Origin: Chloroflexota bacterium
GTDB taxonomy: Bacteria; Chloroflexota; Anaerolineae; Anaerolineales; Anaerolineaceae
DNA length: 64,000 nucleotides
Reading direction: 5' to 3'
Assembly (NCBI GenBank): GCA_029548365.1
Contig: JAKPNN010000003.1
Coordinates: forward strand, 62,001-126,000
How positions within the stretch are numbered: the first letter of the stretch is position 1; every line of letters begins with the position of its first letter. The translations under genes were made by a program, and so were the position numbers. The notes under the pieces were generated by a model, which was given only the letters and a program-made list of their open reading frames with translations, made no database searches and was not told the DNA's origin. Positions 1 through 64,000 of the stretch are shown piece after piece.

Positions 1-1
1 C

Positions 2-610
2 AGGCCCCCGCTAAGCGCAATCATCCGCGAGCTCACCTCCCGGCCGGTCGTCCGCCAGTTGACCATAATCAACCTGATCCAGGGTTTTGGCGCTGCATTA
101 CTGATACCCTATCTGAACGTGTTTTTGCGCGGCAAATTCAACATCAGTGACGATTTGCTGGGCTTGATCTTTAGTATTTCATCCCTGTTCGTCTTCCTGG
201 GTACATTGATCTCTCCCTGGTTAGCCAGAATAACCCGCAGCCGGATCATCCCAACAGCAGTCACGCAGAGCCTCAGCCTGGTATTTTTGTTTTCACTGGG
301 TTTCTCGCCCTTACAATGGCTGGCGGCTGTCAGCTTGCTGTTTAGAAATGTGTTAATGCAAATGGCCACACCCCTGCTGGATAATTTCGCCATGCTCGTC
401 AGTCAACCTGAAGAGCAGGGGGCAGTTGCCGGCATACGCGGCATCGGGTGGCAGGCGGGGCAGGTTGTCGGGGTATTGATTTCTGGCTTGGTTCAAACAC
501 GTTTTGGGTTTTCGCCCCTCTTTTTTGCCACCGGGTTGCTTTATGTCATCACCATCATCCTCACCTGGGTATACTTTCGCCCCCTGGAAAAGGATTTACC
601 CTTCGGGTGA
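2..610 (+). CDS. MFS transporter, C-terminal half (5' end outside window)
   Basis: The frame is open from the first bases, so the gene starts upstream of the window and about 200 C-terminal residues are visible. They form alternating hydrophobic segments with short charged loops, as in the second six-helix half of a major facilitator superfamily permease. A loop with a Pro-Glu-Glu-Gln-Gly stretch followed by a Gly-rich helix fits the start of TM10. The protein ends with a short polar tail after the last helix. The substrate cannot be inferred. A TTG at 59 could be read as a start, but the coding signal continues upstream of it, so it is taken as internal. Convergent with the channel gene downstream. 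Confidence 0.75.
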   Translation, partial: RPPLSAIIRELTSRPVVRQLTIINLIQGFGAALLIPYLNVFLRGKFNISDDLLGLIFSISSLFVFLGTLISPWLARITRSRIIPTAVTQSLSLVFLFSLGFSPLQWLAAVSLLFRNVLMQMATPLLDNFAMLVSQPEEQGAVAGIRGIGWQAGQVVGVLISGLVQTRFGFSPLFFATGLLYVITIILTWVYFRPLEKDLPFG

Positions 611-788
611 TAAACACAAACCCATCACCTTCAGCGTCGTGCAGATCCGCAAATACCTGGTCGGATCAAAAAGTCTGATCTTCCTGATGGGTTGACAGCA
701 GTTACTAATTAACCCTCGGCGCCGTCTCCCCGTGTAAGCACAATCACAATCAACCCCAATTTGCAATCCTCACAACTCTGAGGGCATC

Positions 789-823
789 GTTCAGGCACAA
801 GGCTGCCCTGATCATGCCTGAAC
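789..823. terminator. Hairpin between convergent genes
   Basis: Perfect 9-bp inverted repeat GTTCAGGCA / TGCCTGAAC around a 17-nt loop, between the convergent MFS and channel genes. There is no clear T-run on either side, so terminator function is inferred from position and pairing only. Confidence 0.35.
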
Positions 824-835
824 ACCCAATAAGGA

Positions 836-2740
836 TTAACTTTCGGCAACCACAATGAGTTTGTCCTCCCCGGTAAAACATATGGCTTCGGATTTTTTCG
901 GGTTCAGCACAATGCCATAGTTTTTTTCCGGGTTATCATGCTCTCGAGTAATGCGATAGCCCATGGCAATTTCGTTTTTACGCTTGGCTGACTCAATCAG
1001 CGTGAAAAAATTAACCGGTGTTTCAAGTACAACATATTGACCTATCGGTTTAAGATATATTTCACTTCCTTCTGGATCGAAGAGATCCGTAAAAACCGCG
1101 TTCAACGCCTTCTGTTCAGCGATTTGAGAGAACATCAAGCTGATCAATTTGTCACTGACAATGAAATCATCAGCCTTCGCAATTTCTGCCAGGTTGCGGT
1201 TTCGCACATCAAGCATTTCGGTTGTGATAGAGTATTTGATTTTCGGGTTTTTCACCGCAATATCCCTGAGATGCAGCAAAGTAATCAGCGTATGCGCATC
1301 CGCCACCTGAGCCGGCAAACATTCAGAATAACAGAGCACAATGATCTCATCAAAGTTTTCTAAAGCCAACTGGTCTAAAAGCGCCCGGTCTGCCGTATCA
1401 CCGACCTGGTGGGAGACGCTTAAGTTTTTACACCCCTCCAGTTCAAACCCTTTCAAACAATCCCCTAAGTCCAAATTGCATACGATCTTCACAATCGATT
1501 GAGGAGCAACATATTGATCCAATTCTTTCACGATGAGCGGTCCACGCCAATTCCAGCCTAAGATCAATATTTTTTCCGGGTCGGCTGGTTGCGGCTCAAT
1601 CGTTACAATTTTCTCTTCTTCAACAAGCGGCTTGATTGAATAATCCGGAAAGATTTGATCATCATCCTCAGCCAGCAGAAACAGTTGATCACCCTCTTCC
1701 AGGATGCCATCCATCTCCGGGTTGAGTTCAGGTATTCTTCCCTTTTTCCACAACCCCATCACCGCATTTTTCTCAAACAAAGGCAAAGTGTCGCCAAATT
1801 TTTTTCCAATCAGTTGCGGATCCTGGTAAAAATAGATTTCATCACCAGCAAAATCCAGTAAATCTGTGTAGATAATCGAAAGCCCTGGTTGCCGGCAGGT
1901 TAGAGCGATAACCTTGGCGATGATATCCCCGGTTAATAGCCACTCAATCTGATCGCCTCCGATCAACTCGGCAACCTGCTTGTTTTTCAGATCATGCAAT
2001 TCCGCCACGATATGATAAGACTTTCCATTTCTTCTTGGTCTCTTGGTGACCGCCAAACAGGTCTTGATCACCTCTGAGTCGGTGTCATCGCCCTTTGGCG
2101 AAAGGACAATGATCGCCTTGGAGGTATCTAGGTTGAGGATGTTTAGTGAACTCATATCAAGCGGGTCTCCGCTGCGAACCACGATTTTCGTGTTTCCTGT
2201 ATCAGAAATGTGCTCATGGATCAGGTTCTCCATTTCCACCTTATCCCCAGGACCCATGATCACAATACACCCTTCTGGCTGGTTTTCGTTGGCAATCACC
2301 AGCTCTTCGATGATGGTATACACCTGTTCGCTCCACCCCAAAATCACAACATGCCCCGTCTCGATGACCCGCGATCGCCCCCTTTGTAAATTATCAAGCC
2401 GTTGCTCAAGACCGCTGGTGATCAACCCAATGAAAGTGCTGATGAAAAACACACCGCTCAGGGTTACCAGCAGCATGATCAAACGGAATCCCCATCCAGC
2501 ATCGTCGGCCATATTCCCCGCATCCAGGGTGCGCATCAGACTCTGCCAGATCGCCTCAGTCAAGGGTAAAACGGATTCGCCTTCTGCGGCAACTTTAAAA
2601 ATTACAATAACCAGTGAAAAAAGAATAATGATGGTGAGTGAGAACATCCCCAGCCAGAAGATGATCATCCACGCTCCTTTAGAGAACATCGTGTCCAGCT
2701 TATAACGAATTTTTTCGCCGTAATGGAATTTTGGTTTCAT
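836..2740 (-). CDS. CASTOR/POLLUX-family ion channel protein with tandem RCK-like domains
   Basis: Predicted inner-membrane cation channel subunit of 634 aa. Two hydrophobic segments (about residues 25-48 and 83-108) bracket a pore loop containing Asp-Ala-Gly-Asn, which resembles the selectivity region of plant CASTOR/POLLUX channels. Two Rossmann-type TrkA-N/RCK-like modules follow, starting at about residues 130 (Val-Val-Ile-Leu-Gly-Trp) and 386 (Ile-Leu-Ile-Leu-Gly-Trp), each trailed by a regulatory region. The start at 2740 is chosen over an ATG at 2761 because AAGGAG lies six bases before it. Family members are thought to gate K+ or Ca2+ flux in response to cytosolic ligands; ion selectivity here is unknown. 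Monocistronic by position. Confidence 0.82.
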   Translation of the reverse strand: MKPKFHYGEKIRYKLDTMFSKGAWMIIFWLGMFSLTIIILFSLVIVIFKVAAEGESVLPLTEAIWQSLMRTLDAGNMADDAGWGFRLIMLLVTLSGVFFISTFIGLITSGLEQRLDNLQRGRSRVIETGHVVILGWSEQVYTIIEELVIANENQPEGCIVIMGPGDKVEMENLIHEHISDTGNTKIVVRSGDPLDMSSLNILNLDTSKAIIVLSPKGDDTDSEVIKTCLAVTKRPRRNGKSYHIVAELHDLKNKQVAELIGGDQIEWLLTGDIIAKVIALTCRQPGLSIIYTDLLDFAGDEIYFYQDPQLIGKKFGDTLPLFEKNAVMGLWKKGRIPELNPEMDGILEEGDQLFLLAEDDDQIFPDYSIKPLVEEEKIVTIEPQPADPEKILILGWNWRGPLIVKELDQYVAPQSIVKIVCNLDLGDCLKGFELEGCKNLSVSHQVGDTADRALLDQLALENFDEIIVLCYSECLPAQVADAHTLITLLHLRDIAVKNPKIKYSITTEMLDVRNRNLAEIAKADDFIVSDKLISLMFSQIAEQKALNAVFTDLFDPEGSEIYLKPIGQYVVLETPVNFFTLIESAKRKNEIAMGYRITREHDNPEKNYGIVLNPKKSEAICFTGEDKLIVVAES

Positions 2741-2777
2741 TCCGGGCTCCTTTTGAATCATCGAACTGTATGAATTT

Positions 2778-2783
2778 ATTATA
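2778..2783 (-). promoter_or_regulatory. Probable -10 box upstream of channel gene
   Basis: A perfect TATAAT on the minus strand lies 37 bases upstream of the chosen start. No good -35 is seen at 16-18 bp, so the assignment is weak. Confidence 0.35.
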
Positions 2784-2814
2784 ACAGCAATAATTCGTTC
2801 ACAAGAAAAATTCT

Positions 2815-3020
2815 AGAATATTGAAAAACCAATGGTATTTAATAACCGATTAATGAATCAACATAATAATTTTTCGCATTTACGATTAATATGAATATTA
2901 TATTCATTCGTAGGGGCAGACCTTCGCGCAGCACTCCCTGTGCCCTACAAGGGTATTGAGCCGTGTCTACCCAACCCGAAATGCGCGCTGGCCAGGGCAA
3001 CCACAGTGGGTTGCCCCTAC
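2815..3020. repeat. Chimeric repeat: fold-back left arm plus GTAGGGGCA core
   Basis: An AT-rich arm (2815-2909) resembles the left arm of the fold-back element at 6746-7001; both carry an AATCAACA block and end in ATTCGTAGGGG. It leads into a core (2910-3020) bounded by inverted GTAGGGGCA and TGCCCCTAC. The right flank is not the matching AT-rich arm but the sequence found in the 258-bp tandem units. This suggests recombination between two copies. Confidence 0.6.
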
Positions 3021-3358
3021 AGGTTCAATCCAATAGAAGGATCCATTATCTTCAACACCCTCTTCTGAAACAAAAAACCGGCCTTGTAACCTGGGTTCTT
3101 CCAGGCACATCATCCGACATGGATCCCGTCCACCATGCGCCACATCGGCATCGCTCACCGGCATTCGTAGGGGCAGACCTCCGTGTCTGCCCAACCCGAT
3201 GTTGCTCAGGGCAACCACAGCTCGAAAAGTGCTGCGCGAAGGGTTGCCCCTACAGGTTTACTCCAAGCACATCATCCGGCATGGGTCCCGTCCACCGTGC
3301 GCCACATCGGCATCGCTCACTGGCAATGGTAGGGGCAGACCTCCGTGTCCGCCCCTAC
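3021..3358. repeat. Repeat cluster: degenerate 258-bp unit with two GTAGGGGCA elements
   Basis: Continuation of the same repeat family. Elements are at 3167-3253 (full inverted termini) and 3329-3358 (only the first hairpin, closed by GCCCCTAC). The intervening sequence carries a CCGG-bounded hairpin segment with an adjoining A-run (T-run on the minus strand, near 3070-3120). That segment recurs at 5.8-6.6 kb. Together with the preceding entry this accounts for most of the 777-bp gap before the next gene; no coding sequence is convincing here. Confidence 0.7.
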
Positions 3359-3517
3359 CAATGACCAACCCATCCTCAACACTCTCTATTCATGCCTGGC
3401 GATCGATCTGCTTGACGTTTTCATTATGCAATAAACCAATTACAATAAAGATGGCGCTCTTATTTATCGGCCAGTGAAATTTTTCTGTTAATTTTGTGAA
3501 CTCTGAAAGGTTAACTT

Positions 3518-4315
3518 ATGAAGACCACCATCGCATCAACCAGTAACCCCAAGATTAAACGGGTACGCGCACTGCAAACCCAGTCCCGCAAACGCAAACA
3601 GGAAAACTCCTTTGTTGCCGAGGGTATACGATTAATCGAAGAAGTGATTGCAGCTCAATGGCCAGTAGAGTTTATCCTCTACGATCAAACCCTCTCTGAG
3701 CGTGGGAAAAACCTCATCGCATCTCTACCGGCTTCGGTTCTAAACGCTGTCCATCAGGTTACCCCCGGGATTATGGCAGCAATCAGCGACGCAGAAACTC
3801 CCCCTGGCATCCTGGCAGTGCTGAAATCACGCATATTGCCCTTACCCACGACCCCCACTTTTGTTATCCTGGCAGACCAGGTGCGCGACCCCGGCAATAT
3901 GGGCACCCTGCTGAGGACCGCTGAAGCCGTGGGTGCAGAATGCGTCATTACCACTCCCGGAACCGTAGACGCCTTCGCTCCCAAGGTGGTCCGTTCCGGG
4001 ATGGGCGCTCATTTTCACCTGCCCATCCATCCCCTGCCCTGGCACGCCATTCATCAATATCTGCGAGGGCTGCCTATAATCCTTGCAACGACTGACTCTG
4101 ACACCACCCTGTGGGACGTTGATTTCAGAAAGCCCTGCGCCTTGCTGATCGGCGGAGAAGCCTTTGGCGCCAGCCCCTTGGGAGAAGAAATCGCCACCCG
4201 CCGGGTCACCATCCCGATGACCGGCAGAGCTGAATCTCTCAACGCTGCAGTTGCCGCCGCAATTCTGATGGCAGAAGTTCTGCGGCAGAGAAGTACCCCA
4301 GGAAAGGAAAACTAA
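3518..4315 (+). CDS. TrmH/SpoU-family RNA 2'-O-methyltransferase
   Basis: 265-aa SPOUT-class methyltransferase that should 2'-O-methylate a ribose in rRNA or tRNA using S-adenosylmethionine. The N-terminal 95 residues form the substrate-binding L30e-like domain typical of RlmB/TsnR relatives. The catalytic domain shows motif 1 (Asn-Met-Gly-Thr-Leu-Leu-Arg-Thr), motif 2 (Gly-Gly-Glu-Ala-Phe-Gly) and motif 3 (Pro-Met, then Glu-Ser-Leu-Asn-Ala-Ala), which form the trefoil knot cofactor site. The position modified cannot be told from sequence. Its stop overlaps the next start by one base (TAATG), so the two genes are probably cotranscribed. The start is preceded by GAAAGG. Confidence 0.9.
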   Translation: MKTTIASTSNPKIKRVRALQTQSRKRKQENSFVAEGIRLIEEVIAAQWPVEFILYDQTLSERGKNLIASLPASVLNAVHQVTPGIMAAISDAETPPGILAVLKSRILPLPTTPTFVILADQVRDPGNMGTLLRTAEAVGAECVITTPGTVDAFAPKVVRSGMGAHFHLPIHPLPWHAIHQYLRGLPIILATTDSDTTLWDVDFRKPCALLIGGEAFGASPLGEEIATRRVTIPMTGRAESLNAAVAAAILMAEVLRQRSTPGKEN

Positions 4316-5526
4316 TGCGCATTCGATCGATCACCTGCTTTATCCATCCCCGCTGGCCCATCAGCGAACTCATTTTTCAAAAAGCGGGGCTGTTTGCCCG
4401 GATGGCCAGGCAATCCTTTGAAAATGCGGGCTATGCTGTCCAAACCGTCCGCATGGCTACGCCGCCCTTCGCTGAATTCATAACCGAACAGGACTACGCC
4501 CAAGCCAGTACCCACATCGACGTCATCGCCCATAGTGAAGGGTTTGAGTATGTCTCCCTGGGCCCGGCGTTGACCGGCGCACCGCAGAGTTACGCTGCCA
4601 TCCCCGAACTGCTCAGCCGCTCTGGAAACCTGTTTTTCAGCGGACACCTGACCACGCCAAACGCCGAAGTCAGCTTGCCCGCCGTGCGCGCCTGCGCGCA
4701 GGTGATCCATCAGGCGGCAACCCTGGAAGCCAACGGCTTTGCCAACCTGAGGTTTGCCGCGCTGGCTAACGTCCCACCCTGGGCACCCTTCTTCCCCGCA
4801 GCCTACCACCAGGGAAAGTCGCCCGCCTTCGCGCTGGCACTGGAAGCCGCCGACCTGGCAGTGAGCGCCTTCACAGAGGCGCAATCCCTGCAGGACGCCC
4901 GCCAAAAGCTGGTTGACCGGGTTGAAGCGCATGCCCGGGATTTGCAGACCATCGCCCAGCGCCTGGCGGATGCATACGGGGTTGAATTCAAAGGACTCGA
5001 CTTTACCCTGGCTCCCTTCCCGCAGCCCGATAAATCCATCGGCGCTGCCCTGGAGCGTTTAGGGCTTCCGGCTCTGGGCCTTTCTGGCAGCCTGGCGGCA
5101 TCTGCCTTTCTCACCGAGGCCCTCGACCGGGCGGTCTTCAAGCGCTGCGGGTTCAACGGCCTGATGCTGCCCCTGCTGGAAGATGCCACCCTGGCGGCGC
5201 GCGGCGCGCAGGGCGTGCTGAACGTCACCGACCTGCTGCTATATTCAGCCGTGTGCGGTACAGGTTTGGATACCATCCCCCTGCCCGGGGAGACCTCCGT
5301 CGAACAGCTTAATGCACTCCTGCTGGACCTGGCAGCCCTGGCGTTGCGATTGGATAAGCCCCTTACCGCCCGCCTGATGCCAATTCCCGGAAAAGCAGCT
5401 GGCGATGACACCGACTTTAACTTCGAGTATTTTGCCAACAGCAAAGTCCTGGCGCTGCCCGCCGAACCCCTCACCGGCTTGCTGGCTGGCGACGAAAACA
5501 TCGCCATCCAACACAGGGCGTTTTGA
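4315..5526 (+). CDS. DUF711 / UPF0210-family protein
   Basis: 403-aa cytosolic protein matching the DUF711 family in length and pattern: an N-terminal Ile-Arg-Ser-Ile-Thr strand, a mid-region with Pro-Tyr/Phe-Phe-Pro-Ala-Ala, and a C-terminal block around a Pro-Gly-Glu-Thr and a conserved Arg-Leu-Met-Pro. The family is widespread in bacteria and archaea and has no settled biochemical role. No signal peptide or transmembrane segment is seen. It is translationally coupled to the upstream RNA methyltransferase, but no functional link is evident. Coding sequence is GC-rich with no sign of decay. Confidence 0.75.
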   Translation: MRIRSITCFIHPRWPISELIFQKAGLFARMARQSFENAGYAVQTVRMATPPFAEFITEQDYAQASTHIDVIAHSEGFEYVSLGPALTGAPQSYAAIPELLSRSGNLFFSGHLTTPNAEVSLPAVRACAQVIHQAATLEANGFANLRFAALANVPPWAPFFPAAYHQGKSPAFALALEAADLAVSAFTEAQSLQDARQKLVDRVEAHARDLQTIAQRLADAYGVEFKGLDFTLAPFPQPDKSIGAALERLGLPALGLSGSLAASAFLTEALDRAVFKRCGFNGLMLPLLEDATLAARGAQGVLNVTDLLLYSAVCGTGLDTIPLPGETSVEQLNALLLDLAALALRLDKPLTARLMPIPGKAAGDDTDFNFEYFANSKVLALPAEPLTGLLAGDENIAIQHRAF

Positions 5527-5619
5527 TTCTCTGCACCGCGCCTGGAAATTGTGGGAAGGTCAGCGCCAATAGATTCTTTGTAAGTGTTGAAAATGGGTTC
5601 GTTTAATATTCAACGGCAA

Positions 5620-6592
5620 ATGTATGGGCAGACCTTCGCGTAGCACTATTTGAGCCTTGTCTGCCCAACCCGATGTAGGGGCAGACCTCCGTGTCTGCCC
5701 AACCCGAGATGCGCGTTGGCCAGGGCAACCACAGCTCGAAGAGTGCTGCGCGAAGGGTTGCCCCTACAGGTTTAATCCAATAGAAGGATCCACTATTTTC
5801 AACACCCTCTTCTGAAACAAAAAGGCCGGTCTTGTAACCTGGGGTCTTCCAGGCACATCATCCGGCATGGGTCCCGTCCACCGTGCGCCACATCGGCATC
5901 GCACACCAGTATTCGTAGGGGCAGACCTCCGTGTCTGCCCAACCCGAGATATGCGCTGGCCAGGGCAACCACAGCTCAATACCCTTGCAGGGCACAGGGA
6001 GTGTAGCGCGAAGGGTTGCCCCTACAGGTTTAATCCAATAGAAGGATCCACTATTTTCAATACCCACTTGTGAAACAAAAAAGCCGGCCTTGTGACCTGG
6101 GTTCTTCCAGGCACCTCATCCGGCATGGGTCCCGTCCACCGTGCGCCACACTGGCATCGCACACCAGTATTCGTAGGGGCAGACCTCCGTGTCTGCCCAA
6201 CCCGAGATGCGCGTTGGCCAGGGCAACCACAGCTCAATACCCTTGCAGGGCACAGGGAGTGTAGCGCGAAGGGTTGCCCCTACAGGTTTAATCCAATAGA
6301 AGGATCCACTATTTTCAACACCCTCTTCTGAAACAAAAAGGCCGGTCTTATGACCTGGGTTCTTCCAGACACCTCATCCGGCATGGGTTCCGTCCACCGT
6401 GCGTAACATCGGCATCGCACACCAGCATTCGTAGGGGCAGACCTCCGTGTCTGCCCAACCCGAAATGCACGCTGGTCAGAGCAACCACAGCTCAATACCC
6501 TTGCAGGGCACAGGGAGTGTAGCGCGAAGGGTTGCCCCTACAGGTTTAATCCAATAGAAGGATCCACTATTTTCAATACCCACTTGTGAAAC
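5620..6592. repeat. 258-bp tandem repeat array with GTAGGGGCA elements
   Basis: GTAGGGGCA occurs at 5915, 6173 and 6431, exactly 258 bp apart, and at 5675, 240 bp before the first. Each unit holds three parts. First is a core bounded by GTAGGGGCA and TGCCCCTAC (5675-5767, 5915-6025, 6173-6283, 6431-6541) with two internal hairpins (GGGCAGAC/GTCTGCCC and GGGCAACC/GGTTGCCC). Second is a spacer with GGATCCACTATTTTCAA. Third is a CCGG-bounded hairpin with a T-run on the minus strand. Units are nearly identical, so duplication is recent. Short open frames cross the array in several frames but follow the repeat period and are not taken as genes. Confidence 0.85.
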
Positions 6593-6694
6593 AAAAAGAC
6601 CGGCCTTTCACCGGTACGGATCCCGTACGGCATTGCGCGACTTGCCATCTGTAATCTTTCGACCTGTGGGGTGCGACTTCCCACCTCAGAACCT
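6593..6694 (-). ncRNA. Predicted small RNA, copy 1 (sRNA-A)
   Basis: About 102 nt on the minus strand, predicted from three signals in order: a sigma70-like promoter (6701-6729), a structured body, and an intrinsic terminator (ACCGG-loop-CCGGT then a T-run at 6597-6593). The body begins with CTGAGGTG and a hairpin GTGGG/CCCAC with an AAG..GCAC loop. A second copy about 90% identical lies at 9855-9957 with equivalent promoter and terminator. No open frame with a plausible ribosome-binding site was noticed inside. Not matched to any RNA family I can name; function unknown. Confidence 0.55.
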
Positions 6695-6700
6695 GTAGCC

Positions 6701-6729
6701 ATTATACGGGAAAGAAAAAGAAAAGTAAA
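6701..6729 (-). promoter_or_regulatory. Promoter of sRNA-A
   Basis: On the minus strand: -35 TTTACT (6729-6724), 17-bp spacer, -10 TATAAT (6706-6701), with transcription expected near 6694. The same layout recurs at the second copy. Confidence 0.55.
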
Positions 6730-6745
6730 GCAATTTTGGAGAAAG

Positions 6746-7001
6746 TGTTAAAAAACAAACCATATTTAATAATGGGTTTATAAATCAACACAACAAATTA
6801 GCATAATTACGATTTTGACTAATATTTATCAATTCGTAGGGGCAGACCTCCGTGTCTGCCCAACCCGAGATATGCGCTGGCCAGGGCAACCACAGAGGGT
6901 TGCCCCTACGAACGATTATAATATTAGTCATATTTATATTTATTATTAATCATGATGTTGATTCATAAACCGATTAAACAACATCATTTGTTTTTCAACT
7001 C
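6746..7001. mobile_element. Fold-back (MITE-like) element with GTAGGGGCA core
   Basis: A core at 6836-6909, bounded by GTAGGGGCA and TGCCCCTAC, sits between two AT-rich arms of about 90 bp that are imperfect reverse complements of each other. They share GACTAATATT next to the core and a GGTTTAT-AATCAACA block further out. The whole 256 bp could fold into one long hairpin. It encodes no protein, so any movement would need a transposase in trans. The right arm ends about 95 bp before the methyltransferase start. Target-site duplications were not evident. Confidence 0.6.
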
Positions 7002-7058
7002 TCTTTTTATACTGTGCTTCAGACCCTGCGCAGTGATGGATATGCCCTCGATTTAAGT

Positions 7059-7064
7059 TATAAT
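7059..7064 (+). promoter_or_regulatory. Possible -10 box of the methyltransferase-HNH cassette
   Basis: A perfect TATAAT 33 bp upstream of the methyltransferase start, just outside the fold-back element. No convincing -35 is seen at the usual spacing. Confidence 0.35.
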
Positions 7065-7096
7065 AGGACCAACACAGACGTAAGGGATCGGGGTTT

Positions 7097-8161
7097 ATGG
7101 CTACAGAAAATTTAGATCGAGCAAAAAAGAACAAAGCCGATGAGTTTTACACGCAGATGCCCGACATCGAAGCTGAATTGCGGCATTATAAAAAACACTT
7201 TCGCGGCAAAGTTGTTCTGTGCAACTGTGATGACCCCTTTGAGAGCAACTTCTTTAAATATTTTGCAACCAATTTTAACCATTTGGGGTTGAAGAAGCTG
7301 ATCGCCACCAGCTATAGCGATTCGCCGGTCGCCTACCAGCAATTGCCGTTATTTGAGGTGAATCATCTCGAAATTAAAAACAGCGCCGAAAGGCCTGCCA
7401 GCAAAATTGAAATCAACGAAGTCAAAGATGAAAATAAAAATGGCGCGATTGACCTGGCGGACGTGGAATACCTGATCAGGAATCGAAAAAACACGCTGAC
7501 GCTGCTGGAGGGAGATGGCGACTTCCGTTCAGAAGAATGTATTCAACTGCTGAAGGAAGCGGACATCGTCGTCACCAACCCGCCCTTTTCACTGTTCAGG
7601 GAGTACGTGGCACAGCTTGTAGAATATGATAAGAATTTTATTATTATAGGAAGCAAGAACGCAATAACCTATAAAGAAATATTTGCGCTTATTAAAGAAG
7701 ATAAATTATGGCTCGGAAATGAATTTCGCAATGGCAATGCATATTTTAGAATCCCAACAGAATATGCAAGAGAATGGGCAGATGGTGTTTTTAATCCAGA
7801 AACAGGATTGGTGAAATTTAGAAATGTAGGCTGGTTTACAAACTTAGATCTGAACAAACGACATGAAATAATTACATTATATAAGAATTACTCACCCGAA
7901 GAGTACCCCCATTACGACAACTACGATGCGATCAATGTGGATCGAGTTGCTGAAATCCCCTATGATTATGATGGCGCAATGGGTGTGCCGATTACATTTC
8001 TTGATAAATATAACCCGGAACAATTTAATCTTATTGGTATCGATAGATATGTTGACGATAACCCGAATTACGGCAAGCGCTTCAGTATAAATGGAAAAGA
8101 AAAGTATGCGAGAATATTGATTAGGAAAAAGAGGCCGCAAGATGAAAGTCGAATTGCATGA
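7097..8161 (+). CDS. EcoRI-family adenine-specific DNA methyltransferase
   Basis: 354-aa protein whose N-terminal third closely follows the EcoRI methylase family: Asp-Glu-Phe-Tyr-Thr-Gln, then a Tyr-Lys-Lys-His-Phe block and Cys-Asn-Cys-Asp-Asp-Pro. Motif IV Asn-Pro-Pro-Phe at about residues 160-163 is the signature of N6-adenine transfer from S-adenosylmethionine. It should methylate adenine in a specific duplex site and so protect host DNA. The next gene starts inside its 3' end (20-bp overlap), which indicates one transcript. Base composition shifts: about 7625-7890 is markedly more AT-rich than both ends of the same gene. The recognition sequence cannot be inferred from family alone. Confidence 0.85.
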   Translation: MATENLDRAKKNKADEFYTQMPDIEAELRHYKKHFRGKVVLCNCDDPFESNFFKYFATNFNHLGLKKLIATSYSDSPVAYQQLPLFEVNHLEIKNSAERPASKIEINEVKDENKNGAIDLADVEYLIRNRKNTLTLLEGDGDFRSEECIQLLKEADIVVTNPPFSLFREYVAQLVEYDKNFIIIGSKNAITYKEIFALIKEDKLWLGNEFRNGNAYFRIPTEYAREWADGVFNPETGLVKFRNVGWFTNLDLNKRHEIITLYKNYSPEEYPHYDNYDAINVDRVAEIPYDYDGAMGVPITFLDKYNPEQFNLIGIDRYVDDNPNYGKRFSINGKEKYARILIRKKRPQDESRIA

Positions 8162-9224
8162 ATTAACCATTCGCGAAGTCACAGAAAATTATGTTGACAA
8201 CGCCGAAGAAGGTGTGCTCGGGTACAATGGCAGGCTCAACATCCGCCCGAAGTATCAGCGCGAGTTTGTCTATGATGATAAGAAACGCAATGCGGTCATC
8301 GATTCGATCCAAAAGAGCCTTCCGCTGAACGTGATGTACTGGGCGGTCAACGAAGACGGCAGCTTTGAGGTGCTCGATGGGCAGCAGCGGACGGTCAGCT
8401 TTTGCCAGTATGTCAACAACGATTATTCGATCGACAACCGCTTTTTTCACAACCTGACCGAGACCGAAAAACAACACATCCTCAACTATAAATTGATGAT
8501 CTATTTTTGTGAGGGGGACGACAAAGAAAAATTGGATTGGTTCAGGATCGTCAACATCGCCGGGGAAAGGCTGTACGACCAGGAATTGCGCAATGCCGTT
8601 TATACCGGGCCTTGGCTCTCTGACGCCAAACTGAAATTCAGCAAAACGAACTGCGCCGCTTACCTGCTGGCAAAAGATTATGTAATCGGTTCACCCATCC
8701 GCCAGGAACTCCTGGAAATTGCCCTGAAATGGATTTCAAAAGGTGAGATTGAAGCCTACATGGCTGCCCACCAGCACGATCCGAATGCCAATGAATTGTG
8801 GATGTATTTTAGAAGTATCATCGAATGGGTGAGGCTGACCTTTCCCAATTACCGCAGGGAAATGAAAGGGGTGGATTGGGGCAGCCTTTACGATCAATTT
8901 AAGAACGAAGTGATCAATACCCGCGCGCTGGCAAATGAAGTCGGCGCCCTGATGATGGATGATGATGTAACCCGTAAACGCGGCATTTATCCCTACGTGT
9001 TAACCCGCAATCCGAGGCATTTGAATATCCGCGCATTCAGCGACAACCAGAAAAGAGAAGCCTACGAACGGCAAAAAGGCGTCTGCGTTCGCTGTGGCAA
9101 ACAGTTTGAAATCTCCCAAATGGAAGCAGACCACATCACGCCCTGGCACCTGGGCGGAAAAACCCACGCCGACAACTGCCAGATGCTGTGCAAACAATGC
9201 AATCGAGAAAAATCGGGAGTTTAG
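8142..9224 (+). CDS. DUF262 (GmrSD-N-like) and HNH endonuclease
   Basis: 360-aa protein. Residues about 15-225 form a DUF262 domain with the hallmark Asp-Gly-Gln-Gln-Arg motif near residue 87, found in GmrSD-type and related defence nucleases. Residues about 310-356 form an HNH module: Cys-Val-Arg-Cys, Asp-His-Ile-Thr-Pro-Trp-His, Asn-Cys-Gln-Met-Leu-Cys and Cys-Asn zinc-ligand and catalytic positions. It probably cuts DNA, with the adjacent adenine methylase providing self-protection. This would replace the PD-(D/E)XK endonuclease that normally accompanies an EcoRI-type methylase. An alternative is a nuclease that targets modified DNA, since DUF262 proteins of the GmrSD type do so. No other defence gene is adjacent. 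Confidence 0.82.
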   Translation: MKVELHELTIREVTENYVDNAEEGVLGYNGRLNIRPKYQREFVYDDKKRNAVIDSIQKSLPLNVMYWAVNEDGSFEVLDGQQRTVSFCQYVNNDYSIDNRFFHNLTETEKQHILNYKLMIYFCEGDDKEKLDWFRIVNIAGERLYDQELRNAVYTGPWLSDAKLKFSKTNCAAYLLAKDYVIGSPIRQELLEIALKWISKGEIEAYMAAHQHDPNANELWMYFRSIIEWVRLTFPNYRREMKGVDWGSLYDQFKNEVINTRALANEVGALMMDDDVTRKRGIYPYVLTRNPRHLNIRAFSDNQKREAYERQKGVCVRCGKQFEISQMEADHITPWHLGGKTHADNCQMLCKQCNREKSGV

Positions 9225-9457
9225 TTGAAAACTGGACAGGGGATATTTTTGGATGATATGGCGTGAATGGTGAGTGGTGAGTAGGGATTAGGAATCAGGT
9301 ATTAGGGATTAGGTGACCAGGAATCAGGGGTATCTGACAGCGATCAGAGCGATCAGCCGTTAACTGTCAGCTGTCAACTTGACACGATCAGTTATGAGCT
9401 ATCCCCATTCACTATTCACCATTACCAATTCACCATTCACAATAATGATGGTGAAAC
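9225..9457. repeat. Low-complexity GGATTAG and CACCATTCAC tracts
   Basis: Noncoding stretch after the HNH gene. It contains degenerate short repeats: AGGGATTAGG-like copies at 9280-9315 and ATTCACCATT-like copies at 9408-9440. Similar CACCATTCAC tracts recur at 10140-10200 and 12010-12025. No gene is seen. Confidence 0.5.
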
Positions 9458-9810
9458 AAAAAAAGCACTTGGTCGGTCAGGCTCACCGACATCCTCTCCC
9501 TTTCGGGGAAATGGGGCCTGCTTCTCCACCTCAAGTGCTTCACCGCCTGGTAGGACTGCCAACTTCCACATCTCTTTTGCCCACGAGGGGGTGTAGACGG
9601 CAGAATCTCTACTTCAGGCGGTTTATAAATGACTTCTGTCTGAACGGGGAGAATCAGGATCACCCGGTTGGTATGAGCCGCATTTATTCACTTCAGAAGT
9701 CATCATTGTCCTGGCCGGTCCACCAGTCCCGGCGTCTTCCTTGACTGGCCATTACTGAATTCAGTACTGGACTCAGTGCGTGAGCGGTGGCAAATTCCTC
9801 ACCTCAGGAC
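9458..9810 (-). ncRNA. Predicted multi-hairpin RNA with four stacked modules (sRNA-B)
   Basis: On the minus strand four adjacent modules each close with a different outer stem: 9708-9810 (GTCCTG/CAGGAC), 9629-9703 (ATGACTTCTG/CAGAAGTCAT), 9542-9622 (ACCGCCTG/CAGGCGGT) and 9463-9540 (AAGCACTTG/CAAGTGCTT). In each module the 5' arm of the outer stem runs into TGAGGTG or TGAAGT, then a short inner hairpin with a purine-rich loop and GC. Outer stems differ in sequence but all pair. The last stem is followed by seven Ts. A promoter-like element lies just upstream. The opening resembles sRNA-A. No known family recognised. Confidence 0.55.
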
Positions 9811-9816
9811 ATTCAC

Positions 9817-9845
9817 AATATAACAGAATGTAAATGAAAATGCAA
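9817..9845 (-). promoter_or_regulatory. Possible promoter of sRNA-B
   Basis: Minus strand: -35-like TTGCAT (9845-9840), 17-bp spacer, -10 TATATT (9822-9817). The expected start, 9810, is exactly the first base of the first module's outer stem. The -35 is weak. Confidence 0.45.
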
Positions 9846-9854
9846 GCATTTAAG

Positions 9855-9957
9855 AAAAAAGACCGGCTTTTCACCGGTACGGGTCCCGTCCAGCATCGCG
9901 CGACTTGCCATCTGTAATCTTTCGACCTGTGGGGTGCGGCTTCCCACCTCAGAACCT
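9855..9957 (-). ncRNA. Predicted small RNA, copy 2 (sRNA-A')
   Basis: Second copy of the RNA at 6593-6694, about 90% identical in the body, in the same orientation, with promoter (9964-9992) and T-run terminator (9860-9855) preserved. Homology continues about 50 bp upstream of the promoter. The two copies bracket the methyltransferase-HNH cassette as direct repeats about 3.26 kb apart. In copy 1 the terminal region includes a CCGTACGG-type stem; in this copy both arms differ in sequence. Confidence 0.55.
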
Positions 9958-9963
9958 GACATT

Positions 9964-9992
9964 ATTATACAGTAAAGGAAAAGAAAAGTTAA
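9964..9992 (-). promoter_or_regulatory. Promoter of sRNA-A'
   Basis: Minus strand: -35 TTAACT (9992-9987), 17-bp spacer, -10 TATAAT (9969-9964). Matches the layout at copy 1. Confidence 0.55.
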
Positions 9993-10035
9993 GCAATATT
10001 GGAGAGGGCATTGAGCCTTGTCTGCCAAACCCGAT

Positions 10036-10134
10036 GTAGGGGCAGACCTCCGTGTCTGCCCAACCCGAAATGCCTGCTGGTCAGGGCAACCACAGCTCAA
10101 TACCCTTGCAGGGTACAGAGAGTGCTGCGCGAAG
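10036..10134. repeat. Truncated GTAGGGGCA element
   Basis: Starts with GTAGGGGCAGACC and carries the first internal hairpin and most of the body. The closing TGCCCCTAC is gone and is replaced by CACCATTCAC simple repeats. It is a decayed or recombined copy of the family at 2.9-6.9 kb. Confidence 0.65.
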
Positions 10135-10234
10135 TGGAATCACCATTCACCATCATCGTCCCCGAGCGTAGCGAGTGGGATCACCATTCACCACAATAAA
10201 GGTGAAATAAAAAAGCCGGCCTTGTAATCTAAGT

Positions 10235-10987
10235 TTATTCCGAGCGCACCTGTTTAAAATTCACCAAAATCAGGTTTTTCTGACAATCCTGGAAGGTTTG
10301 CAGGGGGTATGCCAGCGAATAGGGCGCTCCATCGGCATCCACAAGCTGGATGAACAGCGCATCCTGGCTGTTAACCACGAAATTCTCCAGCAAAAATTCA
10401 TAACCCGAAACCCCGTAAACCGGCGCCGAGCCGGTCACCGAGTATTCGTCGATCCAATAACCCTTCAATTCACCCGTAAGATTCAGCTCCAACCCTTTCA
10501 CAGCCCGGTCCTTCAAATCCCACACCTGTCCGGCAACCACCAGCCAGTCGCATCCCAGTGAGGGCCGCAGCAGGTCGCTGCTCATCATCTCGGGTTCGCC
10601 GATCAGGATAAACGGAAACAGCTCCGGCGTGGGCGAGGGCGAAATCGTCGGGGTGTAAGCTAGGGTGTGGGTCGGGGTGAGGGCGGCAGGCGCCGCACCG
10701 GTCGCCGTGATGGTCGGCACCTGGGTCATCATGCTGCTGGGCGGCAGGATGGCAATCGAGGTGGGGTGGGGTGTTGGCGGGTTCTCATCCGCGTATGGGC
10801 CCAGAGCAAAGATCAGCATGAACAGCCAGATCAAACCGCCCAGGATGGCAATCACAAACAACCATGCCAGGAAACCCGGTTTTTTGGGAGGATAGGCTCC
10901 TCGCGGGGTTGCCATGGAAGGCACCGTCTTCGGCTCACGCCGCTTAGCCTGGCTTTGCGGATAATGGGGCGGTTGACGGCTGGACAT
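10235..10987 (-). CDS. Membrane-anchored protein of unknown function with Pro/Thr-rich linker
   Basis: 250-aa protein not recognised as a known family. A basic, polar N-terminus (about 35 residues) is followed by one transmembrane helix rich in Leu, Ile and Phe, then a Pro/Thr/Ser-rich linker of about 70 residues and a globular C-terminal domain of about 120 residues with two cysteines. The C-terminal domain should lie outside the cytoplasm. The start at 10987 is chosen because it lies just past the stop of the upstream gene; a longer frame would overlap that gene. It likely shares a transcript with the PpiC-type isomerase gene. The linker style is the same as in several other exported proteins of this window. 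Confidence 0.65.
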   Translation of the reverse strand: MSSRQPPHYPQSQAKRREPKTVPSMATPRGAYPPKKPGFLAWLFVIAILGGLIWLFMLIFALGPYADENPPTPHPTSIAILPPSSMMTQVPTITATGAAPAALTPTHTLAYTPTISPSPTPELFPFILIGEPEMMSSDLLRPSLGCDWLVVAGQVWDLKDRAVKGLELNLTGELKGYWIDEYSVTGSAPVYGVSGYEFLLENFVVNSQDALFIQLVDADGAPYSLAYPLQTFQDCQKNLILVNFKQVRSE

Positions 10988-10988
10988 G

Positions 10989-11900
10989 TCAGTCGATGAT
11001 GATCTCGATAACACTGTTCGCCCGCCGATCAGCCAGCCAATCATACACGGCCTGCCGTGTCAGCGCAACCCGGGCATCCGCGCTCAGCGGACGCACGTCC
11101 CGGTCAATCACCAGGACGATGTGGTAGCCAATATCCGAGGCAATAATCTCTGAATAACTTCCCACAGCCAGATTAAAAGCGGCTTCCTCTATAACTGAGA
11201 TCAACAGGTATCCTCGAGGCACCCAGCCGAGGTAGCCGCCTGTCTCCGGTTTGAATTCAAAGGCAACGTCCTCAAAAGGCGTTCCTGAATTTAAATTTGC
11301 CAGCGCCCGACTGGCGCCTTCTTCGGTAAAGGCTAATACCTGTTGCAGCTCAACTTGCTCAACAGCTTCAGGGATCGCGTCCGCAATCCGCTGGCGTTGA
11401 TCCGCCACCAGCATCTGCAAGCGTAAATTTTCAAACAGTTCATCCCGCGTATACCCCCAGGCTGCCATCCAGGTTTCAAGATCAACGTCTTCTGCCAGTT
11501 CGTCAAGGCGCGCCTGCACCTCCGCCTCGCTGAACTCCGTCCCTGCTTCACGCGCCCCCTGCGCCAGCAAAACCTGCTCGACCAGGTCGTTCAACACGGT
11601 CTCCCGCGCGTGATCCAGGTCAGGATTTTGATTGCCCAGGGCGTTTTGGGCTAGTAAATAGCGTTCCACCTCGCGTTCAAAAGCGTCCAGCGGTATCCGC
11701 TCCCCATTGACCACTGCTGCAGCCGGCTGGGGCGTGGCTGTCGGTTCCGCAACCGTCGGGGTTATGGTCGGCAAAACCTGAGATGGGTTTGGTTCTCCTT
11801 CGGGTAAGGTCTCTACCGGTTGAGTACAGGCTGTCAAAAAAAATAAGAAAATCAATAACCCGATGATCGGCTTCTTTGTGATCCACTTTACAGCAAGCAT
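10989..11900 (-). CDS. PpiC-type (parvulin) peptidyl-prolyl isomerase lipoprotein
   Basis: 303-aa lipoprotein. A signal peptide ends in lipobox Leu-Thr-Ala-Cys with Cys25 as the lipid-modified residue. A short Pro/Thr-rich linker precedes a SurA/PrsA-like N-terminal helical chaperone region (about 60-160). A parvulin-like domain follows (about 165-275), with the typical ending Gly-Tyr-His-Ile-Val-Leu-Val. It should assist folding of exported proteins at the outer face of the membrane. The catalytic domain is shorter than in PrsA, so isomerase activity is not certain. Lies directly upstream of the membrane-anchored protein above, two bases apart. Confidence 0.8.
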   Translation of the reverse strand: MLAVKWITKKPIIGLLIFLFFLTACTQPVETLPEGEPNPSQVLPTITPTVAEPTATPQPAAAVVNGERIPLDAFEREVERYLLAQNALGNQNPDLDHARETVLNDLVEQVLLAQGAREAGTEFSEAEVQARLDELAEDVDLETWMAAWGYTRDELFENLRLQMLVADQRQRIADAIPEAVEQVELQQVLAFTEEGASRALANLNSGTPFEDVAFEFKPETGGYLGWVPRGYLLISVIEEAAFNLAVGSYSEIIASDIGYHIVLVIDRDVRPLSADARVALTRQAVYDWLADRRANSVIEIIID

Positions 11901-11936
11901 GCCTACTATTATACCAGCGCCAAACAGATTTCAATC

Positions 11937-12026
11937 ACTCACTGCTTCCTGTTTCCTACTTCCTGCTTCCAACTTCCTACTCCCTGCTTCCTACTTCCTG
12001 ATTCCTACTCACCATCCACCATTCAC
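11937..12026. repeat. CTTCCTGCTTCCTA simple-sequence tract
   Basis: About 70 bp of degenerate TTCCTACTTCCTGC repeats followed by a CACCATTCAC tract, in the gap between the isomerase and groEL. Noncoding. Confidence 0.7.
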
Positions 12027-12032
12027 CTAAAA

Positions 12033-12063
12033 TAAAAAAGCTGCTCCATTTCGGAACAGCTTT
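12033..12063 (-). terminator. Intrinsic terminator of groES-groEL
   Basis: On the minus strand AAGCTGTTCC pairs with GGAGCAGCTT (one G-T pair) across a 5-nt loop and runs into TTTTTTATT, 24 bases past the groEL stop. Confidence 0.9.
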
Positions 12064-12086
12064 CTAATCTTATGAACCCAATCGGC

Positions 12087-13730
12087 TTAATAGCCGCCCA
12101 TGCCCATTCCACCACCTCCAGGAGGCATTGGCGGTTCTGGTTCGGGAATATCCGTGATCAGGGCTTCGGTGGTCAGGATCATTGCCGCAATGGAAGCCGC
12201 GTTTTCCAGCGCACCGCGGGTCACCTTGGCGGGGTCAATCACGCCGCATGCAACCATGTCGCAATATTCTTCGGTCAAAACATCATAACCGATGCGGGAG
12301 TTCTTTTCCTTGACCTGTGCCTGGCGAGCATGCTCAACAACCACTGATCCATCTTTGCCGGCGTTTTCGGCGATTTTTCGCATCGGGATTTCCAATGCAT
12401 CGCGGACAATTTTAACACCGATCTGGGCATCATCACTGTCCATCTTCAGGTCTTCAACTGCGCTCATAGCGTTGATCAACGCCACACCGCCGCCGGGCAC
12501 GATTCCTTCTTCCACAGCCGCACGGGTTGCAGACAGGGCATCTTCAACACGATGCTTCTTTTCCTTCAGCTCAGTTTCGGTGGCTGCGCCTACACGAATG
12601 ATGGCAACGCCGCCAGCGAGCTTCGCCAGCCGCTCTTGCAGTTTTTCACGGTCGTAATCGCTGGTTGTATTTTCAATTTCAACCCGGATCTGCTCAACGC
12701 GACCTTTGATGGCGTCGTTATCACCCTTACCGCCAACGATGGTTGTCTCGTCTTTTGTGCTGAAGATTTTTTCAGCTTTTCCCAGATCATTGATCGTGAC
12801 GGTCTCCAGCTTGCGGCCGGTTTCCTCAGAAATCACGCTGGCGCCCGTTAAAACAGCGATATCCTGCAACATGGCTTTACGGCGATCGCCAAATCCTGGG
12901 GCTTTGACAGCGAGTACGTTGATCATGCCGCGCAGTTTGTTGATCACCAGTGTCGCCAGGGCTTCACCATCGATATCCTCTGCAATAATCAGAAGCTCGC
13001 GCTTGCCAACCTGCACCAATTTTTCAAGCAGAGGCACGATGTCGCTGGCAGCAGAGATTTTCTTGTCGTAAACAAGGACATAGGGGTCCTCAATTTTGGA
13101 TTCCATTGTCTCGGGGTCCGTAACGAAATAGGGCGAGATGTATCCACGATCAAACTGCATACCGTCAACATAGTCGGTTTCAAATTCGAGGCCGCGTGAT
13201 TCTTCAACCGTGATCACACCATCATTGCCAACTTTGTCCATCACCTCAGCGATCAGTTCGCCAATTTCGCGGTCCTGAGCTGAAATTGAAGCCACATTCG
13301 CAATTTCTTCCGGGCTGGTGATGGCAATTGACTGGGAACCAATCGCCTCTGCCACTGCCTTCGACGCGGCTTCAATACCCCGTTTAAGCAGCATGGGGTT
13401 GGCGCCGGCAGCAAGGTTTTTAAGGCCGTCGGTCACGATTGAATGTGCCAGCACAGTGGATGTCGTTGTGCCGTCACCGGCGATGTCATTGGTTTTGGTT
13501 GCAGCTTCCTTAAGCAACTGGGCGCCCATATTCTCAAATGGATCTTCCAGTTCGATTTCTTTAGCAACGGTCACACCGTCATGGGTAATGGTTGGAGAAC
13601 CAAATTTGCGATCGATGGCGATATTGCGTCCCTTCGGACCGAGGGTTGTAACAACCGATTTTGCCACGATATCAATGCCGGCTTTGAGCGAACGGCGTGC
13701 TTCTTCTGAAAAAATAATTTGTTTAGCCAT
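12087..13730 (-). CDS. groEL: Chaperonin GroEL
   Basis: 547-aa 60-kDa chaperonin subunit, full family length. It shows the ATP-site motif Gly-Asp-Gly-Thr-Thr-Thr near residue 86, the Gly-Pro-Lys-Gly-Arg-Asn segment near residue 31, the apical domain, and the flexible Gly/Met-rich C-terminal tail (Gly-Gly-Met-Gly-Met-Gly-Gly-Tyr). It forms the double-ring folding chamber in the cytosol with the GroES product of the gene 30 bases upstream. Expressed from the groES promoter under the CIRCE operator and closed by a strong terminator. Confidence 0.98.
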
Positions 13731-13759
13731 TGTTAATTACTCCTTGGATATTTTTCTCA

Positions 13760-14053
13760 CTAGTTGAGTTTGGCGAGAATATCGCTTTCCCGCATGATCA
13801 GCAATTTTTTACCATCGTACTTAACTTCGGTCCCCGAATATTTCGCGAACAGGACACGGTCACCCTCTTTAACTTCAAGGGGCATATATTCGCCTTCGTC
13901 ATTGCGCTCGCCGGGGCCAACAGCCAAAACAACGCCCTTTTGGGGTTTTTCTTTGGCGGTTTCAGGAAGCACGATGCCTCCAGCAGTAATTTCTTCTTCC
14001 TCGATGGGTTCGACCACGAGACGATTGCCCAAAGGTTTTATTGAAATTGTCAT
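13760..14053 (-). CDS. groES: Co-chaperonin GroES
   Basis: 97-aa co-chaperonin, the heptameric lid of GroEL. It shows the N-terminal Pro-Leu-Gly-Asn-Arg-Leu-Val block, the mobile loop near residues 20-35 (Gly-Gly-Ile-Val-Leu-Pro), and the conserved end [13 protein letters not shown]. First gene of the groES-groEL operon. A GAGG-type ribosome-binding site precedes the ATG. Confidence 0.97.
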
Positions 14054-14103
14054 GAGTTCCTCCGTTTGAATTTATTTTCTTTTATCAGTAGGTTTTCGAC
14101 TTT

Positions 14104-14130
14104 TTAGCACTCTCACAACAAGAGTGCTAA
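14104..14130 (-). promoter_or_regulatory. CIRCE operator (HrcA site)
   Basis: Perfect 9-9-9 CIRCE: TTAGCACTC, nine-base spacer, GAGTGCTAA, about 50 bp upstream of groES and just downstream of the promoter -10. HrcA is the known ligand; hrcA is not in the window. Confidence 0.97.
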
Positions 14131-14139
14131 CACCCCCCA

Positions 14140-14168
14140 ATATTACCTTTTTACAAAATGTACGTCAA
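14140..14168 (-). promoter_or_regulatory. groES-groEL promoter
   Basis: Minus strand: -35 TTGACG (14168-14163), 17-bp spacer, -10 TAATAT (14145-14140). Transcription would start next to the CIRCE element, consistent with repression by HrcA. Confidence 0.75.
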
Positions 14169-14217
14169 GGGTAAAATATAGAATTCTTACAAAAGATTTA
14201 CACAAACCCCATGCGAG

Positions 14218-15633
14218 CTACTCTTCTGCGGCATCGCCGACAGGCTGCTCAGGCGGCGGCGTTTCAGTTGCGCTGACCGGCGTTTCCCCCGTTTCGCCCA
14301 GATCCATTAACCCAAGGCTGTAAGCACAAATTTCTTCACCCGCGCGCACAATGCTCATCACCGAGGGGTCTTCCGCATAGCGACTGCGTATCTGTGCGAA
14401 GATGACCAGCGCCCGATCGCACTTATCATCACCGGGGCGATGCAAGCCGGCTAAAACAGAGCCATAAGTAAAATAATTCACAATCGTGCTCCCCGAAAGC
14501 GGCAGCCCTTCTACGGCTACCATCGGATCGACATCCGGATTGCATTGACGCACTTCACAACTGATCTCTGCGCTGCAGCCATCAATTGAGCACTGCAACG
14601 CAGGGATCGCGCCCTCGTAATTGCGTGACTTATGATAAATTACGCCTAACTGCCCATAAACACTGGGATTGGCAGGGGTAAAGCTTAGCGCCTTTTGCAT
14701 GTTCCAGGCTGCGGCAAAAAATTCGCCATCCTGGGCATAAGTGTTGGCAATCGTCAGGTAAGGCGTGGGATCTTTGATGCCCAATTGCTCATTCAGGTTT
14801 GCTGCCGTGGCAAAAAGTTCCAGGGCTTGATCATAAAGCTGAAGATGGCGATAGATCCTTCCCACTGCAATATACAGGTATGTATAATTCGGCATGATCT
14901 CAATCGCACGCTTATAAGACTGGATCGAAAGGTTGTATTCTCCCATGGTCTCGTAAGTGAAAGCCATGATCCGGTGGACATCCATCAGGTTAGGGTCCCG
15001 CTCCGCAGCCTGTTGAATATACTGGTAAGCCTGGTTTAACTTCATCTGGCTCACCAGAACTTCGGCATAATAAGCCAGCGCCAGGGTGTTCGTGCTGTCG
15101 ATTTGCAGCGCCATTAATGCCTCGGCTTCGGCGCGATTCAATAAATCTTCTTCTGTCTCCGGGTCCACCAGGAACGGGTTTGCATTCCAATCCAACACAA
15201 AGGCACGGATTGCCAGAACCTCGCTGTTATTGGGGTCGATTTCCTTCGCACGATCAATGGATTCAAGCGCCTCAGCCAAACGCTGAGAGCGATCGGCGTC
15301 GGTCGTGCTGAGGGCTGAAGAATAGGTTTGAATCCGTGCCAGCTCGGCAAGGATATTTGTATTCTCTGGATCAAGCATCACCGCGCGTTTTAGTGCGGTA
15401 ATGGCTGCCTCCAGGTTGCCAGCTTCAAAATGAGTCATTCCCTCTTTCACAAAAGAATCTGAAGTGCGGGTGGGCGTAGGCGTGGGTAAAAACAGCGGCT
15501 GAACATCCCCTCGAACAATGCTGGATAACAGCGTCAGAAAGAAGACAATCAACACCACGAAAATAAGAACCCGATAGGGGTTTGATTTTTTGCGGACACT
15601 TCTGAAATGCGGTTCTCTGCCGTCAAGGTACAT
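14218..15633 (-). CDS. Membrane-anchored TPR-repeat protein (paralog 1)
   Basis: 471-aa protein with a basic N-terminus, one transmembrane helix (about 22-45), a Pro/Thr-rich linker, and a long array of tetratricopeptide repeats (about 60-330) with the usual Ala/Gly/Tyr pattern. A C-terminal region with several cysteines and a Pro/Thr/Glu-rich tail follows. TPR arrays act as protein-binding scaffolds; the array should be outside the cytoplasm. It resembles the neighbouring gene in start (Met-Tyr-Leu), topology, repeats and a later Val-Glu-Gly-Leu-Pro-Leu-Ser segment, so the pair arose by duplication. No partner can be inferred. Confidence 0.72.
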   Translation of the reverse strand: MYLDGREPHFRSVRKKSNPYRVLIFVVLIVFFLTLLSSIVRGDVQPLFLPTPTPTRTSDSFVKEGMTHFEAGNLEAAITALKRAVMLDPENTNILAELARIQTYSSALSTTDADRSQRLAEALESIDRAKEIDPNNSEVLAIRAFVLDWNANPFLVDPETEEDLLNRAEAEALMALQIDSTNTLALAYYAEVLVSQMKLNQAYQYIQQAAERDPNLMDVHRIMAFTYETMGEYNLSIQSYKRAIEIMPNYTYLYIAVGRIYRHLQLYDQALELFATAANLNEQLGIKDPTPYLTIANTYAQDGEFFAAAWNMQKALSFTPANPSVYGQLGVIYHKSRNYEGAIPALQCSIDGCSAEISCEVRQCNPDVDPMVAVEGLPLSGSTIVNYFTYGSVLAGLHRPGDDKCDRALVIFAQIRSRYAEDPSVMSIVRAGEEICAYSLGLMDLGETGETPVSATETPPPEQPVGDAAEE

Positions 15634-15688
15634 CGTTTTACCTTAGTTGTGCGTCAGGCGAATTGTCATTATCCTGAGTTTATTCCAC

Positions 15689-16945
15689 CTAATCTGACTC
15701 ACCATTTTCTGGTATGGGCGTGGGCGGATTTTCCTGGAATTCCTGGCAGGTTTCAATAATGATCTCAGCATTGTATACTGCTGTAGGGTCATCAGGCACG
15801 GTCTGCAAAATAGCCTGGGCAACCTGCACGGCTTCTCCACAGCGGTTCACCCTGGCCAGCGCCAGGCCGTAACGGCTGTAAAACTCCATCACCGTCATGG
15901 AATAACTCAACGGCAGACCTTCAACCACCACCCCGCCCGGGGTAACACCACCTCGCACCGCCAGTTCCAGGGAGTCAATCGCCTGGTTGTATTGCAGATT
16001 GCGGAAATACATCGAACCCAGGTTGCCGTGAAACCTCGGGTTGGAAGGATCATCATTGACTGCCTGTTCAGCATATTGAACGGCCTTAGCAAATTCACCG
16101 ATGCGAGAGAAAACCCGCGAAATATACCAGTTTGGCTCCGGATCGGTTGGATTCAGCGAGTACGCTTTAGTGAATTGACCTACCGCCAGGTCGTATTCTT
16201 CAATTGTGAAATAATTCCTGCCCATGGCCATGTGCAGTTCTGCGATCGTGTCATTCAGCTCAGCGGCGATCTCTAATTGTTCGAGCGCCTCCTCGTAGTT
16301 GCCAGTGATTTCAAGTACATAGCCGCGTGCCCAGCGCGCTTCCAGCATTTGCGGGTCGATCTCCATCGCTCTTTGCGAGTGCGTGATCGCTTTTTCCAGG
16401 GTGTTGATTTCTCCCAGATCATTCGCCACTCGCCTGGCCAGGATGTTGGCATAAACCGCATGAACAAAGGCATTGTTCGGGTCAAGATCCAAAGCCGACC
16501 GGATATCCGCTTCAGCCTCTAAATATTCGCCCAAATACCCTTTCGACCAGGCCAGCAGCGCATAAGCATTAGGACGTTGATTGTCCAACAGCAACGCGTT
16601 TTCCGCATTGACCCTGGCTGCTTCATACTCACTGCTGTAAAGCTGCAATTTCGCCAGGACGAGGTAATTGGAAACCTCCTGGGGATTGGCTTTGATGGCA
16701 GCCTCATAAGACGCCTTGGCCATACTGAGACGCCCTTCTGCCAGGTAGCTTTCAGCCTCCTCAGCATAAGATGCGGGATCTCGAGTAGGCGTTGGTGTGG
16801 GAACAAAAGGCGGCGGTATTGCTGGAATCACATTGGTATTCAGATACAAAAAGAAACCGATTCCAGCCAGCAGAAACAGAATCAACCAGGGGTTTGATCG
16901 CCTTCTGCGCTTATTCATTGACCACTTACTGCCGCGTAAATACAT
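15689..16945 (-). CDS. Membrane-anchored TPR-repeat protein (paralog 2)
   Basis: About 418 aa, same architecture as the gene 55 bases downstream: basic N-terminus, one transmembrane helix, Pro/Thr-rich linker, seven or more TPR units, and the shared Val-Glu-Gly-Leu-Pro-Leu-Ser segment near the end. The start at 16945 is chosen by alignment with the paralog (both begin Met-Tyr-Leu, Asp or Arg, Gly). ATG codons at 16957 and 16990 are possible. It lacks the cysteine-rich insert and the long acidic tail of paralog 1. Likely cotranscribed with paralog 1. Confidence 0.7.
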   Translation of the reverse strand: MYLRGSKWSMNKRRRRSNPWLILFLLAGIGFFLYLNTNVIPAIPPPFVPTPTPTRDPASYAEEAESYLAEGRLSMAKASYEAAIKANPQEVSNYLVLAKLQLYSSEYEAARVNAENALLLDNQRPNAYALLAWSKGYLGEYLEAEADIRSALDLDPNNAFVHAVYANILARRVANDLGEINTLEKAITHSQRAMEIDPQMLEARWARGYVLEITGNYEEALEQLEIAAELNDTIAELHMAMGRNYFTIEEYDLAVGQFTKAYSLNPTDPEPNWYISRVFSRIGEFAKAVQYAEQAVNDDPSNPRFHGNLGSMYFRNLQYNQAIDSLELAVRGGVTPGGVVVEGLPLSYSMTVMEFYSRYGLALARVNRCGEAVQVAQAILQTVPDDPTAVYNAEIIIETCQEFQENPPTPIPENGESD

Positions 16946-17156
16946 GTTCAGAATCATAGTCCTGAAGTTATCGTCCGTCAAGCGAGACAAAATTGTTATT
17001 ATTTAACGCAAGTTATCAATAATCATGGAAAGAATGTATTGAACTGTGTGTTTATGCTGGCAGGTGAGTGTGTACTTCGATGGCTGAAATTCACTCAATC
17101 CGATTTAAATGGATGGTATTGGCTTTCTAAGCACTGAATATCACGTGTGCCTAATC

Positions 17157-17630
17157 TTATCCCAGAGTTGCGCCAAAGCCACTCAAAAAAATGACAACCA
17201 CACCCAGAACAATGTTGATGAACAATAACAGCATGTAAGTCTTTTGTTCCTGTTGGTTAAATTTCTCAATTTTACGACCCAAAATAAAGCCTCGATAGCC
17301 ACCAATAACGATCATCATGAAGACAACCAAATGTTTGATGGATATCAATGTATTATAAGGTGTAGTAAAACTCAAAAACCCAGAAATGGCGCCAGCTTGC
17401 TTACTCAACAATAAACCGGTGATCCAAAGCACACCAATACTGATCAAACCAACAACTCTGAGTTTGGATTGGTAAATTTTTAACAATTTATTCCTCAATT
17501 TTGGCTCGGCACCGGCATTTTTAACGACTGGCAAGAAAGCAAATCCAGTCGTCAACATCCCGCCAATCCAGAATGCAGTAAATAGATCATGTAATGACCT
17601 GATCATCCCAAATATTAATTGTTTTTGCAT
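17157..17630 (-). CDS. CopD-like four-helix membrane protein
   Basis: 157-aa integral membrane protein with about four transmembrane helices. A His-Asp-Leu near residue 14, a Trp-Ile-Gly-Gly-Met at the end of helix 1 and a Lys-His in helix 3 (Ser-Ile-Lys-His-Leu-Val) match the CopD-domain pattern, in which histidines may bind haem or copper. The function is not established. DNA here is clearly more AT-rich than neighbours, as is the Crp/Fnr regulator gene just upstream on the same strand; both may have been acquired together. ATG is preceded by GGAGG. Confidence 0.55.
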   Translation of the reverse strand: MQKQLIFGMIRSLHDLFTAFWIGGMLTTGFAFLPVVKNAGAEPKLRNKLLKIYQSKLRVVGLISIGVLWITGLLLSKQAGAISGFLSFTTPYNTLISIKHLVVFMMIVIGGYRGFILGRKIEKFNQQEQKTYMLLLFINIVLGVVVIFLSGFGATLG

Positions 17631-17735
17631 TTTTCCTCCAAAAGTTAATGGTGTTTTCCACCACTATAGCATTTGAGGAACAATTATTCTTCGACATAAG
17701 TCGAACTGAAACTTGGGTTTCGTGAATGATCGAAC

Positions 17736-18404
17736 TTAGCCTTGCGCAATCTCTTCTAATCTATTTCGATCCACAATTGTGATCTTATCTCGTTGGATCT
17801 CTATCAAGCCATCTCTGACGAATTTCTGCAGGTTACGATTAACCACATCTAACACAGTACCCAAACGAGCTGCCATTTCTGTTTGCGTGATCCACGACTG
17901 CCTGTTCCAAATATTGCCATCAGCCTGTAATAACAAGAAACGAGCAAGTCGGACATCTACCGTGTAAAAAGATAAATCTTCAATCTGTTCAAGCAAATAC
18001 TGAATTCTTACCGCCAAGCTCTCGACCACTGCACGTGAAAATTTTGAGTTGGTTTCTAATAATTGCTCAACATAACTCTGAAATAAATAGAAAACTTTAC
18101 CTTCTTCCATGGCTATCACCGAAACGGCATTATCAACTTTTGAAAAAACAGCAAGTTCGTTGATTAACTCACCCGGGCCAATAAACCTCAAAGTTGTTTG
18201 TCGACCATCTGTAGCGATTTTTTCAGTTTTAAACCAGCCATCTATTACAAAATACAACTTGTCTGAGGTTTCACCCTGAACATACAATATCTCGCCTTTG
18301 TGAATAGTTTGAGTGCGCACGTTAGGTACGGACAGCTTAAGTTCATTTTCTGAAAGGATCTCTAAAAGGGGAAATTTAGATAATAATTTCGCGGTGATAT
18401 TCAT
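17736..18404 (-). CDS. Crp/Fnr-family transcriptional regulator
   Basis: 222-aa regulator. Residues about 1-120 form a cyclic-nucleotide-binding-type beta roll (Gly-Glu-Ile-Leu-Tyr and Pro-Gly-Glu-Leu blocks). A dimerisation helix (about 125-150) follows. The C-terminal winged helix has a Crp-type recognition region (Thr-Gln-Thr-Glu-Met-Ala-Ala-Arg-Leu-Gly). There is no cysteine cluster of the Fnr type, so it is not an oxygen-sensing iron-sulfur protein. The canonical cAMP-binding Arg-Ser pair is not evident, so the ligand is unknown. It probably regulates the CopD-like gene 106 bp downstream. AT-rich like that gene. Confidence 0.85.
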   Translation of the reverse strand: MNITAKLLSKFPLLEILSENELKLSVPNVRTQTIHKGEILYVQGETSDKLYFVIDGWFKTEKIATDGRQTTLRFIGPGELINELAVFSKVDNAVSVIAMEEGKVFYLFQSYVEQLLETNSKFSRAVVESLAVRIQYLLEQIEDLSFYTVDVRLARFLLLQADGNIWNRQSWITQTEMAARLGTVLDVVNRNLQKFVRDGLIEIQRDKITIVDRNRLEEIAQG

Positions 18405-18456
18405 TTTTATATATCTTCATTGAGGAATTGCACACGAAATGCATACTGGAAAACAA

Positions 18457-19215
18457 TCAGTTTCTGGGTGATGTTTGTCTTATCCATTTGTCTGGCAACT
18501 GGCTGGCTGCAGCCTCATCGAGCAGCCACAGCAATTCACCCTCCGGCGGTGAAATTAATTGGATGGGTTTTTGTTCAGGCTCATAAGGACCGGAAAACAC
18601 CTCCGCAAGCATGTGCGCCTTAGATACTCCGCTTACAAGCACCACGATTTGGCGGGCTGCATTGATGGCATTTTTCGTCAGGGTCAATCGCCAGGCGGAT
18701 TGCGAGGGAACGTGATGGGCGATAAACCAGCGGCAGGTTTCCCTCAACGCGCGGCTGCAGGGAAACAGCGACGCAGTGTGCCCATCAGAACCCATCCCTA
18801 ACAGAACCAGGTCAAACCTTGGCCAGGGGCTGAGAAAGAAGTCTTTCAACCTTGTTTCGTAATCAAAAGCAGCTAACCCGGCGTCGAATTCTGTGTGCAC
18901 ACGATAAATATTCATCTCTGGCACGGCAACCTTCGAAAACAAGGTCCCCTGAACCATCCGGAAGTTTGAATCGGGGTGATCCGGTAAAACATAACGCTCA
19001 TCGCCAAAGAAAAAATGAACATCCTTCCATGCCAGTTGTTTTTGAATTTCTGGCTCCGCCAAACCTGCATATACCGGTTCAGGTGTGCTCCCACCAGCAA
19101 GTGCAACCGAAAACCTCCCCCTGGCTTGAATTGCCTCTTGAGCCCGGTGAACAAACAGATCGATAGCCGCTCGTGCCAGAGCTAATGGATCCGATAATAC
19201 CTGGATGGATTCCAT
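18457..19215 (-). CDS. pgl: 6-phosphogluconolactonase
   Basis: 252-aa enzyme of the DevB/SOL type that hydrolyses 6-phosphogluconolactone to 6-phosphogluconate in the oxidative pentose phosphate pathway. Key motifs are visible: Gly-Gly-Ser-Thr-Pro near residue 41, Phe-Phe-Gly-Asp-Glu-Arg near residue 69, Asp-Ser-Asn-Phe-Arg, and Gly-Met-Gly-Ser-Asp-Gly-His-Thr-Ala-Ser-Leu-Phe-Pro near residue 140, where the catalytic His lies. AGGAAG precedes the ATG. Neighbouring zwf or gnd genes are not in the window. Confidence 0.93.
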   Translation of the reverse strand: MESIQVLSDPLALARAAIDLFVHRAQEAIQARGRFSVALAGGSTPEPVYAGLAEPEIQKQLAWKDVHFFFGDERYVLPDHPDSNFRMVQGTLFSKVAVPEMNIYRVHTEFDAGLAAFDYETRLKDFFLSPWPRFDLVLLGMGSDGHTASLFPCSRALRETCRWFIAHHVPSQSAWRLTLTKNAINAARQIVVLVSGVSKAHMLAEVFSGPYEPEQKPIQLISPPEGELLWLLDEAAASQLPDKWIRQTSPRN

Positions 19216-19231
19216 TTTTGATCACTTCCTG

Positions 19232-20191
19232 TCATTTTATCGATTTTTGTAAGGCTTTAAATTGCTCTTTCTGGTCCTCAGTCAGGTTCTTGGGCACCTG
19301 CACATTGATCTCGGCATAGAGGTCCCCGCGCTGATTGGGCTTTCCCAGTTTCGGCATTCCTAAACCCGTCAGCCGAAAGGTTTTTCCAGAATCAGTTTCA
19401 GGCGGGATGGTCAATTTCACAGCCTTGTCCAGGGCATTCACGGTCACCTCTCCACCCAGTAAGGCGACAAAGAAATCCACCGGCAGGACAATTCTCAGAT
19501 GATCACCCTCGCGCTTATATTTTGCGTGAGGTTTGACATTGATTTTCAGGAATAGGTCGCCAGAGCCTGCCACACCCTCTCCGCCCTGCCCGCTGAGACG
19601 AACCCTGGAACCTGATTTCACACCAGGAGGAATGGAAGCCTCAATCCGCCGACCGCCTTCATAGGTCAGCAAGCGCGTCGTCCCTCGAAATGCCTCTTCA
19701 AGCGAGATTTCCACGGTATGCTCAATATCCTGCCCGCGCGGCATGCGCTGATAGGATGCTTGCCTGGCAGGTCGTCTGGTTGACCTGGCACCCGCCATAC
19801 CGCCAAACAAGGTTTCGAAAAAATCCGAAAACCCGCCCAAACCACCGCCAAACATTTGCTCAAACTCTTCCTGCGAGACGGATCGATACTGGGTTCCGCC
19901 GCGCTGGCCTTGAGCAGCCCATTGAGACCAGTCAAAGTCTTCGGCTCGACCGCCCGTCTGTTGATACTGCTTCCACTGTGACCCAAATCGATCATATTTT
20001 TCACGTTTTTCAGGGTCAGAAAGCACCTGGTAGGCTTCATTGATGTCTTTAAACTTCTCTTCAGCGTTAGGATCATCCGGGTTCACGTCCGGGTGATATT
20101 CACGCGCCAGCTTTCGATAGGCTTTTTTTATATCTTCCTGGCTGGCGTTTTTGCTGACATTTAATGTATTATAGTAATCTCGATACTGCAT
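19232..20191 (-). CDS. CbpA-like DnaJ-family co-chaperone
   Basis: 319-aa type II J-protein. The J domain (1-70) has the His-Pro-Asp motif that stimulates DnaK ATPase. A Gly/Phe-rich segment (about 100-140) follows, then two C-terminal substrate-binding beta domains (about 150-310). The cysteine-rich zinc finger of DnaJ is absent, which makes it closer to CbpA. It would deliver substrates to DnaK in the cytosol. GGAAGG lies eight bases before the ATG. No CIRCE element is seen upstream, so control differs from groESL. Sits 16 bp upstream of pgl on the same strand. Confidence 0.9.
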
Positions 20192-20357
20192 TTAGCATTC
20201 CTTCCAATGCCAATAATGTCATTATTTTAGGCGCATCTTATCTAAATAAGATTAGATTGCTTCAAAATCCACCCAACATTGTCAACAACCGTTTGCAGGT
20301 ATAAAAGCAGTTATGCGCCTTTTTTCACTCTCCGGGCAGGCTTAATGATCAAAAAGC

Positions 20358-21074
20358 TTAAGCAATCTCCGGGTCAAATTCGCCCCGGTAATCTTTCGGC
20401 AGCAGCGCAGCAATTTTGGTCATGATCAGTTGACCGGCAGCTTTGATCTCTTCACGGGTTGGTCGCTCAGGGCTATCCGTCATAATCGGTCCGAACACCT
20501 CCCCTATTTGCGTACACACTCGTAATCGCCGCTTTTTTTCTGTGATGGTTTTTACCAATTTCCAATGATTATCACTCACGGTGCCCATGGCGATAATTGG
20601 CGCGCCGGTGCGCAGCGCCATGTAGGCTGCCCCAGGCAACGCCGGCTTTAGCGGGCCGGGATGAACATGCCCCTCAGGGTAGATCACCAACACACCCTTT
20701 TGCGCCAGGATGGATTCGGATGCACGCAATGCTTCAAGATTAGGACTGCCCTGCTTGATTTTCAACGTCTGCCAGGCATTGGGAAACAACCGCGTTAAAC
20801 GGGGTGCATTAGGCATCACCAAATCCCCAATAAATTCCAGCGGCCAGGGAGTGCTGTAAATGGGCGCCACGGTATCTAAAAAATGGAAATGATTGCCCAC
20901 AATCAGCAGGGGGCCTTCTGTCGGAAGATTCTCTAAACCTTTGACCTCCCAACGAGTCAGCACACTGCCCAGGACATCAATCCCGGTCTTCAGGACGCTC
21001 CGAATAAAGCGCCGCCGGGGCCACCGGTATTTCTGCTGCAGGGATGCTTGGGTTTGGTTTTTTCTAATGCTCAC
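20358..21074 (-). CDS. 1-acyl-sn-glycerol-3-phosphate acyltransferase (PlsC-like)
   Basis: 238-aa acyltransferase of the LPLAT family that would transfer an acyl group to lysophosphatidic acid at the inner membrane. Motif I is Asn-His-Phe-His-Phe-Leu-Asp (His-X4-Asp) near residue 60. Motif III is Tyr-Pro-Glu-Gly-His near residue 133, and Gly-Ala-Pro-Ile-Ile-Ala-Met-Gly follows as motif IV. The start codon is GTG, with GGAG ten bases before it. There is no strong N-terminal transmembrane helix, so it is probably peripheral. Substrate preference cannot be told. Confidence 0.85.
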   Translation of the reverse strand: MSIRKNQTQASLQQKYRWPRRRFIRSVLKTGIDVLGSVLTRWEVKGLENLPTEGPLLIVGNHFHFLDTVAPIYSTPWPLEFIGDLVMPNAPRLTRLFPNAWQTLKIKQGSPNLEALRASESILAQKGVLVIYPEGHVHPGPLKPALPGAAYMALRTGAPIIAMGTVSDNHWKLVKTITEKKRRLRVCTQIGEVFGPIMTDSPERPTREEIKAAGQLIMTKIAALLPKDYRGEFDPEIA

Positions 21075-21287
21075 AGGTAATCGACTCCTGATTGTTTAAC
21101 GAATAATTCCAACAGACATAAATGCGTCTTCACCAGCGATTTGATACTGCCTTCAATTATATCCAATTCACAAGGGGATTGCTGCCATACCTGTTGTGAA
21201 ACGCTTGAGTATCTGGTTAACGCATTTACAGCCTGGGCTCTTCAGTCCGCTTCAGGTAACCACATGATCCACTGACCAGCTTTGAGA

Positions 21288-22001
21288 TCAAAGCTTAAAT
21301 AACTCTTGAATATCGGCTGTTGATTCCACAATCAAATTCGCGCCGGCGCGTTCCAATTCTCGCCTGCTGCCGAATCCGCACAAAACTGCAATCGTTTGCG
21401 CCCCGGCTGATTTCCCGGCTTTCACATCCACAATCGTGTCGCCTATCATCACGCATTGAGCAGGCTCCAGCCCGATCTGCTCAGCGGCGTAAATCACCGG
21501 GTCGGGAAAGGGTTTCGTATGGCTACAGGTCTGGGCGGTGACAACAACATCAAAATACCGCTGTAGTTCAAGGTGTTCCAAAAATTGATGCGTGGTGCCC
21601 TTGTCCCGTGCGCTGACCACTGCCATGCGCATGCGCCCGTCAAAATAGTCCAGCATGTTTTTCACACCCGGGATAATCCAAAACCGATCCAGCACCGATT
21701 TCTTTTTATTGCGTTTGCGGGAAAGCCAATCGTAAATCTTCGAAAGCGGCTGGTCAAGATGAACCCGGTCGAAGATATGGTAAATTGTGTTGGCTGGCGT
21801 TTCCATCGCCATCACCAGGGTCCTGGCCAGGTGATGGGCATCCTGCTTTTTGTGCAGCCATGCAATCGGCGCCAGGTACTTGCTGATCCGGTCTACCAGG
21901 CGATCGTCCGTGTCACTGAGCGTGCCATCCACATCAAATAACAACCCCTTCACGCGAGAAACGTCAAAATGCCGGGCTAATGTGATCTCGTTCTGTTTCA
22001 T
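21288..22001 (-). CDS. HAD-superfamily phosphatase (phosphoglycolate phosphatase-like)
   Basis: 237-aa haloacid dehalogenase-type hydrolase. Motif I Asp-Val-Asp-Gly-Thr-Leu-Ser lies near residue 22, motif II Val-Ser-Ala near residue 130, a Lys-Pro-Phe-Pro-Asp-Pro segment carries the motif III lysine, and motif IV is Ile-Gly-Asp-Thr-Ile-Val-Asp. An alpha-helical cap lies between motifs I and II, as in phosphoglycolate and pyrophosphate phosphatases. Substrate not assignable. Its ATG overlaps the stop of the upstream metalloprotease gene (ATGA), so the two are translationally coupled. Confidence 0.85.
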   Translation of the reverse strand: MKQNEITLARHFDVSRVKGLLFDVDGTLSDTDDRLVDRISKYLAPIAWLHKKQDAHHLARTLVMAMETPANTIYHIFDRVHLDQPLSKIYDWLSRKRNKKKSVLDRFWIIPGVKNMLDYFDGRMRMAVVSARDKGTTHQFLEHLELQRYFDVVVTAQTCSHTKPFPDPVIYAAEQIGLEPAQCVMIGDTIVDVKAGKSAGAQTIAVLCGFGSRRELERAGANLIVESTADIQELFKL

Positions 22002-23419
22002 TTCAGCGCTTCAAAAACCACCTCAGCCAGCCCCGGGTTTGGTGCAATCACCCACAATACCCGCTCCCCTTCCCGGAAAACAAGGATGGTACCCTCTTCA
22101 CCAGACCAGGTCGGCTGCTCTTCAATGCGCTGGGAATCGGATACCCAGCGCATATCTGCGTATTGCGTCAATGCAAACACGAATTCATCGGCATCCAGTG
22201 CCGAATCCCATACCGCATCGAGGACAAAAATGACCTCATCAGTCAAATCGTTTAGATAAATGGCATAGGCATCACCGCCCCAACCCTCCGCCGCCTTTCT
22301 TGCCAGGTCGTCATCGAGTCGGTAATCCCCGTCATACGCTTGGCTGAGGATTAAATACGTGGACCATTCTCCCATGACGTTCTGATCAATCAGCTTCCAG
22401 GTTTCTCCCAGAGTGCTTTCCAATTCCGGCAGTGCAACCTGTTGGGGCTGATCCCAGGGGTAGCGCTCCGGATGAAGAATTTGCTCTGTAGACACAGGTG
22501 GGTTAAGGAATGCTGCATCAATTGAGTCAAATCCATTCTTTTCGAAAAGAAACTCCACAAATGTGAAACCATATTCATAAGGGAACATAAGGTCCATCTG
22601 GACGTAGCTCGGAGCGTTGTCATAAACCGGGCTTTCAAACGCTTCATAAGTTTTTAGGAAATCCATATACTCACTTCGGGTAGCGTGGGTTTGAAACCAG
22701 AGCGATTCAGTCCAGGAGGCGTCACCCTCAATCAGCGCCTGGATGGCTGCACAGCGTTCTGAATCCAATTCGCAGGCTTCATCGGTGTAATTGAGATCTT
22801 CTTCAAATCTGAAAGTTTGATCCTGCAACACGTGGGTAAACTCATGGGCATAAATCATTTTTTCACTGATGCCAAACACGTTTCCACCAACCACAAAGAT
22901 TTCATTGGTTTGGCTGTCATAAAAACCGCTTATTTGCTCACTGTACAGTTGATGATAAAAAATCTTCAGATCGAAATCCGCTGGTAAGAGCCCCAATAAT
23001 GCCATGATGATCACATCCTGGCGGGCATCCTCATCCGTGTATTCAGCAAAAAAATCGTTCACGACCAGATCTTCAAGTGCTTCTGAGGTCATTAACACCT
23101 TGGGAACCTCTTCCAACAGGGTTAAACCTCGCAATTGGCTCACCTGACCCTCGATTTCAAGCATTGCAGCCGCGGTCGTGTTTGGCAGTGAGGTTGTGTT
23201 TTCTGGTAGATCTGATCCGGAATCTCCGGGCGCTTCTACGTTTGTGGTGTCAGCCGGTCCGCTGGATGGAAACATCGAGATCGCAATTTTATCAAAATTG
23301 ATTGGCCACAGCAGCGAAATTCCAAAGCCACTGAATATGATCAAGCTGATGCATAAACAGGTGATGATCAAAACGACGGCACAGCTGATGATGATATTCC
23401 TGTTCGAATTTGATTTCAT
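21998..23419 (-). CDS. Membrane-anchored zinc metalloprotease-like protein (HEFTH)
   Basis: 473-aa protein with one N-terminal transmembrane segment (about 8-35), a linker, and an extracytoplasmic domain carrying His-Glu-Phe-Thr-His near residue 191, a HExxH zinc-protease motif. An acidic segment with two cysteines follows, and a Glu about 35 residues downstream (Glu-Gly-Asp-Ala-Ser-Trp) could be the third ligand, as in gluzincins. The family is common in Chloroflexota-type genomes but has no characterised member known to me. Peptide substrates unknown. Coupled to the HAD phosphatase downstream by ATGA. Confidence 0.65.
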   Translation of the reverse strand: MKSNSNRNIIISCAVVLIITCLCISLIIFSGFGISLLWPINFDKIAISMFPSSGPADTTNVEAPGDSGSDLPENTTSLPNTTAAAMLEIEGQVSQLRGLTLLEEVPKVLMTSEALEDLVVNDFFAEYTDEDARQDVIIMALLGLLPADFDLKIFYHQLYSEQISGFYDSQTNEIFVVGGNVFGISEKMIYAHEFTHVLQDQTFRFEEDLNYTDEACELDSERCAAIQALIEGDASWTESLWFQTHATRSEYMDFLKTYEAFESPVYDNAPSYVQMDLMFPYEYGFTFVEFLFEKNGFDSIDAAFLNPPVSTEQILHPERYPWDQPQQVALPELESTLGETWKLIDQNVMGEWSTYLILSQAYDGDYRLDDDLARKAAEGWGGDAYAIYLNDLTDEVIFVLDAVWDSALDADEFVFALTQYADMRWVSDSQRIEEQPTWSGEEGTILVFREGERVLWVIAPNPGLAEVVFEALK

Positions 23420-23573
23420 ATTTACCTTTTATTTTTATCTACGTTATGACTGAAATAATGGCGTTTTACCTGCTGCCGAATCACATAATATCATCCAATG
23501 ATAATCCATCTTATATATTATAAAAACCCCATCCGGGGCTTTCGAAAAATTCACTGTTTTTAAAGAAAGCAGA

Positions 23574-24242
23574 TTAAGCCTTCAAGATGTAACCAACCCC
23601 CCGCTCTGTAATAATTAGTTTTGGATTACGGGGATCTTCCTCAATCGCCTTACGCAGCCAGCTGATATGCACGTCCAACGTGCGGGTGTCACCGGTATAT
23701 TCTGTATCCCAAATTTGTGTAAACAGGGGATCTCGTTTGACGACTTTGCCATTGTTTTGCATCAATACCTGTAGAATTTTCACCAGCCGGGGTGTGATTT
23801 TTGTTTGGCGATCGTTGCACGTGACAAACTGGGTATGGGTATTCAGCTCAATGGGTCCCACCCGTAAGATATGCTTTTCTTTTGAGGGATGATAAACCCG
23901 CAAGCGGTTGATTAATTTTTGAACAGTAAAAGGGAGCCGCAACACCAGGTTTGCATCGATGCTCTCAGGGGTTACTGCATCCTTCTCGATAATCAGGATG
24001 ATGGGCAGACCACTGTTAAAAATTCTGAAGGATTTGCAGATACGGATACCGTTGGTTCTCATTGAGGCAGCATCAACAACAACAGCATGCGGTTGAACAG
24101 CTTCCATCACTTCAAGACCAGCTCTCCCGCTCGATGCTTTACGAACCTGGTATCCTTTACGACGTAATTCTTCACTGAAGGAAACATAATCGCCCCTGCT
24201 GCCTTCTATGACCAAAATCACAACGCCATGATTATCCGGCAA
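23574..24242 (-). CDS. OmpR/PhoB-family response regulator with degenerate receiver
   Basis: 222-aa two-domain regulator. The receiver (about 1-120) keeps an aspartate at the phosphorylation position (Val-Val-Val-Asp-Ala). It lacks the usual acidic pair after strand 1 (Ile-Glu-Gly instead of Asp-Asp/Glu) and the conserved lysine of the Lys-Pro-Phe motif (Arg-Leu-Pro-Phe instead). The C-terminal winged helix (about 125-222) is intact, with Gly-Asp-Thr-Arg-Thr-Leu-Asp-Val-His-Ile and Arg-Gly-Val-Gly-Tyr. No histidine kinase is adjacent. Phosphorylation-independent control is likely. The 347-bp gap to the next, divergent gene holds its promoter region. Confidence 0.85.
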   Translation of the reverse strand: MPDNHGVVILVIEGSRGDYVSFSEELRRKGYQVRKASSGRAGLEVMEAVQPHAVVVDAASMRTNGIRICKSFRIFNSGLPIILIIEKDAVTPESIDANLVLRLPFTVQKLINRLRVYHPSKEKHILRVGPIELNTHTQFVTCNDRQTKITPRLVKILQVLMQNNGKVVKRDPLFTQIWDTEYTGDTRTLDVHISWLRKAIEEDPRNPKLIITERGVGYILKA

Positions 24243-24527
24243 AGTCTTATCCTTCCCAAGTGGCTGTTATTGTATTGGAGCAACATCAATCTGTTTCCTG
24301 ATTTACAATCTTCATTATATCAATAAACACGAACAAAATGGTTCGCTTTAGGTTCTTTCAATCCGGGATCCAAATATCATGAATAGTTCGATTATATGAT
24401 AGAACCACTTTGACCTGCAATCCACTTAAATTTTCTAACAGAAATATTAAAAATATCCTCGTTTGTTTCTTATTTTCGATTATACTCGAAAACCTTAACA
24501 AGTCGAATAGTTCTAATCCTGATTCGG

Positions 24528-24556
24528 TTGATTCTTGTTGTTGCCCGTGTTAGAAT
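24528..24556 (+). promoter_or_regulatory. Promoter of the bifunctional nuclease gene
   Basis: -35 TTGATT (24528-24533), 17-bp spacer, -10 TAGAAT (24551-24556), 33 bp upstream of the ATG. The rest of the 24243-24588 gap is AT-rich with no visible gene. Confidence 0.6.
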
Positions 24557-24588
24557 TAATTTCATCTCGGTAACTGCAGGAGAATCCC

Positions 24589-25143
24589 ATGCCAAAAATG
24601 ATTGAGGTAGAGATCGACAGTGTTCGCGTCAGCTTGACCAATCAACAACGCATTGTCATCTTGAAACAAGCTGACAAAGAACGTTACCTGCCGATTTGGA
24701 TTGGCCTTTATGAAGCGGAGGCAATTACCATTGCTTTACAAGACATCCAGATCGCCAGGCCTCAAACCCACGATTTACTCAAAACCTTAATCCAATCCCT
24801 CAACGCCAGGCTGATCCAGGTCGAAGTTAGTTCGCTATCGGATGATGTATTCTACGGAAACCTGGTCATCGAGATCGATGGCAACCGCAAGTTTGTCGAT
24901 TGTCGTCCCTCTGACGCGTTGGCGTTGGCCGTGCGCATGAATGCACCCATCCTGGTAGCGGAAGATGTCATGGCACAGGCCAGCATCATTCCAGAGGAGG
25001 ATATCTCTGATCAGGATGCTGCTGAGTTAGAAACCCGGGCCAGTGCAGAAATCGAGACCGGTGACCTGGATATCTTTGACGATTTTCTAAAGAATATCGA
25101 CCTGGATGATTTCAGATCAGATGATAAAGAAGACGAACCTTAA
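24589..25143 (+). CDS. Bifunctional nuclease-family protein (BFN/DUF151)
   Basis: 184-aa protein. Residues about 1-130 match the BFN domain: Leu-Pro-Ile-Trp-Ile-Gly near residue 41, Glu-Ala near 47, and a conserved Asp-Cys-Arg-Pro-Ser-Asp-Ala-Leu-Ala-Leu-Ala block near 103. The remaining 50 residues are highly acidic and probably disordered. Family members in plants and Thermotoga have been described with DNase/RNase activity; the role in bacteria is unclear. GGAGAA lies before the ATG. It precedes the replication gene cluster but is separated by a likely terminator. Confidence 0.85.
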   Translation: MPKMIEVEIDSVRVSLTNQQRIVILKQADKERYLPIWIGLYEAEAITIALQDIQIARPQTHDLLKTLIQSLNARLIQVEVSSLSDDVFYGNLVIEIDGNRKFVDCRPSDALALAVRMNAPILVAEDVMAQASIIPEEDISDQDAAELETRASAEIETGDLDIFDDFLKNIDLDDFRSDDKEDEP

Positions 25144-25170
25144 CCCGGACGGTTGAAGTTTGCGAATATC

Positions 25171-25208
25171 ACCGGGAGATGTTAGCAGGCGCTGAACCCC
25201 GGTTTTTT
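25171..25208 (+). terminator. Probable terminator after bifunctional nuclease gene
   Basis: ACCGGG (25171-25176) pairs with CCCGGT (25198-25203) across a 21-nt loop and runs into TTTTTT. The stem is short and the loop long. Confidence 0.5.
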
Positions 25209-25261
25209 ACACCATGGGGACTGACCAGCCCGACTAAATAAAAAGCATTGGAATACCTATC

Positions 25262-26632
25262 ATGAACGATGATTATAATTTCAGCGACGACAGCTTATCC
25301 CAGGCACTTACCCAGCCCAGCAACCGTGAAGCTGAAGAAGCACTTATCGGGGCAGTCTTGATCCATCCCGATGTTTATCTGGAGGTTGCTCAGTTTCTTT
25401 CTCCCGATGATTTTTTCCTTGAGCGAAACCGCTGGATTTGGGAGAGTTTTAAATCCCTGAGTGAATCCCGACAACCCATTGACCTGGTAACCGTCACTGA
25501 AATGCTGATCAACAGAAAACAGCTTGATGAAATCGGCGGAGAGGGATATCTGATCTCATTAATTCACAAATCGCCCAACGCCTATCACGCTGAATCCTAT
25601 GGGCGTATCATTGAGCAAAACGCCATTCGACGCCGCATGCTTCAAGCTGCAAACGAGATCGCCCGGCTGGTGTACAGCCAGAATCAACCAATTGAAATTG
25701 TTATCGACGAAGCGGAAAAGGCAATCTTTAATGTCAGTGAACGCCGCATCAAACGCGATCTTGTTCGCATCAGCGATGTCGCTCACGAGTACTATGACAG
25801 GATTGATGAGGTGGGAAAAAGGCCGGATGATATTATGGGCGTGCCAACAGGTTTAATCGATATCGACAACCTGTTGGGAGGTTTACAAAAATCTGACCTT
25901 CTGATCGTTGCTGGTCGGCCGGGTACGGGGAAGACCGGCTTTTTACTCGGCACCTTGCGCAATGCTGGCCTGGTACACAAGAAACATGTCGCCATGTTTT
26001 CAATGGAAATGTCCAGCGAACAGCTTTTACAGCGCCTGATCGCCATGGATACTCGCATCGATTCTCAGCGCCTGCGTTCAGGCAAGCTGAATGAGAACGA
26101 GTGGGATATTTTTTACCAGGCCCTCGAACCCTACGATCGAGCGATGATTTTCCTGGATGATACCCCTGCCATTACCCCCCTGGCTTTGCGCACTAAATGC
26201 CGGCGATTACATTCTGAGTTTGGCCTTGACCTGGTGATCGTTGACTATATCCAGCTCATGAGTGGAGATACCCGTACCGACAACCGCGTCCAGGAAGTTT
26301 CAAATATCTCCAGGAACCTCAAGGTGCTGGCCAGAGAATTAAATGTCCCCGTTCTTACGGCTGCCCAGCTCTCCCGTGCGATTGAACATCGACCCGACAG
26401 AAAGCCCCAGCTTTCAGACCTGCGTGAGTCCGGTTCGCTGGAACAGGATGCGGACATCGTCATGTTTATCGACCGAGATCCAATCAGCGAAGATTTAAGC
26501 AAGAAAAACGAAGCCCGCATGATCATCGCCAAACATCGCAATGGTCCCACACATCCGGGCATCGGGCTGGTGTTTATTGATGAACTGGCAAAGTTTGAAA
26601 ACGCTGCCCGCGGACCTGATCGTGGATATTGA
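25262..26632 (+). CDS. dnaB: Replicative DNA helicase DnaB
   Basis: 456-aa hexameric helicase that unwinds DNA at the replication fork. An N-terminal helical domain (about 20-125) precedes the RecA-like core. The core has Walker A Gly-Arg-Pro-Gly-Thr-Gly-Lys-Thr near residue 219, Walker B Leu-Val-Ile-Val-Asp-Tyr-Ile-Gln near 325, and a Ser-Asp-Leu-Arg-Glu-Ser-Gly-Ser-Leu-Glu-Gln-Asp-Ala-Asp block that is diagnostic for DnaB. The Walker A reads Gly-Thr-Gly where Ser-Met-Gly is more usual. Followed 13 bp later by a DnaD-domain gene and then a helicase-loader gene, which together look like a primosome operon. Confidence 0.96.
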   Translation: MNDDYNFSDDSLSQALTQPSNREAEEALIGAVLIHPDVYLEVAQFLSPDDFFLERNRWIWESFKSLSESRQPIDLVTVTEMLINRKQLDEIGGEGYLISLIHKSPNAYHAESYGRIIEQNAIRRRMLQAANEIARLVYSQNQPIEIVIDEAEKAIFNVSERRIKRDLVRISDVAHEYYDRIDEVGKRPDDIMGVPTGLIDIDNLLGGLQKSDLLIVAGRPGTGKTGFLLGTLRNAGLVHKKHVAMFSMEMSSEQLLQRLIAMDTRIDSQRLRSGKLNENEWDIFYQALEPYDRAMIFLDDTPAITPLALRTKCRRLHSEFGLDLVIVDYIQLMSGDTRTDNRVQEVSNISRNLKVLARELNVPVLTAAQLSRAIEHRPDRKPQLSDLRESGSLEQDADIVMFIDRDPISEDLSKKNEARMIIAKHRNGPTHPGIGLVFIDELAKFENAARGPDRGY

Positions 26633-26645
26633 AAGCGGCTGATCG

Positions 26646-27338
26646 ATGTCACAACATCCTATCCCACGATTCAAAGGTTTTCCCGAGAACGACCCGTCGT
26701 TCATACAGCTTCCAGAGGCCTTCTTTACGCAACTGCTTGAACAGATCAACGACCTGGATCAATTGCGTTTACTGCTGTATCTTTTCTGGCAATCGGGGCA
26801 GTACCGCGATCAGGTGCATTATTGGAGATGGGGAGACCTGCTCGCCGATCCCGCCCTGCTGAACATGCTGGGAAGTGAAAATCGTCTTCAACTCGCCCTG
26901 CAGGAATTACTGGAACAGGGCGTGGTCATCCAGGCTGAAATTGAATACCTGGCTGAAACGTATTACGTCCTCAATACACCTCGGGGTCGGGCAGCTGTCC
27001 TGGCTATCGAAACAGGTGAATGGCAAACCCCTCAACAGGATCGCCAACCGGCACATCTTCCGGACCTGACCCCAAACATTTTTCAGTTGTATGAAGAAAA
27101 TATCGGCGTGATCACCCCCATGATGTCGGAGATTCTCAAAGAAGACGAAAGAACCTACCCGGCGCCCTGGATTAGAGAAGCGATCCAAATCGCCGTTACC
27201 CGCAATGTGCGCACCTGGAATTATGTCCAGGCGATTTTAAAACGCTGGCACAAGGAAGGACACAAAAATGACCAAAAACGAAAAGACGATTCGCAAGATC
27301 CGGAAAGATATCGAAAAAGCTGGCTCAAAAACGAATGA
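26646..27338 (+). CDS. DnaD-domain primosomal protein
   Basis: 230-aa protein. The C-terminal part (about 130-205) fits the DnaB_2/DnaD-like helical domain found in Gram-positive DnaD, DnaB and phage replication proteins: Tyr-Glu-Glu-Asn-Ile-Gly, then Pro-Trp-Ile-Arg-Glu-Ala-Ile and Trp-Asn-Tyr-Val-Gln-Ala-Ile-Leu-Lys-Arg-Trp. The N-terminal half is predicted helical and could be a winged-helix remodelled DNA-binding domain. It would help recruit the replicative helicase to the origin or to stalled forks. It lies between dnaB and the AAA+ loader; its last 71 bp overlap the start of the loader gene in another frame. Confidence 0.85.
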   Translation: MSQHPIPRFKGFPENDPSFIQLPEAFFTQLLEQINDLDQLRLLLYLFWQSGQYRDQVHYWRWGDLLADPALLNMLGSENRLQLALQELLEQGVVIQAEIEYLAETYYVLNTPRGRAAVLAIETGEWQTPQQDRQPAHLPDLTPNIFQLYEENIGVITPMMSEILKEDERTYPAPWIREAIQIAVTRNVRTWNYVQAILKRWHKEGHKNDQKRKDDSQDPERYRKSWLKNE

Positions 27339-28653
27339 TGGACAGGAGAACCAGGGTGATATTCGCCAGGTAAAATTTCCTGGCAAGCCGGATTGCCCGA
27401 TTTGTGAGGGCATTGGCTATTTACGGCGTGATCTTCCGATTGAGCACCCGGATTTTGGTAAAATTGTGCCCTGCACCTGCCGTGCAGACGAAATCACCCA
27501 GTCGGCAAAATCGCGTTTATTTCGGATGAGCAGCCTGGATGCCCTGATCAATCTTCGTTTTGACAATTTTGAAAAGCGCGGTCATCTTGGCATGGCAAAA
27601 CACCAGGCCGATTCTCTTGAAAACGCCTTTAACCAGGCTTTGAACTTTGCCAAAAACCGCCAGGGCTGGTTGTTGATACTGGGTCGTTATGGCTGCGGGA
27701 AGACACATCTCGCTGCTGCTATTGCCAACCACGCCATTGAAGCAGGCATTTCGACCCTGTTTATTACGGTACCCGACCTGCTCGATTGGCTGCGCTATGC
27801 CTATTCCGGCAGTGAGTTGAGCTTTGAAGAACGTTTTGAAGAAATTCGTGAAATCCCCCTGTTAATTTTGGATGACTTTGGCACTCAAAACGCCACCAGC
27901 TGGGCACAGGAGAAGATCTTCCAAATTATCAATCACCGCTATGTCAACCAGTACCCCACCGTAGTCACCAGCAACCTCCAGGCCAATGACTTTGAAGGAC
28001 GTATCCGTTCCCGCGTACAGGATCCCAGCCTCGTGACCGTGGTCAAAATCCTGGCACCAGATTACCGCAACCCCGCCGATGATATCGGGCATCCCGAGCT
28101 TTCAACCCTGAGTTTGCACAGCCGGCAGACCTTTGGCAGCTTCAGCCTGCGTCAAAATGAAAAATTACCCGCACAGGACCTGAAAGATTTGAAACACGCC
28201 TTTGAAGTCGCCCGGCAGTTCGCAGAACATCCCCATGGCTGGCTGGTGCTGACCGGACCCTACGGTTGCGGCAAGACCCATCTGGCTGCAGCTATTGGTA
28301 ATTTCCAGACTGGGCTGGGCTTCCCGCCTCTGATGGTGAGCGTTCCCGACCTGTTGGATCACCTGCGGGCCACCTTCAGTCCCGCCAGCCCGGTTTCCTT
28401 GGACCGGCGCTTTGAAGAAGTGCGCACAACCCGTTTGCTGATTCTCGATGATCTGGGCACCCAATCTGCTACCCCCTGGGCGCGTGAGAAAATTTACCAG
28501 TTATTTAACTATCGTTACAATGCTGAACTGCCCACAGTCATCACCACCGCCAACACCGAAGAAGAGTTGGATCCCCGCTTGTATAGTCGCATGCAGGATG
28601 AACGTATCTGCAAAGTGGTTGTAATTCCTGTGCCAGCATATCGCGGGAAGTGA
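27268..28653 (+). CDS. Helicase-loader-like ATPase with two DnaC/DnaI-type AAA+ modules
   Basis: 461-aa protein. A short N-terminal segment has a Cys-X2-Cys and Cys-X-Cys set (Cys-Pro-Ile-Cys, Cys-Thr-Cys) that probably binds zinc. Two complete AAA+ modules follow. Module 1 has Walker A Gly-Cys-Gly-Lys-Thr-His (near 150) and Walker B Leu-Ile-Leu-Asp-Asp-Phe-Gly. Module 2 repeats both (near 331, Leu-Ile-Leu-Asp-Asp-Leu-Gly). Each has an arginine-rich C-terminal part (Ile-Arg-Ser-Arg; Leu-Tyr-Ser-Arg). DnaC and DnaI have one such module and load DnaB as oligomers. This arrangement is an internal duplication. AAGGAAGG before the ATG at 27268 supports that start despite the 71-bp overlap. Confidence 0.85.
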   Translation: MTKNEKTIRKIRKDIEKAGSKTNDGQENQGDIRQVKFPGKPDCPICEGIGYLRRDLPIEHPDFGKIVPCTCRADEITQSAKSRLFRMSSLDALINLRFDNFEKRGHLGMAKHQADSLENAFNQALNFAKNRQGWLLILGRYGCGKTHLAAAIANHAIEAGISTLFITVPDLLDWLRYAYSGSELSFEERFEEIREIPLLILDDFGTQNATSWAQEKIFQIINHRYVNQYPTVVTSNLQANDFEGRIRSRVQDPSLVTVVKILAPDYRNPADDIGHPELSTLSLHSRQTFGSFSLRQNEKLPAQDLKDLKHAFEVARQFAEHPHGWLVLTGPYGCGKTHLAAAIGNFQTGLGFPPLMVSVPDLLDHLRATFSPASPVSLDRRFEEVRTTRLLILDDLGTQSATPWAREKIYQLFNYRYNAELPTVITTANTEEELDPRLYSRMQDERICKVVVIPVPAYRGK

Positions 28654-28740
28654 TTTTTCATCATCACCTTGCAACCATTGAAAACCAACCCTGATCGGGA
28701 CTTAAGAAATCCTCACCAGGACCAACACCACGCTCTTTCT

Positions 28741-29724
28741 TTATAAATGTTTGCCTGTGCAGCCCATCGATTCCTTTGGAGAACCCGCCTCTAAGAGGCT
28801 TTTCTCCTCGCGAGCAGGATATTTCCCGCCCCGGGCAGCCCCTTTGATCGATACCCGGTCAGGACTGCGGTTCAATAGAATCACCGCCAGGATCACCAAC
28901 CCGCCCCCAATCCATTGTTGAAAGGTCAGTTTTTCCTTAAAAACCAGCATCCCCAACAGGATGTTCACAACAGGCTGACCGGCGATGATGATCGCCCCGC
29001 GTGCGGCTGTTAACAAGCTCAACCCGTAATTCAAAGCCAAAATTGGGATCAGGGTGCCAAATATTGAAAGAGAACCCAAAAGCATCCACCCCTGGGGCGT
29101 CGTTGGTGCGCTGATGCCTAAAACAGGGATCAATATACAACCGGACAACATAGCGCCAGTAAACACGACAGCGGTGCCAGCCAGCTTATCATCAACATTT
29201 GTAAATACTTTTTCACTGAGGATCATATAGGTTGCTACAGAACAGGCATTCACTACGGTGATCAAAACTCCAAGCGGGTCAACCACAAATGCCGAACTGA
29301 AATCAATTGAAGCCAGCAACATACCCACCATCGACAGCGGAAGGCCGAGCCAAACCAGGCGCGGCACCGCAGAACCCCTCAGCAGCGAATACAGGATCAC
29401 CAGTGATGGGTAAATAAAAAAGATGATGACATAGATTGAGGAGGGAAGCCGCTGGACTGCAAATACCGCAGAAAAGTTCGATGCTGCATAGACAACGCCC
29501 AAAACCAAGAACCACCATGGACGTTTAAGCGTGTTGCCTGCAGGTTTTTTCCTGAAGAGCAGAATCAGCCACAATACCGGTGCAGCAATGGTGAAACGCC
29601 AGATTGCGACATGCTGAGGCAGCAAATGGGTATGCATAGGAATTAATTTCATAAAAATAACAGCGATTGCCAGCCCTACGGCGGCAATCAGCATGGCAAT
29701 AACACCGACCAGCTTTTTATTCAT
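28741..29724 (-). CDS. EamA/DMT-superfamily transporter
   Basis: 327-aa integral membrane protein with ten predicted transmembrane helices in two EamA repeats (about 5-140 and 150-290), each ending in the Pro-containing helix typical of the drug/metabolite transporter superfamily. Family members export amino acids, nucleotide metabolites or drugs; substrate unknown here. A 35-residue charged cytoplasmic tail follows the last helix. Convergent with the loader gene; no clear terminator in the 87-bp gap. Confidence 0.85.
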   Translation of the reverse strand: MNKKLVGVIAMLIAAVGLAIAVIFMKLIPMHTHLLPQHVAIWRFTIAAPVLWLILLFRKKPAGNTLKRPWWFLVLGVVYAASNFSAVFAVQRLPSSIYVIIFFIYPSLVILYSLLRGSAVPRLVWLGLPLSMVGMLLASIDFSSAFVVDPLGVLITVVNACSVATYMILSEKVFTNVDDKLAGTAVVFTGAMLSGCILIPVLGISAPTTPQGWMLLGSLSIFGTLIPILALNYGLSLLTAARGAIIIAGQPVVNILLGMLVFKEKLTFQQWIGGGLVILAVILLNRSPDRVSIKGAARGGKYPAREEKSLLEAGSPKESMGCTGKHL

Positions 29725-29831
29725 CGACCAATCTCCAAATTAATAACAGCCTTCATTATACTGATAACTTGTTAAGAAATAAGGTCCGATGTCCCGATGT
29801 TTCTCGTGCAAAAGATTAACAGATTTCTTAT

Positions 29832-29860
29832 TTGACGAAATAAGCCTAATACGGTATTCT
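29832..29860 (+). promoter_or_regulatory. Promoter of the copper operon
   Basis: -35 TTGACG (29832-29837), 17-bp spacer, -10 TATTCT (29855-29860), 50 bp upstream of csoR. Confidence 0.7.
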
Positions 29861-29878
29861 TTGTACAAGATCATCCCT

Positions 29879-29894
29879 CCCCCATGGGGGGGGG
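29879..29894 (+). promoter_or_regulatory. Putative CsoR operator
   Basis: Inverted repeat CCCCCATGGGGG inside a C-run/G-run (29879-29894), 18 bp past the -10. CsoR sites are G/C-tract pseudopalindromes overlapping the promoter of their own operon, so position and composition fit. Not verified. Confidence 0.5.
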
Positions 29895-29909
29895 TCGGAG
29901 AAGAGGCTT

Positions 29910-30212
29910 ATGGCACACGATCACAGCGAAAACATCCAGCGCTTAAAAATTATCGAAGGCCACATTCGCGGCATCCAGCGTATGCTGGAAAATGACCAGT
30001 ATTGCATTGATATCATTCGTCAGATCCAGGCTGTTGGCGCCGCACTGAACAAAGTCAGCGTCAGCTTGCTCGACGGACACCTCAACACCTGCCTGCTGAA
30101 TGCCATCCACAGTGATGACCCCGTGGAACAAAAACGCATGCTGAGTGAAATCTCTGAAGTATTCGAAACATCCAACAAAATCAAACCATCTAAAGGAGCA
30201 TCATTAAAATGA
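29910..30212 (+). CDS. csoR: CsoR-type copper-sensing repressor
   Basis: 100-aa all-helical DUF156 regulator. The Cu(I)-binding Cys-His-Cys triad is present: Cys in Gln-Tyr-Cys-Ile-Asp-Ile, then Gly-His-Leu-Asn-Thr-Cys. An arginine-rich helix (Gly-His-Ile-Arg-Gly-Ile-Gln-Arg) forms the DNA-binding surface. In known members Cu(I) binding releases DNA and induces the operon. First gene of csoR-copZ-copA-rhodanese; its stop overlaps the copZ start (ATGA). A His-rich start (Ala-His-Asp-His) could add metal affinity. AAGAGG precedes the ATG. Confidence 0.93.
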   Translation: MAHDHSENIQRLKIIEGHIRGIQRMLENDQYCIDIIRQIQAVGAALNKVSVSLLDGHLNTCLLNAIHSDDPVEQKRMLSEISEVFETSNKIKPSKGASLK

Positions 30213-30415
30213 AATCCGTAACCTATTTAGCCCCAAATATTTCCTGCAAACACTGCACCCACACCATTGCCATGGAATTGATGGCTATTGAAGGCGTTTC
30301 CAAAGTGGATGCTGATGTTCAAACCCGGCAAGTCACGATCAATTTTGACGACCCGGCGACTGAACAGCAGCTCAAAGATACCCTGGCAGAGATCAACTAT
30401 CCCGTTGTCGAGTAA
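30209..30415 (+). CDS. copZ: CopZ-like copper chaperone
   Basis: 68-aa heavy-metal-associated domain with a ferredoxin-like fold and the metal site Cys-Lys-His-Cys near residues 13-16. It would carry Cu(I) in the cytosol to the ATPase encoded next. Its ATG overlaps the csoR stop, and its stop is two bases before the copA start, so all three are translationally coupled. The usual Met-X-Cys lead-in is Ile-Ser-Cys here. Confidence 0.92.
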
Positions 30416-30419
30416 AACC

Positions 30420-32849
30420 ATGCCTGATCAAAAGCATCTCACCCTGCCTATCCTGGGAATGACCTGCGCCAACTGCGTGGCCTCAGTTGAACGCAACTTG
30501 AAAAGGGTTGATGGAGTTGAAGCAGCCAATGTCAACCTGGCCTCTGAGCGCGCTGCAGTCACCTACGATCCGGACAAAGCCAATCTGGACGATTTAATCA
30601 AACGGGTTCAGGGCGCTGGCTATCAGGTTGCTATCGGTGAAGCTTCGTTGGGAATCAAAAACCTCACTGACGCTTCCGACGTTCTCCGCCTGGAAAAAGC
30701 CCTCAACGCCCAGGAAGGCGTTATTGAAGCACAGGTTAGCCTGGCTACCGAAAGAGCGTTGATAAAATACATCCCGACGGTGATCAGCCAGAATGAGTTA
30801 CGGCAGTTGATCAGGTCATCGGGTTTTGACCTGCTGGAAACCGATCTGCCACTGGAAGACGCAGAAGCCAGTGCACGCAAAGAAGACATCGCCCAGCAAA
30901 AACGTTTGCTGTGGTTTGGTCTGATCTTCACGGTGCCGCTGTTTATCCTCTCGATGAGCCGTGATTTCGGGCTATTGCCCATGTCCTTCGCCCATGCCCC
31001 ATGGATGAATTACCTCTTCTGGGCTTTAGCGACTCCGGTTCAGTTCTATGTGGGCTGGCAATACTTTGCCAACGGCTTTAAATCACTGCGCAATGGCTCA
31101 GCCAACATGGACGTCCTGGTGGCTTTGGGCTCATCAACAGCTTACTTCTACTCCATTTTCATTACCCTCGGCTTCATCCCCGGGCACGTATTTTTTGAAA
31201 CCTCCGCTGTGATCATCACCCTGGTTAAATTGGGCAAGTTCCTGGAAGCGAAAGCAAAAGGCGGCGCCAGCGACGCCATCCGCAAGTTGATGGACCTGCG
31301 TCCGCGCACAGCCTACGTGGTACGCGACGGCATCGAGGTGGAAGTGACCATCGACGAGGTGGTCGTCGGCGACCTGGTGCTGGTTCATCCCGGCGAACAG
31401 ATCCCGGTAGACGGCGTGGTCGTGGATGGGCGCTCCAGCGTCGATGAATCGATGCTGACCGGCGAATCCCTCCCTGTGGAAAAAACGCCTGGCGAGCCAT
31501 TAATTGGCGGCACGATCAATAAAATGGGATTATTAAAATTTGAAGCCACAAAAATCGGCAAAGAGACTGTATTAGCGCAGATTATCAAACTGGTTGAAGA
31601 AGCCCAATCCAGCAAAGCGCCAATCCAGAACCTGGCGGATAAGATCTCTGCCATCTTTGTGCCGGCTGTCATCGTTATTGCTGCAATCACTTTTCTGGTA
31701 TGGTATTTTCTCATTCCGCTTAGCCCGACCACAGAAGTAAGCCTGTTCACCCGTGCGTTGATAAATACAGTAGCCGTGCTGGTCATCGCTTGCCCGTGTG
31801 CCATGGGCCTGGCCACACCCACCGCGGTCATGGTGGGCACGGGTAAGGGCGCTGAGATGGGCATCCTGATCAAGAAAAGCGAAAGCCTTGAGCGCGCCGG
31901 GCAAATCACCACTGTGGTCCTTGACAAAACCGGCACCATCACTCGCGGTCAACCTGCAGTCACCCGGGTGACCCTGATTGAATTTGCTGGCAGCGAAGAT
32001 GACATGCTTCGGCTGGTTGCTTCCGTTGAAAAAAGAAGCGAACACCCATTGGGTGAAGCCATCACAGCAGAAGCCAATGCCAGAGGGCTGGCGCTTAGTG
32101 AGCCTTTAGGCTTTTCTGCTGTCGCCGGACATGGCGTGCAAGCAGAAGTTGACGGGCACAAGGTCCTTGTTGGCAACCGCCGCCTGATGAGAAACCAGGG
32201 TATCGAGATCGAAAGCGCCGAAGACGATATCCGCGAACTTGAGGAGGACGGAAACACCGCCCTTCTCGTTTCCCTCGATGGGCGCTTGTCGGCTGTGATT
32301 GGCGTTGCTGATACGATTAAGGAGGGGTCTCAAGCAGCAATTGACGTACTGCATGCGATGGGCTTGCAGGTCGCCATGGTCACCGGCGACAATCTTCGCA
32401 CAGCCCACGCCATTGCCCGGCAGATCAACGTAGATACCGTACTGGCCGAGGTTTTGCCTGGTGACAAAGCTGCCGAGATTAAAAAGCTCCAGGCAGAAGG
32501 CCATACAGTTGCCATGGTTGGCGATGGCATTAACGACGCGCCAGCATTGGCTCAGGCAGATATTGGCATCGCCATCGGCACCGGCACCGATATTGCCATG
32601 GCCTCCGCCCCGGTTGTGCTGATCAGCGGCGATCTTCGCGCAGTGCCCAAAACCATTGCCCTGTCGCGAAAGACACTCAGAACGATCAAGCAGAACTTGT
32701 TCTGGGCTTTCTTTTACAACATCATCCTAATCCCCGTGGCGGCGGCTGGTTTGCTCAACCCTATGCTGGCAGCGGGCGCCATGTCGTTCAGCAGTATTTT
32801 TGTGGTCACCAACAGCCTCCGGCTGAAGCGCTTTCGCTTTGACGTCTGA
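30420..32849 (+). CDS. copA: Cu(I)-exporting P1B-type ATPase
   Basis: 809-aa copper exporter. Two N-terminal HMA-like domains are present: the first has Gly-Met-Thr-Cys-Ala-Asn-Cys (about 13-19); the second, about 75-140, has lost its cysteines. The membrane part carries Cys-Pro-Cys (Ala-Cys-Pro-Cys-Ala-Met) in TM6, the Cu(I) site. Also seen are the TGES-type actuator loop (Leu-Thr-Gly-Glu-Ser), phosphorylation site Asp-Lys-Thr-Gly-Thr-Ile-Thr, His-Pro dipeptide (Ser-Glu-His-Pro-Leu-Gly) and hinge Gly-Asp-Gly-Ile-Asn-Asp-Ala-Pro. The start at 30420 is chosen because an upstream extension would overlap copZ. The cysteine-free second HMA domain is unusual but known from other bacteria. Confidence 0.95.
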
Positions 32850-32884
32850 ACCAGTCTGCTCATCAAAAAATCAAAGGATGCGCA

Positions 32885-33346
32885 ATGCACAGAAAAAGGA
32901 AAAATAACGCGTTCTTCCCGTTGATCCTCTTGGGGTTAGTGCTGGTCATAACCGTCGGACTGGCATTCCTTGCGCAAAAAATACGCCAGGACAAGATCGC
33001 CAATCCGGGCGAGTACAGCACGCAGGATCAGATTCCACGGGTGACCGTCGCTGAAGCCGATCAAGCTGCCCAAAATGGCGCTGCTGTTATAGTCGATACC
33101 CGATCAGCATCACTATTTGATTTACAGCACATCAACGGCGCGATTAATATCCCGCTGGATGAGGTTGAAGCCCGGATAAACGAGCTGGACCCTGACACCT
33201 GGTACCTGACGTACTGTACTTGACCGGCTGAAAACACAAGCGCCCGTGCGGCGCTCATCATGCATCAAAACGGTGTTTCCAGGGTCAACCCGATTCTCGG
33301 CGGCTTTGAAGCCTGGCTGGACGCGGGTCTACCCGTGACTCCTTGA
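32885..33346 (+). CDS. Selenocysteine-containing, membrane-anchored rhodanese (UGA at 33221-33223 read as Sec)
   Basis: 153 aa if UGA is decoded as selenocysteine at residue 113. One N-terminal transmembrane helix (about 10-30) places a rhodanese domain (about 50-150) outside the cytoplasm. Before the UGA are the N-terminal rhodanese features: Val-Asp-Thr-Arg and His-Ile-Asn-Gly-Ala-Ile-Asn-Ile-Pro. Tyr-Cys-Thr comes just before the UGA. After it, in frame, come Pro-Ala-Glu-Asn-Thr-Ser-Ala-Arg-Ala-Ala and Leu-Gly-Gly-Phe-Glu-Ala-Trp-Leu-Asp-Ala-Gly-Leu-Pro-Val. Aligned with Cys-X4-Arg/Thr-Ser active loops, the UGA is the catalytic cysteine. Last gene of the copper operon, 35 bp after copA, with AAGGATG before the ATG. 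If UGA is not recoded the product is a 112-aa fragment without an active site. Confidence 0.85.
33239..33255 (+). promoter_or_regulatory. bSECIS-like hairpin downstream of the UGA
   Basis: Perfect 6-bp stem AGCGCC/GGCGCT with 5-nt loop CGTGC. Twenty-one bases separate the UGA from the loop, and the loop has G then T at its second and third positions. Bacterial SECIS elements lie within the coding region just after UGA and expose such a G/U for SelB. Strong support for recoding. Confidence 0.75.
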
Positions 33347-33401
33347 ATCCTGATTCCGAATTTCAAATCACCAATTCTCTAAAGGCTTGATTTCCTTAAT
33401 A

Positions 33402-33436
33402 AAACAAAAAGAGGCTGCCTTTTACAGACAGCCTCT
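33402..33436 (-). terminator. Intrinsic terminator after lipoprotein gene
   Basis: Minus strand AGAGGCTG/CAGCCTCT stem with about 11-nt loop, then TTTTTG. It may also stop the converging copper operon, though the plus strand has no long T-run. Confidence 0.8.
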
Positions 33437-33464
33437 GTGTTTCATCGGCAACGCCCTGTTGGTC

Positions 33465-34313
33465 TTACGGTTGGTCAATGGCAAAATAGTCCACTTCTAC
33501 AAGAATGGGAAGCACATTAAAGGATGACACCCCGAAGCCAACCTGGCCTTCGCGCAGATTGTACTTACGATCCACGAATTCTTTTTCCAAAACTCCGTTG
33601 ACATACAAAGCAAGTTGATTGCCCTGACAAACTGCGGTGTAATAGTTCGCATCCCTGCCCGTGCGGACGTTTTTAGATCCGCCGCTGGTCAAAGTAAAAT
33701 AACCACCGTCCAGTTCAGAGTAAATTAATATGTCATACAGCCCGCCATTGGAAATATTAAACTCATACCAGCCAAAACGATCGCTGTAATTACACACCAG
33801 GCTGACGTTGTTGGTGTTCTTACCCAGGTTTTCAGCATAAACCTCAATGATCACGTCCGAATAATAAAATTCATCATACAAAACATACACATATTGGTTT
33901 CTGCCTTGAAGATCAAAAACCAGGTGACCATAATCGACGTACAGGTCCATTTTGCTTTCATCGCCGTTCATTAAGAAGTAAGACCAGCTCGATAGATCGC
34001 CATCAAATTCTTCGACGAAATAAGCCTGTGGTTCAGCAAACACGGGTTCATCTTCCGGCATTTCCACAGGTTCTTCAACTTCAGAGGACGTTGACTGCGT
34101 AGGCGCGATCTGACGGCTGGGAGAATCTGTTGCTGTAGGGATCACGACTTCTTCAATAACTTCTACCTCAGTTGGTTCTTGGACAATTTCTGTCGGGGGT
34201 ATTTGCTCTGCAGTAGCTGTTGGATCAGGCGGCGTTGAAGTACTACAAGCAAGACTCACCACGATAAAGAAGCTAATTAATAAGAAAATGATTTTAAATA
34301 GTTTACGGTTCAT
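33465..34313 (-). CDS. Lipoprotein with concanavalin-like (LamG/DUF1080-like) domain
   Basis: 282-aa predicted lipoprotein. Signal peptide ends in Val-Ser-Leu-Ala-Cys, then a Thr/Pro/Glu-rich linker of about 90 residues. The C-terminal 190 residues are rich in aromatic and beta-strand patterns (Phe-Asp-Gly-Asp-Leu-Ser-Ser-Trp opening; Tyr-Val-Asn-Gly-Val-Leu; Val-Gly-Phe-Gly-Val-Ser near the end) like concanavalin-type jelly rolls that bind or cut glycans. No catalytic residues can be named. The start at 34313 is preferred over one at 34385 because AGGAG precedes it and it begins the signal peptide. Confidence 0.65.
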   Translation of the reverse strand: MNRKLFKIIFLLISFFIVVSLACSTSTPPDPTATAEQIPPTEIVQEPTEVEVIEEVVIPTATDSPSRQIAPTQSTSSEVEEPVEMPEDEPVFAEPQAYFVEEFDGDLSSWSYFLMNGDESKMDLYVDYGHLVFDLQGRNQYVYVLYDEFYYSDVIIEVYAENLGKNTNNVSLVCNYSDRFGWYEFNISNGGLYDILIYSELDGGYFTLTSGGSKNVRTGRDANYYTAVCQGNQLALYVNGVLEKEFVDRKYNLREGQVGFGVSSFNVLPILVEVDYFAIDQP

Positions 34314-34405
34314 TGGTTCTCCTTTTAGACAAATTATATCCAATATGTTGGTTAAATACAACAAAGTTCGACCATTAGCCGACAAGATCAGGTTGCTACT
34401 GTGGT

Positions 34406-34843
34406 TTATTTTGGAATTGCTCTTTGAGCCAGGCGGTCAACCCGTTCATTGTAAATATTTCCTGCATGCCCGCGTACCCAACACCAGTGGATCTCGTGGC
34501 TTCCAATTTCCTTGTCCAAAGCCATCCACAGATCAACATTGGCCAGTGCTCCACCCTTACGCTTCCAGTTGCGTTGTTTCCAATTTGGAAGCCATTCAGT
34601 AATCCCTTTTTTAAGGTATTCAGAATCGGTATACAGGGTGACCTGGCAGGGTCCTTTAAGCGCATGCAAAGCTTCAATAGCTGCTTGCAGTTCCATCCGG
34701 TTATTGGTGGTGTTCTTAGCCCCGCCGGAGAGTTCCTTTTCGTGATTTCCATGCCGTATAAGCGCCCCCCAACCGCCAGGGCCCGGATTTCCCCGGCAGG
34801 CGCCATCGGTATAGATGGTCACCGCGGATATTTCAGCCATCAT
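34406..34843 (-). CDS. rnhA: Ribonuclease HI
   Basis: 145-aa RNase H1 that cuts RNA in RNA-DNA hybrids. The carboxylate set is in place: Thr-Asp-Gly-Ala-Cys (Asp near 12), Arg-Met-Glu-Leu (Glu near 50), Thr-Asp-Ser-Glu-Tyr (Asp near 72) and Asn-Glu-Arg-Val-Asp (Asp near 134), plus the basic handle Trp-Lys-Gln-Arg-Asn-Trp-Lys. Its start overlaps the stop of the solute-binding protein gene by four bases, so it is the last gene of a three-gene chain. There is no functional link to its neighbours. Confidence 0.96.
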   Translation of the reverse strand: MMAEISAVTIYTDGACRGNPGPGGWGALIRHGNHEKELSGGAKNTTNNRMELQAAIEALHALKGPCQVTLYTDSEYLKKGITEWLPNWKQRNWKRKGGALANVDLWMALDKEIGSHEIHWCWVRGHAGNIYNERVDRLAQRAIPK

Positions 34844-36288
34844 CGTGGTGTGTCCACAAACTCAATGATCTTTTCGTCCAGCTGTTCCAGGTACAGCGTA
34901 ACGTTTCCGCTTTCATCCTGCAAAATCCGATTGGCAGCATCCTGTAACAGCCATTGCGCAATCCCCCACTCTTTGGAAGCGGGCAGAGCCCTGGCAGATT
35001 CCATCAACGCCACCCCCTGCGCCCATTGGGGGTATTCCTCTGCGAAATCGGTCAGCGATTCCATCGCAGACCTCCGTACCGGCAGGGTGAACAAACTTTC
35101 CACAAGCTGGGTCTGTATCTCGGGCTCGAGCAAATGCTTGATAAATAACCAGGTCGCCAGTTCTTCTTCCGGGGTGCTTGCTGTGATCATCAACCCCGGA
35201 CTTTCAACCAGGATAAGCTCTCCTTCAGGTCCCGGGAATCCGATCACCTCCCATTCATCTTCGTTGCTTGCAGTATTCATCCAGCCGGTTTGTACCGCAA
35301 TCTGGTCTAACTGTCCGGCGTACATTAATGCCAATCGTTTAGCAAAATACGCCTGGTGATCGGGTTCTAAAGCAAACCAGATGCATCCCTGGCTTTTAAT
35401 ATCCCAGAGATAACCAAAGCTTTCCTTTCCCGCCTGGTTATTGAACAGGGGGATTTCATCTTCAGGCAATACCCCGCCAAAGGCATAATACCAGCCAGCC
35501 AGCACCCTGGGGTCAAGGTTGATCGCCCAGCCACCGGTACCGCCTACCTTGTCATCGTCCTGCCAGTTGGCAAAGGTCGCCTCGCAATTCTGCCTCGTAA
35601 AGGCATCCAAATCCCGGGGCGCTCCTGAAAAGCCTAAATCCAATGCCCAGCTGCGGTTAAAAAATAACACCGTTGCTTGAGGTATAAAGGGCATGGCAAT
35701 AATTTGCCCGTCTATTTCGAAGGGTTCCAGGAATAGCATCAGGATATCTTCACGTTCTGCTAAACTGAACCCCCACTCGGGATTGTTGAAATAAAATCCT
35801 AAATCCACCAGGGATACGTCTTCCCCCAGGCTGGAACGCAAATATACTGGGGCAGCAATCACGTCAGGGAGATCATCACCAACCTCCATTTGCATGATGG
35901 ACTCCACCAGAGCTGTCTCGCCACTGTGAGGGTCAACCTCCACCTTGATGCCCCAGGGATTAGACCGCGAAAACTCACCGGCTATCCCCTCCAATGTGTC
36001 TGCAGGTCTGCCAACCCAGGGATGAGCAAAGCGGATCAGCGTTCCCTGCAAGTCCTTCGGATCAACTCCCACAGTGGCAAAGCTTTGCGTAGCAGTGACC
36101 GCCGCCGCAGGGGGTTCCGCGGTAGCTGTGCGGGTGGACGTCCTGAACTGGGTTGCAGTGAAAGCCGGTTCTGCGACCTCAGGAACAACTTCAGGCGCAC
36201 AACTCGCGATGGCTAAAAGCGCCAACAAAAGGATAAACATCCCGCGCATACCTGAGAATAAAATTTTTCTTTGCATCCGCTTCCTCAT
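34840..36288 (-). CDS. ABC-transporter extracellular solute-binding lipoprotein
   Basis: 482-aa lipoprotein with signal peptide ending in Ala-Ile-Ala-Ser-Cys, a Thr/Ala/Pro linker, and a family-1-type periplasmic binding fold: Gly-Gly-Trp-Ala-Ile-Asn-Leu-Asp near residue 251, and Pro-Gly-Pro-Glu-Gly-Glu near 365. Such proteins deliver sugars to ABC permeases, but no permease or ATPase gene is adjacent, so the ligand is unknown. Overlaps rnhA downstream and the site-2 protease gene upstream by four bases each, which is an odd mix of functions on one transcript. Confidence 0.85.
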   Translation of the reverse strand: MRKRMQRKILFSGMRGMFILLLALLAIASCAPEVVPEVAEPAFTATQFRTSTRTATAEPPAAAVTATQSFATVGVDPKDLQGTLIRFAHPWVGRPADTLEGIAGEFSRSNPWGIKVEVDPHSGETALVESIMQMEVGDDLPDVIAAPVYLRSSLGEDVSLVDLGFYFNNPEWGFSLAEREDILMLFLEPFEIDGQIIAMPFIPQATVLFFNRSWALDLGFSGAPRDLDAFTRQNCEATFANWQDDDKVGGTGGWAINLDPRVLAGWYYAFGGVLPEDEIPLFNNQAGKESFGYLWDIKSQGCIWFALEPDHQAYFAKRLALMYAGQLDQIAVQTGWMNTASNEDEWEVIGFPGPEGELILVESPGLMITASTPEEELATWLFIKHLLEPEIQTQLVESLFTLPVRRSAMESLTDFAEEYPQWAQGVALMESARALPASKEWGIAQWLLQDAANRILQDESGNVTLYLEQLDEKIIEFVDTPR

Positions 36289-37508
36289 TGGATAATCACC
36301 AGTGGCACCGGGCTGAAGATCAACAGAAATATCACAAGGGCGATTATACCCAGAATTTTATGCGTTCGGTCAATTGGCGTGATCTGATCCAGGGGTTCAG
36401 CATAACGCCTCCCAAAGAATAAGACCAGCGCTGCCCACAACCACCACCCCTGCCAAGCAAATCCCAACAAAATCAAACCTCCCAGGACGAAGGGGAAAAC
36501 TTTTTTAGATCGTTCCTTTCCCAGCAACATTGAAAGGATGTGACCCCCATCCAATTGCCCGACCGGAATCAAATTCAACGCAGTGACGAACAAACCTGCC
36601 CATCCCGCCCAGGCGACCGGGTGAATTTGAACATCAATTCCACCTAAAGGCAGCGGCTGCCCGGTGAAGAAATATCGCAACCAGTAAAAAACAGGCGCTA
36701 TCCCTCCATAGCTGGCGGGCTGCGGGAACAGTTTACCAAAAGTAATGTATTTCGCCAGCAGGTAAAGCACAGAATTCCCCTCCAGAAACTGAACCGTCCC
36801 CGGCGCTATCTCAACAGCTATCGGTCCAACAGTCGAAAGATTGAGGCCGATCATCAATACCGGAAGGGTGACCAGCAGCCCTGCTAGCGGACCGGCGATG
36901 CCAATTTCAAGCATGTGTTTCTTGTTCTTCGGCACCTCTTTCATGCTGATAAACGCGCCCATGGTGCCAAAATAACTGAAGGGAAAAGGAATAAAATAAG
37001 GCAGCGTGACCTTAACCCCGCGCGCGCGACCCGCAAGGTAGTGTCCAAACTCATGCGCCAGTAAAATTCCCAGCAAGCTGACTGTAAACGGCCAGCCCTG
37101 CAAAATAAACCTCACGATGCCCGCCAATGAGTTGAGCATCTGTGTGCTGGCTTCTGTAGCGCTGAATTGAGCGCCCGTAAATAACACGCTGATCAACGTC
37201 AGCACAAACAGCACGATATTCACCCAAATCGGACCAATCTTCGCTTCGGGTCGTTGGCGGGTGATTAAAATCACCTGCCTGTCCCCTTCCTCGCGGAACA
37301 AGGGTAATAAACCCAGCGGTGCCAATGCATCCGCAAGCTCATTGTAGGCTGTTTCGCTATCTGCTGTATACAATTGCCCGTCATAACGCACATGGAACCC
37401 GTGACGAGACCCGCCAGTGACCACACTGAGGATGTTAAAGTATTTGCTGACCAAAAGGGTAATAAACTGCGTATCTACCGGTTGCGCATCCCTCAATTCA
37501 TTTTGCAT
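36285..37508 (-). CDS. Site-2 protease family (M50) membrane metalloprotease
   Basis: 407-aa polytopic zinc protease. An N-terminal soluble domain of about 90 residues precedes six or more transmembrane helices. Zinc site His-Glu-Phe-Gly-His lies near residue 150, and the third ligand is in Gly-Gln-Leu-Asp-Gly-Gly-His near 320. This resembles EGY1-like family members, which cleave proteins within the membrane. Substrate unknown. First gene of the three-gene chain with the solute-binding protein and RNase HI. Confidence 0.88.
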   Translation of the reverse strand: MQNELRDAQPVDTQFITLLVSKYFNILSVVTGGSRHGFHVRYDGQLYTADSETAYNELADALAPLGLLPLFREEGDRQVILITRQRPEAKIGPIWVNIVLFVLTLISVLFTGAQFSATEASTQMLNSLAGIVRFILQGWPFTVSLLGILLAHEFGHYLAGRARGVKVTLPYFIPFPFSYFGTMGAFISMKEVPKNKKHMLEIGIAGPLAGLLVTLPVLMIGLNLSTVGPIAVEIAPGTVQFLEGNSVLYLLAKYITFGKLFPQPASYGGIAPVFYWLRYFFTGQPLPLGGIDVQIHPVAWAGWAGLFVTALNLIPVGQLDGGHILSMLLGKERSKKVFPFVLGGLILLGFAWQGWWLWAALVLFFGRRYAEPLDQITPIDRTHKILGIIALVIFLLIFSPVPLVIIQ

Positions 37509-37638
37509 TGTTTTTCCGATCTCTGTTTATTCCAGGTCGTTATGCCCGGACATCAGGCTTAATTAGACCATAAAATCGCCGGGAATGAAAACGTGTCTGT
37601 GTTTTCCAATCATCGTTCCCTGTGTTAAAATCCTGAAC

Positions 37639-38928
37639 ATGGGTTCATGGTCAAAGTTTCAGAGCTTATTGCTCCAGGGGCGACGATACATCCGCATCTT
37701 CATCCTGGTGGTCCTGATGGCGGCTGTGTTGGGCGGCTCAGCCGTCCCTACTGGTGGGTTAACTTTCCTGGTACGCGCCTTTACCCGCCCGATCGAGTTT
37801 GATTTCAGCACCTGGACCCTGGAAGCGATCGGTGCCAAACTCGCCAGTTGGGGATTAAGCCTGGAGCGATTCCTCACGCCCCAGGCACAATCCGCGCTGG
37901 TGCTGGACCACCTGGCCCGGGTGCAGCGGGTGAATCAACTGAATGCTGAAATGGTCGCCATCTATACCAACCCCAGGTTCACCAATCCCGATCAGGCCAG
38001 CCAATCTGTGCGTGAGGAGCTTAACACTGAGCTGGAGCGGTTGAATTTCACAGCCTCACTGGCTGAGGCAGTCCTTCAAACCCAGCTAATGGCCGTTATC
38101 CAGGAGAGTAGCCTGCACTTTTTAGGACAGGTTTCTCCGCCATCGCTTTACCGGGTCAGCGATGTTCCTCAATCACTCGTCATCTCACCCCGCACCGAGA
38201 TCCGCCAGGTCCTGGACATTTCCCTCACGCCGTCCATCAGTGTCGATCAAAAAAATCAGCTTGAAAGCATCATTTTGACGAAACTGGATCACTCTGCTCT
38301 GGTCGTCCCCATAGGCGGGATTGGCAGCTACCCGACCATGGTCATGCAATCCTCCGACCTGGTATGGCTGACCGAAGTTGTCGCTCATGAATGGGTGCAC
38401 AATTTCCTTACCCTGCGACCTTTAGGCATTAATTATTTCACCAACGATGTATTGCGTACCATCAATGAAACCACAGCCACTCTGGCCGGTCAGGAACTGG
38501 GACGGATGATCCTGGAAAAATACTATCCCGATCACCTGCCGCCCCCAGTTCAGGCACAAGTTCAACCTGCACCTTCTGAAACGGTCTCTCAGCCGGATGA
38601 GTTCAATTATCAGACTGAAATGCGCCTTACACGGGTGGAGACGGATCGTTTGCTGGCTGAGGGGGACGTTGAAGGCGCTGAGGCGTATATGGAAGCCCGC
38701 CGCCAGGTCTTTTGGGAAAACGGCTATCCGATCCGCAAGCTGAACCAGGCGTATTTTGCCTTTTACGGTGCCTACAGCGCGGATCCCGAAGGCGGCGCAG
38801 CCGGTGAGGACCCGGTCGGACCTGCAGTGCAAGCCCTGCGCGCCCAATACGATCAATTGGCAGATTTTCTCAATGCCATCTCCTGGGTAACCTCATTCGA
38901 TGACCTGTTAAAACTGCTGGGACGTTGA
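37639..38928 (+). CDS. Membrane-anchored putative zinc metallopeptidase (HEWVHNF)
   Basis: 429-aa protein with one N-terminal transmembrane helix (about 15-40) and a mostly helical extracytoplasmic domain. His-Glu-Trp-Val-His-Asn-Phe lies near residue 252, a HExxH motif, and a conserved Asn-Glu-Thr-Thr-Ala-Thr about 25 residues later carries a Glu that could be the third zinc ligand. No named family recognised. The start at 37639 is preferred over 37585 because it places the basic residues directly before the membrane helix. Divergent from the site-2 protease. Confidence 0.65.
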   Translation: MGSWSKFQSLLLQGRRYIRIFILVVLMAAVLGGSAVPTGGLTFLVRAFTRPIEFDFSTWTLEAIGAKLASWGLSLERFLTPQAQSALVLDHLARVQRVNQLNAEMVAIYTNPRFTNPDQASQSVREELNTELERLNFTASLAEAVLQTQLMAVIQESSLHFLGQVSPPSLYRVSDVPQSLVISPRTEIRQVLDISLTPSISVDQKNQLESIILTKLDHSALVVPIGGIGSYPTMVMQSSDLVWLTEVVAHEWVHNFLTLRPLGINYFTNDVLRTINETTATLAGQELGRMILEKYYPDHLPPPVQAQVQPAPSETVSQPDEFNYQTEMRLTRVETDRLLAEGDVEGAEAYMEARRQVFWENGYPIRKLNQAYFAFYGAYSADPEGGAAGEDPVGPAVQALRAQYDQLADFLNAISWVTSFDDLLKLLGR

Positions 38929-38930
38929 GG

Positions 38931-39311
38931 TCAATCGTCAAAATCTATAGAACCCTCTCCCAAATCTGGCAGATCTCGTTCGATTTGTTCGGGGTCTTCT
39001 CCCTTCTCTAACCGTGAGACCACCTCATCAAATTCAGGGCCGGTGTCCTCGCCCATCTCCTGACCCATTTTCCGCATCAGCCGGCCAAGTGCCCTGGGAT
39101 CATCTTCAATGCCGGCCAACTGGGTTGGATCGACCAGGTCTTCGATGCGTCGATCCTCAGATTTAGCAACGCGCACTCTGCCAATCCGCCGTTGGACCTG
39201 GGAGCTGCCACAGGCCAAACAGACAACCTCCGCACGATCATACTCAGCGTAGGTCAGGTGAAGCTTAAAACGAGCCTTACAGTCCAAACATTGGTAATTA
39301 TAGGTCGGCAT
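38931..39311 (-). CDS. FmdB-type zinc ribbon protein
   Basis: 126-aa protein. The first 45 residues are an FmdB-like zinc ribbon: Met-Pro-Thr-Tyr-Asn-Tyr-Gln-Cys-X2-Cys, then Val-Cys-Leu-Ala-Cys-Gly. The remaining 80 residues are acidic and helical. FmdB-family proteins are small predicted regulators; the mechanism is not known. The start at 39311 is chosen because GGAGAA lies six bases upstream and the family starts with Met-Pro-X-Tyr. Convergent with the metallopeptidase gene, two bases apart. Confidence 0.82.
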   Translation of the reverse strand: MPTYNYQCLDCKARFKLHLTYAEYDRAEVVCLACGSSQVQRRIGRVRVAKSEDRRIEDLVDPTQLAGIEDDPRALGRLMRKMGQEMGEDTGPEFDEVVSRLEKGEDPEQIERDLPDLGEGSIDFDD

Positions 39312-39439
39312 TGGCATTTCTCCAGTACATGTTATAAAATACATTATAACCAATGACTGAATTTGTCAAATATCAGGGTCAAGGTTTTTTCAGCGTCAGG
39401 TTCAAACATTTTTCACGGGAAGATTGATTGGAATAATAA

Positions 39440-40063
39440 ATGAAAATCGATTTTGAAATCAAACAACCGCAACACACGCCTCTGCTGATTGTTATCTCGG
39501 GGCCTTCAGGGATTGGCAAGGATGCTGTTGTTCAGGGTCTTCGAGCGCGTCAATTGCCTTTTCATTTTGTGGTCACAGCCACCAGCCGCCCGCCGCGAGT
39601 GAATGAGGTGAACGGTGTAGATTATTACTTCTACAGCAAAGAGGATTTTGAAACATTGATTGCAGCAGGTGAGTTTTTTGAACATGCGAAAGTCTACTCA
39701 GATTATAAGGGCGTCCCAAAATCCCAGGCCAGGCAAGGGCTGGAAACCGGGCTCGATGTGGTGATGCGCCTTGATTTCCAAGGGGCAAAAACGGTGCGCA
39801 CCTTGAGCCCGGATGCAATCCTGATCTTCCTGACCGCCAGCAGCAGTGATGAATGGATCCAACGGTTGAAAAGACGGCGCAGCGAATCCGAAGAAGAGCT
39901 GGTTGTACGCATCCAAACCGCCAAACAGGAATACGACTCCCTGGATATCTTCGACTACATCGTCGTTAACAAAGAAGGGCAGCTTGATCGCACGCTGGAT
40001 ATTATCGAAAACATCATCACTGCAGAGCATCACCGTGTCCACCCCAGAAAGGTCCAGCTATGA
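39440..40063 (+). CDS. gmk: Guanylate kinase
   Basis: 207-aa enzyme that phosphorylates GMP to GDP. P-loop Gly-Pro-Ser-Gly-Ile-Gly-Lys-Asp lies near residue 21. GMP-binding residues sit in Thr-Ser-Arg-Pro-Pro-Arg and in Gly-Val-Asp-Tyr-Tyr-Phe near 54, and the lid region carries Arg-Leu-Lys-Arg-Arg. The P-loop has Asp where most Gmk have Ser or Thr after the Lys; otherwise typical. Overlaps the rhomboid gene by four bases. Confidence 0.92.
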   Translation: MKIDFEIKQPQHTPLLIVISGPSGIGKDAVVQGLRARQLPFHFVVTATSRPPRVNEVNGVDYYFYSKEDFETLIAAGEFFEHAKVYSDYKGVPKSQARQGLETGLDVVMRLDFQGAKTVRTLSPDAILIFLTASSSDEWIQRLKRRRSESEEELVVRIQTAKQEYDSLDIFDYIVVNKEGQLDRTLDIIENIITAEHHRVHPRKVQL

Positions 40064-40821
40064 ACGGAGAAACACCGCCACAGGGCGAAGAACAACAACG
40101 CCAGGCTGTGCGGGTGCAGCTGCCCTATCGCAAGCCAATTGTGACCATCATCCTGATCGTCATCACATCAGTGATTTTTATTGTTCAATACCTGGTGCAG
40201 ATGTCGACCGGATATGACCTTCCGTTCTTCTTTGGCGGAAAGATTAATGAATTCATCATGCAGGGTGAGGTCTGGCGTTTGCTGACGCCAGTACTTTTAC
40301 ACGGCGGAATCCTCCATCTTGTTTTAAATATGTATGCGCTGTTCATGATCGGAAACCGCCTGGAACGTTTTTATGGCCCGGGGCGATTCTTATTAATGTA
40401 TGTCCTTTCAGCTTTTGCAGGCAACGTGCTCTCTTTTGTCCTCACCTCTGCGTCGTCTTTGGGGGCGTCCACCGCCATTTTCGGAATCTTTGCCGCTGAG
40501 GGGATGTTCATCTTTCAGAACCGCACACTGTTTGGACCCACCCGTACACGGCAGGCGATCACAAACCTTGTGATGATCTTATTAATCAACCTGGCTTATG
40601 GTTTTTTGGGCAGATCCTTAATCGATAATATGGGACATATCGGCGGCTTCCTGGGTGGAATTTTCTTTGCCTGGAAAGCGGGTCCAACCCTGAAACTGAC
40701 GGGGGCTCCGCCCTTCCTATCAATCAGCGACAGTCGCCGTCGCAGTGACATTGTGATAGCCAGCCTGGTGGTTTTTGTTGGTTTTTCGATCATCGCGTTA
40801 ATCCCCTTCCTAAAAACCTGA
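40060..40821 (+). CDS. Rhomboid-family intramembrane serine protease
   Basis: 253-aa polytopic protein with about seven transmembrane helices. Catalytic Ser is in Gly-Ala-Ser-Thr-Ala-Ile-Phe-Gly near residue 142 and catalytic His in Asn-Met-Gly-His-Ile-Gly-Gly-Phe near 190. The L1 loop Trp-Arg motif (Glu-Val-Trp-Arg-Leu-Leu-Thr-Pro) and the His-Gly-Gly-X2-His-Leu-X2-Asn-Met oxyanion region are present. It would cut single-pass proteins in the membrane. Coupled to gmk by overlap and followed by a strong terminator. Confidence 0.93.
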   Translation: MNGETPPQGEEQQRQAVRVQLPYRKPIVTIILIVITSVIFIVQYLVQMSTGYDLPFFFGGKINEFIMQGEVWRLLTPVLLHGGILHLVLNMYALFMIGNRLERFYGPGRFLLMYVLSAFAGNVLSFVLTSASSLGASTAIFGIFAAEGMFIFQNRTLFGPTRTRQAITNLVMILLINLAYGFLGRSLIDNMGHIGGFLGGIFFAWKAGPTLKLTGAPPFLSISDSRRRSDIVIASLVVFVGFSIIALIPFLKT

Positions 40822-40862
40822 TTCAACCTGAATTTTCTGGTCACAAAGTCCATTAAAAGCAT

Positions 40863-40893
40863 AACGCCGTTCCGGATGTGAACGGCGTTTTTT
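40863..40893 (+). terminator. Terminator of gmk-rhomboid
   Basis: Perfect 10-bp stem AACGCCGTTC/GAACGGCGTT with 7-nt loop, followed by TTTTTT. The minus strand also has a T-poor mirror, so it may be bidirectional with the alpha-2-macroglobulin gene that ends at 40909. Confidence 0.92.
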
Positions 40894-40908
40894 CTTTCAT
40901 CAATCATG

Positions 40909-43900
40909 CTACTCTATAACAAACAGGTTCCCCGCAGTTGTTCCCTGAACCTCCGGGTAGAACATTTGCCAGGAATGGGCTGGCAGTACCTGGTAGGTTC
41001 CGCGCTGATAGGGCAGCAGGTTATAAACCAGTGAATAGGTCCCGGCAGGCACATATTCGGCTGTCCACAATAGATGATCATCATAAATTTGGGGCTGGTC
41101 AAAATACCACCATCCCCATCCGTTTGCAAAAGGTGTCCTGGGATCAAACAACCCGCCTGAACTTTCAAGTATGGTTGGTGAGGTTGAGAACCGGGGATTG
41201 ATAATCTCCGTTCCCGCCGGGATAAAATCTTCAACCATCAGGTTGTACATGCCATTGGGCAGGTTTACCGTCAGCACAACGGTGATGAATTGGGCAGGAT
41301 TGTCGGTGCTGAGTGAAACCGAATCTATAGGCACACAATCTTCGGCGCCCGGGCATCCCTCAACAGCCAGGTAGTAATCGCGTTGTAGATTGATACCGCT
41401 ATTAATCGCCAGTGCATCCGCTGCTGGCTGATAGGTGTTCAGGTCCACCCGGAAATATAATGTGCCTGCACCTTCCCCTTTTTGAATTAATAAGGTGTTA
41501 GGAGCATCAGCATACAGGGAGCTGATTGGTGCCGTGGCAATGACCGTATCGATTGATTCAGAGCCTGCTTCCTGGTTTTCAACGAAAGCCGACTCATTCA
41601 ACTCCGCCTGGAACGTGTAATCTGCCAGGTAATCGCCTGTACCCTCAATCGCCCTGGTCACCGCCATCAGCACCCAGGCAGATTCAAAACTGGAGGACCA
41701 CAACCCTTGCGCATTACGATGACTCATCAGGTAAACCAGGCCCGGGGAAAGGCTTGTTGATGCGGGATCAAGCTGCGCCAGTGTGTAGATCACTGCTGCG
41801 GTATTGAAGACGGGTGTTCCGGGCAGCATCCAGTAAGCACGCTCGCTCTCCCAATGCACACCCGTGGCTGAACGGATCGCTCTGCCTTCAATGTCAGCAA
41901 TCAAGGTGTTCGACCGGGTGAGCATCCCACCCTGCTCTCTGATTGTCAATGCCAGCAGACCCAATGCCCAGGGACTCAATTCGGTCCGAAGGGCATAAAG
42001 GCCGTCGATGGTCGGAGCCAGGTTTAGATCGTGATTTCTGAGGGCATAAACCAGGAAAGTCAGTTCATCAAGCATCCATGCCGATTCCACATCATCCGGT
42101 TGTCTCAATTCAAAAACCAGATAATCTCTTGCACGGGTAACCGAAATCTCGTTAATCTCTAAGCCAGCCTGGTTGGCCATCTCCAGGCCCAATAACACAT
42201 AAGCTGTAATCAATGGGCTGGATTTCTGATCCTCAATGTTGGCTGTTCCCCACCAGGACCAGCCCCCATCGAAATTTTGAATGGACAGCAAATGATTGAT
42301 ACCCGCGCTGGTCACCTGTTCCAAAGATGCTGTCAAAGTGCCTGTGGTAAGGTCTAAATTTTGTAAAACGAGGTAGGCGTTCAGGTTCGCCAACAGGCGC
42401 GAGAGCACGGAAACCGTATCGTCATACGAACCTTCCTCAAGCGCTTCCAACCCTTCAACCAGGCTCGCCAGTAGCGATGGATTTATCGTTAACACCAGTT
42501 CTCCCGAAGATGGGTCGCTCGTGATCGGTAAACTCACCAATTCAAGACGCTCGCTTGCTTCAATCAACTGGCCTGCTGTGCTGAAGGTGTGTGGCATCAT
42601 ATAGCGTTTTACTGGCAAATCTCCCCATATTGGAGCGCTGGCATCAGAATAAACGCCGCCTACAGCCTGAAAAACGAGGGCGACAGAGTCAACGCTCTGC
42701 GCAGTTCCCCACCACGCGACGCGCTGGCTCCGACCCGGTTCAATCGTCACCCGCTGCAACGAGTTCGCATCAGTCAGGTTAAAACCTTCTGCCGCCAGAG
42801 TCACGTCGACCTGCAAGGCTTCATCGGTGTTGTTGTGCACAATTGCAGCCAGCTCAACCTGGTCACCATCCACCAGGAAGCGCGGTGTTACCGGGCGGAT
42901 CATAAGGGGTTTTTGGGTCTTAACCTCAACCTCAACCTGCCCCACAAGGAAGGTGTCACTCAAGCCACGCGCCTCCACAACCCATGTGGTCAGGCTGTCT
43001 GGTAATGGGATGACCAATTGAGCTGTACCGTCCACGCCTGTGATCACATTTGCCTGCCAGAAAGCGGTATCGGGGAAGTCTTCCCTGATTCCAGTTTCAA
43101 CGAGACCATCCGACCCGCCGCCCAGCCCACCTAAATCCAGGGGAACAACGGAGAGTTGTTTGACATAGGTATATAAAGATAAACTGGTTTGAACAGAGAG
43201 CGGTGTATCCTGGTAAATCGCATCAATGATAGGCGGAGTATTGGGCGGCACCAGCGCGAGCAGAGCCTTGTCCACCACGCTTACAGAAAACTCACCCTGG
43301 ATTGGGTTTCCAGCGTGATCGGTGATTTTCAGCTTCAGACTCACATTTTCACCCGGTTCTGTCAGCTGGGGTTCGACTTGCAGTTCCATATTCAGGGTTC
43401 TACTGGCTCGTGAAACCGGTAATAGTATCATTCCCTGCCTGTATCCCGGTCTATCAGCGGCATCCCTACCTAAAAGAATGGCAGAGACATACAGATTGGG
43501 GATCGATTCTTCTGTAATTGGAACCGATACAGTTATTCCCGAACCAGAGATATCAAAGATCTGGCTGCTCAGGACTGAGCCGCGTTCAACTGTCACCAGG
43601 GCTTTGGCGCCTTTAGTGAACGGATTAGGGATAAAGACCTGCGCCACCTGGCCCGGCTGATATTCATCAAGGTCGGGTATCAATTCGATCTGGTTGTAGG
43701 TTTGCACCGGCCAGATGGCGCCGCTCTCACCGCCAACCCAAACCAGCACCTGGGTCAGAGCCTGATCTGCCCTCAGGGTCAGGCGGTATGTGCCAGGATC
43801 AGGTGGAGTAAAACCGATCTGCGCCTTGCCCTCTCGGTTGCTGACCGGGCTTGCCCCGCCGATCAACCTGGTGACCTCCACGTATTCGAATGGCTTTTCC

Positions 43901-46884
43901 GGGTTACCGGTCTCTTTCGCATCCCAATGAATCGACTCAAAGATCGCTTCCAGGTCGATTTGACTCACAGGTTCCTGATTCCAATCCACGGTAAATATTG
44001 AAAATTCAAACAAAGAACCGGCATTGCCAAAATAGGATCCAGGCTTCACACCAATGTAAAAAGTATCAGGGTGAACCAAGAGCGAATCTGTCATGCTGAC
44101 CGGAAAACCGCTTTCATCCATCACCGTCACTTCCAGGCTGTATTTTTTCAAACCGCCCGCCATCCCTTCCGCTGGGATGTAATCAGCCGCAGTGAAGGGC
44201 AATGTCGACTGACCAGCTCCGTCGGTAACCCCTTCGCCATAGAGCACAATCTCACCCCAGGGAGAATATCCCGGATAATAAGGCCTGTTCCAAAATTCTG
44301 GGAGTGGACCCACCTGGTAACCAGGCAGGGAAAAATTGTCATCCTTAATATAAAGGCTCCACGAAAAGTTCGTATCTGCCGCAGGCAAGCCAAAGAAGTA
44401 ATCCGCCCAGGTGTGGGCAATAATCTTCTCACCAGCCAGAAGCGCTTCATCGGTAAACACTACCGAAAGATCAATTTCAGGTTTTCGGTAGGCTGCGACA
44501 TCCAAATACAGCGTTTTGATCAACGTTTCATCAACCGAAACCTCGATCCAATAGTATCCTGTCGGTATATCCTCCGAGAGATCAACCGAACCCGCAGCGG
44601 TGCCAAAACGACTTAACGGCAGGTCTTCGGTATAGATCGTTGCCGATCTTCCCGATATGCCAGGGTCTCCTTGAAGGGTAACCGTAACAGAATCAAAGGC
44701 AGGAAATGCCAGCAGACCATCATCCCTAGAAAAAACCATCGTCTTGAAGTGAATTGTGTCTCCAGGGCGGTAAACAGGTCGGTCAGTGTAAATGTAAGCG
44801 TCTAAAAGGTTTGGCAAAAAATCATATCGGATGCCCTGTTCATAAAGCTGGAACATCTCCTGCCACGTGGAAATTGAAAAACCAAAATCCGCCTCCCCCG
44901 GTGTGCCAGCCAGTGCAAAATAAGTGTCATAGGGTTCTTCTACACGAGGAAAATCACCGATAAATTCGCCTTCTGAATTAAATTTGTCTCTGGCAAGGAG
45001 ATCTCCCTCAGCGTTATACACCACAACCGGCGCATCGCTCAGCGGAGTGAAGTCATCCAGGCGTGTCGCCCAAATAAAGGCTTGTTCTGGAGATATTTTC
45101 ATCACCAGGTTGTTTTCACTTACGATTAAAAAATATTTCTGGTAATGCTCATTTCCTTCTGCGGGGATATCCGGCGTTTGCAAGCCCAGGTAGTAAATGC
45201 CCGAAGTCAGCGGATCACCCTGATAGGAGAGCGGCAGGGTAATGACCTCGCGCTGGTTGCTTGAAAGCGCCAACTGATGCGTCGTCACCTCTCTGACCTC
45301 AGGTAAAAAGATTTCCCGGTAACGATAATTATCCGGATTCAGCAATGTGATTAAATCTTCCACGCTAATTGGTGCAATCTCAAAGGATAAAGAATTGATA
45401 TTGGTCGCCTGTAAAATTAACTCTGGTGTAGATGCAGGGATAAACACCAGGTTGTCAGTGAGATAACCGCTGGCCATGTTCAGCGAGGGTGATGCAGGCG
45501 GTGTGGTAAAGGTGGTTTCGAATGCTTCTGCCAGTTCTCCACCCCAAATATCCTTTAATTCTGATTTCAATCTCAATGTATACGTAGTTTCATAGCGAAA
45601 ATAACCATAAATCAGCAGTGTTCCTTCTCCTGAAGCCGCAAAGAAACCTACCCCACCAACCTCAGGAGTGAGCTGGATATTTTCATCCAATGCCTCATCA
45701 TCCAGGGGGGCTGAAAATTCAATCTCGTATGCACCAAAGCCGGCATAATACGATTCAAACTCCGGAGCAACACTTGTATTGACACCAAAGTCTGGAAACG
45801 TGTGCCGGGACGTATTGATCTCCACCAGGAGAGGCAATCCACCAGCAGATTGTGCTTCTGACTTCAAGCGTATGATATACGTTGTATCCCTGTCAAGCAG
45901 ACTGTCAGGGGTAAATACCAGGTGACGGTCATTCGACTCCCACTCAAACTTTCCCGCAACCTTTGCACCGCGTGCATCCGTCAGGCTGAAATTTTCTTCC
46001 ACGCTTTGGATATTCATGCGCATGTTAAAGAAAATTTCCACCGGTCCATCCAGGCTGAGAAGTTCACCAGGCATGGGTAAAACCTTTTCAATCTCGGGCT
46101 GTTTGGTCGAAAAGTGATACTCCAGCGCCTGATTTGACGACATTGTGGCCCCAGAAGTCGCTGCCAGGCTTCCATTCAATTCAATCTTGTAGGTTGTACC
46201 GCCACTCATACCAGGCTCAGGCGTGAATACATAAGTGCTGGTGTTCAACCAGGCGCCTTTGCCAGGCACCTCTGGCGAGAGTGAGAAGCCCGGCTCAGCA
46301 CTGGATTCCTCTCCTAAATGAACCACCGGCTGATTGAAAGCAACAAAAATAACGCTCTCCGGGTCGACATCCTGAGTGCCGTTCACTGGCATCACCTGTA
46401 TCGTTTGAAGATGATCAGCTACCTGAAAATTTAATTCAACCGGGTCGGGCAAATTCTTTTGATTTGCAGCCTGGGCGGTGGTGTCAATAGCCAATTTTAG
46501 ACGACTGCCAGCCTCCAATTTTTGATCGGGGAAAAATGTCAACATGCGAGAATCTTCCCACTCAAAACGTCCGCTGATACGCGGTTCGAAATGGAGCGCT
46601 GCTTCGACAGCGCTGTAATCCATCGCCTGGTTAAAATAAAGCGTAATTGACTCATTTAAGCCAATCACGCTGGAAGGAAATGGCCTGACCTCAACCAGTG
46701 CAGGCGGTAAATCGGGGCGCGGTTCGCGGGTGGGTGTTGGGGTAAATTGCACCTCCTGCTCTTCCATGACTTGTGTGGCAACCTCAGGTTGTGACTGCCA
46801 GGGCAAACGGCATCCCGATACCAGGCTGAAAATGATAATGACTACAAAAATAATCTGAATCCGACGATAGATTTTCTGTGGCAT
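40909..46884 (-). CDS. Alpha-2-macroglobulin-like lipoprotein lacking the thioester motif
   Basis: 1,991-aa surface lipoprotein (signal peptide, lipobox Leu-Val-Ser-Gly-Cys). Several Ig-like MG domains (about 50-480) lead to the MG1/bait-region type segment (Tyr-Ile-Tyr-Thr-Asp-Arg-Pro-Val-Tyr-Arg-Pro-Gly) and the alpha-2-macroglobulin core (Phe-Pro-Asp-Thr-Ala-Phe-Trp, Pro-Asp-Ser-Leu-Thr-Thr-Trp). A thioester-domain-like helical toroid follows. At about residue 1485, where bacterial homologs have Tyr-Pro-Tyr-Gly-Cys-X-Glu-Gln, this protein has Gly-Ser-Tyr-Asp-Asp-Thr-Val-Ser. The family traps proteases. Without the thioester it would act by non-covalent trapping only. The start at 46884 is preferred over 46932 because GGGGAGG lies six bases upstream. 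Confidence 0.88.
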   Translation of the reverse strand: MPQKIYRRIQIIFVVIIIFSLVSGCRLPWQSQPEVATQVMEEQEVQFTPTPTREPRPDLPPALVEVRPFPSSVIGLNESITLYFNQAMDYSAVEAALHFEPRISGRFEWEDSRMLTFFPDQKLEAGSRLKLAIDTTAQAANQKNLPDPVELNFQVADHLQTIQVMPVNGTQDVDPESVIFVAFNQPVVHLGEESSAEPGFSLSPEVPGKGAWLNTSTYVFTPEPGMSGGTTYKIELNGSLAATSGATMSSNQALEYHFSTKQPEIEKVLPMPGELLSLDGPVEIFFNMRMNIQSVEENFSLTDARGAKVAGKFEWESNDRHLVFTPDSLLDRDTTYIIRLKSEAQSAGGLPLLVEINTSRHTFPDFGVNTSVAPEFESYYAGFGAYEIEFSAPLDDEALDENIQLTPEVGGVGFFAASGEGTLLIYGYFRYETTYTLRLKSELKDIWGGELAEAFETTFTTPPASPSLNMASGYLTDNLVFIPASTPELILQATNINSLSFEIAPISVEDLITLLNPDNYRYREIFLPEVREVTTHQLALSSNQREVITLPLSYQGDPLTSGIYYLGLQTPDIPAEGNEHYQKYFLIVSENNLVMKISPEQAFIWATRLDDFTPLSDAPVVVYNAEGDLLARDKFNSEGEFIGDFPRVEEPYDTYFALAGTPGEADFGFSISTWQEMFQLYEQGIRYDFLPNLLDAYIYTDRPVYRPGDTIHFKTMVFSRDDGLLAFPAFDSVTVTLQGDPGISGRSATIYTEDLPLSRFGTAAGSVDLSEDIPTGYYWIEVSVDETLIKTLYLDVAAYRKPEIDLSVVFTDEALLAGEKIIAHTWADYFFGLPAADTNFSWSLYIKDDNFSLPGYQVGPLPEFWNRPYYPGYSPWGEIVLYGEGVTDGAGQSTLPFTAADYIPAEGMAGGLKKYSLEVTVMDESGFPVSMTDSLLVHPDTFYIGVKPGSYFGNAGSLFEFSIFTVDWNQEPVSQIDLEAIFESIHWDAKETGNPEKPFEYVEVTRLIGGASPVSNREGKAQIGFTPPDPGTYRLTLRADQALTQVLVWVGGESGAIWPVQTYNQIELIPDLDEYQPGQVAQVFIPNPFTKGAKALVTVERGSVLSSQIFDISGSGITVSVPITEESIPNLYVSAILLGRDAADRPGYRQGMILLPVSRASRTLNMELQVEPQLTEPGENVSLKLKITDHAGNPIQGEFSVSVVDKALLALVPPNTPPIIDAIYQDTPLSVQTSLSLYTYVKQLSVVPLDLGGLGGGSDGLVETGIREDFPDTAFWQANVITGVDGTAQLVIPLPDSLTTWVVEARGLSDTFLVGQVEVEVKTQKPLMIRPVTPRFLVDGDQVELAAIVHNNTDEALQVDVTLAAEGFNLTDANSLQRVTIEPGRSQRVAWWGTAQSVDSVALVFQAVGGVYSDASAPIWGDLPVKRYMMPHTFSTAGQLIEASERLELVSLPITSDPSSGELVLTINPSLLASLVEGLEALEEGSYDDTVSVLSRLLANLNAYLVLQNLDLTTGTLTASLEQVTSAGINHLLSIQNFDGGWSWWGTANIEDQKSSPLITAYVLLGLEMANQAGLEINEISVTRARDYLVFELRQPDDVESAWMLDELTFLVYALRNHDLNLAPTIDGLYALRTELSPWALGLLALTIREQGGMLTRSNTLIADIEGRAIRSATGVHWESERAYWMLPGTPVFNTAAVIYTLAQLDPASTSLSPGLVYLMSHRNAQGLWSSSFESAWVLMAVTRAIEGTGDYLADYTFQAELNESAFVENQEAGSESIDTVIATAPISSLYADAPNTLLIQKGEGAGTLYFRVDLNTYQPAADALAINSGINLQRDYYLAVEGCPGAEDCVPIDSVSLSTDNPAQFITVVLTVNLPNGMYNLMVEDFIPAGTEIINPRFSTSPTILESSGGLFDPRTPFANGWGWWYFDQPQIYDDHLLWTAEYVPAGTYSLVYNLLPYQRGTYQVLPAHSWQMFYPEVQGTTAGNLFVIE

Positions 46885-47046
46885 ATTTCGCCTCCCCACA
46901 AATCGCTCCTTGCTCTTTCCCGGAATTTTCATTCCGGCGAATTAAATGAATCCAACCATCCGATAAGACGGCGACAAAATACATTCTCAATCACAATTAT
47001 ATTGCAAAATGGATCGATTTTTATGATTGAGTAGGAAAAAGGTCGC

Positions 47047-47706
47047 TCAATCCCAGTTCAGAACGTGCAGTACCTCAGTAAAAGGGATAGTAAAATCCTG
47101 GATCACTGCATCAGCCTGATCCAATTCTTCTGGGGGGTGGGTTGTTGCCACCGCCACACAAGACATCCCTGCTTCAAGGGCTCCCTGAACGCCAGCAATT
47201 GCATCCTCAATCACCAGGCAATCCTGTGGAAAAACCCCCAGCACATCCGCAGCACGCAGAAAGACATCTGGACGTGGTTTGGCAGGCAAATCGGTACCAG
47301 AAATTGTTGCATCAAAACAGCCGTCCAGGTTCATGATTGCCAGCATGGTATTGATATTTTCATGCGGCGCCGAAGAAGCGATCGCCTGGCGGTAATTCAA
47401 CTCGCGGGCGTCTTTCAGCCAGGTCATCACACCGGGAACAAGCGTGATCCAATTTGCAGCAATTTGTCGGAATAAACTTTCTTTTTCTTCAACAATGTTC
47501 ATCATCAAGTTATCATCTGGGAAAAAACCGAGCAAAGCCGGTAGCAGGCTGGTGTTATTCCGCCCGAAATTTTCGGCATACACTCGCCGATTAAACTCAA
47601 AACCATACCTGTTCAGAACACTTTCCCATGTATATGCATGACAGGCATTTGTATCAACGATGGTTCCATCCAGGTCCCATAAAATGGCGCGGTCTATTGT
47701 GCTCAT
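47047..47706 (-). CDS. HAD-superfamily phosphatase, beta-phosphoglucomutase-like
   Basis: 219-aa HAD-IA hydrolase. Motif I Asp-Leu-Asp-Gly-Thr-Ile-Val-Asp lies near residue 11, motif II Ala-Ser-Ser-Ala-Pro near 112, the Lys of motif III in Lys-Pro-Arg-Pro-Asp-Val-Phe, and motif IV Val-Ile-Glu-Asp-Ala-Ile-Ala-Gly. The pattern Gly-Thr-Asp-Leu-Pro-Ala-Lys-Pro is close to beta-phosphoglucomutase and sugar phosphatases. Substrate not assigned. Divergent from the next gene. Confidence 0.87.
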   Translation of the reverse strand: MSTIDRAILWDLDGTIVDTNACHAYTWESVLNRYGFEFNRRVYAENFGRNNTSLLPALLGFFPDDNLMMNIVEEKESLFRQIAANWITLVPGVMTWLKDARELNYRQAIASSAPHENINTMLAIMNLDGCFDATISGTDLPAKPRPDVFLRAADVLGVFPQDCLVIEDAIAGVQGALEAGMSCVAVATTHPPEELDQADAVIQDFTIPFTEVLHVLNWD

Positions 47707-47858
47707 GGTGAAACTCCCAGTAATTTATAGCTTGATTATACTCCTTGTGGAGTTTACCTCCAGTTTCAAACCAACGGTGTTAGCCGGCAGGACAAGATCG
47801 GTACACATTATTCCCTTTATGGTATACTTTTCAAAATTCAAATTGAAAGAAGTATCCG

Positions 47859-48785
47859 ATGAAAGAAGCGCTCAGTATCAGTATTGGTTCGTCTATACGC
47901 AATAAAACCGTGATTGTCAACCTCCTGGGAGAAGAAGTGCGTATCAGTCGCATCGCAACTGACGGTAACATGATCGCCGCCCGCGAGAAATTTCGCGAAT
48001 TAGACGGTCAAGTCGATGCCTTTGGCGTGGGTGGCACCGATTTAGGCCTTTTCTATGCTGACAGGTGGTATCCCCTCCATTCGGTACTCCCGATCATCCA
48101 GGATGTTAAAATAACTCCGGTGGCGGATGGATGCGGGTTGAAAAACACCCTAGAAATCCGTTGCGCCAGCATCTTAGAAGCCGAAATTGGCGGCTATCTC
48201 GACCAGATCGGACGCTCAGTCCTGGTGATGACCGGTGTGGATCGCTATGGTCTGTTACGCTCATTTGTCGATGCGGGCTACCAGTACACGCTTGGCGACG
48301 TGCTCTTTTCACTGGGTTTACCCTTTCCTGTAAAGAGCGAACGCGCGCTCAAGCGCATCCTGGTCTCGTTGATCCCACTTATCGGACGTTTGCCTTTTGA
48401 GTGGGTCTACCCCACCGGTGATAAACAACATCAGCGTAAACCAAAATACACCTGGGTATTTCAACAATCCAGCGTGATTGCCGGTGACTGCAACTACATC
48501 ACCCGCTATATGCCAGACGATCTCGAAGGCAAGGTGATTGTCACCAATACCACCACCCCTGCAGATGTGGATTTATTCACTAAAGCAGGCGTGAAATACC
48601 TGATGACCACCACGCCTGTTTACGAAGGACGCTCGTTTGGCACCAATATGATGGAAGCAGCCCTGCTGGCTGTCAGCGGTTATAAACAAAAAGTCGATCT
48701 CTACCATCATCAACCGTATTTCAAGATGATCGAAGGTTTGGTCAATACAGCGGGATTACAACCGGAATTGCGGGCTTTAAATTGA
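47859..48785 (+). CDS. Quinate 5-dehydrogenase-like protein (function uncertain)
   Basis: 308-aa protein resembling a family usually annotated as quinate 5-dehydrogenase in Firmicutes and Chloroflexota: an N-terminal Ser-Ile-Gly-Ser-Ser, Asp-Gly-X-Met, and Phe-Gly-Val-Gly-Gly-Thr-Asp-Leu near residue 55. A middle helical part and a C-terminal Rossmann-like segment (Lys-Val-Ile-Val-Thr-Asn-Thr-Thr-Thr) follow. I see no classic dinucleotide Gly-X-Gly-X2-Gly signature, so the enzyme name should be treated as a label. It overlaps the nucleotidyltransferase gene by four bases and heads a three-gene set. Confidence 0.6.
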   Translation: MKEALSISIGSSIRNKTVIVNLLGEEVRISRIATDGNMIAAREKFRELDGQVDAFGVGGTDLGLFYADRWYPLHSVLPIIQDVKITPVADGCGLKNTLEIRCASILEAEIGGYLDQIGRSVLVMTGVDRYGLLRSFVDAGYQYTLGDVLFSLGLPFPVKSERALKRILVSLIPLIGRLPFEWVYPTGDKQHQRKPKYTWVFQQSSVIAGDCNYITRYMPDDLEGKVIVTNTTTPADVDLFTKAGVKYLMTTTPVYEGRSFGTNMMEAALLAVSGYKQKVDLYHHQPYFKMIEGLVNTAGLQPELRALN

Positions 48786-49564
48786 TCACGCTCGACGCCG
48801 TTATCCTGGCCGGGGGCACGCAGAGTATCGACGACCCGCTTTACCCTGAAAGCGTCCGTGGCTCGCGCAGTTTGATCGACATCCACGGCAAACCGATGGT
48901 TCAATGGGTCATCGATGCGCTGGATGAGGCCTCATCTGTGGCTGAGCTGTACGTGATCGGACTGCCTGCGGATTGCGGACTTCATGCAGTCAAACCCGTG
49001 CATTTCCTGGATGACCAGGGTGACATGGTGGATAATATCCGCCACGGCGTCTCCCAAACACACATAGATCACCCCCAGCGTTCAAAAACCCTGATTGCAT
49101 CAGCAGATATCCCTGCTGTTAAACCCCACATGGTTGATTGGTTGGCCAGCCAGGTGGCTGAAGACCCATCCCGAGTGTTATATTACAACGTTATCGCTCA
49201 GCAGGTCATGGAAGCAAGTTTTCCAAATTCCAGCCGCACCTATATTCCTTTTAAGGATGTATCGGTTTGTGGCGGCGATCTGAACGTCGTCGACAAAAAT
49301 ATTTTCGCATCCGAACGACCGATCTGGCAGAAGCTGACCGACGCCAGAAAGCGCCCCCTTAAACAGGCTGGTTTAATCGGATTTTCTACCTTGCTGCTGG
49401 TTGCCATGCGCCTGATCACCCTGGAGGGAGCCGTTAAACGGGTGACCAAACGACTCGACCTGGATGCCAGAGCTTTTCTCAATCCTTATGCTGAAATTGG
49501 CATGGACGCTGATAAACCCCACCAACTGGCTATTTTGCGAGACTATTTGCAGGAGAGTCTGTGA
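48782..49564 (+). CDS. MobA-like nucleotidyltransferase domain protein
   Basis: 260-aa protein with an N-terminal NTP-transferase fold: Ala-Val-Ile-Leu-Ala-Gly-Gly near residue 6, the Lys-Pro-Met segment (Ile-His-Gly-Lys-Pro-Met-Val) near 38, and a Ser-Ala-Asp-Ile-Pro metal-binding aspartate near 106. The usual Gly-X-Gly-X2-Arg of MobA is changed to Gly-Gly-Thr-Gln-Ser. It would couple a sugar phosphate or similar alcohol phosphate to a nucleotide; substrate unknown. The start is TTG, overlapping the stop of the upstream gene. Its end overlaps the PAP2 gene. Confidence 0.75.
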   Translation: MITLDAVILAGGTQSIDDPLYPESVRGSRSLIDIHGKPMVQWVIDALDEASSVAELYVIGLPADCGLHAVKPVHFLDDQGDMVDNIRHGVSQTHIDHPQRSKTLIASADIPAVKPHMVDWLASQVAEDPSRVLYYNVIAQQVMEASFPNSSRTYIPFKDVSVCGGDLNVVDKNIFASERPIWQKLTDARKRPLKQAGLIGFSTLLLVAMRLITLEGAVKRVTKRLDLDARAFLNPYAEIGMDADKPHQLAILRDYLQESL

Positions 49565-50112
49565 AACATTGGAAGCGCCAGCTACTAAAGCTTGATTCAA
49601 AAATTTCAAAATCTTTACACATAAATGAGCAACAAAAATTCCTTGTTCTTGTTTTAAAAATTTTTGCTCATTCCGGGGATTCCTGGCTGTGGCTGGCAGC
49701 TCTGGCGATTGCCTGGTTTTTTAGCGCGGATGAGTGGCGTCAGCGGCTGTTCTTCATAGCTTTTGGTCTGGTGATTATGGCTGCAGTCGTCATCCTGCTC
49801 AAATTCACCATTCGCCGACCCCGCCCGGAAGGCGAATGGGGGCAAATTTATCGCATTACTGATCCGCATTCCTTTCCCAGCGGACATGCAGCACGCTCAG
49901 CGACGTTGGCGGTGCTGGCGCTTGCCTTCGGACCGCCATGGTTTGCTATTCTGGTGGTGATATGGGCGCCCTGGGTTGGCGTGTCGCGTGTTGCCCTGGG
50001 GGTGCACTATTTTTTAGATGTGATCGCAGGTTGGGTGATTGGCGTGATCATGGGCATCATTGCCATTGCCCTGCAACCCCTGGCGATGCAGATTTTTCAA
50101 TTCTTACCCTGA
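49561..50112 (+). CDS. PAP2-family membrane phosphatase
   Basis: 183-aa protein with about four transmembrane helices and the three phosphatase motifs: Lys-Phe-Thr-Ile-Arg-Arg-Pro-Arg-Pro, Pro-Ser-Gly-His-Ala, and Ser-Arg-Val-Ala-Leu-Gly-Val-His-Tyr-Phe-Leu-Asp. It would dephosphorylate a lipid phosphate or undecaprenyl pyrophosphate at the outer face of the membrane. GTG start, overlapping the upstream gene by four bases. The order oxidoreductase-like, nucleotidyltransferase, lipid phosphatase suggests a small envelope-lipid or phospho-head-group pathway, but this is a guess. Confidence 0.9.
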   Translation: MKHWKRQLLKLDSKISKSLHINEQQKFLVLVLKIFAHSGDSWLWLAALAIAWFFSADEWRQRLFFIAFGLVIMAAVVILLKFTIRRPRPEGEWGQIYRITDPHSFPSGHAARSATLAVLALAFGPPWFAILVVIWAPWVGVSRVALGVHYFLDVIAGWVIGVIMGIIAIALQPLAMQIFQFLP

Positions 50113-50120
50113 TCCCGTAT

Positions 50121-51767
50121 TTATTCCAGGGTTTTTAACATATAGTTTTCCCCCAGTGCATAACCCCTTTCGGCGTAATAGGCACGGGTGCCAACCGCAG
50201 CGATGACCGCCACTTTTTGGTACCCTGCTTTGCGGGCAATCTCCTCAGCGTGCTGAATCAGGCGCGTCCCCAAACCGCTGTGCTGGGCAATTCCATCCCG
50301 TTCATCGCCCAGCGCCAGGGACTGACCGTACACATGCACTTCGCGAATGATGGCAGCGCCATCCAAATCGACCATGTCCGTGAGGTGGGTATCATCTGGC
50401 AGGGATAATCGCAGAAAACCCGCCAGGTGATCATCCGCAGTATCAAAGGAGAGGAAATGCTCTTCCGCATGGGCAGGGCGATAGACCAGGTCGTTCAGGA
50501 TCACAGTGTCTACGACCACCTGCTTTTTACGAATTTCTCGGCAGCGGATACATTCGCACCGGGTACCACGCCGCGCCACCTCCCGCTGGATATCCTGACG
50601 CAGGCTGGTGTTTTTATTCCCGGCGACGACATAGGTAGAGGGGATATCGCGAATAATCCGGTTGATGCGGCAATAACGGGGAACTGTGATCTTTAATCTC
50701 GCGATCAGGTCCAGCAGCGTCTCCTCAGAATAGGGTTGATACTTTCCTTCACGCCACAATTGGCAAAGCTGCGTTCCTTCCAGCAACTGGCAGGGATAAA
50801 TTTTAATTTCATCAGGGCAAAAGGCGCCATCGCCCCACAAGCGCGCAAAATCTTCCCGGTCGCTCTCCGGTGTCGCCCCAAACAAATTGGGCATCCAGTG
50901 CAGAACGATCTTAAAGCCGCCGGCGCGCAATAAGCTCGTTGCCTCCAGCGTGTCGCGGACCGTATGGCCGCGCTGATTAAGGTGCAGAATCCGGTCATCA
51001 AGGCTCTGGGCGCCCATTTGCACCTTGGTCACGCCCAGGCGTCGATACCAGGGCAGCGCTGCCCGGTTCACCAGGTCCGGTCGGGTTTCAATCACCAGGC
51101 CTACATTGCGATGCACTGCGTTAACATTGATTTCCTGAGCTTCTTCCAACGATTTTGAGCCCTGGTCTCCCCCCGGTTCATCGGCATTCATGGCGTCAAA
51201 ACAGCGCTGCACAAACCAGGCCTGGTAATCCCGGGGATAAGCACAAAAGCTGCCACCAAGGATCAGAAGTTCGATCTTATCCGTGGGATGCCCGACAGCC
51301 GCTAATGCTTTGATCCGGTTGCGGGTTTGCAGGTAGGGGTCGAATTTATTTTCAACCCCGCGCTTGGCGCCGGGCTCTTCACTTAAATAGCTTTTTGGCA
51401 ATTGATCTTCCTGCGGACAGAAAATACAATCTCCCGGGCAGGGATAAAAACCCGTCAGCACGGTAACCGTCGTCACCCCCGAGAGGGTGCGCGTCGGCTT
51501 CATGCGAATCTTTGCCAGCAAGGCATCGTCTTCAGGCCATGCGCCGCTTTCCACCATGCGGGTATAGACAGCCACCAGGGCATGTTTGGGCATAAAACCA
51601 CCACCGTCTGGTTTAGGAAATTCTCGCTGGGCTGCCTGCAGGTTCATCCCACCCTTGATCGCTTCCAATATTTGCAGAGCCAGGTCCAGTTCTTCCTGGC
51701 TGTAATCGCGCTTTTTTCGCCAAGTTTCCGCTTTCATCAGCATCAATTGTACCCAGTTACAGCTCAT
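50121..51767 (-). CDS. elp3: Elp3-type radical SAM tRNA carboxymethyluridine synthase
   Basis: 548-aa bacterial Elp3. The radical SAM domain (about 90-390) has the iron-sulfur motif Cys-Pro-Gly-Asp-Cys-Ile-Phe-Cys near residue 109. A zinc-binding segment (Cys-Glu-Cys-Ile-Arg-Cys-Arg-Glu-Ile) follows near 398, and the C-terminal GNAT acetyltransferase domain (about 405-545) has the Gln-His-Ser-Gly-Leu-Gly-Thr-Arg-Leu acetyl-CoA loop. It makes cm5U at wobble uridine 34 of tRNAs, as shown for archaeal and Dehalococcoides Elp3. Single-subunit in prokaryotes. A Trm9-like methyltransferase that could use its product lies 1.7 kb away. Confidence 0.93.
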   Translation of the reverse strand: MSCNWVQLMLMKAETWRKKRDYSQEELDLALQILEAIKGGMNLQAAQREFPKPDGGGFMPKHALVAVYTRMVESGAWPEDDALLAKIRMKPTRTLSGVTTVTVLTGFYPCPGDCIFCPQEDQLPKSYLSEEPGAKRGVENKFDPYLQTRNRIKALAAVGHPTDKIELLILGGSFCAYPRDYQAWFVQRCFDAMNADEPGGDQGSKSLEEAQEINVNAVHRNVGLVIETRPDLVNRAALPWYRRLGVTKVQMGAQSLDDRILHLNQRGHTVRDTLEATSLLRAGGFKIVLHWMPNLFGATPESDREDFARLWGDGAFCPDEIKIYPCQLLEGTQLCQLWREGKYQPYSEETLLDLIARLKITVPRYCRINRIIRDIPSTYVVAGNKNTSLRQDIQREVARRGTRCECIRCREIRKKQVVVDTVILNDLVYRPAHAEEHFLSFDTADDHLAGFLRLSLPDDTHLTDMVDLDGAAIIREVHVYGQSLALGDERDGIAQHSGLGTRLIQHAEEIARKAGYQKVAVIAAVGTRAYYAERGYALGENYMLKTLE

Positions 51768-51890
51768 AGCATTGCAGACCCACGGACTGAAGAAGGTTTA
51801 CAAAGATTTTACAAATTGCTGATTTTGATCTAACACAGGTCGGTGATCCTTTTAAAAAGAGGAAGTCGATAGAAAAAAAGGAGAAAGATT

Positions 51891-53006
51891 ATGAATGGAT
51901 CATTGCACATCGCACGGATTGCAGGAATTGATTTTAAAATCCATATCTCGTTCCCTTTAATCATCATCTGGTTTGGAGTTTCCGGTTACTTATCCGGGGG
52001 AGGAATGAGCGCAGCAATCACCAATGTACTGCTGATCCTGGCATTATTTCTGTTTGTCATCCTGCATGAGTTCGGACATGCCCTGACCGCAAAATTATTT
52101 GGCATCGCAACCAGGGATATCACCTTGCTGCCGTTTGGTGGCATTGCCCACCTGGAGCGTATGCCAGAAGATCCCAAGGAAGAGTTCTTGGTCTCGATTG
52201 CTGGACCAGCGGTCAATGCGGCCATTGCTGCAGGATTGTTCACCGGCCTGTTACTGTCTGGCTTTTTTAACCAACCCCTGGTCCTGACGGAATTGCTGAA
52301 CAATATCTGGATGCAAATGATGGTCGCCAATGCCAGCTTAGCCCTATTTAACCTGATCCCCGCCTTCCCCATGGACGGAGGTCGGGTGCTGCGCTCGATC
52401 CTTGCCCTGTTTATTGATGAGCTCAAAGCCACCCAAATCGCGGCTAATATTGGCAAGGCACTGGCTCTTGTAATGGGAATTGCCGGATTCTTCTTCAATC
52501 CATGGCTGATCCTCATCGCTGTATTCATTTGGTTTGGAGCCAGCACAGAAGCTCAGAGGGTTGAAACAAAAATTGGTTTGCGGGGTCTTGTTGTACGTGA
52601 CGCCCTGGTGACAAAATTCCACCAGGTCGAAGCCAATCAACCCCTCTCAGATGTAATTCAGTTAGCCATAGCAACCGATCAACGCTATATCCCGGTAGTC
52701 TCTAATGACAATTTCCTGGGCATCATTCGTCGATTTAACCTGATAAAAGCCATCGATCGTTTGGGGGGTCGAGCGCCAGCCTATGCAGCAATCGATGTTG
52801 ACCCGGAGGGGCTTGATCCAGAAACGCCACTCGAGGAAGTCCTGCCAAAATTTGCTACCCATCCGGTGCTCACCGTCCTTGACGGTCGCCAGCTGGTGGG
52901 TCTGCTGACGCCGGATTCCGTCCAACAGCTCTTGTTGCACAACCAGCATCTGGGAGATGGCAAAATCAAGCATCAATCAACAGGCGAAAGCACAGATGTT
53001 GTTTGA
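51891..53006 (+). CDS. Site-2 protease (M50B) with two CBS domains
   Basis: 371-aa membrane zinc protease. Transmembrane core (about 15-225) with His-Glu-Phe-Gly-His near residue 63 and the third ligand in Phe-Pro-Met-Asp-Gly-Gly-Arg near 160. A cytosolic C-terminal part (about 235-350) has two CBS domains that usually bind adenosine nucleotides, so the protease may sense energy charge. This resembles archaeal and cyanobacterial S2P-CBS proteins. AAAGGAGA precedes the ATG. Followed by a strong terminator. Confidence 0.92.
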   Translation: MNGSLHIARIAGIDFKIHISFPLIIIWFGVSGYLSGGGMSAAITNVLLILALFLFVILHEFGHALTAKLFGIATRDITLLPFGGIAHLERMPEDPKEEFLVSIAGPAVNAAIAAGLFTGLLLSGFFNQPLVLTELLNNIWMQMMVANASLALFNLIPAFPMDGGRVLRSILALFIDELKATQIAANIGKALALVMGIAGFFFNPWLILIAVFIWFGASTEAQRVETKIGLRGLVVRDALVTKFHQVEANQPLSDVIQLAIATDQRYIPVVSNDNFLGIIRRFNLIKAIDRLGGRAPAYAAIDVDPEGLDPETPLEEVLPKFATHPVLTVLDGRQLVGLLTPDSVQQLLLHNQHLGDGKIKHQSTGESTDVV

Positions 53007-53040
53007 TAGAGGAGACCCTTCGATCACTTATGCACCCTGA

Positions 53041-53076
53041 CACCTGCTTTCTCCAACAAGAAAGCAGGTGGTTTTA
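53041..53076 (+). terminator. Terminator of S2P-CBS protease gene
   Basis: Perfect stem CACCTGCTTTCT/AGAAAGCAGGTG with 6-nt loop, followed by GTTTTATG. The T-run is modest but the stem is strong. Confidence 0.85.
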
Positions 53077-53205
53077 TGATATGCCCTTCGCAGGCAGCTT
53101 CAGGAAGAATCATCTCTAAAAATGGATCCATCGATCCCCCACATCATTTTTGAATTAATAGTATAAAGAAGATCCGATCTTTACCAGATTACCTGGAGCT
53201 AATTC

Positions 53206-53385
53206 ATGAAACGCCGGTATTATTGCGCGCTGATCGGATTGGTGTTTGGCGTAATGGATTAGTTTTACCCTGGCTGGTTGTCCTGTGGGTTTGGTCCCAA
53301 CCTGGGAGAAAACCCTTTCATGGTTATCGGTGGCAGCGCCATCGCAGTTTTCTTCTGGTGGTTGCTCAAAAACGAAAAAAGTTAA
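53206..53385 (+). pseudogene. Small membrane protein gene interrupted by an amber codon
   Basis: From ATG 53206 (GGAG eight bases before) the frame reads 18 codons, hits TAG at 53260-53262, then continues 40 codons to TAA at 53385. The joined 58-codon frame looks like one protein. It starts with basic residues and a first hydrophobic helix. After the stop come Phe-Tyr-Pro-Gly-Trp-Leu and a second helix rich in Ile, Ala, Val, Phe and Trp, ending Leu-Lys-Asn-Glu-Lys-Ser. A TAT to TAG change after Gly-Val-Met-Asp would explain it. Options are recent decay, a sequencing error, or suppression. Family not recognised. The rest of the 420-bp gap (53007-53425) has no other gene. Confidence 0.5.
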
Positions 53386-53425
53386 GACAGAAACTCGGCT
53401 TGAGAAAATTTAATCACCCAAAACA

Positions 53426-54166
53426 ATGATGAACCCGGAAATCAAAGCGATATTACTCGAAATCAACCAGATCTTCTATCAACATCATTCTCGGTCTTTT
53501 AGCGCAACCCGGCATCAGGTCCAGCCCGGGGTTCGCCGGTTGATTGACAGCCTCCAACCCGACGCCCGGGTTATCGATATCGGCTGCGGGAACGGCACAC
53601 TGGCCCGGCACCTTGCTGATCGGGGCTTTTCAGGGGAATACCTCGGCCTTGACCTGAGCGCAGACTTGCTGGATGACGCCCGGCGCCTGCTGTGCTCGCC
53701 GCCATCCGGGACCTATCTATTTCAGAAAATTGACCTGGCTGAACCGGATTGGGCAGCATCTAATCCGACCCATAATTTCGATTGGCTGGTTGCCTTTGCT
53801 GTCCTGCACCACCTGCCAGGAGCGGACCTACGCCTGGAAACTGTCCGAGCTTTCCGGAACCTGATTTCACCCCATGGGCGGGTGGCGCTTTCTGTCTGGC
53901 AGTGGCAAAACAGCCCACGGTTGCGTAAACGCGTTATTCCCTGGTCAACAGTGGGGTTGAAGCCGGATGAACTGGATTCCGGAGATGTATTGTTGGATTG
54001 GCGCGCAGGCGATTCTCCTGGTATGCGCTACGTCCACACCTTCAGCGAAGATCGTCTGAGTGAGTTAGCCTTCAGGTCGGGATTCGAAATTTGCGATATT
54101 TTTTATTCTGACGGAAAAATGGGCAACCTGGCGCTTTACCAGGTGTGGCAACCAACACAAAAATAA
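53426..54166 (+). CDS. Class I SAM methyltransferase, Trm9-like
   Basis: 246-aa methyltransferase. SAM motif I is Val-Ile-Asp-Ile-Gly-Cys-Gly-Asn-Gly-Thr near residue 50 and motif II Gly-Leu-Asp-Leu-Ser near 78. A Phe-Ala-Val-Leu-His-His-Leu motif near 130, Val-Trp-Gln-Trp-Gln, Val-Ile-Pro-Trp near 175, and Tyr-Val-His-Thr-Phe-Ser-Glu-Asp follow. This series parallels Trm9/ALKBH8-type tRNA wobble-uridine carboxymethyl methyltransferases. If so, it would convert cm5U34 to mcm5U34, using the product of Elp3 encoded nearby. This assignment is from pattern memory; a general small-molecule methyltransferase is the alternative. Confidence 0.7.
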   Translation: MMNPEIKAILLEINQIFYQHHSRSFSATRHQVQPGVRRLIDSLQPDARVIDIGCGNGTLARHLADRGFSGEYLGLDLSADLLDDARRLLCSPPSGTYLFQKIDLAEPDWAASNPTHNFDWLVAFAVLHHLPGADLRLETVRAFRNLISPHGRVALSVWQWQNSPRLRKRVIPWSTVGLKPDELDSGDVLLDWRAGDSPGMRYVHTFSEDRLSELAFRSGFEICDIFYSDGKMGNLALYQVWQPTQK

Positions 54167-54173
54167 AAAAAAA

Positions 54174-54202
54174 CCAGATCTCCAAAGTGGTCTGGCTTTT
54201 TT
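54174..54202. terminator. Bidirectional terminator
   Basis: CCAGATC (54174-54180) pairs with GGTCTGG (54189-54195, one T-G pair) and is followed by TTTTTT on the plus strand and T-runs on the minus strand. It serves both the methyltransferase and the convergent ZIP gene. Confidence 0.85.
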
Positions 54203-54216
54203 GCACAAGAGTATTT

Positions 54217-55029
54217 TTATCCGAAAGCAACATCTAAAATCATCATGACAGCAAAACCAAACATCACGCCCAGTGTAGGGATATCCGAGTGCCCCTCACA
54301 TTTGGTGGCTGGGATCAGCTCCTCAGCCACAACGTAGATCATTGCCCCGGCTGCAAATGCCAGGGCATAGGGCAGTAATGGCCGCATCAGGATCGTCAAC
54401 GCTGCCCCAATCACACCGGCAATGGGCTCCACGACCCCGGATAGCTGACCGTAGAAAAACGCCTTACCCCGCGGCCAGCCCTCGCGTCGTAGCGGTGCAG
54501 ACACAGCCAACCCTTCCGGGAAGTTCTGCAGCCCAATACCTACAGCCAATGCAATCGCTGAGGCAACACTGGCGCCTTCAACGTTGGCAGCTGCTGCACC
54601 AAAGGCAACCCCGACAGCCAGCCCTTCCGGGATATTGTGCAGGGTGATCGCCGTGATCAGCAGCACGCTGCGCCGCCAGGAGGATTTCAAGCCTTCAGCT
54701 TCACTCATCTCCATGCCCATATGAAGGTGGGGCAGCAGTTTATCCACCAGGAACAGGAATAATCCGCCCAGAAGAAATCCCACTGCTGCCGGAAACCAGA
54801 CCGGCACAGCCATGTCATGCGATAGCTCGATGGCCGGTTCCAGCAACGACCAAAAACTGGCAGCAATCATCACACCCGAAGCAAAGCCTAATAAGCCATC
54901 CAACAGTTTCTGATTGACTTCCCTGGTTAAAAATATCAGGGATGCTCCGAATGCCGTCATGAACCAGGTAAATAACGTGCCCATCAATGCCTGAATAATG
55001 GGAGAAAATTGTTCAATAAAAGCAATCAT
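54217..55029 (-). CDS. ZIP-family divalent metal transporter
   Basis: 270-aa membrane protein with eight predicted helices. The metal-binding helices carry His-Asn-Ile-Pro-Glu-Gly and Gln-Asn-Phe-Pro-Glu-Gly, the signature of ZIP transporters such as ZupT that import Zn2+, Fe2+ or Mn2+. A histidine-bearing cytosolic loop (His-Leu-His-Met-Gly-Met-Glu) lies between helices 3 and 4. A Fur-family-like box upstream suggests metal-dependent control. Substrate cannot be decided. Confidence 0.93.
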
Positions 55030-55082
55030 GGTTGGTGCTCTCCTTCAAATAAAAATTTATTAATTATTCAATCGTTTTATAA

Positions 55083-55101
55083 TATAATGCGAATGATTGT
55101 T
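55083..55101 (-). promoter_or_regulatory. Fur-family-like operator upstream of ZIP gene
   Basis: Nineteen bases matching 13 of 19 positions of the classic Fur box (read on the plus strand), 54 bp upstream of the ZIP start. It could be a Fur, Zur or Mur site. Not tested. Confidence 0.4.
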
Positions 55102-55133
55102 ATTACACTTAAATTAATCATTCCACAGACCGT

Positions 55134-56591
55134 TCAGGATACGGGCTTTAAGACCGCCCCCTGCCAGGGCGACAGTTGTCCTTTGCGCAAATGTCCCTCT
55201 TCAATCACAGCCCCCTCACCGCCCAACAGGTCCTCGAATTCAACAGCGTTTGGAAACCATTTTTCCACCGGCACGTTTAAATCCCAGGTCGAATTACCGG
55301 TGTTCAGCAAAACTAACAGATGCTCGCCTTCCAGATGGCGTAAAAAAGCCAGGTACGCTCCCTGGGCAAATACTGGCTCAAACTCGCCGGTACGTAAAAC
55401 TGGATGCTTTAATCGCAGGTGGGTATAGGTCCTGATTGCGTTACGCAGGTCGTGATCCCAGACCGCTTCATCCCAGGGGAATGGCGCCCGGCAGTCAGGA
55501 TCGCGTCCGCCCATCAACCCGATCTCATCGCCGTAATAAATACACGGTGCGCCAGGATAAGTCATTTGAAATAAGCTTGCCAGCCGGAAGGCATCTTTCT
55601 TCCCTCTTACCATGCTCAAAAATCGTGGCATATCATGGCTATCCAGCAAGTTGAGCTGCGCCAGGGCGTTTTGACGGGGATAAATTTCCAGCAATTGCCG
55701 GGTGCGCTGGGCAAAACCTGAAGCATCCAATTCTGGAATTTCAGGCAGTCCCATCATCCCCGAGATCAGCCCATCATCCCGATTGTCTTTTCCAAAGAAA
55801 CCGACGCAAGCCGCGGTGAACTGGTAATTCATCACTGCATCAAACATATCGCCTTGCAGCCATTCCTGCGCCTCCGAGGGGATTTCGCCCACCAGGTAGG
55901 CATCGGGGTTGGCTTCCTTGGTAATCTCTCGAAACTTTCGCCAGAATTCCGGGTCTTTAATTTCAAAGGGGACATCCAACCGCCAGCCGTCTGCGCCCTG
56001 TTCAATCCAGTATCGGGCAATCTCAAACAAGAATTCCCGTACGCGCGGGTTATCCGTATTGAATTGTGGCAGCGCGGGCATATTCCACCAGGCGGAATAG
56101 TTTGGTTTGTCGTGGTAAGCATTCAGCGGGTAGCCATACACCGTGAACCAGTCTCGATAAGGAGATTTCTCCCCGTTCTCCAGAATATGATGGAATTGAA
56201 AGAAACCGCGACTGGCATGATTGAAAACACCGTCAAGGATCAGGTACATCCCCCGCCGATGAACTTCTTCTAAAAGCGTAAAATATGCTGTGTTACCGCC
56301 CAGGATGGGATCAACCTGGTAATAGTCAAACGTATGATAGCGATGGTTTGCCGCGGAAGCAAAGATCGGGTTGAAATAAAGCGCAGTGACACCCAGGTCC
56401 TGGAGGTAATCCAAATGTTCACACACGCCCAGTAAATCACCGCCTTTAAAACCATGCTGGGTCACCGGTAAACTCCAGGGTTCAAGATGATCTGGCTTAT
56501 CCACATGTTTCGATTTTGCGAAACGATCCGGGAATATCTGGTAAAAAATGGCGTTTTTGACCCAATCGGGTGTATGGGTTAAATCGGTCAT
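55134..56591 (-). CDS. GH13-family alpha-glucosidase/neopullulanase-like enzyme
   Basis: 485-aa cytosolic glycoside hydrolase family 13 enzyme. Catalytic nucleophile in Gly-Trp-Arg-Leu-Asp-Val-Pro (near 217), acid/base Glu in Leu-Val-Gly-Glu-Ile-Pro (near 246), and transition-state Asp in Leu-Leu-Asp-Ser-His-Asp-Met (near 315). The conserved Gly-Val-Phe-Asn-His of region I is present (near 111). A beta-sandwich C-domain follows. It probably cuts alpha-1,4 bonds in maltodextrins. No signal peptide. The start at 56591 is preferred because the upstream 56 codons look non-coding; AAGGAG lies 12 bases before it. Confidence 0.9.
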   Translation of the reverse strand: MTDLTHTPDWVKNAIFYQIFPDRFAKSKHVDKPDHLEPWSLPVTQHGFKGGDLLGVCEHLDYLQDLGVTALYFNPIFASAANHRYHTFDYYQVDPILGGNTAYFTLLEEVHRRGMYLILDGVFNHASRGFFQFHHILENGEKSPYRDWFTVYGYPLNAYHDKPNYSAWWNMPALPQFNTDNPRVREFLFEIARYWIEQGADGWRLDVPFEIKDPEFWRKFREITKEANPDAYLVGEIPSEAQEWLQGDMFDAVMNYQFTAACVGFFGKDNRDDGLISGMMGLPEIPELDASGFAQRTRQLLEIYPRQNALAQLNLLDSHDMPRFLSMVRGKKDAFRLASLFQMTYPGAPCIYYGDEIGLMGGRDPDCRAPFPWDEAVWDHDLRNAIRTYTHLRLKHPVLRTGEFEPVFAQGAYLAFLRHLEGEHLLVLLNTGNSTWDLNVPVEKWFPNAVEFEDLLGGEGAVIEEGHLRKGQLSPWQGAVLKPVS

Positions 56592-56783
56592 AAAATAGTT
56601 GTTCTCCTTGATAATTTTTATCGAATAAATTTTACCATTGATGCCAACATTGCGAAAACAGACCCAGAGCGCCCTGGCAATGTGGCTATTACGCAAATAC
56701 GTCCATGACCAGGCACACTCAGTGTTTGGCGCTCTTTCTAACCATGTTACGCAGAACAAACGCCAAAATCTCCGCCGGCATGA

Positions 56784-56812
56784 TTGACAATCTGGGCAAT
56801 GGCGACTATCCT
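56784..56812 (+). promoter_or_regulatory. tRNA-Sec promoter
   Basis: -35 TTGACA (56784-56789, perfect), 17-bp spacer, -10 TATCCT (56807-56812). The expected start is at or within one base of the mature tRNA 5' end at 56820. The 56592-56783 stretch shows no gene. Confidence 0.8.
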
Positions 56813-56819
56813 TAGCTGT

Positions 56820-56913
56820 GGGAGTGGTCAGGTCCCGGTGGGCCTCCCGGTCTTCAAAATCGGTGTCGGGTCGCTTGGCGAGCCGTGGTGGGTTCGACTC
56901 CCATCCATTCCCG
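56820..56913 (+). tRNA. selC: tRNA-Sec (anticodon TCA)
   Basis: 94-nt tRNA with selenocysteine-specific features. An 8-bp acceptor stem (GGGAGTGG/CCATTCCC, one G-T pair) and 5-bp T-stem stack to the bacterial 8+5 layout. The D-stem has 6 bp (AGGTCC/GGGCCT) with a 4-nt D-loop, a long variable arm is present, and the anticodon loop CTTCAAA carries TCA at 56854-56856. Discriminator base is G. CCA is not encoded. It reads UGA when bound by SelB; the UGA in the copper-operon rhodanese is a likely target. selA, selB and selD are not in the window. Confidence 0.96.
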
Positions 56914-56923
56914 TCTTGTAAAG

Positions 56924-56949
56924 AGGCCTTCCAAATACAAGGCCTTTTT
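56924..56949 (+). terminator. tRNA-Sec terminator
   Basis: AGGCCTT/AAGGCCT stem with 8-nt loop followed by TTTTT, 11 bases past the tRNA. Confidence 0.9.
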
Positions 56950-57155
56950 GCATCAATGGCACCCTAAAAACATAAGAGCAAACGAGGTCACATGCTTATG
57001 GTGTTAGAGCAGCCATTTGCCCGGTGAACAACACCGAACGGCGAAAATTAATGCAATCGTGGAGTGCTATTTCTACATGCAAAAATACAGTAAATTGATA
57101 CCGCATGTTAACATGATGACACTTTCTTGAGATTGAGTCAAACTCTATTTATTCT

Positions 57156-59204
57156 ATGCGAAACCAATCCTCACGGTTCCCCATTATTCTGACCATCATT
57201 CTACTTCTGGCCCTGTGCTGCCTGTGTATCTCACTGGTCATCTTCGCCAGCGGTTCGATCATCCTTGCCCTGCCAACCACACCGGCTGTGGATCCGCCAA
57301 CCGTCTTTGAACAACCCCTGGCAGACCTGATTCTACCCACCCTGACTGCATCACCAACAGGCCAGGTGATCTCAACCCCAGGAACTGACATTGGGGAGAA
57401 GATTGACACCCTCGAGGTCCTTAAAGCAGCAAACGTTCCCATCAACGATCCGATCCTGCTGGCTGAGCAACTGGGCGGAAAAATGAATATCTCGCGCACC
57501 TTCCCAGACCCCAACGCTCCCTATCAGGTCGGTGATTCAAAGGCGTTTTGGGTGACGAATGTCGACACTCGGCAGAATTTCCAGGTGATTGCCACACTCC
57601 GATATCTTGGTGAGCATACCTATTTTTGGATTGAGGACAATGTCGCCTACGAGCCTGCAGATTTAGTGCAACTGGGTGATACCTTTGACCAGGAAATCTA
57701 CCCCACAACCCGCGCGTTCTTCGGCAGCGAATGGACACCAGGCATCGATCACGACCCGCGCATTCACATCCTGTTTGCCCGCAATTTAGGCGAATTTTTG
57801 GCTGGTTATTATTCATCTGCTGACGAACTGCACCCCGATGCGCATCAGTTTTCTAACGCCCACGAAATGTTTTTAATCAATGCCGACAATATGAGACTGT
57901 GGCATGACAGCATTTACAGCACCCTTGCCCACGAACTCCAACACATGATCCACTGGCACATCGATAAAAATGAAGAGACCTGGCTGAACGAGGGTTTTTC
58001 GATGTTGGCAGAACTTATCAATGGGTATGATCCTGGCGGCTTTGACCGGCAATATATCCAGAACACTGACCTGCAATTAACCGACTGGGGCTCAAGCATC
58101 GGCAGTAACGGACCCCATTACGGCGCCGCCATGCTCTTCACCACCTATTTTTATGACCGCTTTGGCGCTACAGCGACTCAGAAGCTGGTAGCTGAGCAGA
58201 AAAATGGGCTTGAGGGCATTGACGTCGTCCTGCAAGAGCTCGATGTAACCGATCCGCTCACGGGTGAACCCCTCACCGCGGAGGATGTTTTCGCGGATTG
58301 GGCAGTTGCCAACCTGCTTGGTGACCCGGGCATCAGCGATGGACGCTATTACTACAACGTCTACCCGCAGGCGCCTCAGGCAGCCCCCTCCACCCATATC
58401 ACCGCCTGCCCGACCGGACCGCTCACTTACCATGTGGCACAATTTGGCGTTGATGCCATCAAAATCTCCTGCCCCGGCGACCTGACCCTCTCGTTTGCTG
58501 GTGAAACTACCACAAATCTGCTGCCCATCACTCCCTACTCAGGCAGCTCCTTTTTCTGGTCCAACACAGGGGACCAATCCAATATGAGCCTTAAACGGGT
58601 GTTTGACCTCACAGAGGTCAGCGGCCCGGTCAATATGACCTATCAAACCTGGTATGACATCGAATTGGATTACGATTATGTCTTTGTCTCGGCTTCTATC
58701 GATGGTACCAGCTGGCAAATCCTGAACAGCACTTCCTGTACCATGAACAACCCTTCTGGAAACAGCTATGGTTGCGGCTTGACTGGCGCTTCAGACGGCT
58801 GGCAGTTGGAGAAGGTTGACCTGACGCCTTTCGCCGGGAAGCTCATCAGCCTCCGCTTTGATTACATAACGGATGCTGCCGTCAATGGCAATGGTTTCGC
58901 CCTGGACGACATTCACATCGATGCCATCAATTATTTCACCAATTTTGAAGTCGATGATGGTGGTTGGCATGGGGAGGGTTTTGTGCGCATCCAGAATGCC
59001 CTGCCGCAATCTTTCAGGGTGACGATGATAACTTATGGAAAACAGGTCCATGTGGTTCCACTGGAATTGGACGAAAATAATCAGTTTGAAGTTGATATCA
59101 ACCTCGGTCAGGACATCGAATCGATGATCCTGGTGATCAGTGGAACCACGCCCTATACACGGCAGCGGGCTGTGTATCAGGTTGGGGTCGAACCCTTACG
59201 ATAA
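57156..59204 (+). CDS. Secreted M6-like (immune inhibitor A-type) metalloprotease
   Basis: 682-aa protein with an N-terminal membrane anchor or signal (about 8-35), a pro-region, and a zinc protease domain. The zinc site is His-Glu-Leu-Gln-His near residue 254, with the downstream Trp-Leu-Asn-Glu-Gly-Phe-Ser as third ligand, a gluzincin pattern. C-terminal beta domains (about 410-600) resemble the MAM-like/immune inhibitor A repeats (Asp-Gly-Trp, Leu-Asp-Asp-Ile-His-Ile-Asp). It probably degrades extracellular proteins. The next gene's coding frame begins about 110 bp downstream. Confidence 0.82.
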   Translation: MRNQSSRFPIILTIILLLALCCLCISLVIFASGSIILALPTTPAVDPPTVFEQPLADLILPTLTASPTGQVISTPGTDIGEKIDTLEVLKAANVPINDPILLAEQLGGKMNISRTFPDPNAPYQVGDSKAFWVTNVDTRQNFQVIATLRYLGEHTYFWIEDNVAYEPADLVQLGDTFDQEIYPTTRAFFGSEWTPGIDHDPRIHILFARNLGEFLAGYYSSADELHPDAHQFSNAHEMFLINADNMRLWHDSIYSTLAHELQHMIHWHIDKNEETWLNEGFSMLAELINGYDPGGFDRQYIQNTDLQLTDWGSSIGSNGPHYGAAMLFTTYFYDRFGATATQKLVAEQKNGLEGIDVVLQELDVTDPLTGEPLTAEDVFADWAVANLLGDPGISDGRYYYNVYPQAPQAAPSTHITACPTGPLTYHVAQFGVDAIKISCPGDLTLSFAGETTTNLLPITPYSGSSFFWSNTGDQSNMSLKRVFDLTEVSGPVNMTYQTWYDIELDYDYVFVSASIDGTSWQILNSTSCTMNNPSGNSYGCGLTGASDGWQLEKVDLTPFAGKLISLRFDYITDAAVNGNGFALDDIHIDAINYFTNFEVDDGGWHGEGFVRIQNALPQSFRVTMITYGKQVHVVPLELDENNQFEVDINLGQDIESMILVISGTTPYTRQRAVYQVGVEPLR

Positions 59205-59315
59205 TTGCAGGCCTTCTTTTGCCGCCATCTGTTGACCATCAACCCGATTGAAAAAACCTGGAAACCCTCGTCAAAGTCAATACCACCCAGGCGACCAACC
59301 TCTAGGAAGTCTCTC

Positions 59316-61139
59316 ATGACATCAAAACCCAAACAAATTGAACCCAAACCAATGCTCACCCCCTGGACTTCAGACGTAGATCCCCATCTACCCCATCCCG
59401 AATACCCGCGACCGCAGATGGTTCGCGAGCATTGGCAAAACCTGAACGGTCTATGGCATTACCAGATCACCCGGAAATCCGCCCCCCCACCTGAAGCCTT
59501 TGCCGGGCAAATCCTGGTGCCCTTCCCCATCGAAAGCGCCCTGTCGGGCGTCAGGCGCCAACTCGGCTCCGATGAAGAGCTGTGGTATCAGCGTCAGTTT
59601 ACGGTCGATCCTGCATGGCTAACCGGTCGAACACTGCTCCATTTTGGGGCTGTGGACTGGCATTGCAGGGTTTATGTTAACGGCAAAACCATCGGGGAGC
59701 ATGTCGGCGGTTACGACCCTTTTTCTTTCGATATCACCGATGCATTGATCAAAGAAGAAAACACCCTCCTCATCTGGGTCAGTGACCCAACGGATACTCA
59801 ACCCATTCAGCGCGGTAAGCAGGTGCGTAAACCGGGATTTATTTGGTACAGCGCCCATTCCGGCATCTGGCAAACGGTCTGGCTGGAAAGTGTGCCCCAA
59901 ACTTATCTCGAATCATTCAGGATCACCCCGGATATTGATCAGGAATGGGTGACGATTGAAGCACTTATCGCCAATCACGTTCAGGGCTGCGCGCTGCATG
60001 CCCGTGTGTTTGATCAGGGCAAGCAAGTGGCTCAAGGCAGTTCACCCGGGGATAAACCGCTCCGCCTCCCCATGCCGGATGCGAATTTGTGGTCTCCCGA
60101 CGACCCACATCTGTACGACCTGGAACTGAGCCTCCAATACCAGGATCAAGAGATCGATCACGTACGCAGTTATTTTGGTATGCGGAAATTTAGCCTCGCC
60201 AGGGATGCCCGGGGCGTATTGCGCTTTTGCCTGAACAATCAACCCCTGTTCCTGTACGGACCGCTGGACCAGGGCTACTGGCCGGATGGCCTGTGCACCC
60301 CACCGACGGACGCCGCCATCCAGTGGGAGATCAACTTCATCAAGGATGCCGGGTTTAATATGCTCAGAAAACACATCAAAGTGGAATCTGCACGCTATTA
60401 CTACCATTGTGATCAAGTCGGCATCATCGTCTGGCAGGATATGGTCAGCGGCGGCATCAGCCCCAAGCCCATCTGGTTCTTGTTTGCGCCGCAATTCAAC
60501 GCCCTACGTGACACCCGTTGTTACTGGCGTTTGGGTCGCTCCGGGCAAGAAAACCGGGATCAATTCAAACTGGAATATCAACGGATGATCTCCGCATTGT
60601 TCAACACGGTTTCGATTGCAATTTGGTGTCCTTTTAATGAGGGCTGGGGCCAGTTCGATGCAGCAAACATCGCTGACTGGACCAAAACGGTGGATCCTTC
60701 CCGCCTGGTGGATCACGCCAGCGGCTGGTTTGACCAGGGTGCCAGCGATTTTAAAAGCGAGCATGTTTACTTCAAACCGCTCCCCGACCCCCAACCCGAT
60801 CCGCTTCGGGCCTGGGTGCTTTCGGAGTTTGGCGGCTACAGCCTGAATCTGCCGGAACACACCTGGAACCCCAGGAAAGACTTCGGTTATAAAAAGTTTA
60901 TGGATTCCCGGGCGCTCACCCAGGGTTATGTCGAATTACTGGAAAAACAGCTCATTCCCTGGATTAATGCGGGATTATCTGCTGCAGTTTACACACAAAC
61001 CACCGATGTGGAAACGGAAGTCAATGGCTTTCTGACCTATGACCGCAAGGTGCTGAAAATGGACCTTCAGGAAATTGCTGCTGTCCATCATCGATTAATG
61101 CTGGCCAGTATCAACTCAGTTGAAATCGAAAACGAATGA
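59316..61139 (+). CDS. GH2-family glycoside hydrolase
   Basis: 607-aa cytosolic enzyme with the GH2 order: jelly-roll sugar-binding domain (about 30-185; Trp-Tyr-Gln-Arg, Gly-Ala-Val-Asp-Trp, Gly-Gly-Tyr-Asp-Pro-Phe), Ig-like domain (about 190-290), and TIM barrel. Acid/base Glu is in Phe-Asn-Glu-Gly-Trp-Gly (near 440) and nucleophile Glu in Ser-Glu-Phe-Gly-Gly (near 507). It would be a beta-galactosidase, beta-glucuronidase or beta-mannosidase; which one is not clear. AGGAAG lies seven bases before ATG 59316, so the upstream 37 codons are left out. Confidence 0.9.
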   Translation: MTSKPKQIEPKPMLTPWTSDVDPHLPHPEYPRPQMVREHWQNLNGLWHYQITRKSAPPPEAFAGQILVPFPIESALSGVRRQLGSDEELWYQRQFTVDPAWLTGRTLLHFGAVDWHCRVYVNGKTIGEHVGGYDPFSFDITDALIKEENTLLIWVSDPTDTQPIQRGKQVRKPGFIWYSAHSGIWQTVWLESVPQTYLESFRITPDIDQEWVTIEALIANHVQGCALHARVFDQGKQVAQGSSPGDKPLRLPMPDANLWSPDDPHLYDLELSLQYQDQEIDHVRSYFGMRKFSLARDARGVLRFCLNNQPLFLYGPLDQGYWPDGLCTPPTDAAIQWEINFIKDAGFNMLRKHIKVESARYYYHCDQVGIIVWQDMVSGGISPKPIWFLFAPQFNALRDTRCYWRLGRSGQENRDQFKLEYQRMISALFNTVSIAIWCPFNEGWGQFDAANIADWTKTVDPSRLVDHASGWFDQGASDFKSEHVYFKPLPDPQPDPLRAWVLSEFGGYSLNLPEHTWNPRKDFGYKKFMDSRALTQGYVELLEKQLIPWINAGLSAAVYTQTTDVETEVNGFLTYDRKVLKMDLQEIAAVHHRLMLASINSVEIENE

Positions 61140-61244
61140 TGTTCATCGAATCATGCTTCAGACTACAATAGCCAGCTTTGCTCGTAAGGTAGCCGCGCTA
61201 AATGGATATTGCATGACATGTTTTTAATCTAAGCGGAGCTTATA

Positions 61245-61580
61245 TTAGACCGAGCCAACAGCATCGATCAGGTCGTCATAAACCGTAAAATGCGGCCCAA
61301 TCCCAACCAGGTCCATCGATTCACGGATGCGTTCATCCATGTTCACCAGGATCAATTCACCACGATTACTCTTTTTAACTTCCTTCTGAACCCGAATCAA
61401 TGCCCACCAACCGGCACTGGAAACAAAGCTCACATCTTGCATATCAATGATGATATTGTATTGACCCTTTTCAATTAATTGGTTCAAGGCTTCCTCAAGC
61501 TCAGGCGCTGTGTAACTATCTACACGGCCGCTGGTTGTCAATACGGTACTGCGTTTGTATTCAGTAATATTAAAATCCAT
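61245..61580 (-). CDS. STAS-domain anti-sigma factor antagonist
   Basis: 111-aa single STAS domain like SpoIIAA/RsbV. The phosphorylatable serine sits in Phe-Val-Ser-Ser-Ala-Gly near residue 56. It would bind an anti-sigma kinase when unphosphorylated. No partner kinase or sigma factor is adjacent. An ATG at 61592 lies inside GGAG, which is the ribosome-binding site for the start at 61580, so the shorter form is chosen. Confidence 0.9.
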   Translation of the reverse strand: MDFNITEYKRSTVLTTSGRVDSYTAPELEEALNQLIEKGQYNIIIDMQDVSFVSSAGWWALIRVQKEVKKSNRGELILVNMDERIRESMDLVGIGPHFTVYDDLIDAVGSV

Positions 61581-61744
61581 TTTTTTCTCCATTTAACTCG
61601 AGGATTATTTCTTGATCCAATTATATCCGATATCTGCTTACTGACAATAATTTTCAACAATTACCCCGGCTGAGCTTTTTTCTGCATAAGTTCAACACCG
61701 CAGCCTTTTTGGTGCATTGATTCTCTTGGGTATAATAAACGGCT

Positions 61745-63061
61745 ATGAAATATCATATTTGGACAGAAGGCTGCCAGATGAATGTGGCAGATTCACACCG
61801 GCTGGCCTCTGCATTGGAGCAGTTGGGATACGAACCCACCCGCCAACCGGACCATGCCGATGTCATCGTGTTAAATACCTGTGTGGTTCGCCAGAGCGCT
61901 GAGGATAAAGCCATCGGGCGGCTCAGCTCTTTGCGTCCTTTAAAGGATCGCAATCCAAACCTGGTGATTAACCTGATGGGCTGCCTGATCGGCGTACGTG
62001 GCAACCAGAAGATCCTGGAGCGCTTCCCCTGGGTGGACGTTGTTTCACCACCTTCGGACCCTGAACCGCTGATACGCTACCTGATTGAGCGCTCCGCCAA
62101 ACAAACCAGCCAAATCAACCAGTCTCAGATCAACGCCCTTCTCGACGGTGATATCATCCTCCCCAAAGCAGATCAGGGCAAGCTGGTTTCAGCTTTTATT
62201 CCTATCGTTTATGGATGTTCTCACGCCTGTACCTATTGTATCATCCCGTCTAAACGCGGCATCGAACACTCTCGCCCCTATGACGAGATCCTGAATGAGG
62301 TCACCAGTTTTGCCCGCCAGGGTATCAAGGAAATCACACTGTTAGGCCAAATCGTGGATCGATATGGCCTCGACCTGCCAGAACCCACCACCCTGGCTGC
62401 CTTATTGCACGCCCTGCACGAGATCGAAGGCATCAAGCGCATTCGTTTTCTAACCTCACACCCCAATTGGATGACCGATGAATTGTTAGACGCTGTGCAA
62501 ACACTGCCCAAGGTTTGCCCGCACATTGAGGTGCCAATCCAGGCCGGGGATGATGTCATCCTGAAAGCCATGCGGCGAGGTTATACCGTCGACGCTTACC
62601 GCAACCTGATCGCCAGGATTCGCCAGCACATCCCTGATGTTGCCATTGCTACCGATATCATTGTTGGTTTTCCCGGTGAGACCCCTGAACAATTCGACAA
62701 CACCTATGCCCTGCTGGCTGATCTGCGCATGGATGTGGCGCACCTGGCACGCTATTCACCGCGTGACAGCACCTTTTCTGCCCGCAAGCTCGTGGATGAT
62801 GTGCCTGATGCCGAAAAAATGCGCCGCTTTCGCGAACTCGAGACATTGCAAGAGGAAATCGCCAGTGAAATTAACGCCTGCTTGCTGGGGAAGACGGTGA
62901 ATGTGCTGTTTGAAGCCCAAAAGCGCGGGCGCTGGCGCGGCCGCACGCCCACTAATAAACTGGTTTTTGTGGATAGCCCACATGACTTGCTGGGTCAGGA
63001 AAGATCCGTCACAATCGAATGGACAGGCCCCTGGTCGCTGATCGGAACCCTTACACCATAA
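61745..63061 (+). CDS. miaB: MiaB-family tRNA methylthiotransferase
   Basis: 438-aa radical SAM enzyme. An N-terminal UPF0004 domain has Gly-Cys-Gln-Met-Asn and Asn-Thr-Cys-Val-Val-Arg, with a third cysteine in Met-Gly-Cys-Leu, for the auxiliary iron-sulfur cluster. The radical SAM motif is Gly-Cys-Ser-His-Ala-Cys-Thr-Tyr-Cys near residue 160. Thr-Asp-Ile-Ile-Val-Gly-Phe-Pro-Gly-Glu follows near 305, and a C-terminal TRAM domain completes it. It adds a methylthio group to i6A37 of tRNAs reading UNN codons. The relative MtaB or RimO is less likely given the motif order. Confidence 0.92.
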   Translation: MKYHIWTEGCQMNVADSHRLASALEQLGYEPTRQPDHADVIVLNTCVVRQSAEDKAIGRLSSLRPLKDRNPNLVINLMGCLIGVRGNQKILERFPWVDVVSPPSDPEPLIRYLIERSAKQTSQINQSQINALLDGDIILPKADQGKLVSAFIPIVYGCSHACTYCIIPSKRGIEHSRPYDEILNEVTSFARQGIKEITLLGQIVDRYGLDLPEPTTLAALLHALHEIEGIKRIRFLTSHPNWMTDELLDAVQTLPKVCPHIEVPIQAGDDVILKAMRRGYTVDAYRNLIARIRQHIPDVAIATDIIVGFPGETPEQFDNTYALLADLRMDVAHLARYSPRDSTFSARKLVDDVPDAEKMRRFRELETLQEEIASEINACLLGKTVNVLFEAQKRGRWRGRTPTNKLVFVDSPHDLLGQERSVTIEWTGPWSLIGTLTP

Positions 63062-63122
63062 GCTCGATTGTCGACGGAAAAATTAAATTGTCGCTTGAGT
63101 GATTACCGCTGTGTCACCCGCC

Positions 63123-63815
63123 TTAATCCGGGGACATATTTTTATTGTCAAATTCGCACAGGTCTTGAATCGGACAGCGGTAACAATGCCATTTGCGCGC
63201 ACCACACACCTCTCGCCCCAAACGGATCAGATTCAAATGCAAATCATAATACGCTTCCTCCGGGATGCGCCCTTCAAGGTAAGGATGGGCTTTTTCCACA
63301 CTCATTTTTGATGGTCGCAACCCGATCCTCCCGGTCACCCGGTAAATATGCGTATCAACCGGGAAGGCCGGAATTCCCATGGCGAATTGCAGGACGATTG
63401 CTGCGGTTTTAGGGCCAACTCCATTAAGTGAAGTTAACCATTCTCGGGCTTCGTCTCTGGACATTGCATTTAAAAACTCAAGGCTAATCTCGCCATGATT
63501 GTGTTCAGCGATAACTTGCAATGCATTCTGAATACAGGGCCCTTTTTGATTGGCCAGCCCAGCCGGTCGGATCGCGTCAATAACATCATCCGTTTTGGCA
63601 GTCATCACTGACTGCCAGTCCGGGAAGGCTGCTTTTAATGCGTAAAAGGCAACATCCCGGTTGGTGTCATTGGTGTTCTGAGACAAAATTGTCGAAACCA
63701 GCTCGTCGATTGCGGGAAGGGGTTCACGCCATTCCGGCGCTCCAAAGGCATCAATCAATGCCGCCCTGATCTGGCTGACCCAGCTTTGATATTCCCCAAA
63801 AGTTCTCTCCATCAT
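63123..63815 (-). CDS. nth: Endonuclease III
   Basis: About 230-aa base-excision-repair DNA glycosylase/AP lyase for oxidised pyrimidines. Helix-hairpin-helix Leu-Asn-Gly-Val-Gly-Pro-Lys-Thr-Ala near residue 136 supplies the catalytic lysine, and Val-Asp-Thr-His near 156 the catalytic aspartate. A 4Fe-4S loop Cys-X6-Cys-X2-Cys-X5-Cys closes the C-terminus. Its ATG overlaps the stop of the upstream asparaginase gene (ATGA); a GTG at 63821 is the alternative start. Confidence 0.92.
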   Translation of the reverse strand: MMERTFGEYQSWVSQIRAALIDAFGAPEWREPLPAIDELVSTILSQNTNDTNRDVAFYALKAAFPDWQSVMTAKTDDVIDAIRPAGLANQKGPCIQNALQVIAEHNHGEISLEFLNAMSRDEAREWLTSLNGVGPKTAAIVLQFAMGIPAFPVDTHIYRVTGRIGLRPSKMSVEKAHPYLEGRIPEEAYYDLHLNLIRLGREVCGARKWHCYRCPIQDLCEFDNKNMSPD

Positions 63816-64000
63816 GTCCACATTTTCCTAAAATCAGGGTACGAAAACACGGGGCGCACCTCGCCAACCTGAATGTCGCGCCAGTTTTTAATCGGGATAT
63901 TGCCATAGGCGCTCAAACTTTCGATCTCTGTTTTGCTCAGAACGCCCATCGCTTTCAGCAGTGTCAGTGCTACCGATGAGCGCCCCCGGCTGCGACCATC
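63812..64000 (-). CDS. L-asparaginase II-like protein, C-terminal part (5' end outside window)
   Basis: 63 codons run to the window edge. The reading ends with Val-Gly-Glu-Val-Arg-Pro-Val-Phe, preceded by a small-residue helix (Ser-Ser-Val-Ala-Leu-Thr-Leu-Leu) and Asn-Ile-Pro-Ile-Lys-Asn-Trp. This matches the end of the bacterial asparaginase II (PF06089-type) family, whose members end with Asn-X-X-Gly-X2-Val-Gly-Glu-Ile-Arg. Length too short for certainty. Coupled to nth. Confidence 0.6.
   Translation of the reverse strand, partial: DGRSRGRSSVALTLLKAMGVLSKTEIESLSAYGNIPIKNWRDIQVGEVRPVFSYPDFRKMWT

What the first reader, a model, noticed from the sequence alone, without database searches (positions are those of the whole stretch)
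32885..33346. Selenocysteine at the catalytic position of a membrane-anchored rhodanese in a copper operon
The rhodanese frame is broken by a single UGA (33221-33223) right after Tyr-Cys-Thr, and continues in frame with the rest of a rhodanese domain to a normal stop at 33346. The UGA aligns to the catalytic cysteine of the rhodanese active loop. A perfect 6-bp hairpin with a G/U loop starts 15 bases after the UGA (21 bases to the loop), as bacterial SECIS elements require. The same window encodes a tRNA-Sec. Sec-containing rhodanese-like proteins have been noted in metagenomes. A Sec form that is anchored outside the membrane and sits last in a csoR-copZ-copA operon is, to my knowledge, not described. 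A selenolate next to a copper exporter could serve in selenium/sulfur transfer, in copper-thiol repair, or as a Cu(I) ligand.
Basis: partly seen in the sequence, partly recalled or inferred. Interest (0 to 1): 0.92.

Follow-up and report, generated by a model that had tools for sequence, protein, structure and literature searches.

The report
Copper-operon selenium rhodanese
A bacterial copper-export operon ends with a gene whose internal stop codon is almost certainly read as the selenium amino acid selenocysteine, giving a membrane-anchored, rhodanese-type protein with a Cys-x-Sec active loop; this ties selenium to copper defence in a way I did not find described.

Summary
A 153-codon frame (32885-33346) carries one UGA (33221-33223) in the rhodanese active loop, Y-C-T-U-P-A-E. 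Sec insertion is strongly supported: the genome has selA, selB, selD and tRNA-Sec; the 49 best places in 298 genomes of the class (own included) all carry UGA; 87 of 91 distinct homologues keep the five inner hairpin pairs (4.1 expected from synonymous shuffles), with compensatory changes; a covariance model finds 18 of 18 held-out Sec loci and, below E 0.01, none of 15 non-Sec loci. The hairpin fits the published bacterial SECIS model. In all 16 genomes of the genus the gene begins directly after copA; in the 14 next-closest copA loci, from other genera, it is not found. Whether Sec takes the classical catalytic Cys place or sits two residues after it is unsettled: the loop is two residues longer than usual and alignments disagree. 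Cys-x-Sec rhodaneses are a known predicted kind (NCBIfam NF041203), but this protein scores 59 bits against a cut-off of 115, and 0 of 301 phylum genomes pass. New here: copper-operon membership, membrane anchoring, double-Sec (U-x-U) relatives. The chemistry is inferred: most likely Cys/Sec redox or persulfide exchange outside the membrane under copper stress, less likely Cu(I) binding.

The parts
29832..29860 (+). sigma-70-like promoter of the operon (TTGACG-17-TATTCT)
   Evidence: such matches are not above chance in the region, but the place fits
29879..29894 (+). CsoR-like operator, CCCCC-AT-GGGGGGGGG inverted repeat
   Evidence: the same kind of repeat upstream of csoR in 10 of 13 genus loci; that CsoR binds such repeats is recalled
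29910..30212 (+). csoR-type copper-sensing repressor (PF02583; Cys, His and Cys present)
30209..30415 (+). copZ-type Cu(I) chaperone (HMA domain, CKHC)
30420..32849 (+). copA, P1B copper-exporting ATPase with CPC motif
   Evidence: TIGR01511 609 bits against cut-off 397
32873..32878 (+). ribosome-binding site AAAGGA before the rhodanese gene
   Evidence: by reading
32885..33346 (+). Sec-containing membrane-anchored rhodanese, 153 aa, motif YCTUPAE
32912..32977 (+). N-terminal transmembrane segment after MHRKRK (predicted N-in/C-out)
   Evidence: hydropathy; lipobox forms among homologues
33221..33223 (+). Sec-UGA, residue 113
33239..33255 (+). bacterial SECIS hairpin, 6 bp and 5-nt loop CGUGC
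33410..33436 (.). terminator-like inverted repeat between the rhodanese gene and the convergent lipoprotein gene
   Evidence: scored on the - strand only
56820..56913 (+). tRNA-Sec (UCA anticodon)

Best explanation
The gene is a genuine selenoprotein gene and the fourth gene of a copper-controlled operon. Shown by comparison: UGA-113 is decoded as Sec through a conserved bacterial SECIS hairpin, and the gene follows csoR-copZ-copA throughout the genus. Inferred: when Cu(I) releases CsoR from the operator, CopZ and CopA move Cu(I) out and the rhodanese is made with them. It is held by one N-terminal helix with its domain outside the membrane. The active loop is two residues longer than in ordinary relatives and holds Cys-111 and Sec-113; either can be the nucleophile and the other its partner, so the pair can cycle between thiol/selenol and selenenylsulfide or carry sulfur as a persulfide/perselenide. 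The likeliest role is redox or persulfide exchange that repairs or protects thiols on the outer face while Cu(I) is exported. My probabilities: Sec insertion 0.97; copper-regulated operon 0.85; domain outside 0.8; Sec rather than Cys-111 at the classical nucleophile place 0.5; redox or persulfide chemistry rather than metal binding 0.5.
For: selB, selD and selA over curated cut-offs in the genome; tRNA-Sec. The first 49 ranked places among 298 class genomes, and the first 70 among 147 family genomes, own place included, all carry a TGA inside. Inner stem kept in 87 of 91 against 4.1 expected. Cells with both-side changes: 19 against 3.1 shuffled, 0 of 500 shuffles as high; pairs with such changes 4 against 2.1, 7 of 500 as high. 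Held-out search: 18 of 18 Sec loci (17 places) found, 0 of 15 non-Sec loci below E 0.01, one at E 0.28. Published bSECIS constraints met. Operon: the rhodanese begins right after copA in 16 of 16 genus genomes, three of them cut by the contig end; csoR and copZ in view in 15 (the contig of G321 starts inside copA). CsoR-like box in 10 of 13. Outside location: helix plus positive N-terminus; 8 homologues have a lipobox instead.
Against: Catalytic place unsettled: 3tp9, 1yt8 domain 4 and 3o3w align their Cys with Cys-111, as does GlpE in the single-sequence alignment. No structure could be predicted. No direct proof of Sec. Most homologues outside the genus (69 of 79 loci; 50 of the 58 with 3 kb held on both sides) have no P1B ATPase within 3 kb on the same strand, so copper is not the family's general context. 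The invariant Glu-116 in the loop is unlike the cationic thiosulfate-binding loops that I recall, so classical sulfurtransferase activity is doubtful. 10 of 55 Sec-rhodanese genomes in the class sample lack selB over the cut-off (by hand, from best E-values), though 9 of those 10 have selA and 8 have a clear tRNA-Sec of 61.8 bits or more; one of the 10, G251, is a single-contig genome.
Confidence: 0.8

Rival explanations
1. Same selenoprotein, but a Cu(I)-binding protein rather than an enzyme: Cys-111 and Sec-113 form a thiolate/selenolate site that receives exported Cu(I) or buffers it outside.
For: Conserved place directly after copA in the genus. Ten further loci lie near P1B ATPases of SPC, CPC or unassigned motif. 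The invariant C/U-x-U pair stands beside an invariant Glu. The review PMC13188914 notes that Sec may serve as a metal ligand in other heavy-metal selenoproteins (passage).
Against: The whole rhodanese domain is kept, which a simple ligand would not need. Most relatives are not near metal-pump genes.
Confidence: 0.25
2. Same selenoprotein, acting in sulfur or selenium supply (perselenide carrier for SelD or general sulfur transfer).
For: Rhodanese domain; the genome holds selD.
Against: Predicted outside the membrane, away from SelD; placed with copper genes; acidic active loop.
Confidence: 0.1
3. The UGA is an ordinary stop and the rest is a decayed tail or a read error; the functional product is 112 aa.
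For: A table 11 gene call ends there. Two relatives, G417 and G430, carry an additional TAG inside, so broken copies may exist.
Against: Residues after the UGA are among the most conserved in the family (E116, S119, A120, A123, G139 invariant in 63 sequences); UGA and hairpin recur in 85 genomes.
Confidence: 0.02
4. The organism reads UGA as a sense codon throughout (Trp or Gly).
For: None found.
Against: The same gene ends with TGA at 33344-33346, as do 26 of the 93 homologues counted. tRNA-Sec with UCA anticodon and the selA/B/D set are present. Three UGA-less relatives have Cys, not Trp or Gly, at this place.
Confidence: 0.01

Closest known systems
NCBIfam NF041203 rhodanese_LYCAU, 'rhodanese-related (seleno)protein' (review: 'Rhodanese-like form 3', motif CxU)
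   Same: Same domain, same Cys-x-Sec motif; best-named match of the window protein and of the 11 relatives scanned
   Different: 59 bits here against a cut-off of 115; relatives scanned 61.8 to 101.4; best place in the phylum 107.2; 0 of 301 genomes of the phylum over the cut-off. Copper linkage is not mentioned in the passages I read
GlpE / PspE single-domain thiosulfate sulfurtransferases
   Same: Rhodanese domain; Sec aligns to GlpE's Cys in the profile alignment, Cys-111 in the single-sequence one
   Different: No Sec, active loop two residues shorter; scores far below the curated cut-offs; no anchor in GlpE (recalled)
BH2092 (3o3w, 3nhv), solved rhodanese of unknown role
   Same: Loop Y-C-W-G-P-A-C aligns without a gap in the loop to Y-C-T-U-P-A-E, so the loop length agrees
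   Different: Its Cys falls on Cys-111; Gly stands where Sec is; no Sec
YCACP (Cys-x-Cys) lipoprotein-like rhodaneses of the same class (L089, L098, L102)
   Same: Cys at both positions of the motif, lipobox-like N-terminus
   Different: No UGA and no SECIS hairpin; loop PRAEA, PHAEA or PRSEA rather than PxExxSA
TsoB, rhodanese/DsbD fusion-like selenoprotein NF045694
   Same: Rhodanese selenoprotein, by name a fusion with a membrane protein
   Different: Motif UxxxxU and a much longer profile (572 positions); 21 bits against 805
csoR-copZ-copA copper operon of other bacteria
   Same: Same three genes in the same order with CsoR-like box
   Different: Fourth gene is the Sec rhodanese in this genus; 0 of the 14 next-closest copA loci, from other genera, have it in the flank held

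Membership tests
Bacterial selenoprotein gene | in-frame UGA conserved among homologues, coding continues beyond it | tested here: met
Bacterial selenoprotein gene | selA, selB, selC, selD in the genome | tested here: met
Bacterial selenoprotein gene | bSECIS: loop 3-9 nt, upper stem 4-16 bp, G in first two loop places, 16-37 nt from UGA to loop, MFE <= -7.5 | tested here: met
   constraints from PMC13188914 Fig 2 legend: loop 5, stem 6, G at place 2, 21 nt, -10.8 kcal/mol; conserved
Bacterial selenoprotein gene | Sec found in the protein | not testable with these tools
   needs 75Se or mass spectrometry
Rhodanese (PF00581) | domain match over gathering score | tested here: met
   49.5 bits against 22.2
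Rhodanese (PF00581) | Sec at the classical catalytic Cys place | tested here: inconclusive
   for Sec-113: 1yt8 domain 2, both 6mxv domains, GlpE and one hhalign direction; for Cys-111: 3tp9, 1yt8 domain 4, 3o3w, GlpE single sequence and the other hhalign direction
Rhodanese (PF00581) | thiosulfate:cyanide sulfurtransferase activity | not testable with these tools
   enzyme assay needed
NF041203 rhodanese_LYCAU | score over the curated cut-off of 115 bits | tested here: not met
   59 bits; relatives 61.8-101.4; 0 of 301 phylum genomes, best 107.2
NF041203 rhodanese_LYCAU | Cys-x-Sec motif | tested here: met
   YCTU
CsoR-regulated copper operon | csoR-copZ-copA order, CPC-type ATPase, CsoR-like box | tested here: met
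CsoR-regulated copper operon | copper induction of the rhodanese gene | not testable with these tools
   RNA measurement needed

The most novel reading that the evidence does not exclude
Copper defence in this genus includes a dedicated, copper-induced selenoenzyme on the outer face of the membrane, part of a large family in this phylum whose active loop is Cys-x-Sec and, in several lineages, Sec-x-Sec served by one SECIS. Selenium would then be used to handle copper-damaged thiols or Cu(I) itself outside the cell.
Probability: 0.45. Interest if true: 0.75.

Novelty: new variant of a known kind. Interest (0 to 1): 0.62.

Why it matters
Selenols are easily oxidised and bind Cu(I) tightly (recalled), so a selenoprotein made with a copper pump is unexpected. 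One kept in a copper-export operon across a whole genus makes a testable claim that Sec chemistry is useful during copper stress. A table 11 gene call cuts this protein at the UGA, so many relatives in this phylum are probably annotated as short fragments (inference; no annotation was checked). The U-x-U forms raise the question of how one SECIS serves two UGA codons six bases apart.

Tried and rejected
Considered and rejected: decayed gene or read error, and genome-wide UGA recoding (see rivals). Selenium supply to SelD: kept as a weak rival. Using selB co-occurrence as proof: uninformative, because 239 of 298 class genomes have selB over the cut-off anyway, against 45 of 55 genomes with a TGA-bearing match at E 2.9e-14 or better (by hand, taking best E-values, since the match list is capped). 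Rfam finds no family at the hairpin. Thermodynamic stability of the single hairpin is not above shuffles. A plasmid search listed rhodanese, ArsR-rhodanese and MBL-fold features among the 30 of 56 records shown; PHROGs gave nothing; the one genome-contig scan gave 7 distant rhodaneses.

The same recheck showed that G315, at first set aside as not judgeable, has the rhodanese start after copA (by reading).

The rough chance rate for a P1B ATPase within 3 kb on the same strand is about 1 percent (my estimate from about 8 matches per genome), against 10 of 79 non-genus loci. Loci are not independent, so I give it little weight.

Rows dropped before the SECIS count: of 101 loci examined, 8 were left out: five without UGA (L089, L096, L097, L098, L102) and three with UGA in a loop that my filter did not accept (L099, L100, L101). 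L100 looks like a true member (VCTUPSE) that the filter missed. Alignment A1 used 63 of the 81 sequences that remained after redundancy reduction; A2 used 79 of 90 distinct hairpin stretches.

Full report
What is there. Window 32885-33346 codes for a 153-residue protein if the single in-frame UGA at 33221-33223 is read. The protein starts MHRKRK, has one strongly hydrophobic segment, and then a rhodanese domain (PF00581, residues 54-146) whose active loop reads Y-C-T-U-P-A-E-N-T-S-A. It ends in an ordinary TGA, so the same codon is a stop 41 codons later. Directly upstream on the same strand lie csoR, copZ and copA; copA ends 35 bases before the rhodanese start, and an AAAGGA ribosome-binding site precedes the ATG. 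Between a promoter-like site and csoR lies CCCCC-AT-GGGGGGGGG (29879-29894), the kind of inverted repeat that CsoR repressors bind (that link is recalled). It recurs in 10 of 13 loci of the genus for which csoR was in view; in the three others the csoR start was probably called too early (L134, L136) or lies at the repeat itself (L139). A terminator-like repeat follows at 33410-33436, scored on the - strand.

Is it a selenoprotein? The genome (70.7% complete) carries selB (357 bits against 242), selD (335 against 125, itself with one inner TGA) and selA (524 against 268), all over curated cut-offs, and tRNA-Sec in the window. In 298 genomes of the class the first 49 ranked places, own included, all hold at least one TGA inside the match; in 147 genomes of the family the first 70 do (class, family and genus are the tool's unnamed groups). 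Two of the 70, G417 and G430, also hold a TAG and may be broken. Residues beyond the UGA are among the most conserved of all: E116, S119, A120, A123 and G139 are invariant in 63 aligned sequences. This excludes a read error and a decayed tail.

The hairpin. A six-pair stem with loop CGUGC starts 15 bases after the UGA, 21 bases to the loop. It meets the constraints of the bacterial SECIS model as quoted in PMC13188914 (legend of Fig 2). Across 91 distinct homologous sequences (93 loci, 85 genomes) the five inner pairs are all kept in 87, whereas redrawing synonymous codons with local codon use predicts 4.1; the outermost pair is kept in only 48 of 91. Compensatory changes occur at four pairs (7 of 500 shuffles as high); 19 cells change on both sides against 3.1 in shuffles, 0 of 500 as high. 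A covariance model built on 79 sequences finds 18 of 18 Sec loci that it had not seen (17 separate places) and the window's own place as its only hit in the window; in 15 loci with non-Sec rhodaneses it finds nothing below E 0.01 and one match at 0.28. Three Cys-x-Cys relatives of the same class, with TGC where the UGA would be, lack the stem (L089, L098, L102). Against: this one hairpin is no more stable than shuffles of itself, and Rfam has no family for it.

Which residue is catalytic? Unsettled. Compared with ordinary C-x-x-G-N-R-S relatives of the same phylum, the loop is two residues longer (14 sequences). Read column by column, the family profile puts Sec-113 at the Cys of 1yt8 domain 2, both domains of 6mxv, and GlpE, but Cys-111 at the Cys of 3tp9, 1yt8 domain 4 and 3o3w. 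The single sequence puts Cys-111 at GlpE's Cys. hhalign against the 14 ordinary relatives gives Cys-111 in one direction and Sec-113 in the other. 3o3w has the same loop length (Y-C-W-G-P-A-C) and its Cys falls on Cys-111. Which Cys is catalytic in these chains is recalled from the usual motif. Position 111 is Cys or Sec and 113 is Sec in every row of A1 (with the sequences).

The copper link. In the window's genus (16 genomes) the rhodanese begins directly after copA in 16 of 16: whole in 13, cut by the contig end in G313 (UGA seen), G314 (56 residues matched) and G315 (23 residues, by reading). UGA is seen in 14 of the 14 that reach that far. csoR and copZ are in view upstream in 15; the contig of G321 starts inside copA. 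The 14 next-closest copA loci, all from other genera of the family, keep copZ (14 of 14) and csoR (11 of 14; the flank of L268 is short) but have no such rhodanese in the flank held (about 1.5 kb; 375 bases in L256). The closest Sec rhodaneses from a sister genus sit elsewhere, and the tree (110 columns, many forks unresolved) mixes them with the copper-operon copies. So a widespread surface Sec rhodanese seems to have joined the copper operon in this genus or its immediate ancestor. Elsewhere, 10 of 79 loci lie within 3 kb of a P1B ATPase on the same strand (8 of the 58 with 3 kb held on both sides; SPC, CPC or unassigned motif), for example directly after it in L049, L060 and L064. Others follow oligopeptidase-like, transporter-like, ArsR-like or other genes (names by eye). 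Copper is therefore the context of this genus, not of the family.

Location. The charged N-terminus followed by one helix suggests N-in/C-out. By a simple hydropathy and motif rule, 70 of 93 homologues have such a helix, 11 have a zinc-ribbon-like N-terminus before a helix, 8 have a lipobox, and 4 have none. Lipoprotein forms support an outside location.

What it works like, and what it is. It works like a Cys-x-Sec thiol/selenol protein on a rhodanese frame. It is a selenoprotein and a rhodanese by the tests made. It is not a member of NF041203 by that family's own cut-off (59 bits against 115; eleven relatives 61.8 to 101.4; 0 of 301 phylum genomes over it, best place 107.2), although that is the nearest named family and shares the Cys-x-Sec motif.

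Literature. The review PMC13188914 (section 7 part 1 of 3 read; other passages) lists five rhodanese selenoprotein forms: UxxS, UxxG, CxU (NF041203), UxxG and TsoB with UxxxxU. PMC9312934 (passages) lists the CxU form too. PMC2398784 and PMC1088965 (passages) report Sec sulfurtransferases in marine metagenomes. Searches for rhodanese with selenocysteine, selenoprotein and SECIS, with copper, CsoR and P-type ATPase, with selenoprotein and Chloroflexi, with CxU, for selenocysteine with CopZ, for rhodanese with Anaerolineae (none), rhodanese with copA and selenoprotein with Chloroflexota gave listings; beyond the papers named here I saw listings only. I saw no account of a Sec rhodanese in a copper operon nor of a U-x-U rhodanese. 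The paper perhaps likeliest to hold one (Haft and Tolstoy 2025, PMC12013261) was not held, so the absence is weak. PMC1794560, PMC2147054 and PMC12013277 were searched for terms only.

Mechanism. Shown by comparison: Sec coding, SECIS conservation, operon structure. Inferred: copper induction, outside location, selenenylsulfide or perselenide chemistry, and which of Cys-111 and Sec-113 attacks first. The invariant Glu in the loop makes classical thiosulfate chemistry less likely (recalled knowledge of cationic loops). I favour Cys/Sec redox or persulfide exchange protecting surface thiols during Cu(I) export (0.5), with Cu(I) binding as the main rival (0.25).

Noticed in passing
L080, L082, L084, L088, L139, L207-L212: Relatives with two UGA codons in the loop (mostly Y-U-x-U-P), so probably Sec-x-Sec with one SECIS; the first UGA would lie 27 nt from the hairpin loop. 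They fall in more than one place of the tree, one inside the window's genus (G316, loop I-U-T-U-P). Not among the rhodanese forms that I saw listed in PMC13188914.
   Followed up: partly
L046 and L048: Identical DNA over about 4.6 kb around the Sec rhodanese in genomes of two genera of one family in the same order (G130, G027), and about 1 kb shared with L047 (G223): recent horizontal transfer likely.
   Followed up: partly
L130 (G000:C22:49421-50347): The genome's own selD carries one in-frame TGA within a near full-length match, so selenophosphate synthetase is probably a selenoprotein too.
   Followed up: no
L089, L098, L102: Lipoprotein-like rhodaneses with YCACP: Cys versions of the motif, without SECIS, in genomes (G116, G135, G153) that also hold Sec versions.
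   Followed up: partly
L060, L064, L067, L083, L085, L087 and others: Sec rhodaneses with an N-terminal zinc-ribbon-like CxxC...CxxC before the helix; these six lie near P1B ATPases of SPC or CPC type.
   Followed up: no
L084: Double-Sec rhodanese after a gene that looks like an arsenite methyltransferase (by eye) and upstream of a CPC-type ATPase.
   Followed up: no
window 9542-9622 (- strand): Rfam match to the skipping-rope RNA, 50.6 bits.
   Followed up: no
L251 (G312), L253 (G314), L264 (G378) copA: copA matches listed with one inner TAG or TAA; not examined.
   Followed up: no
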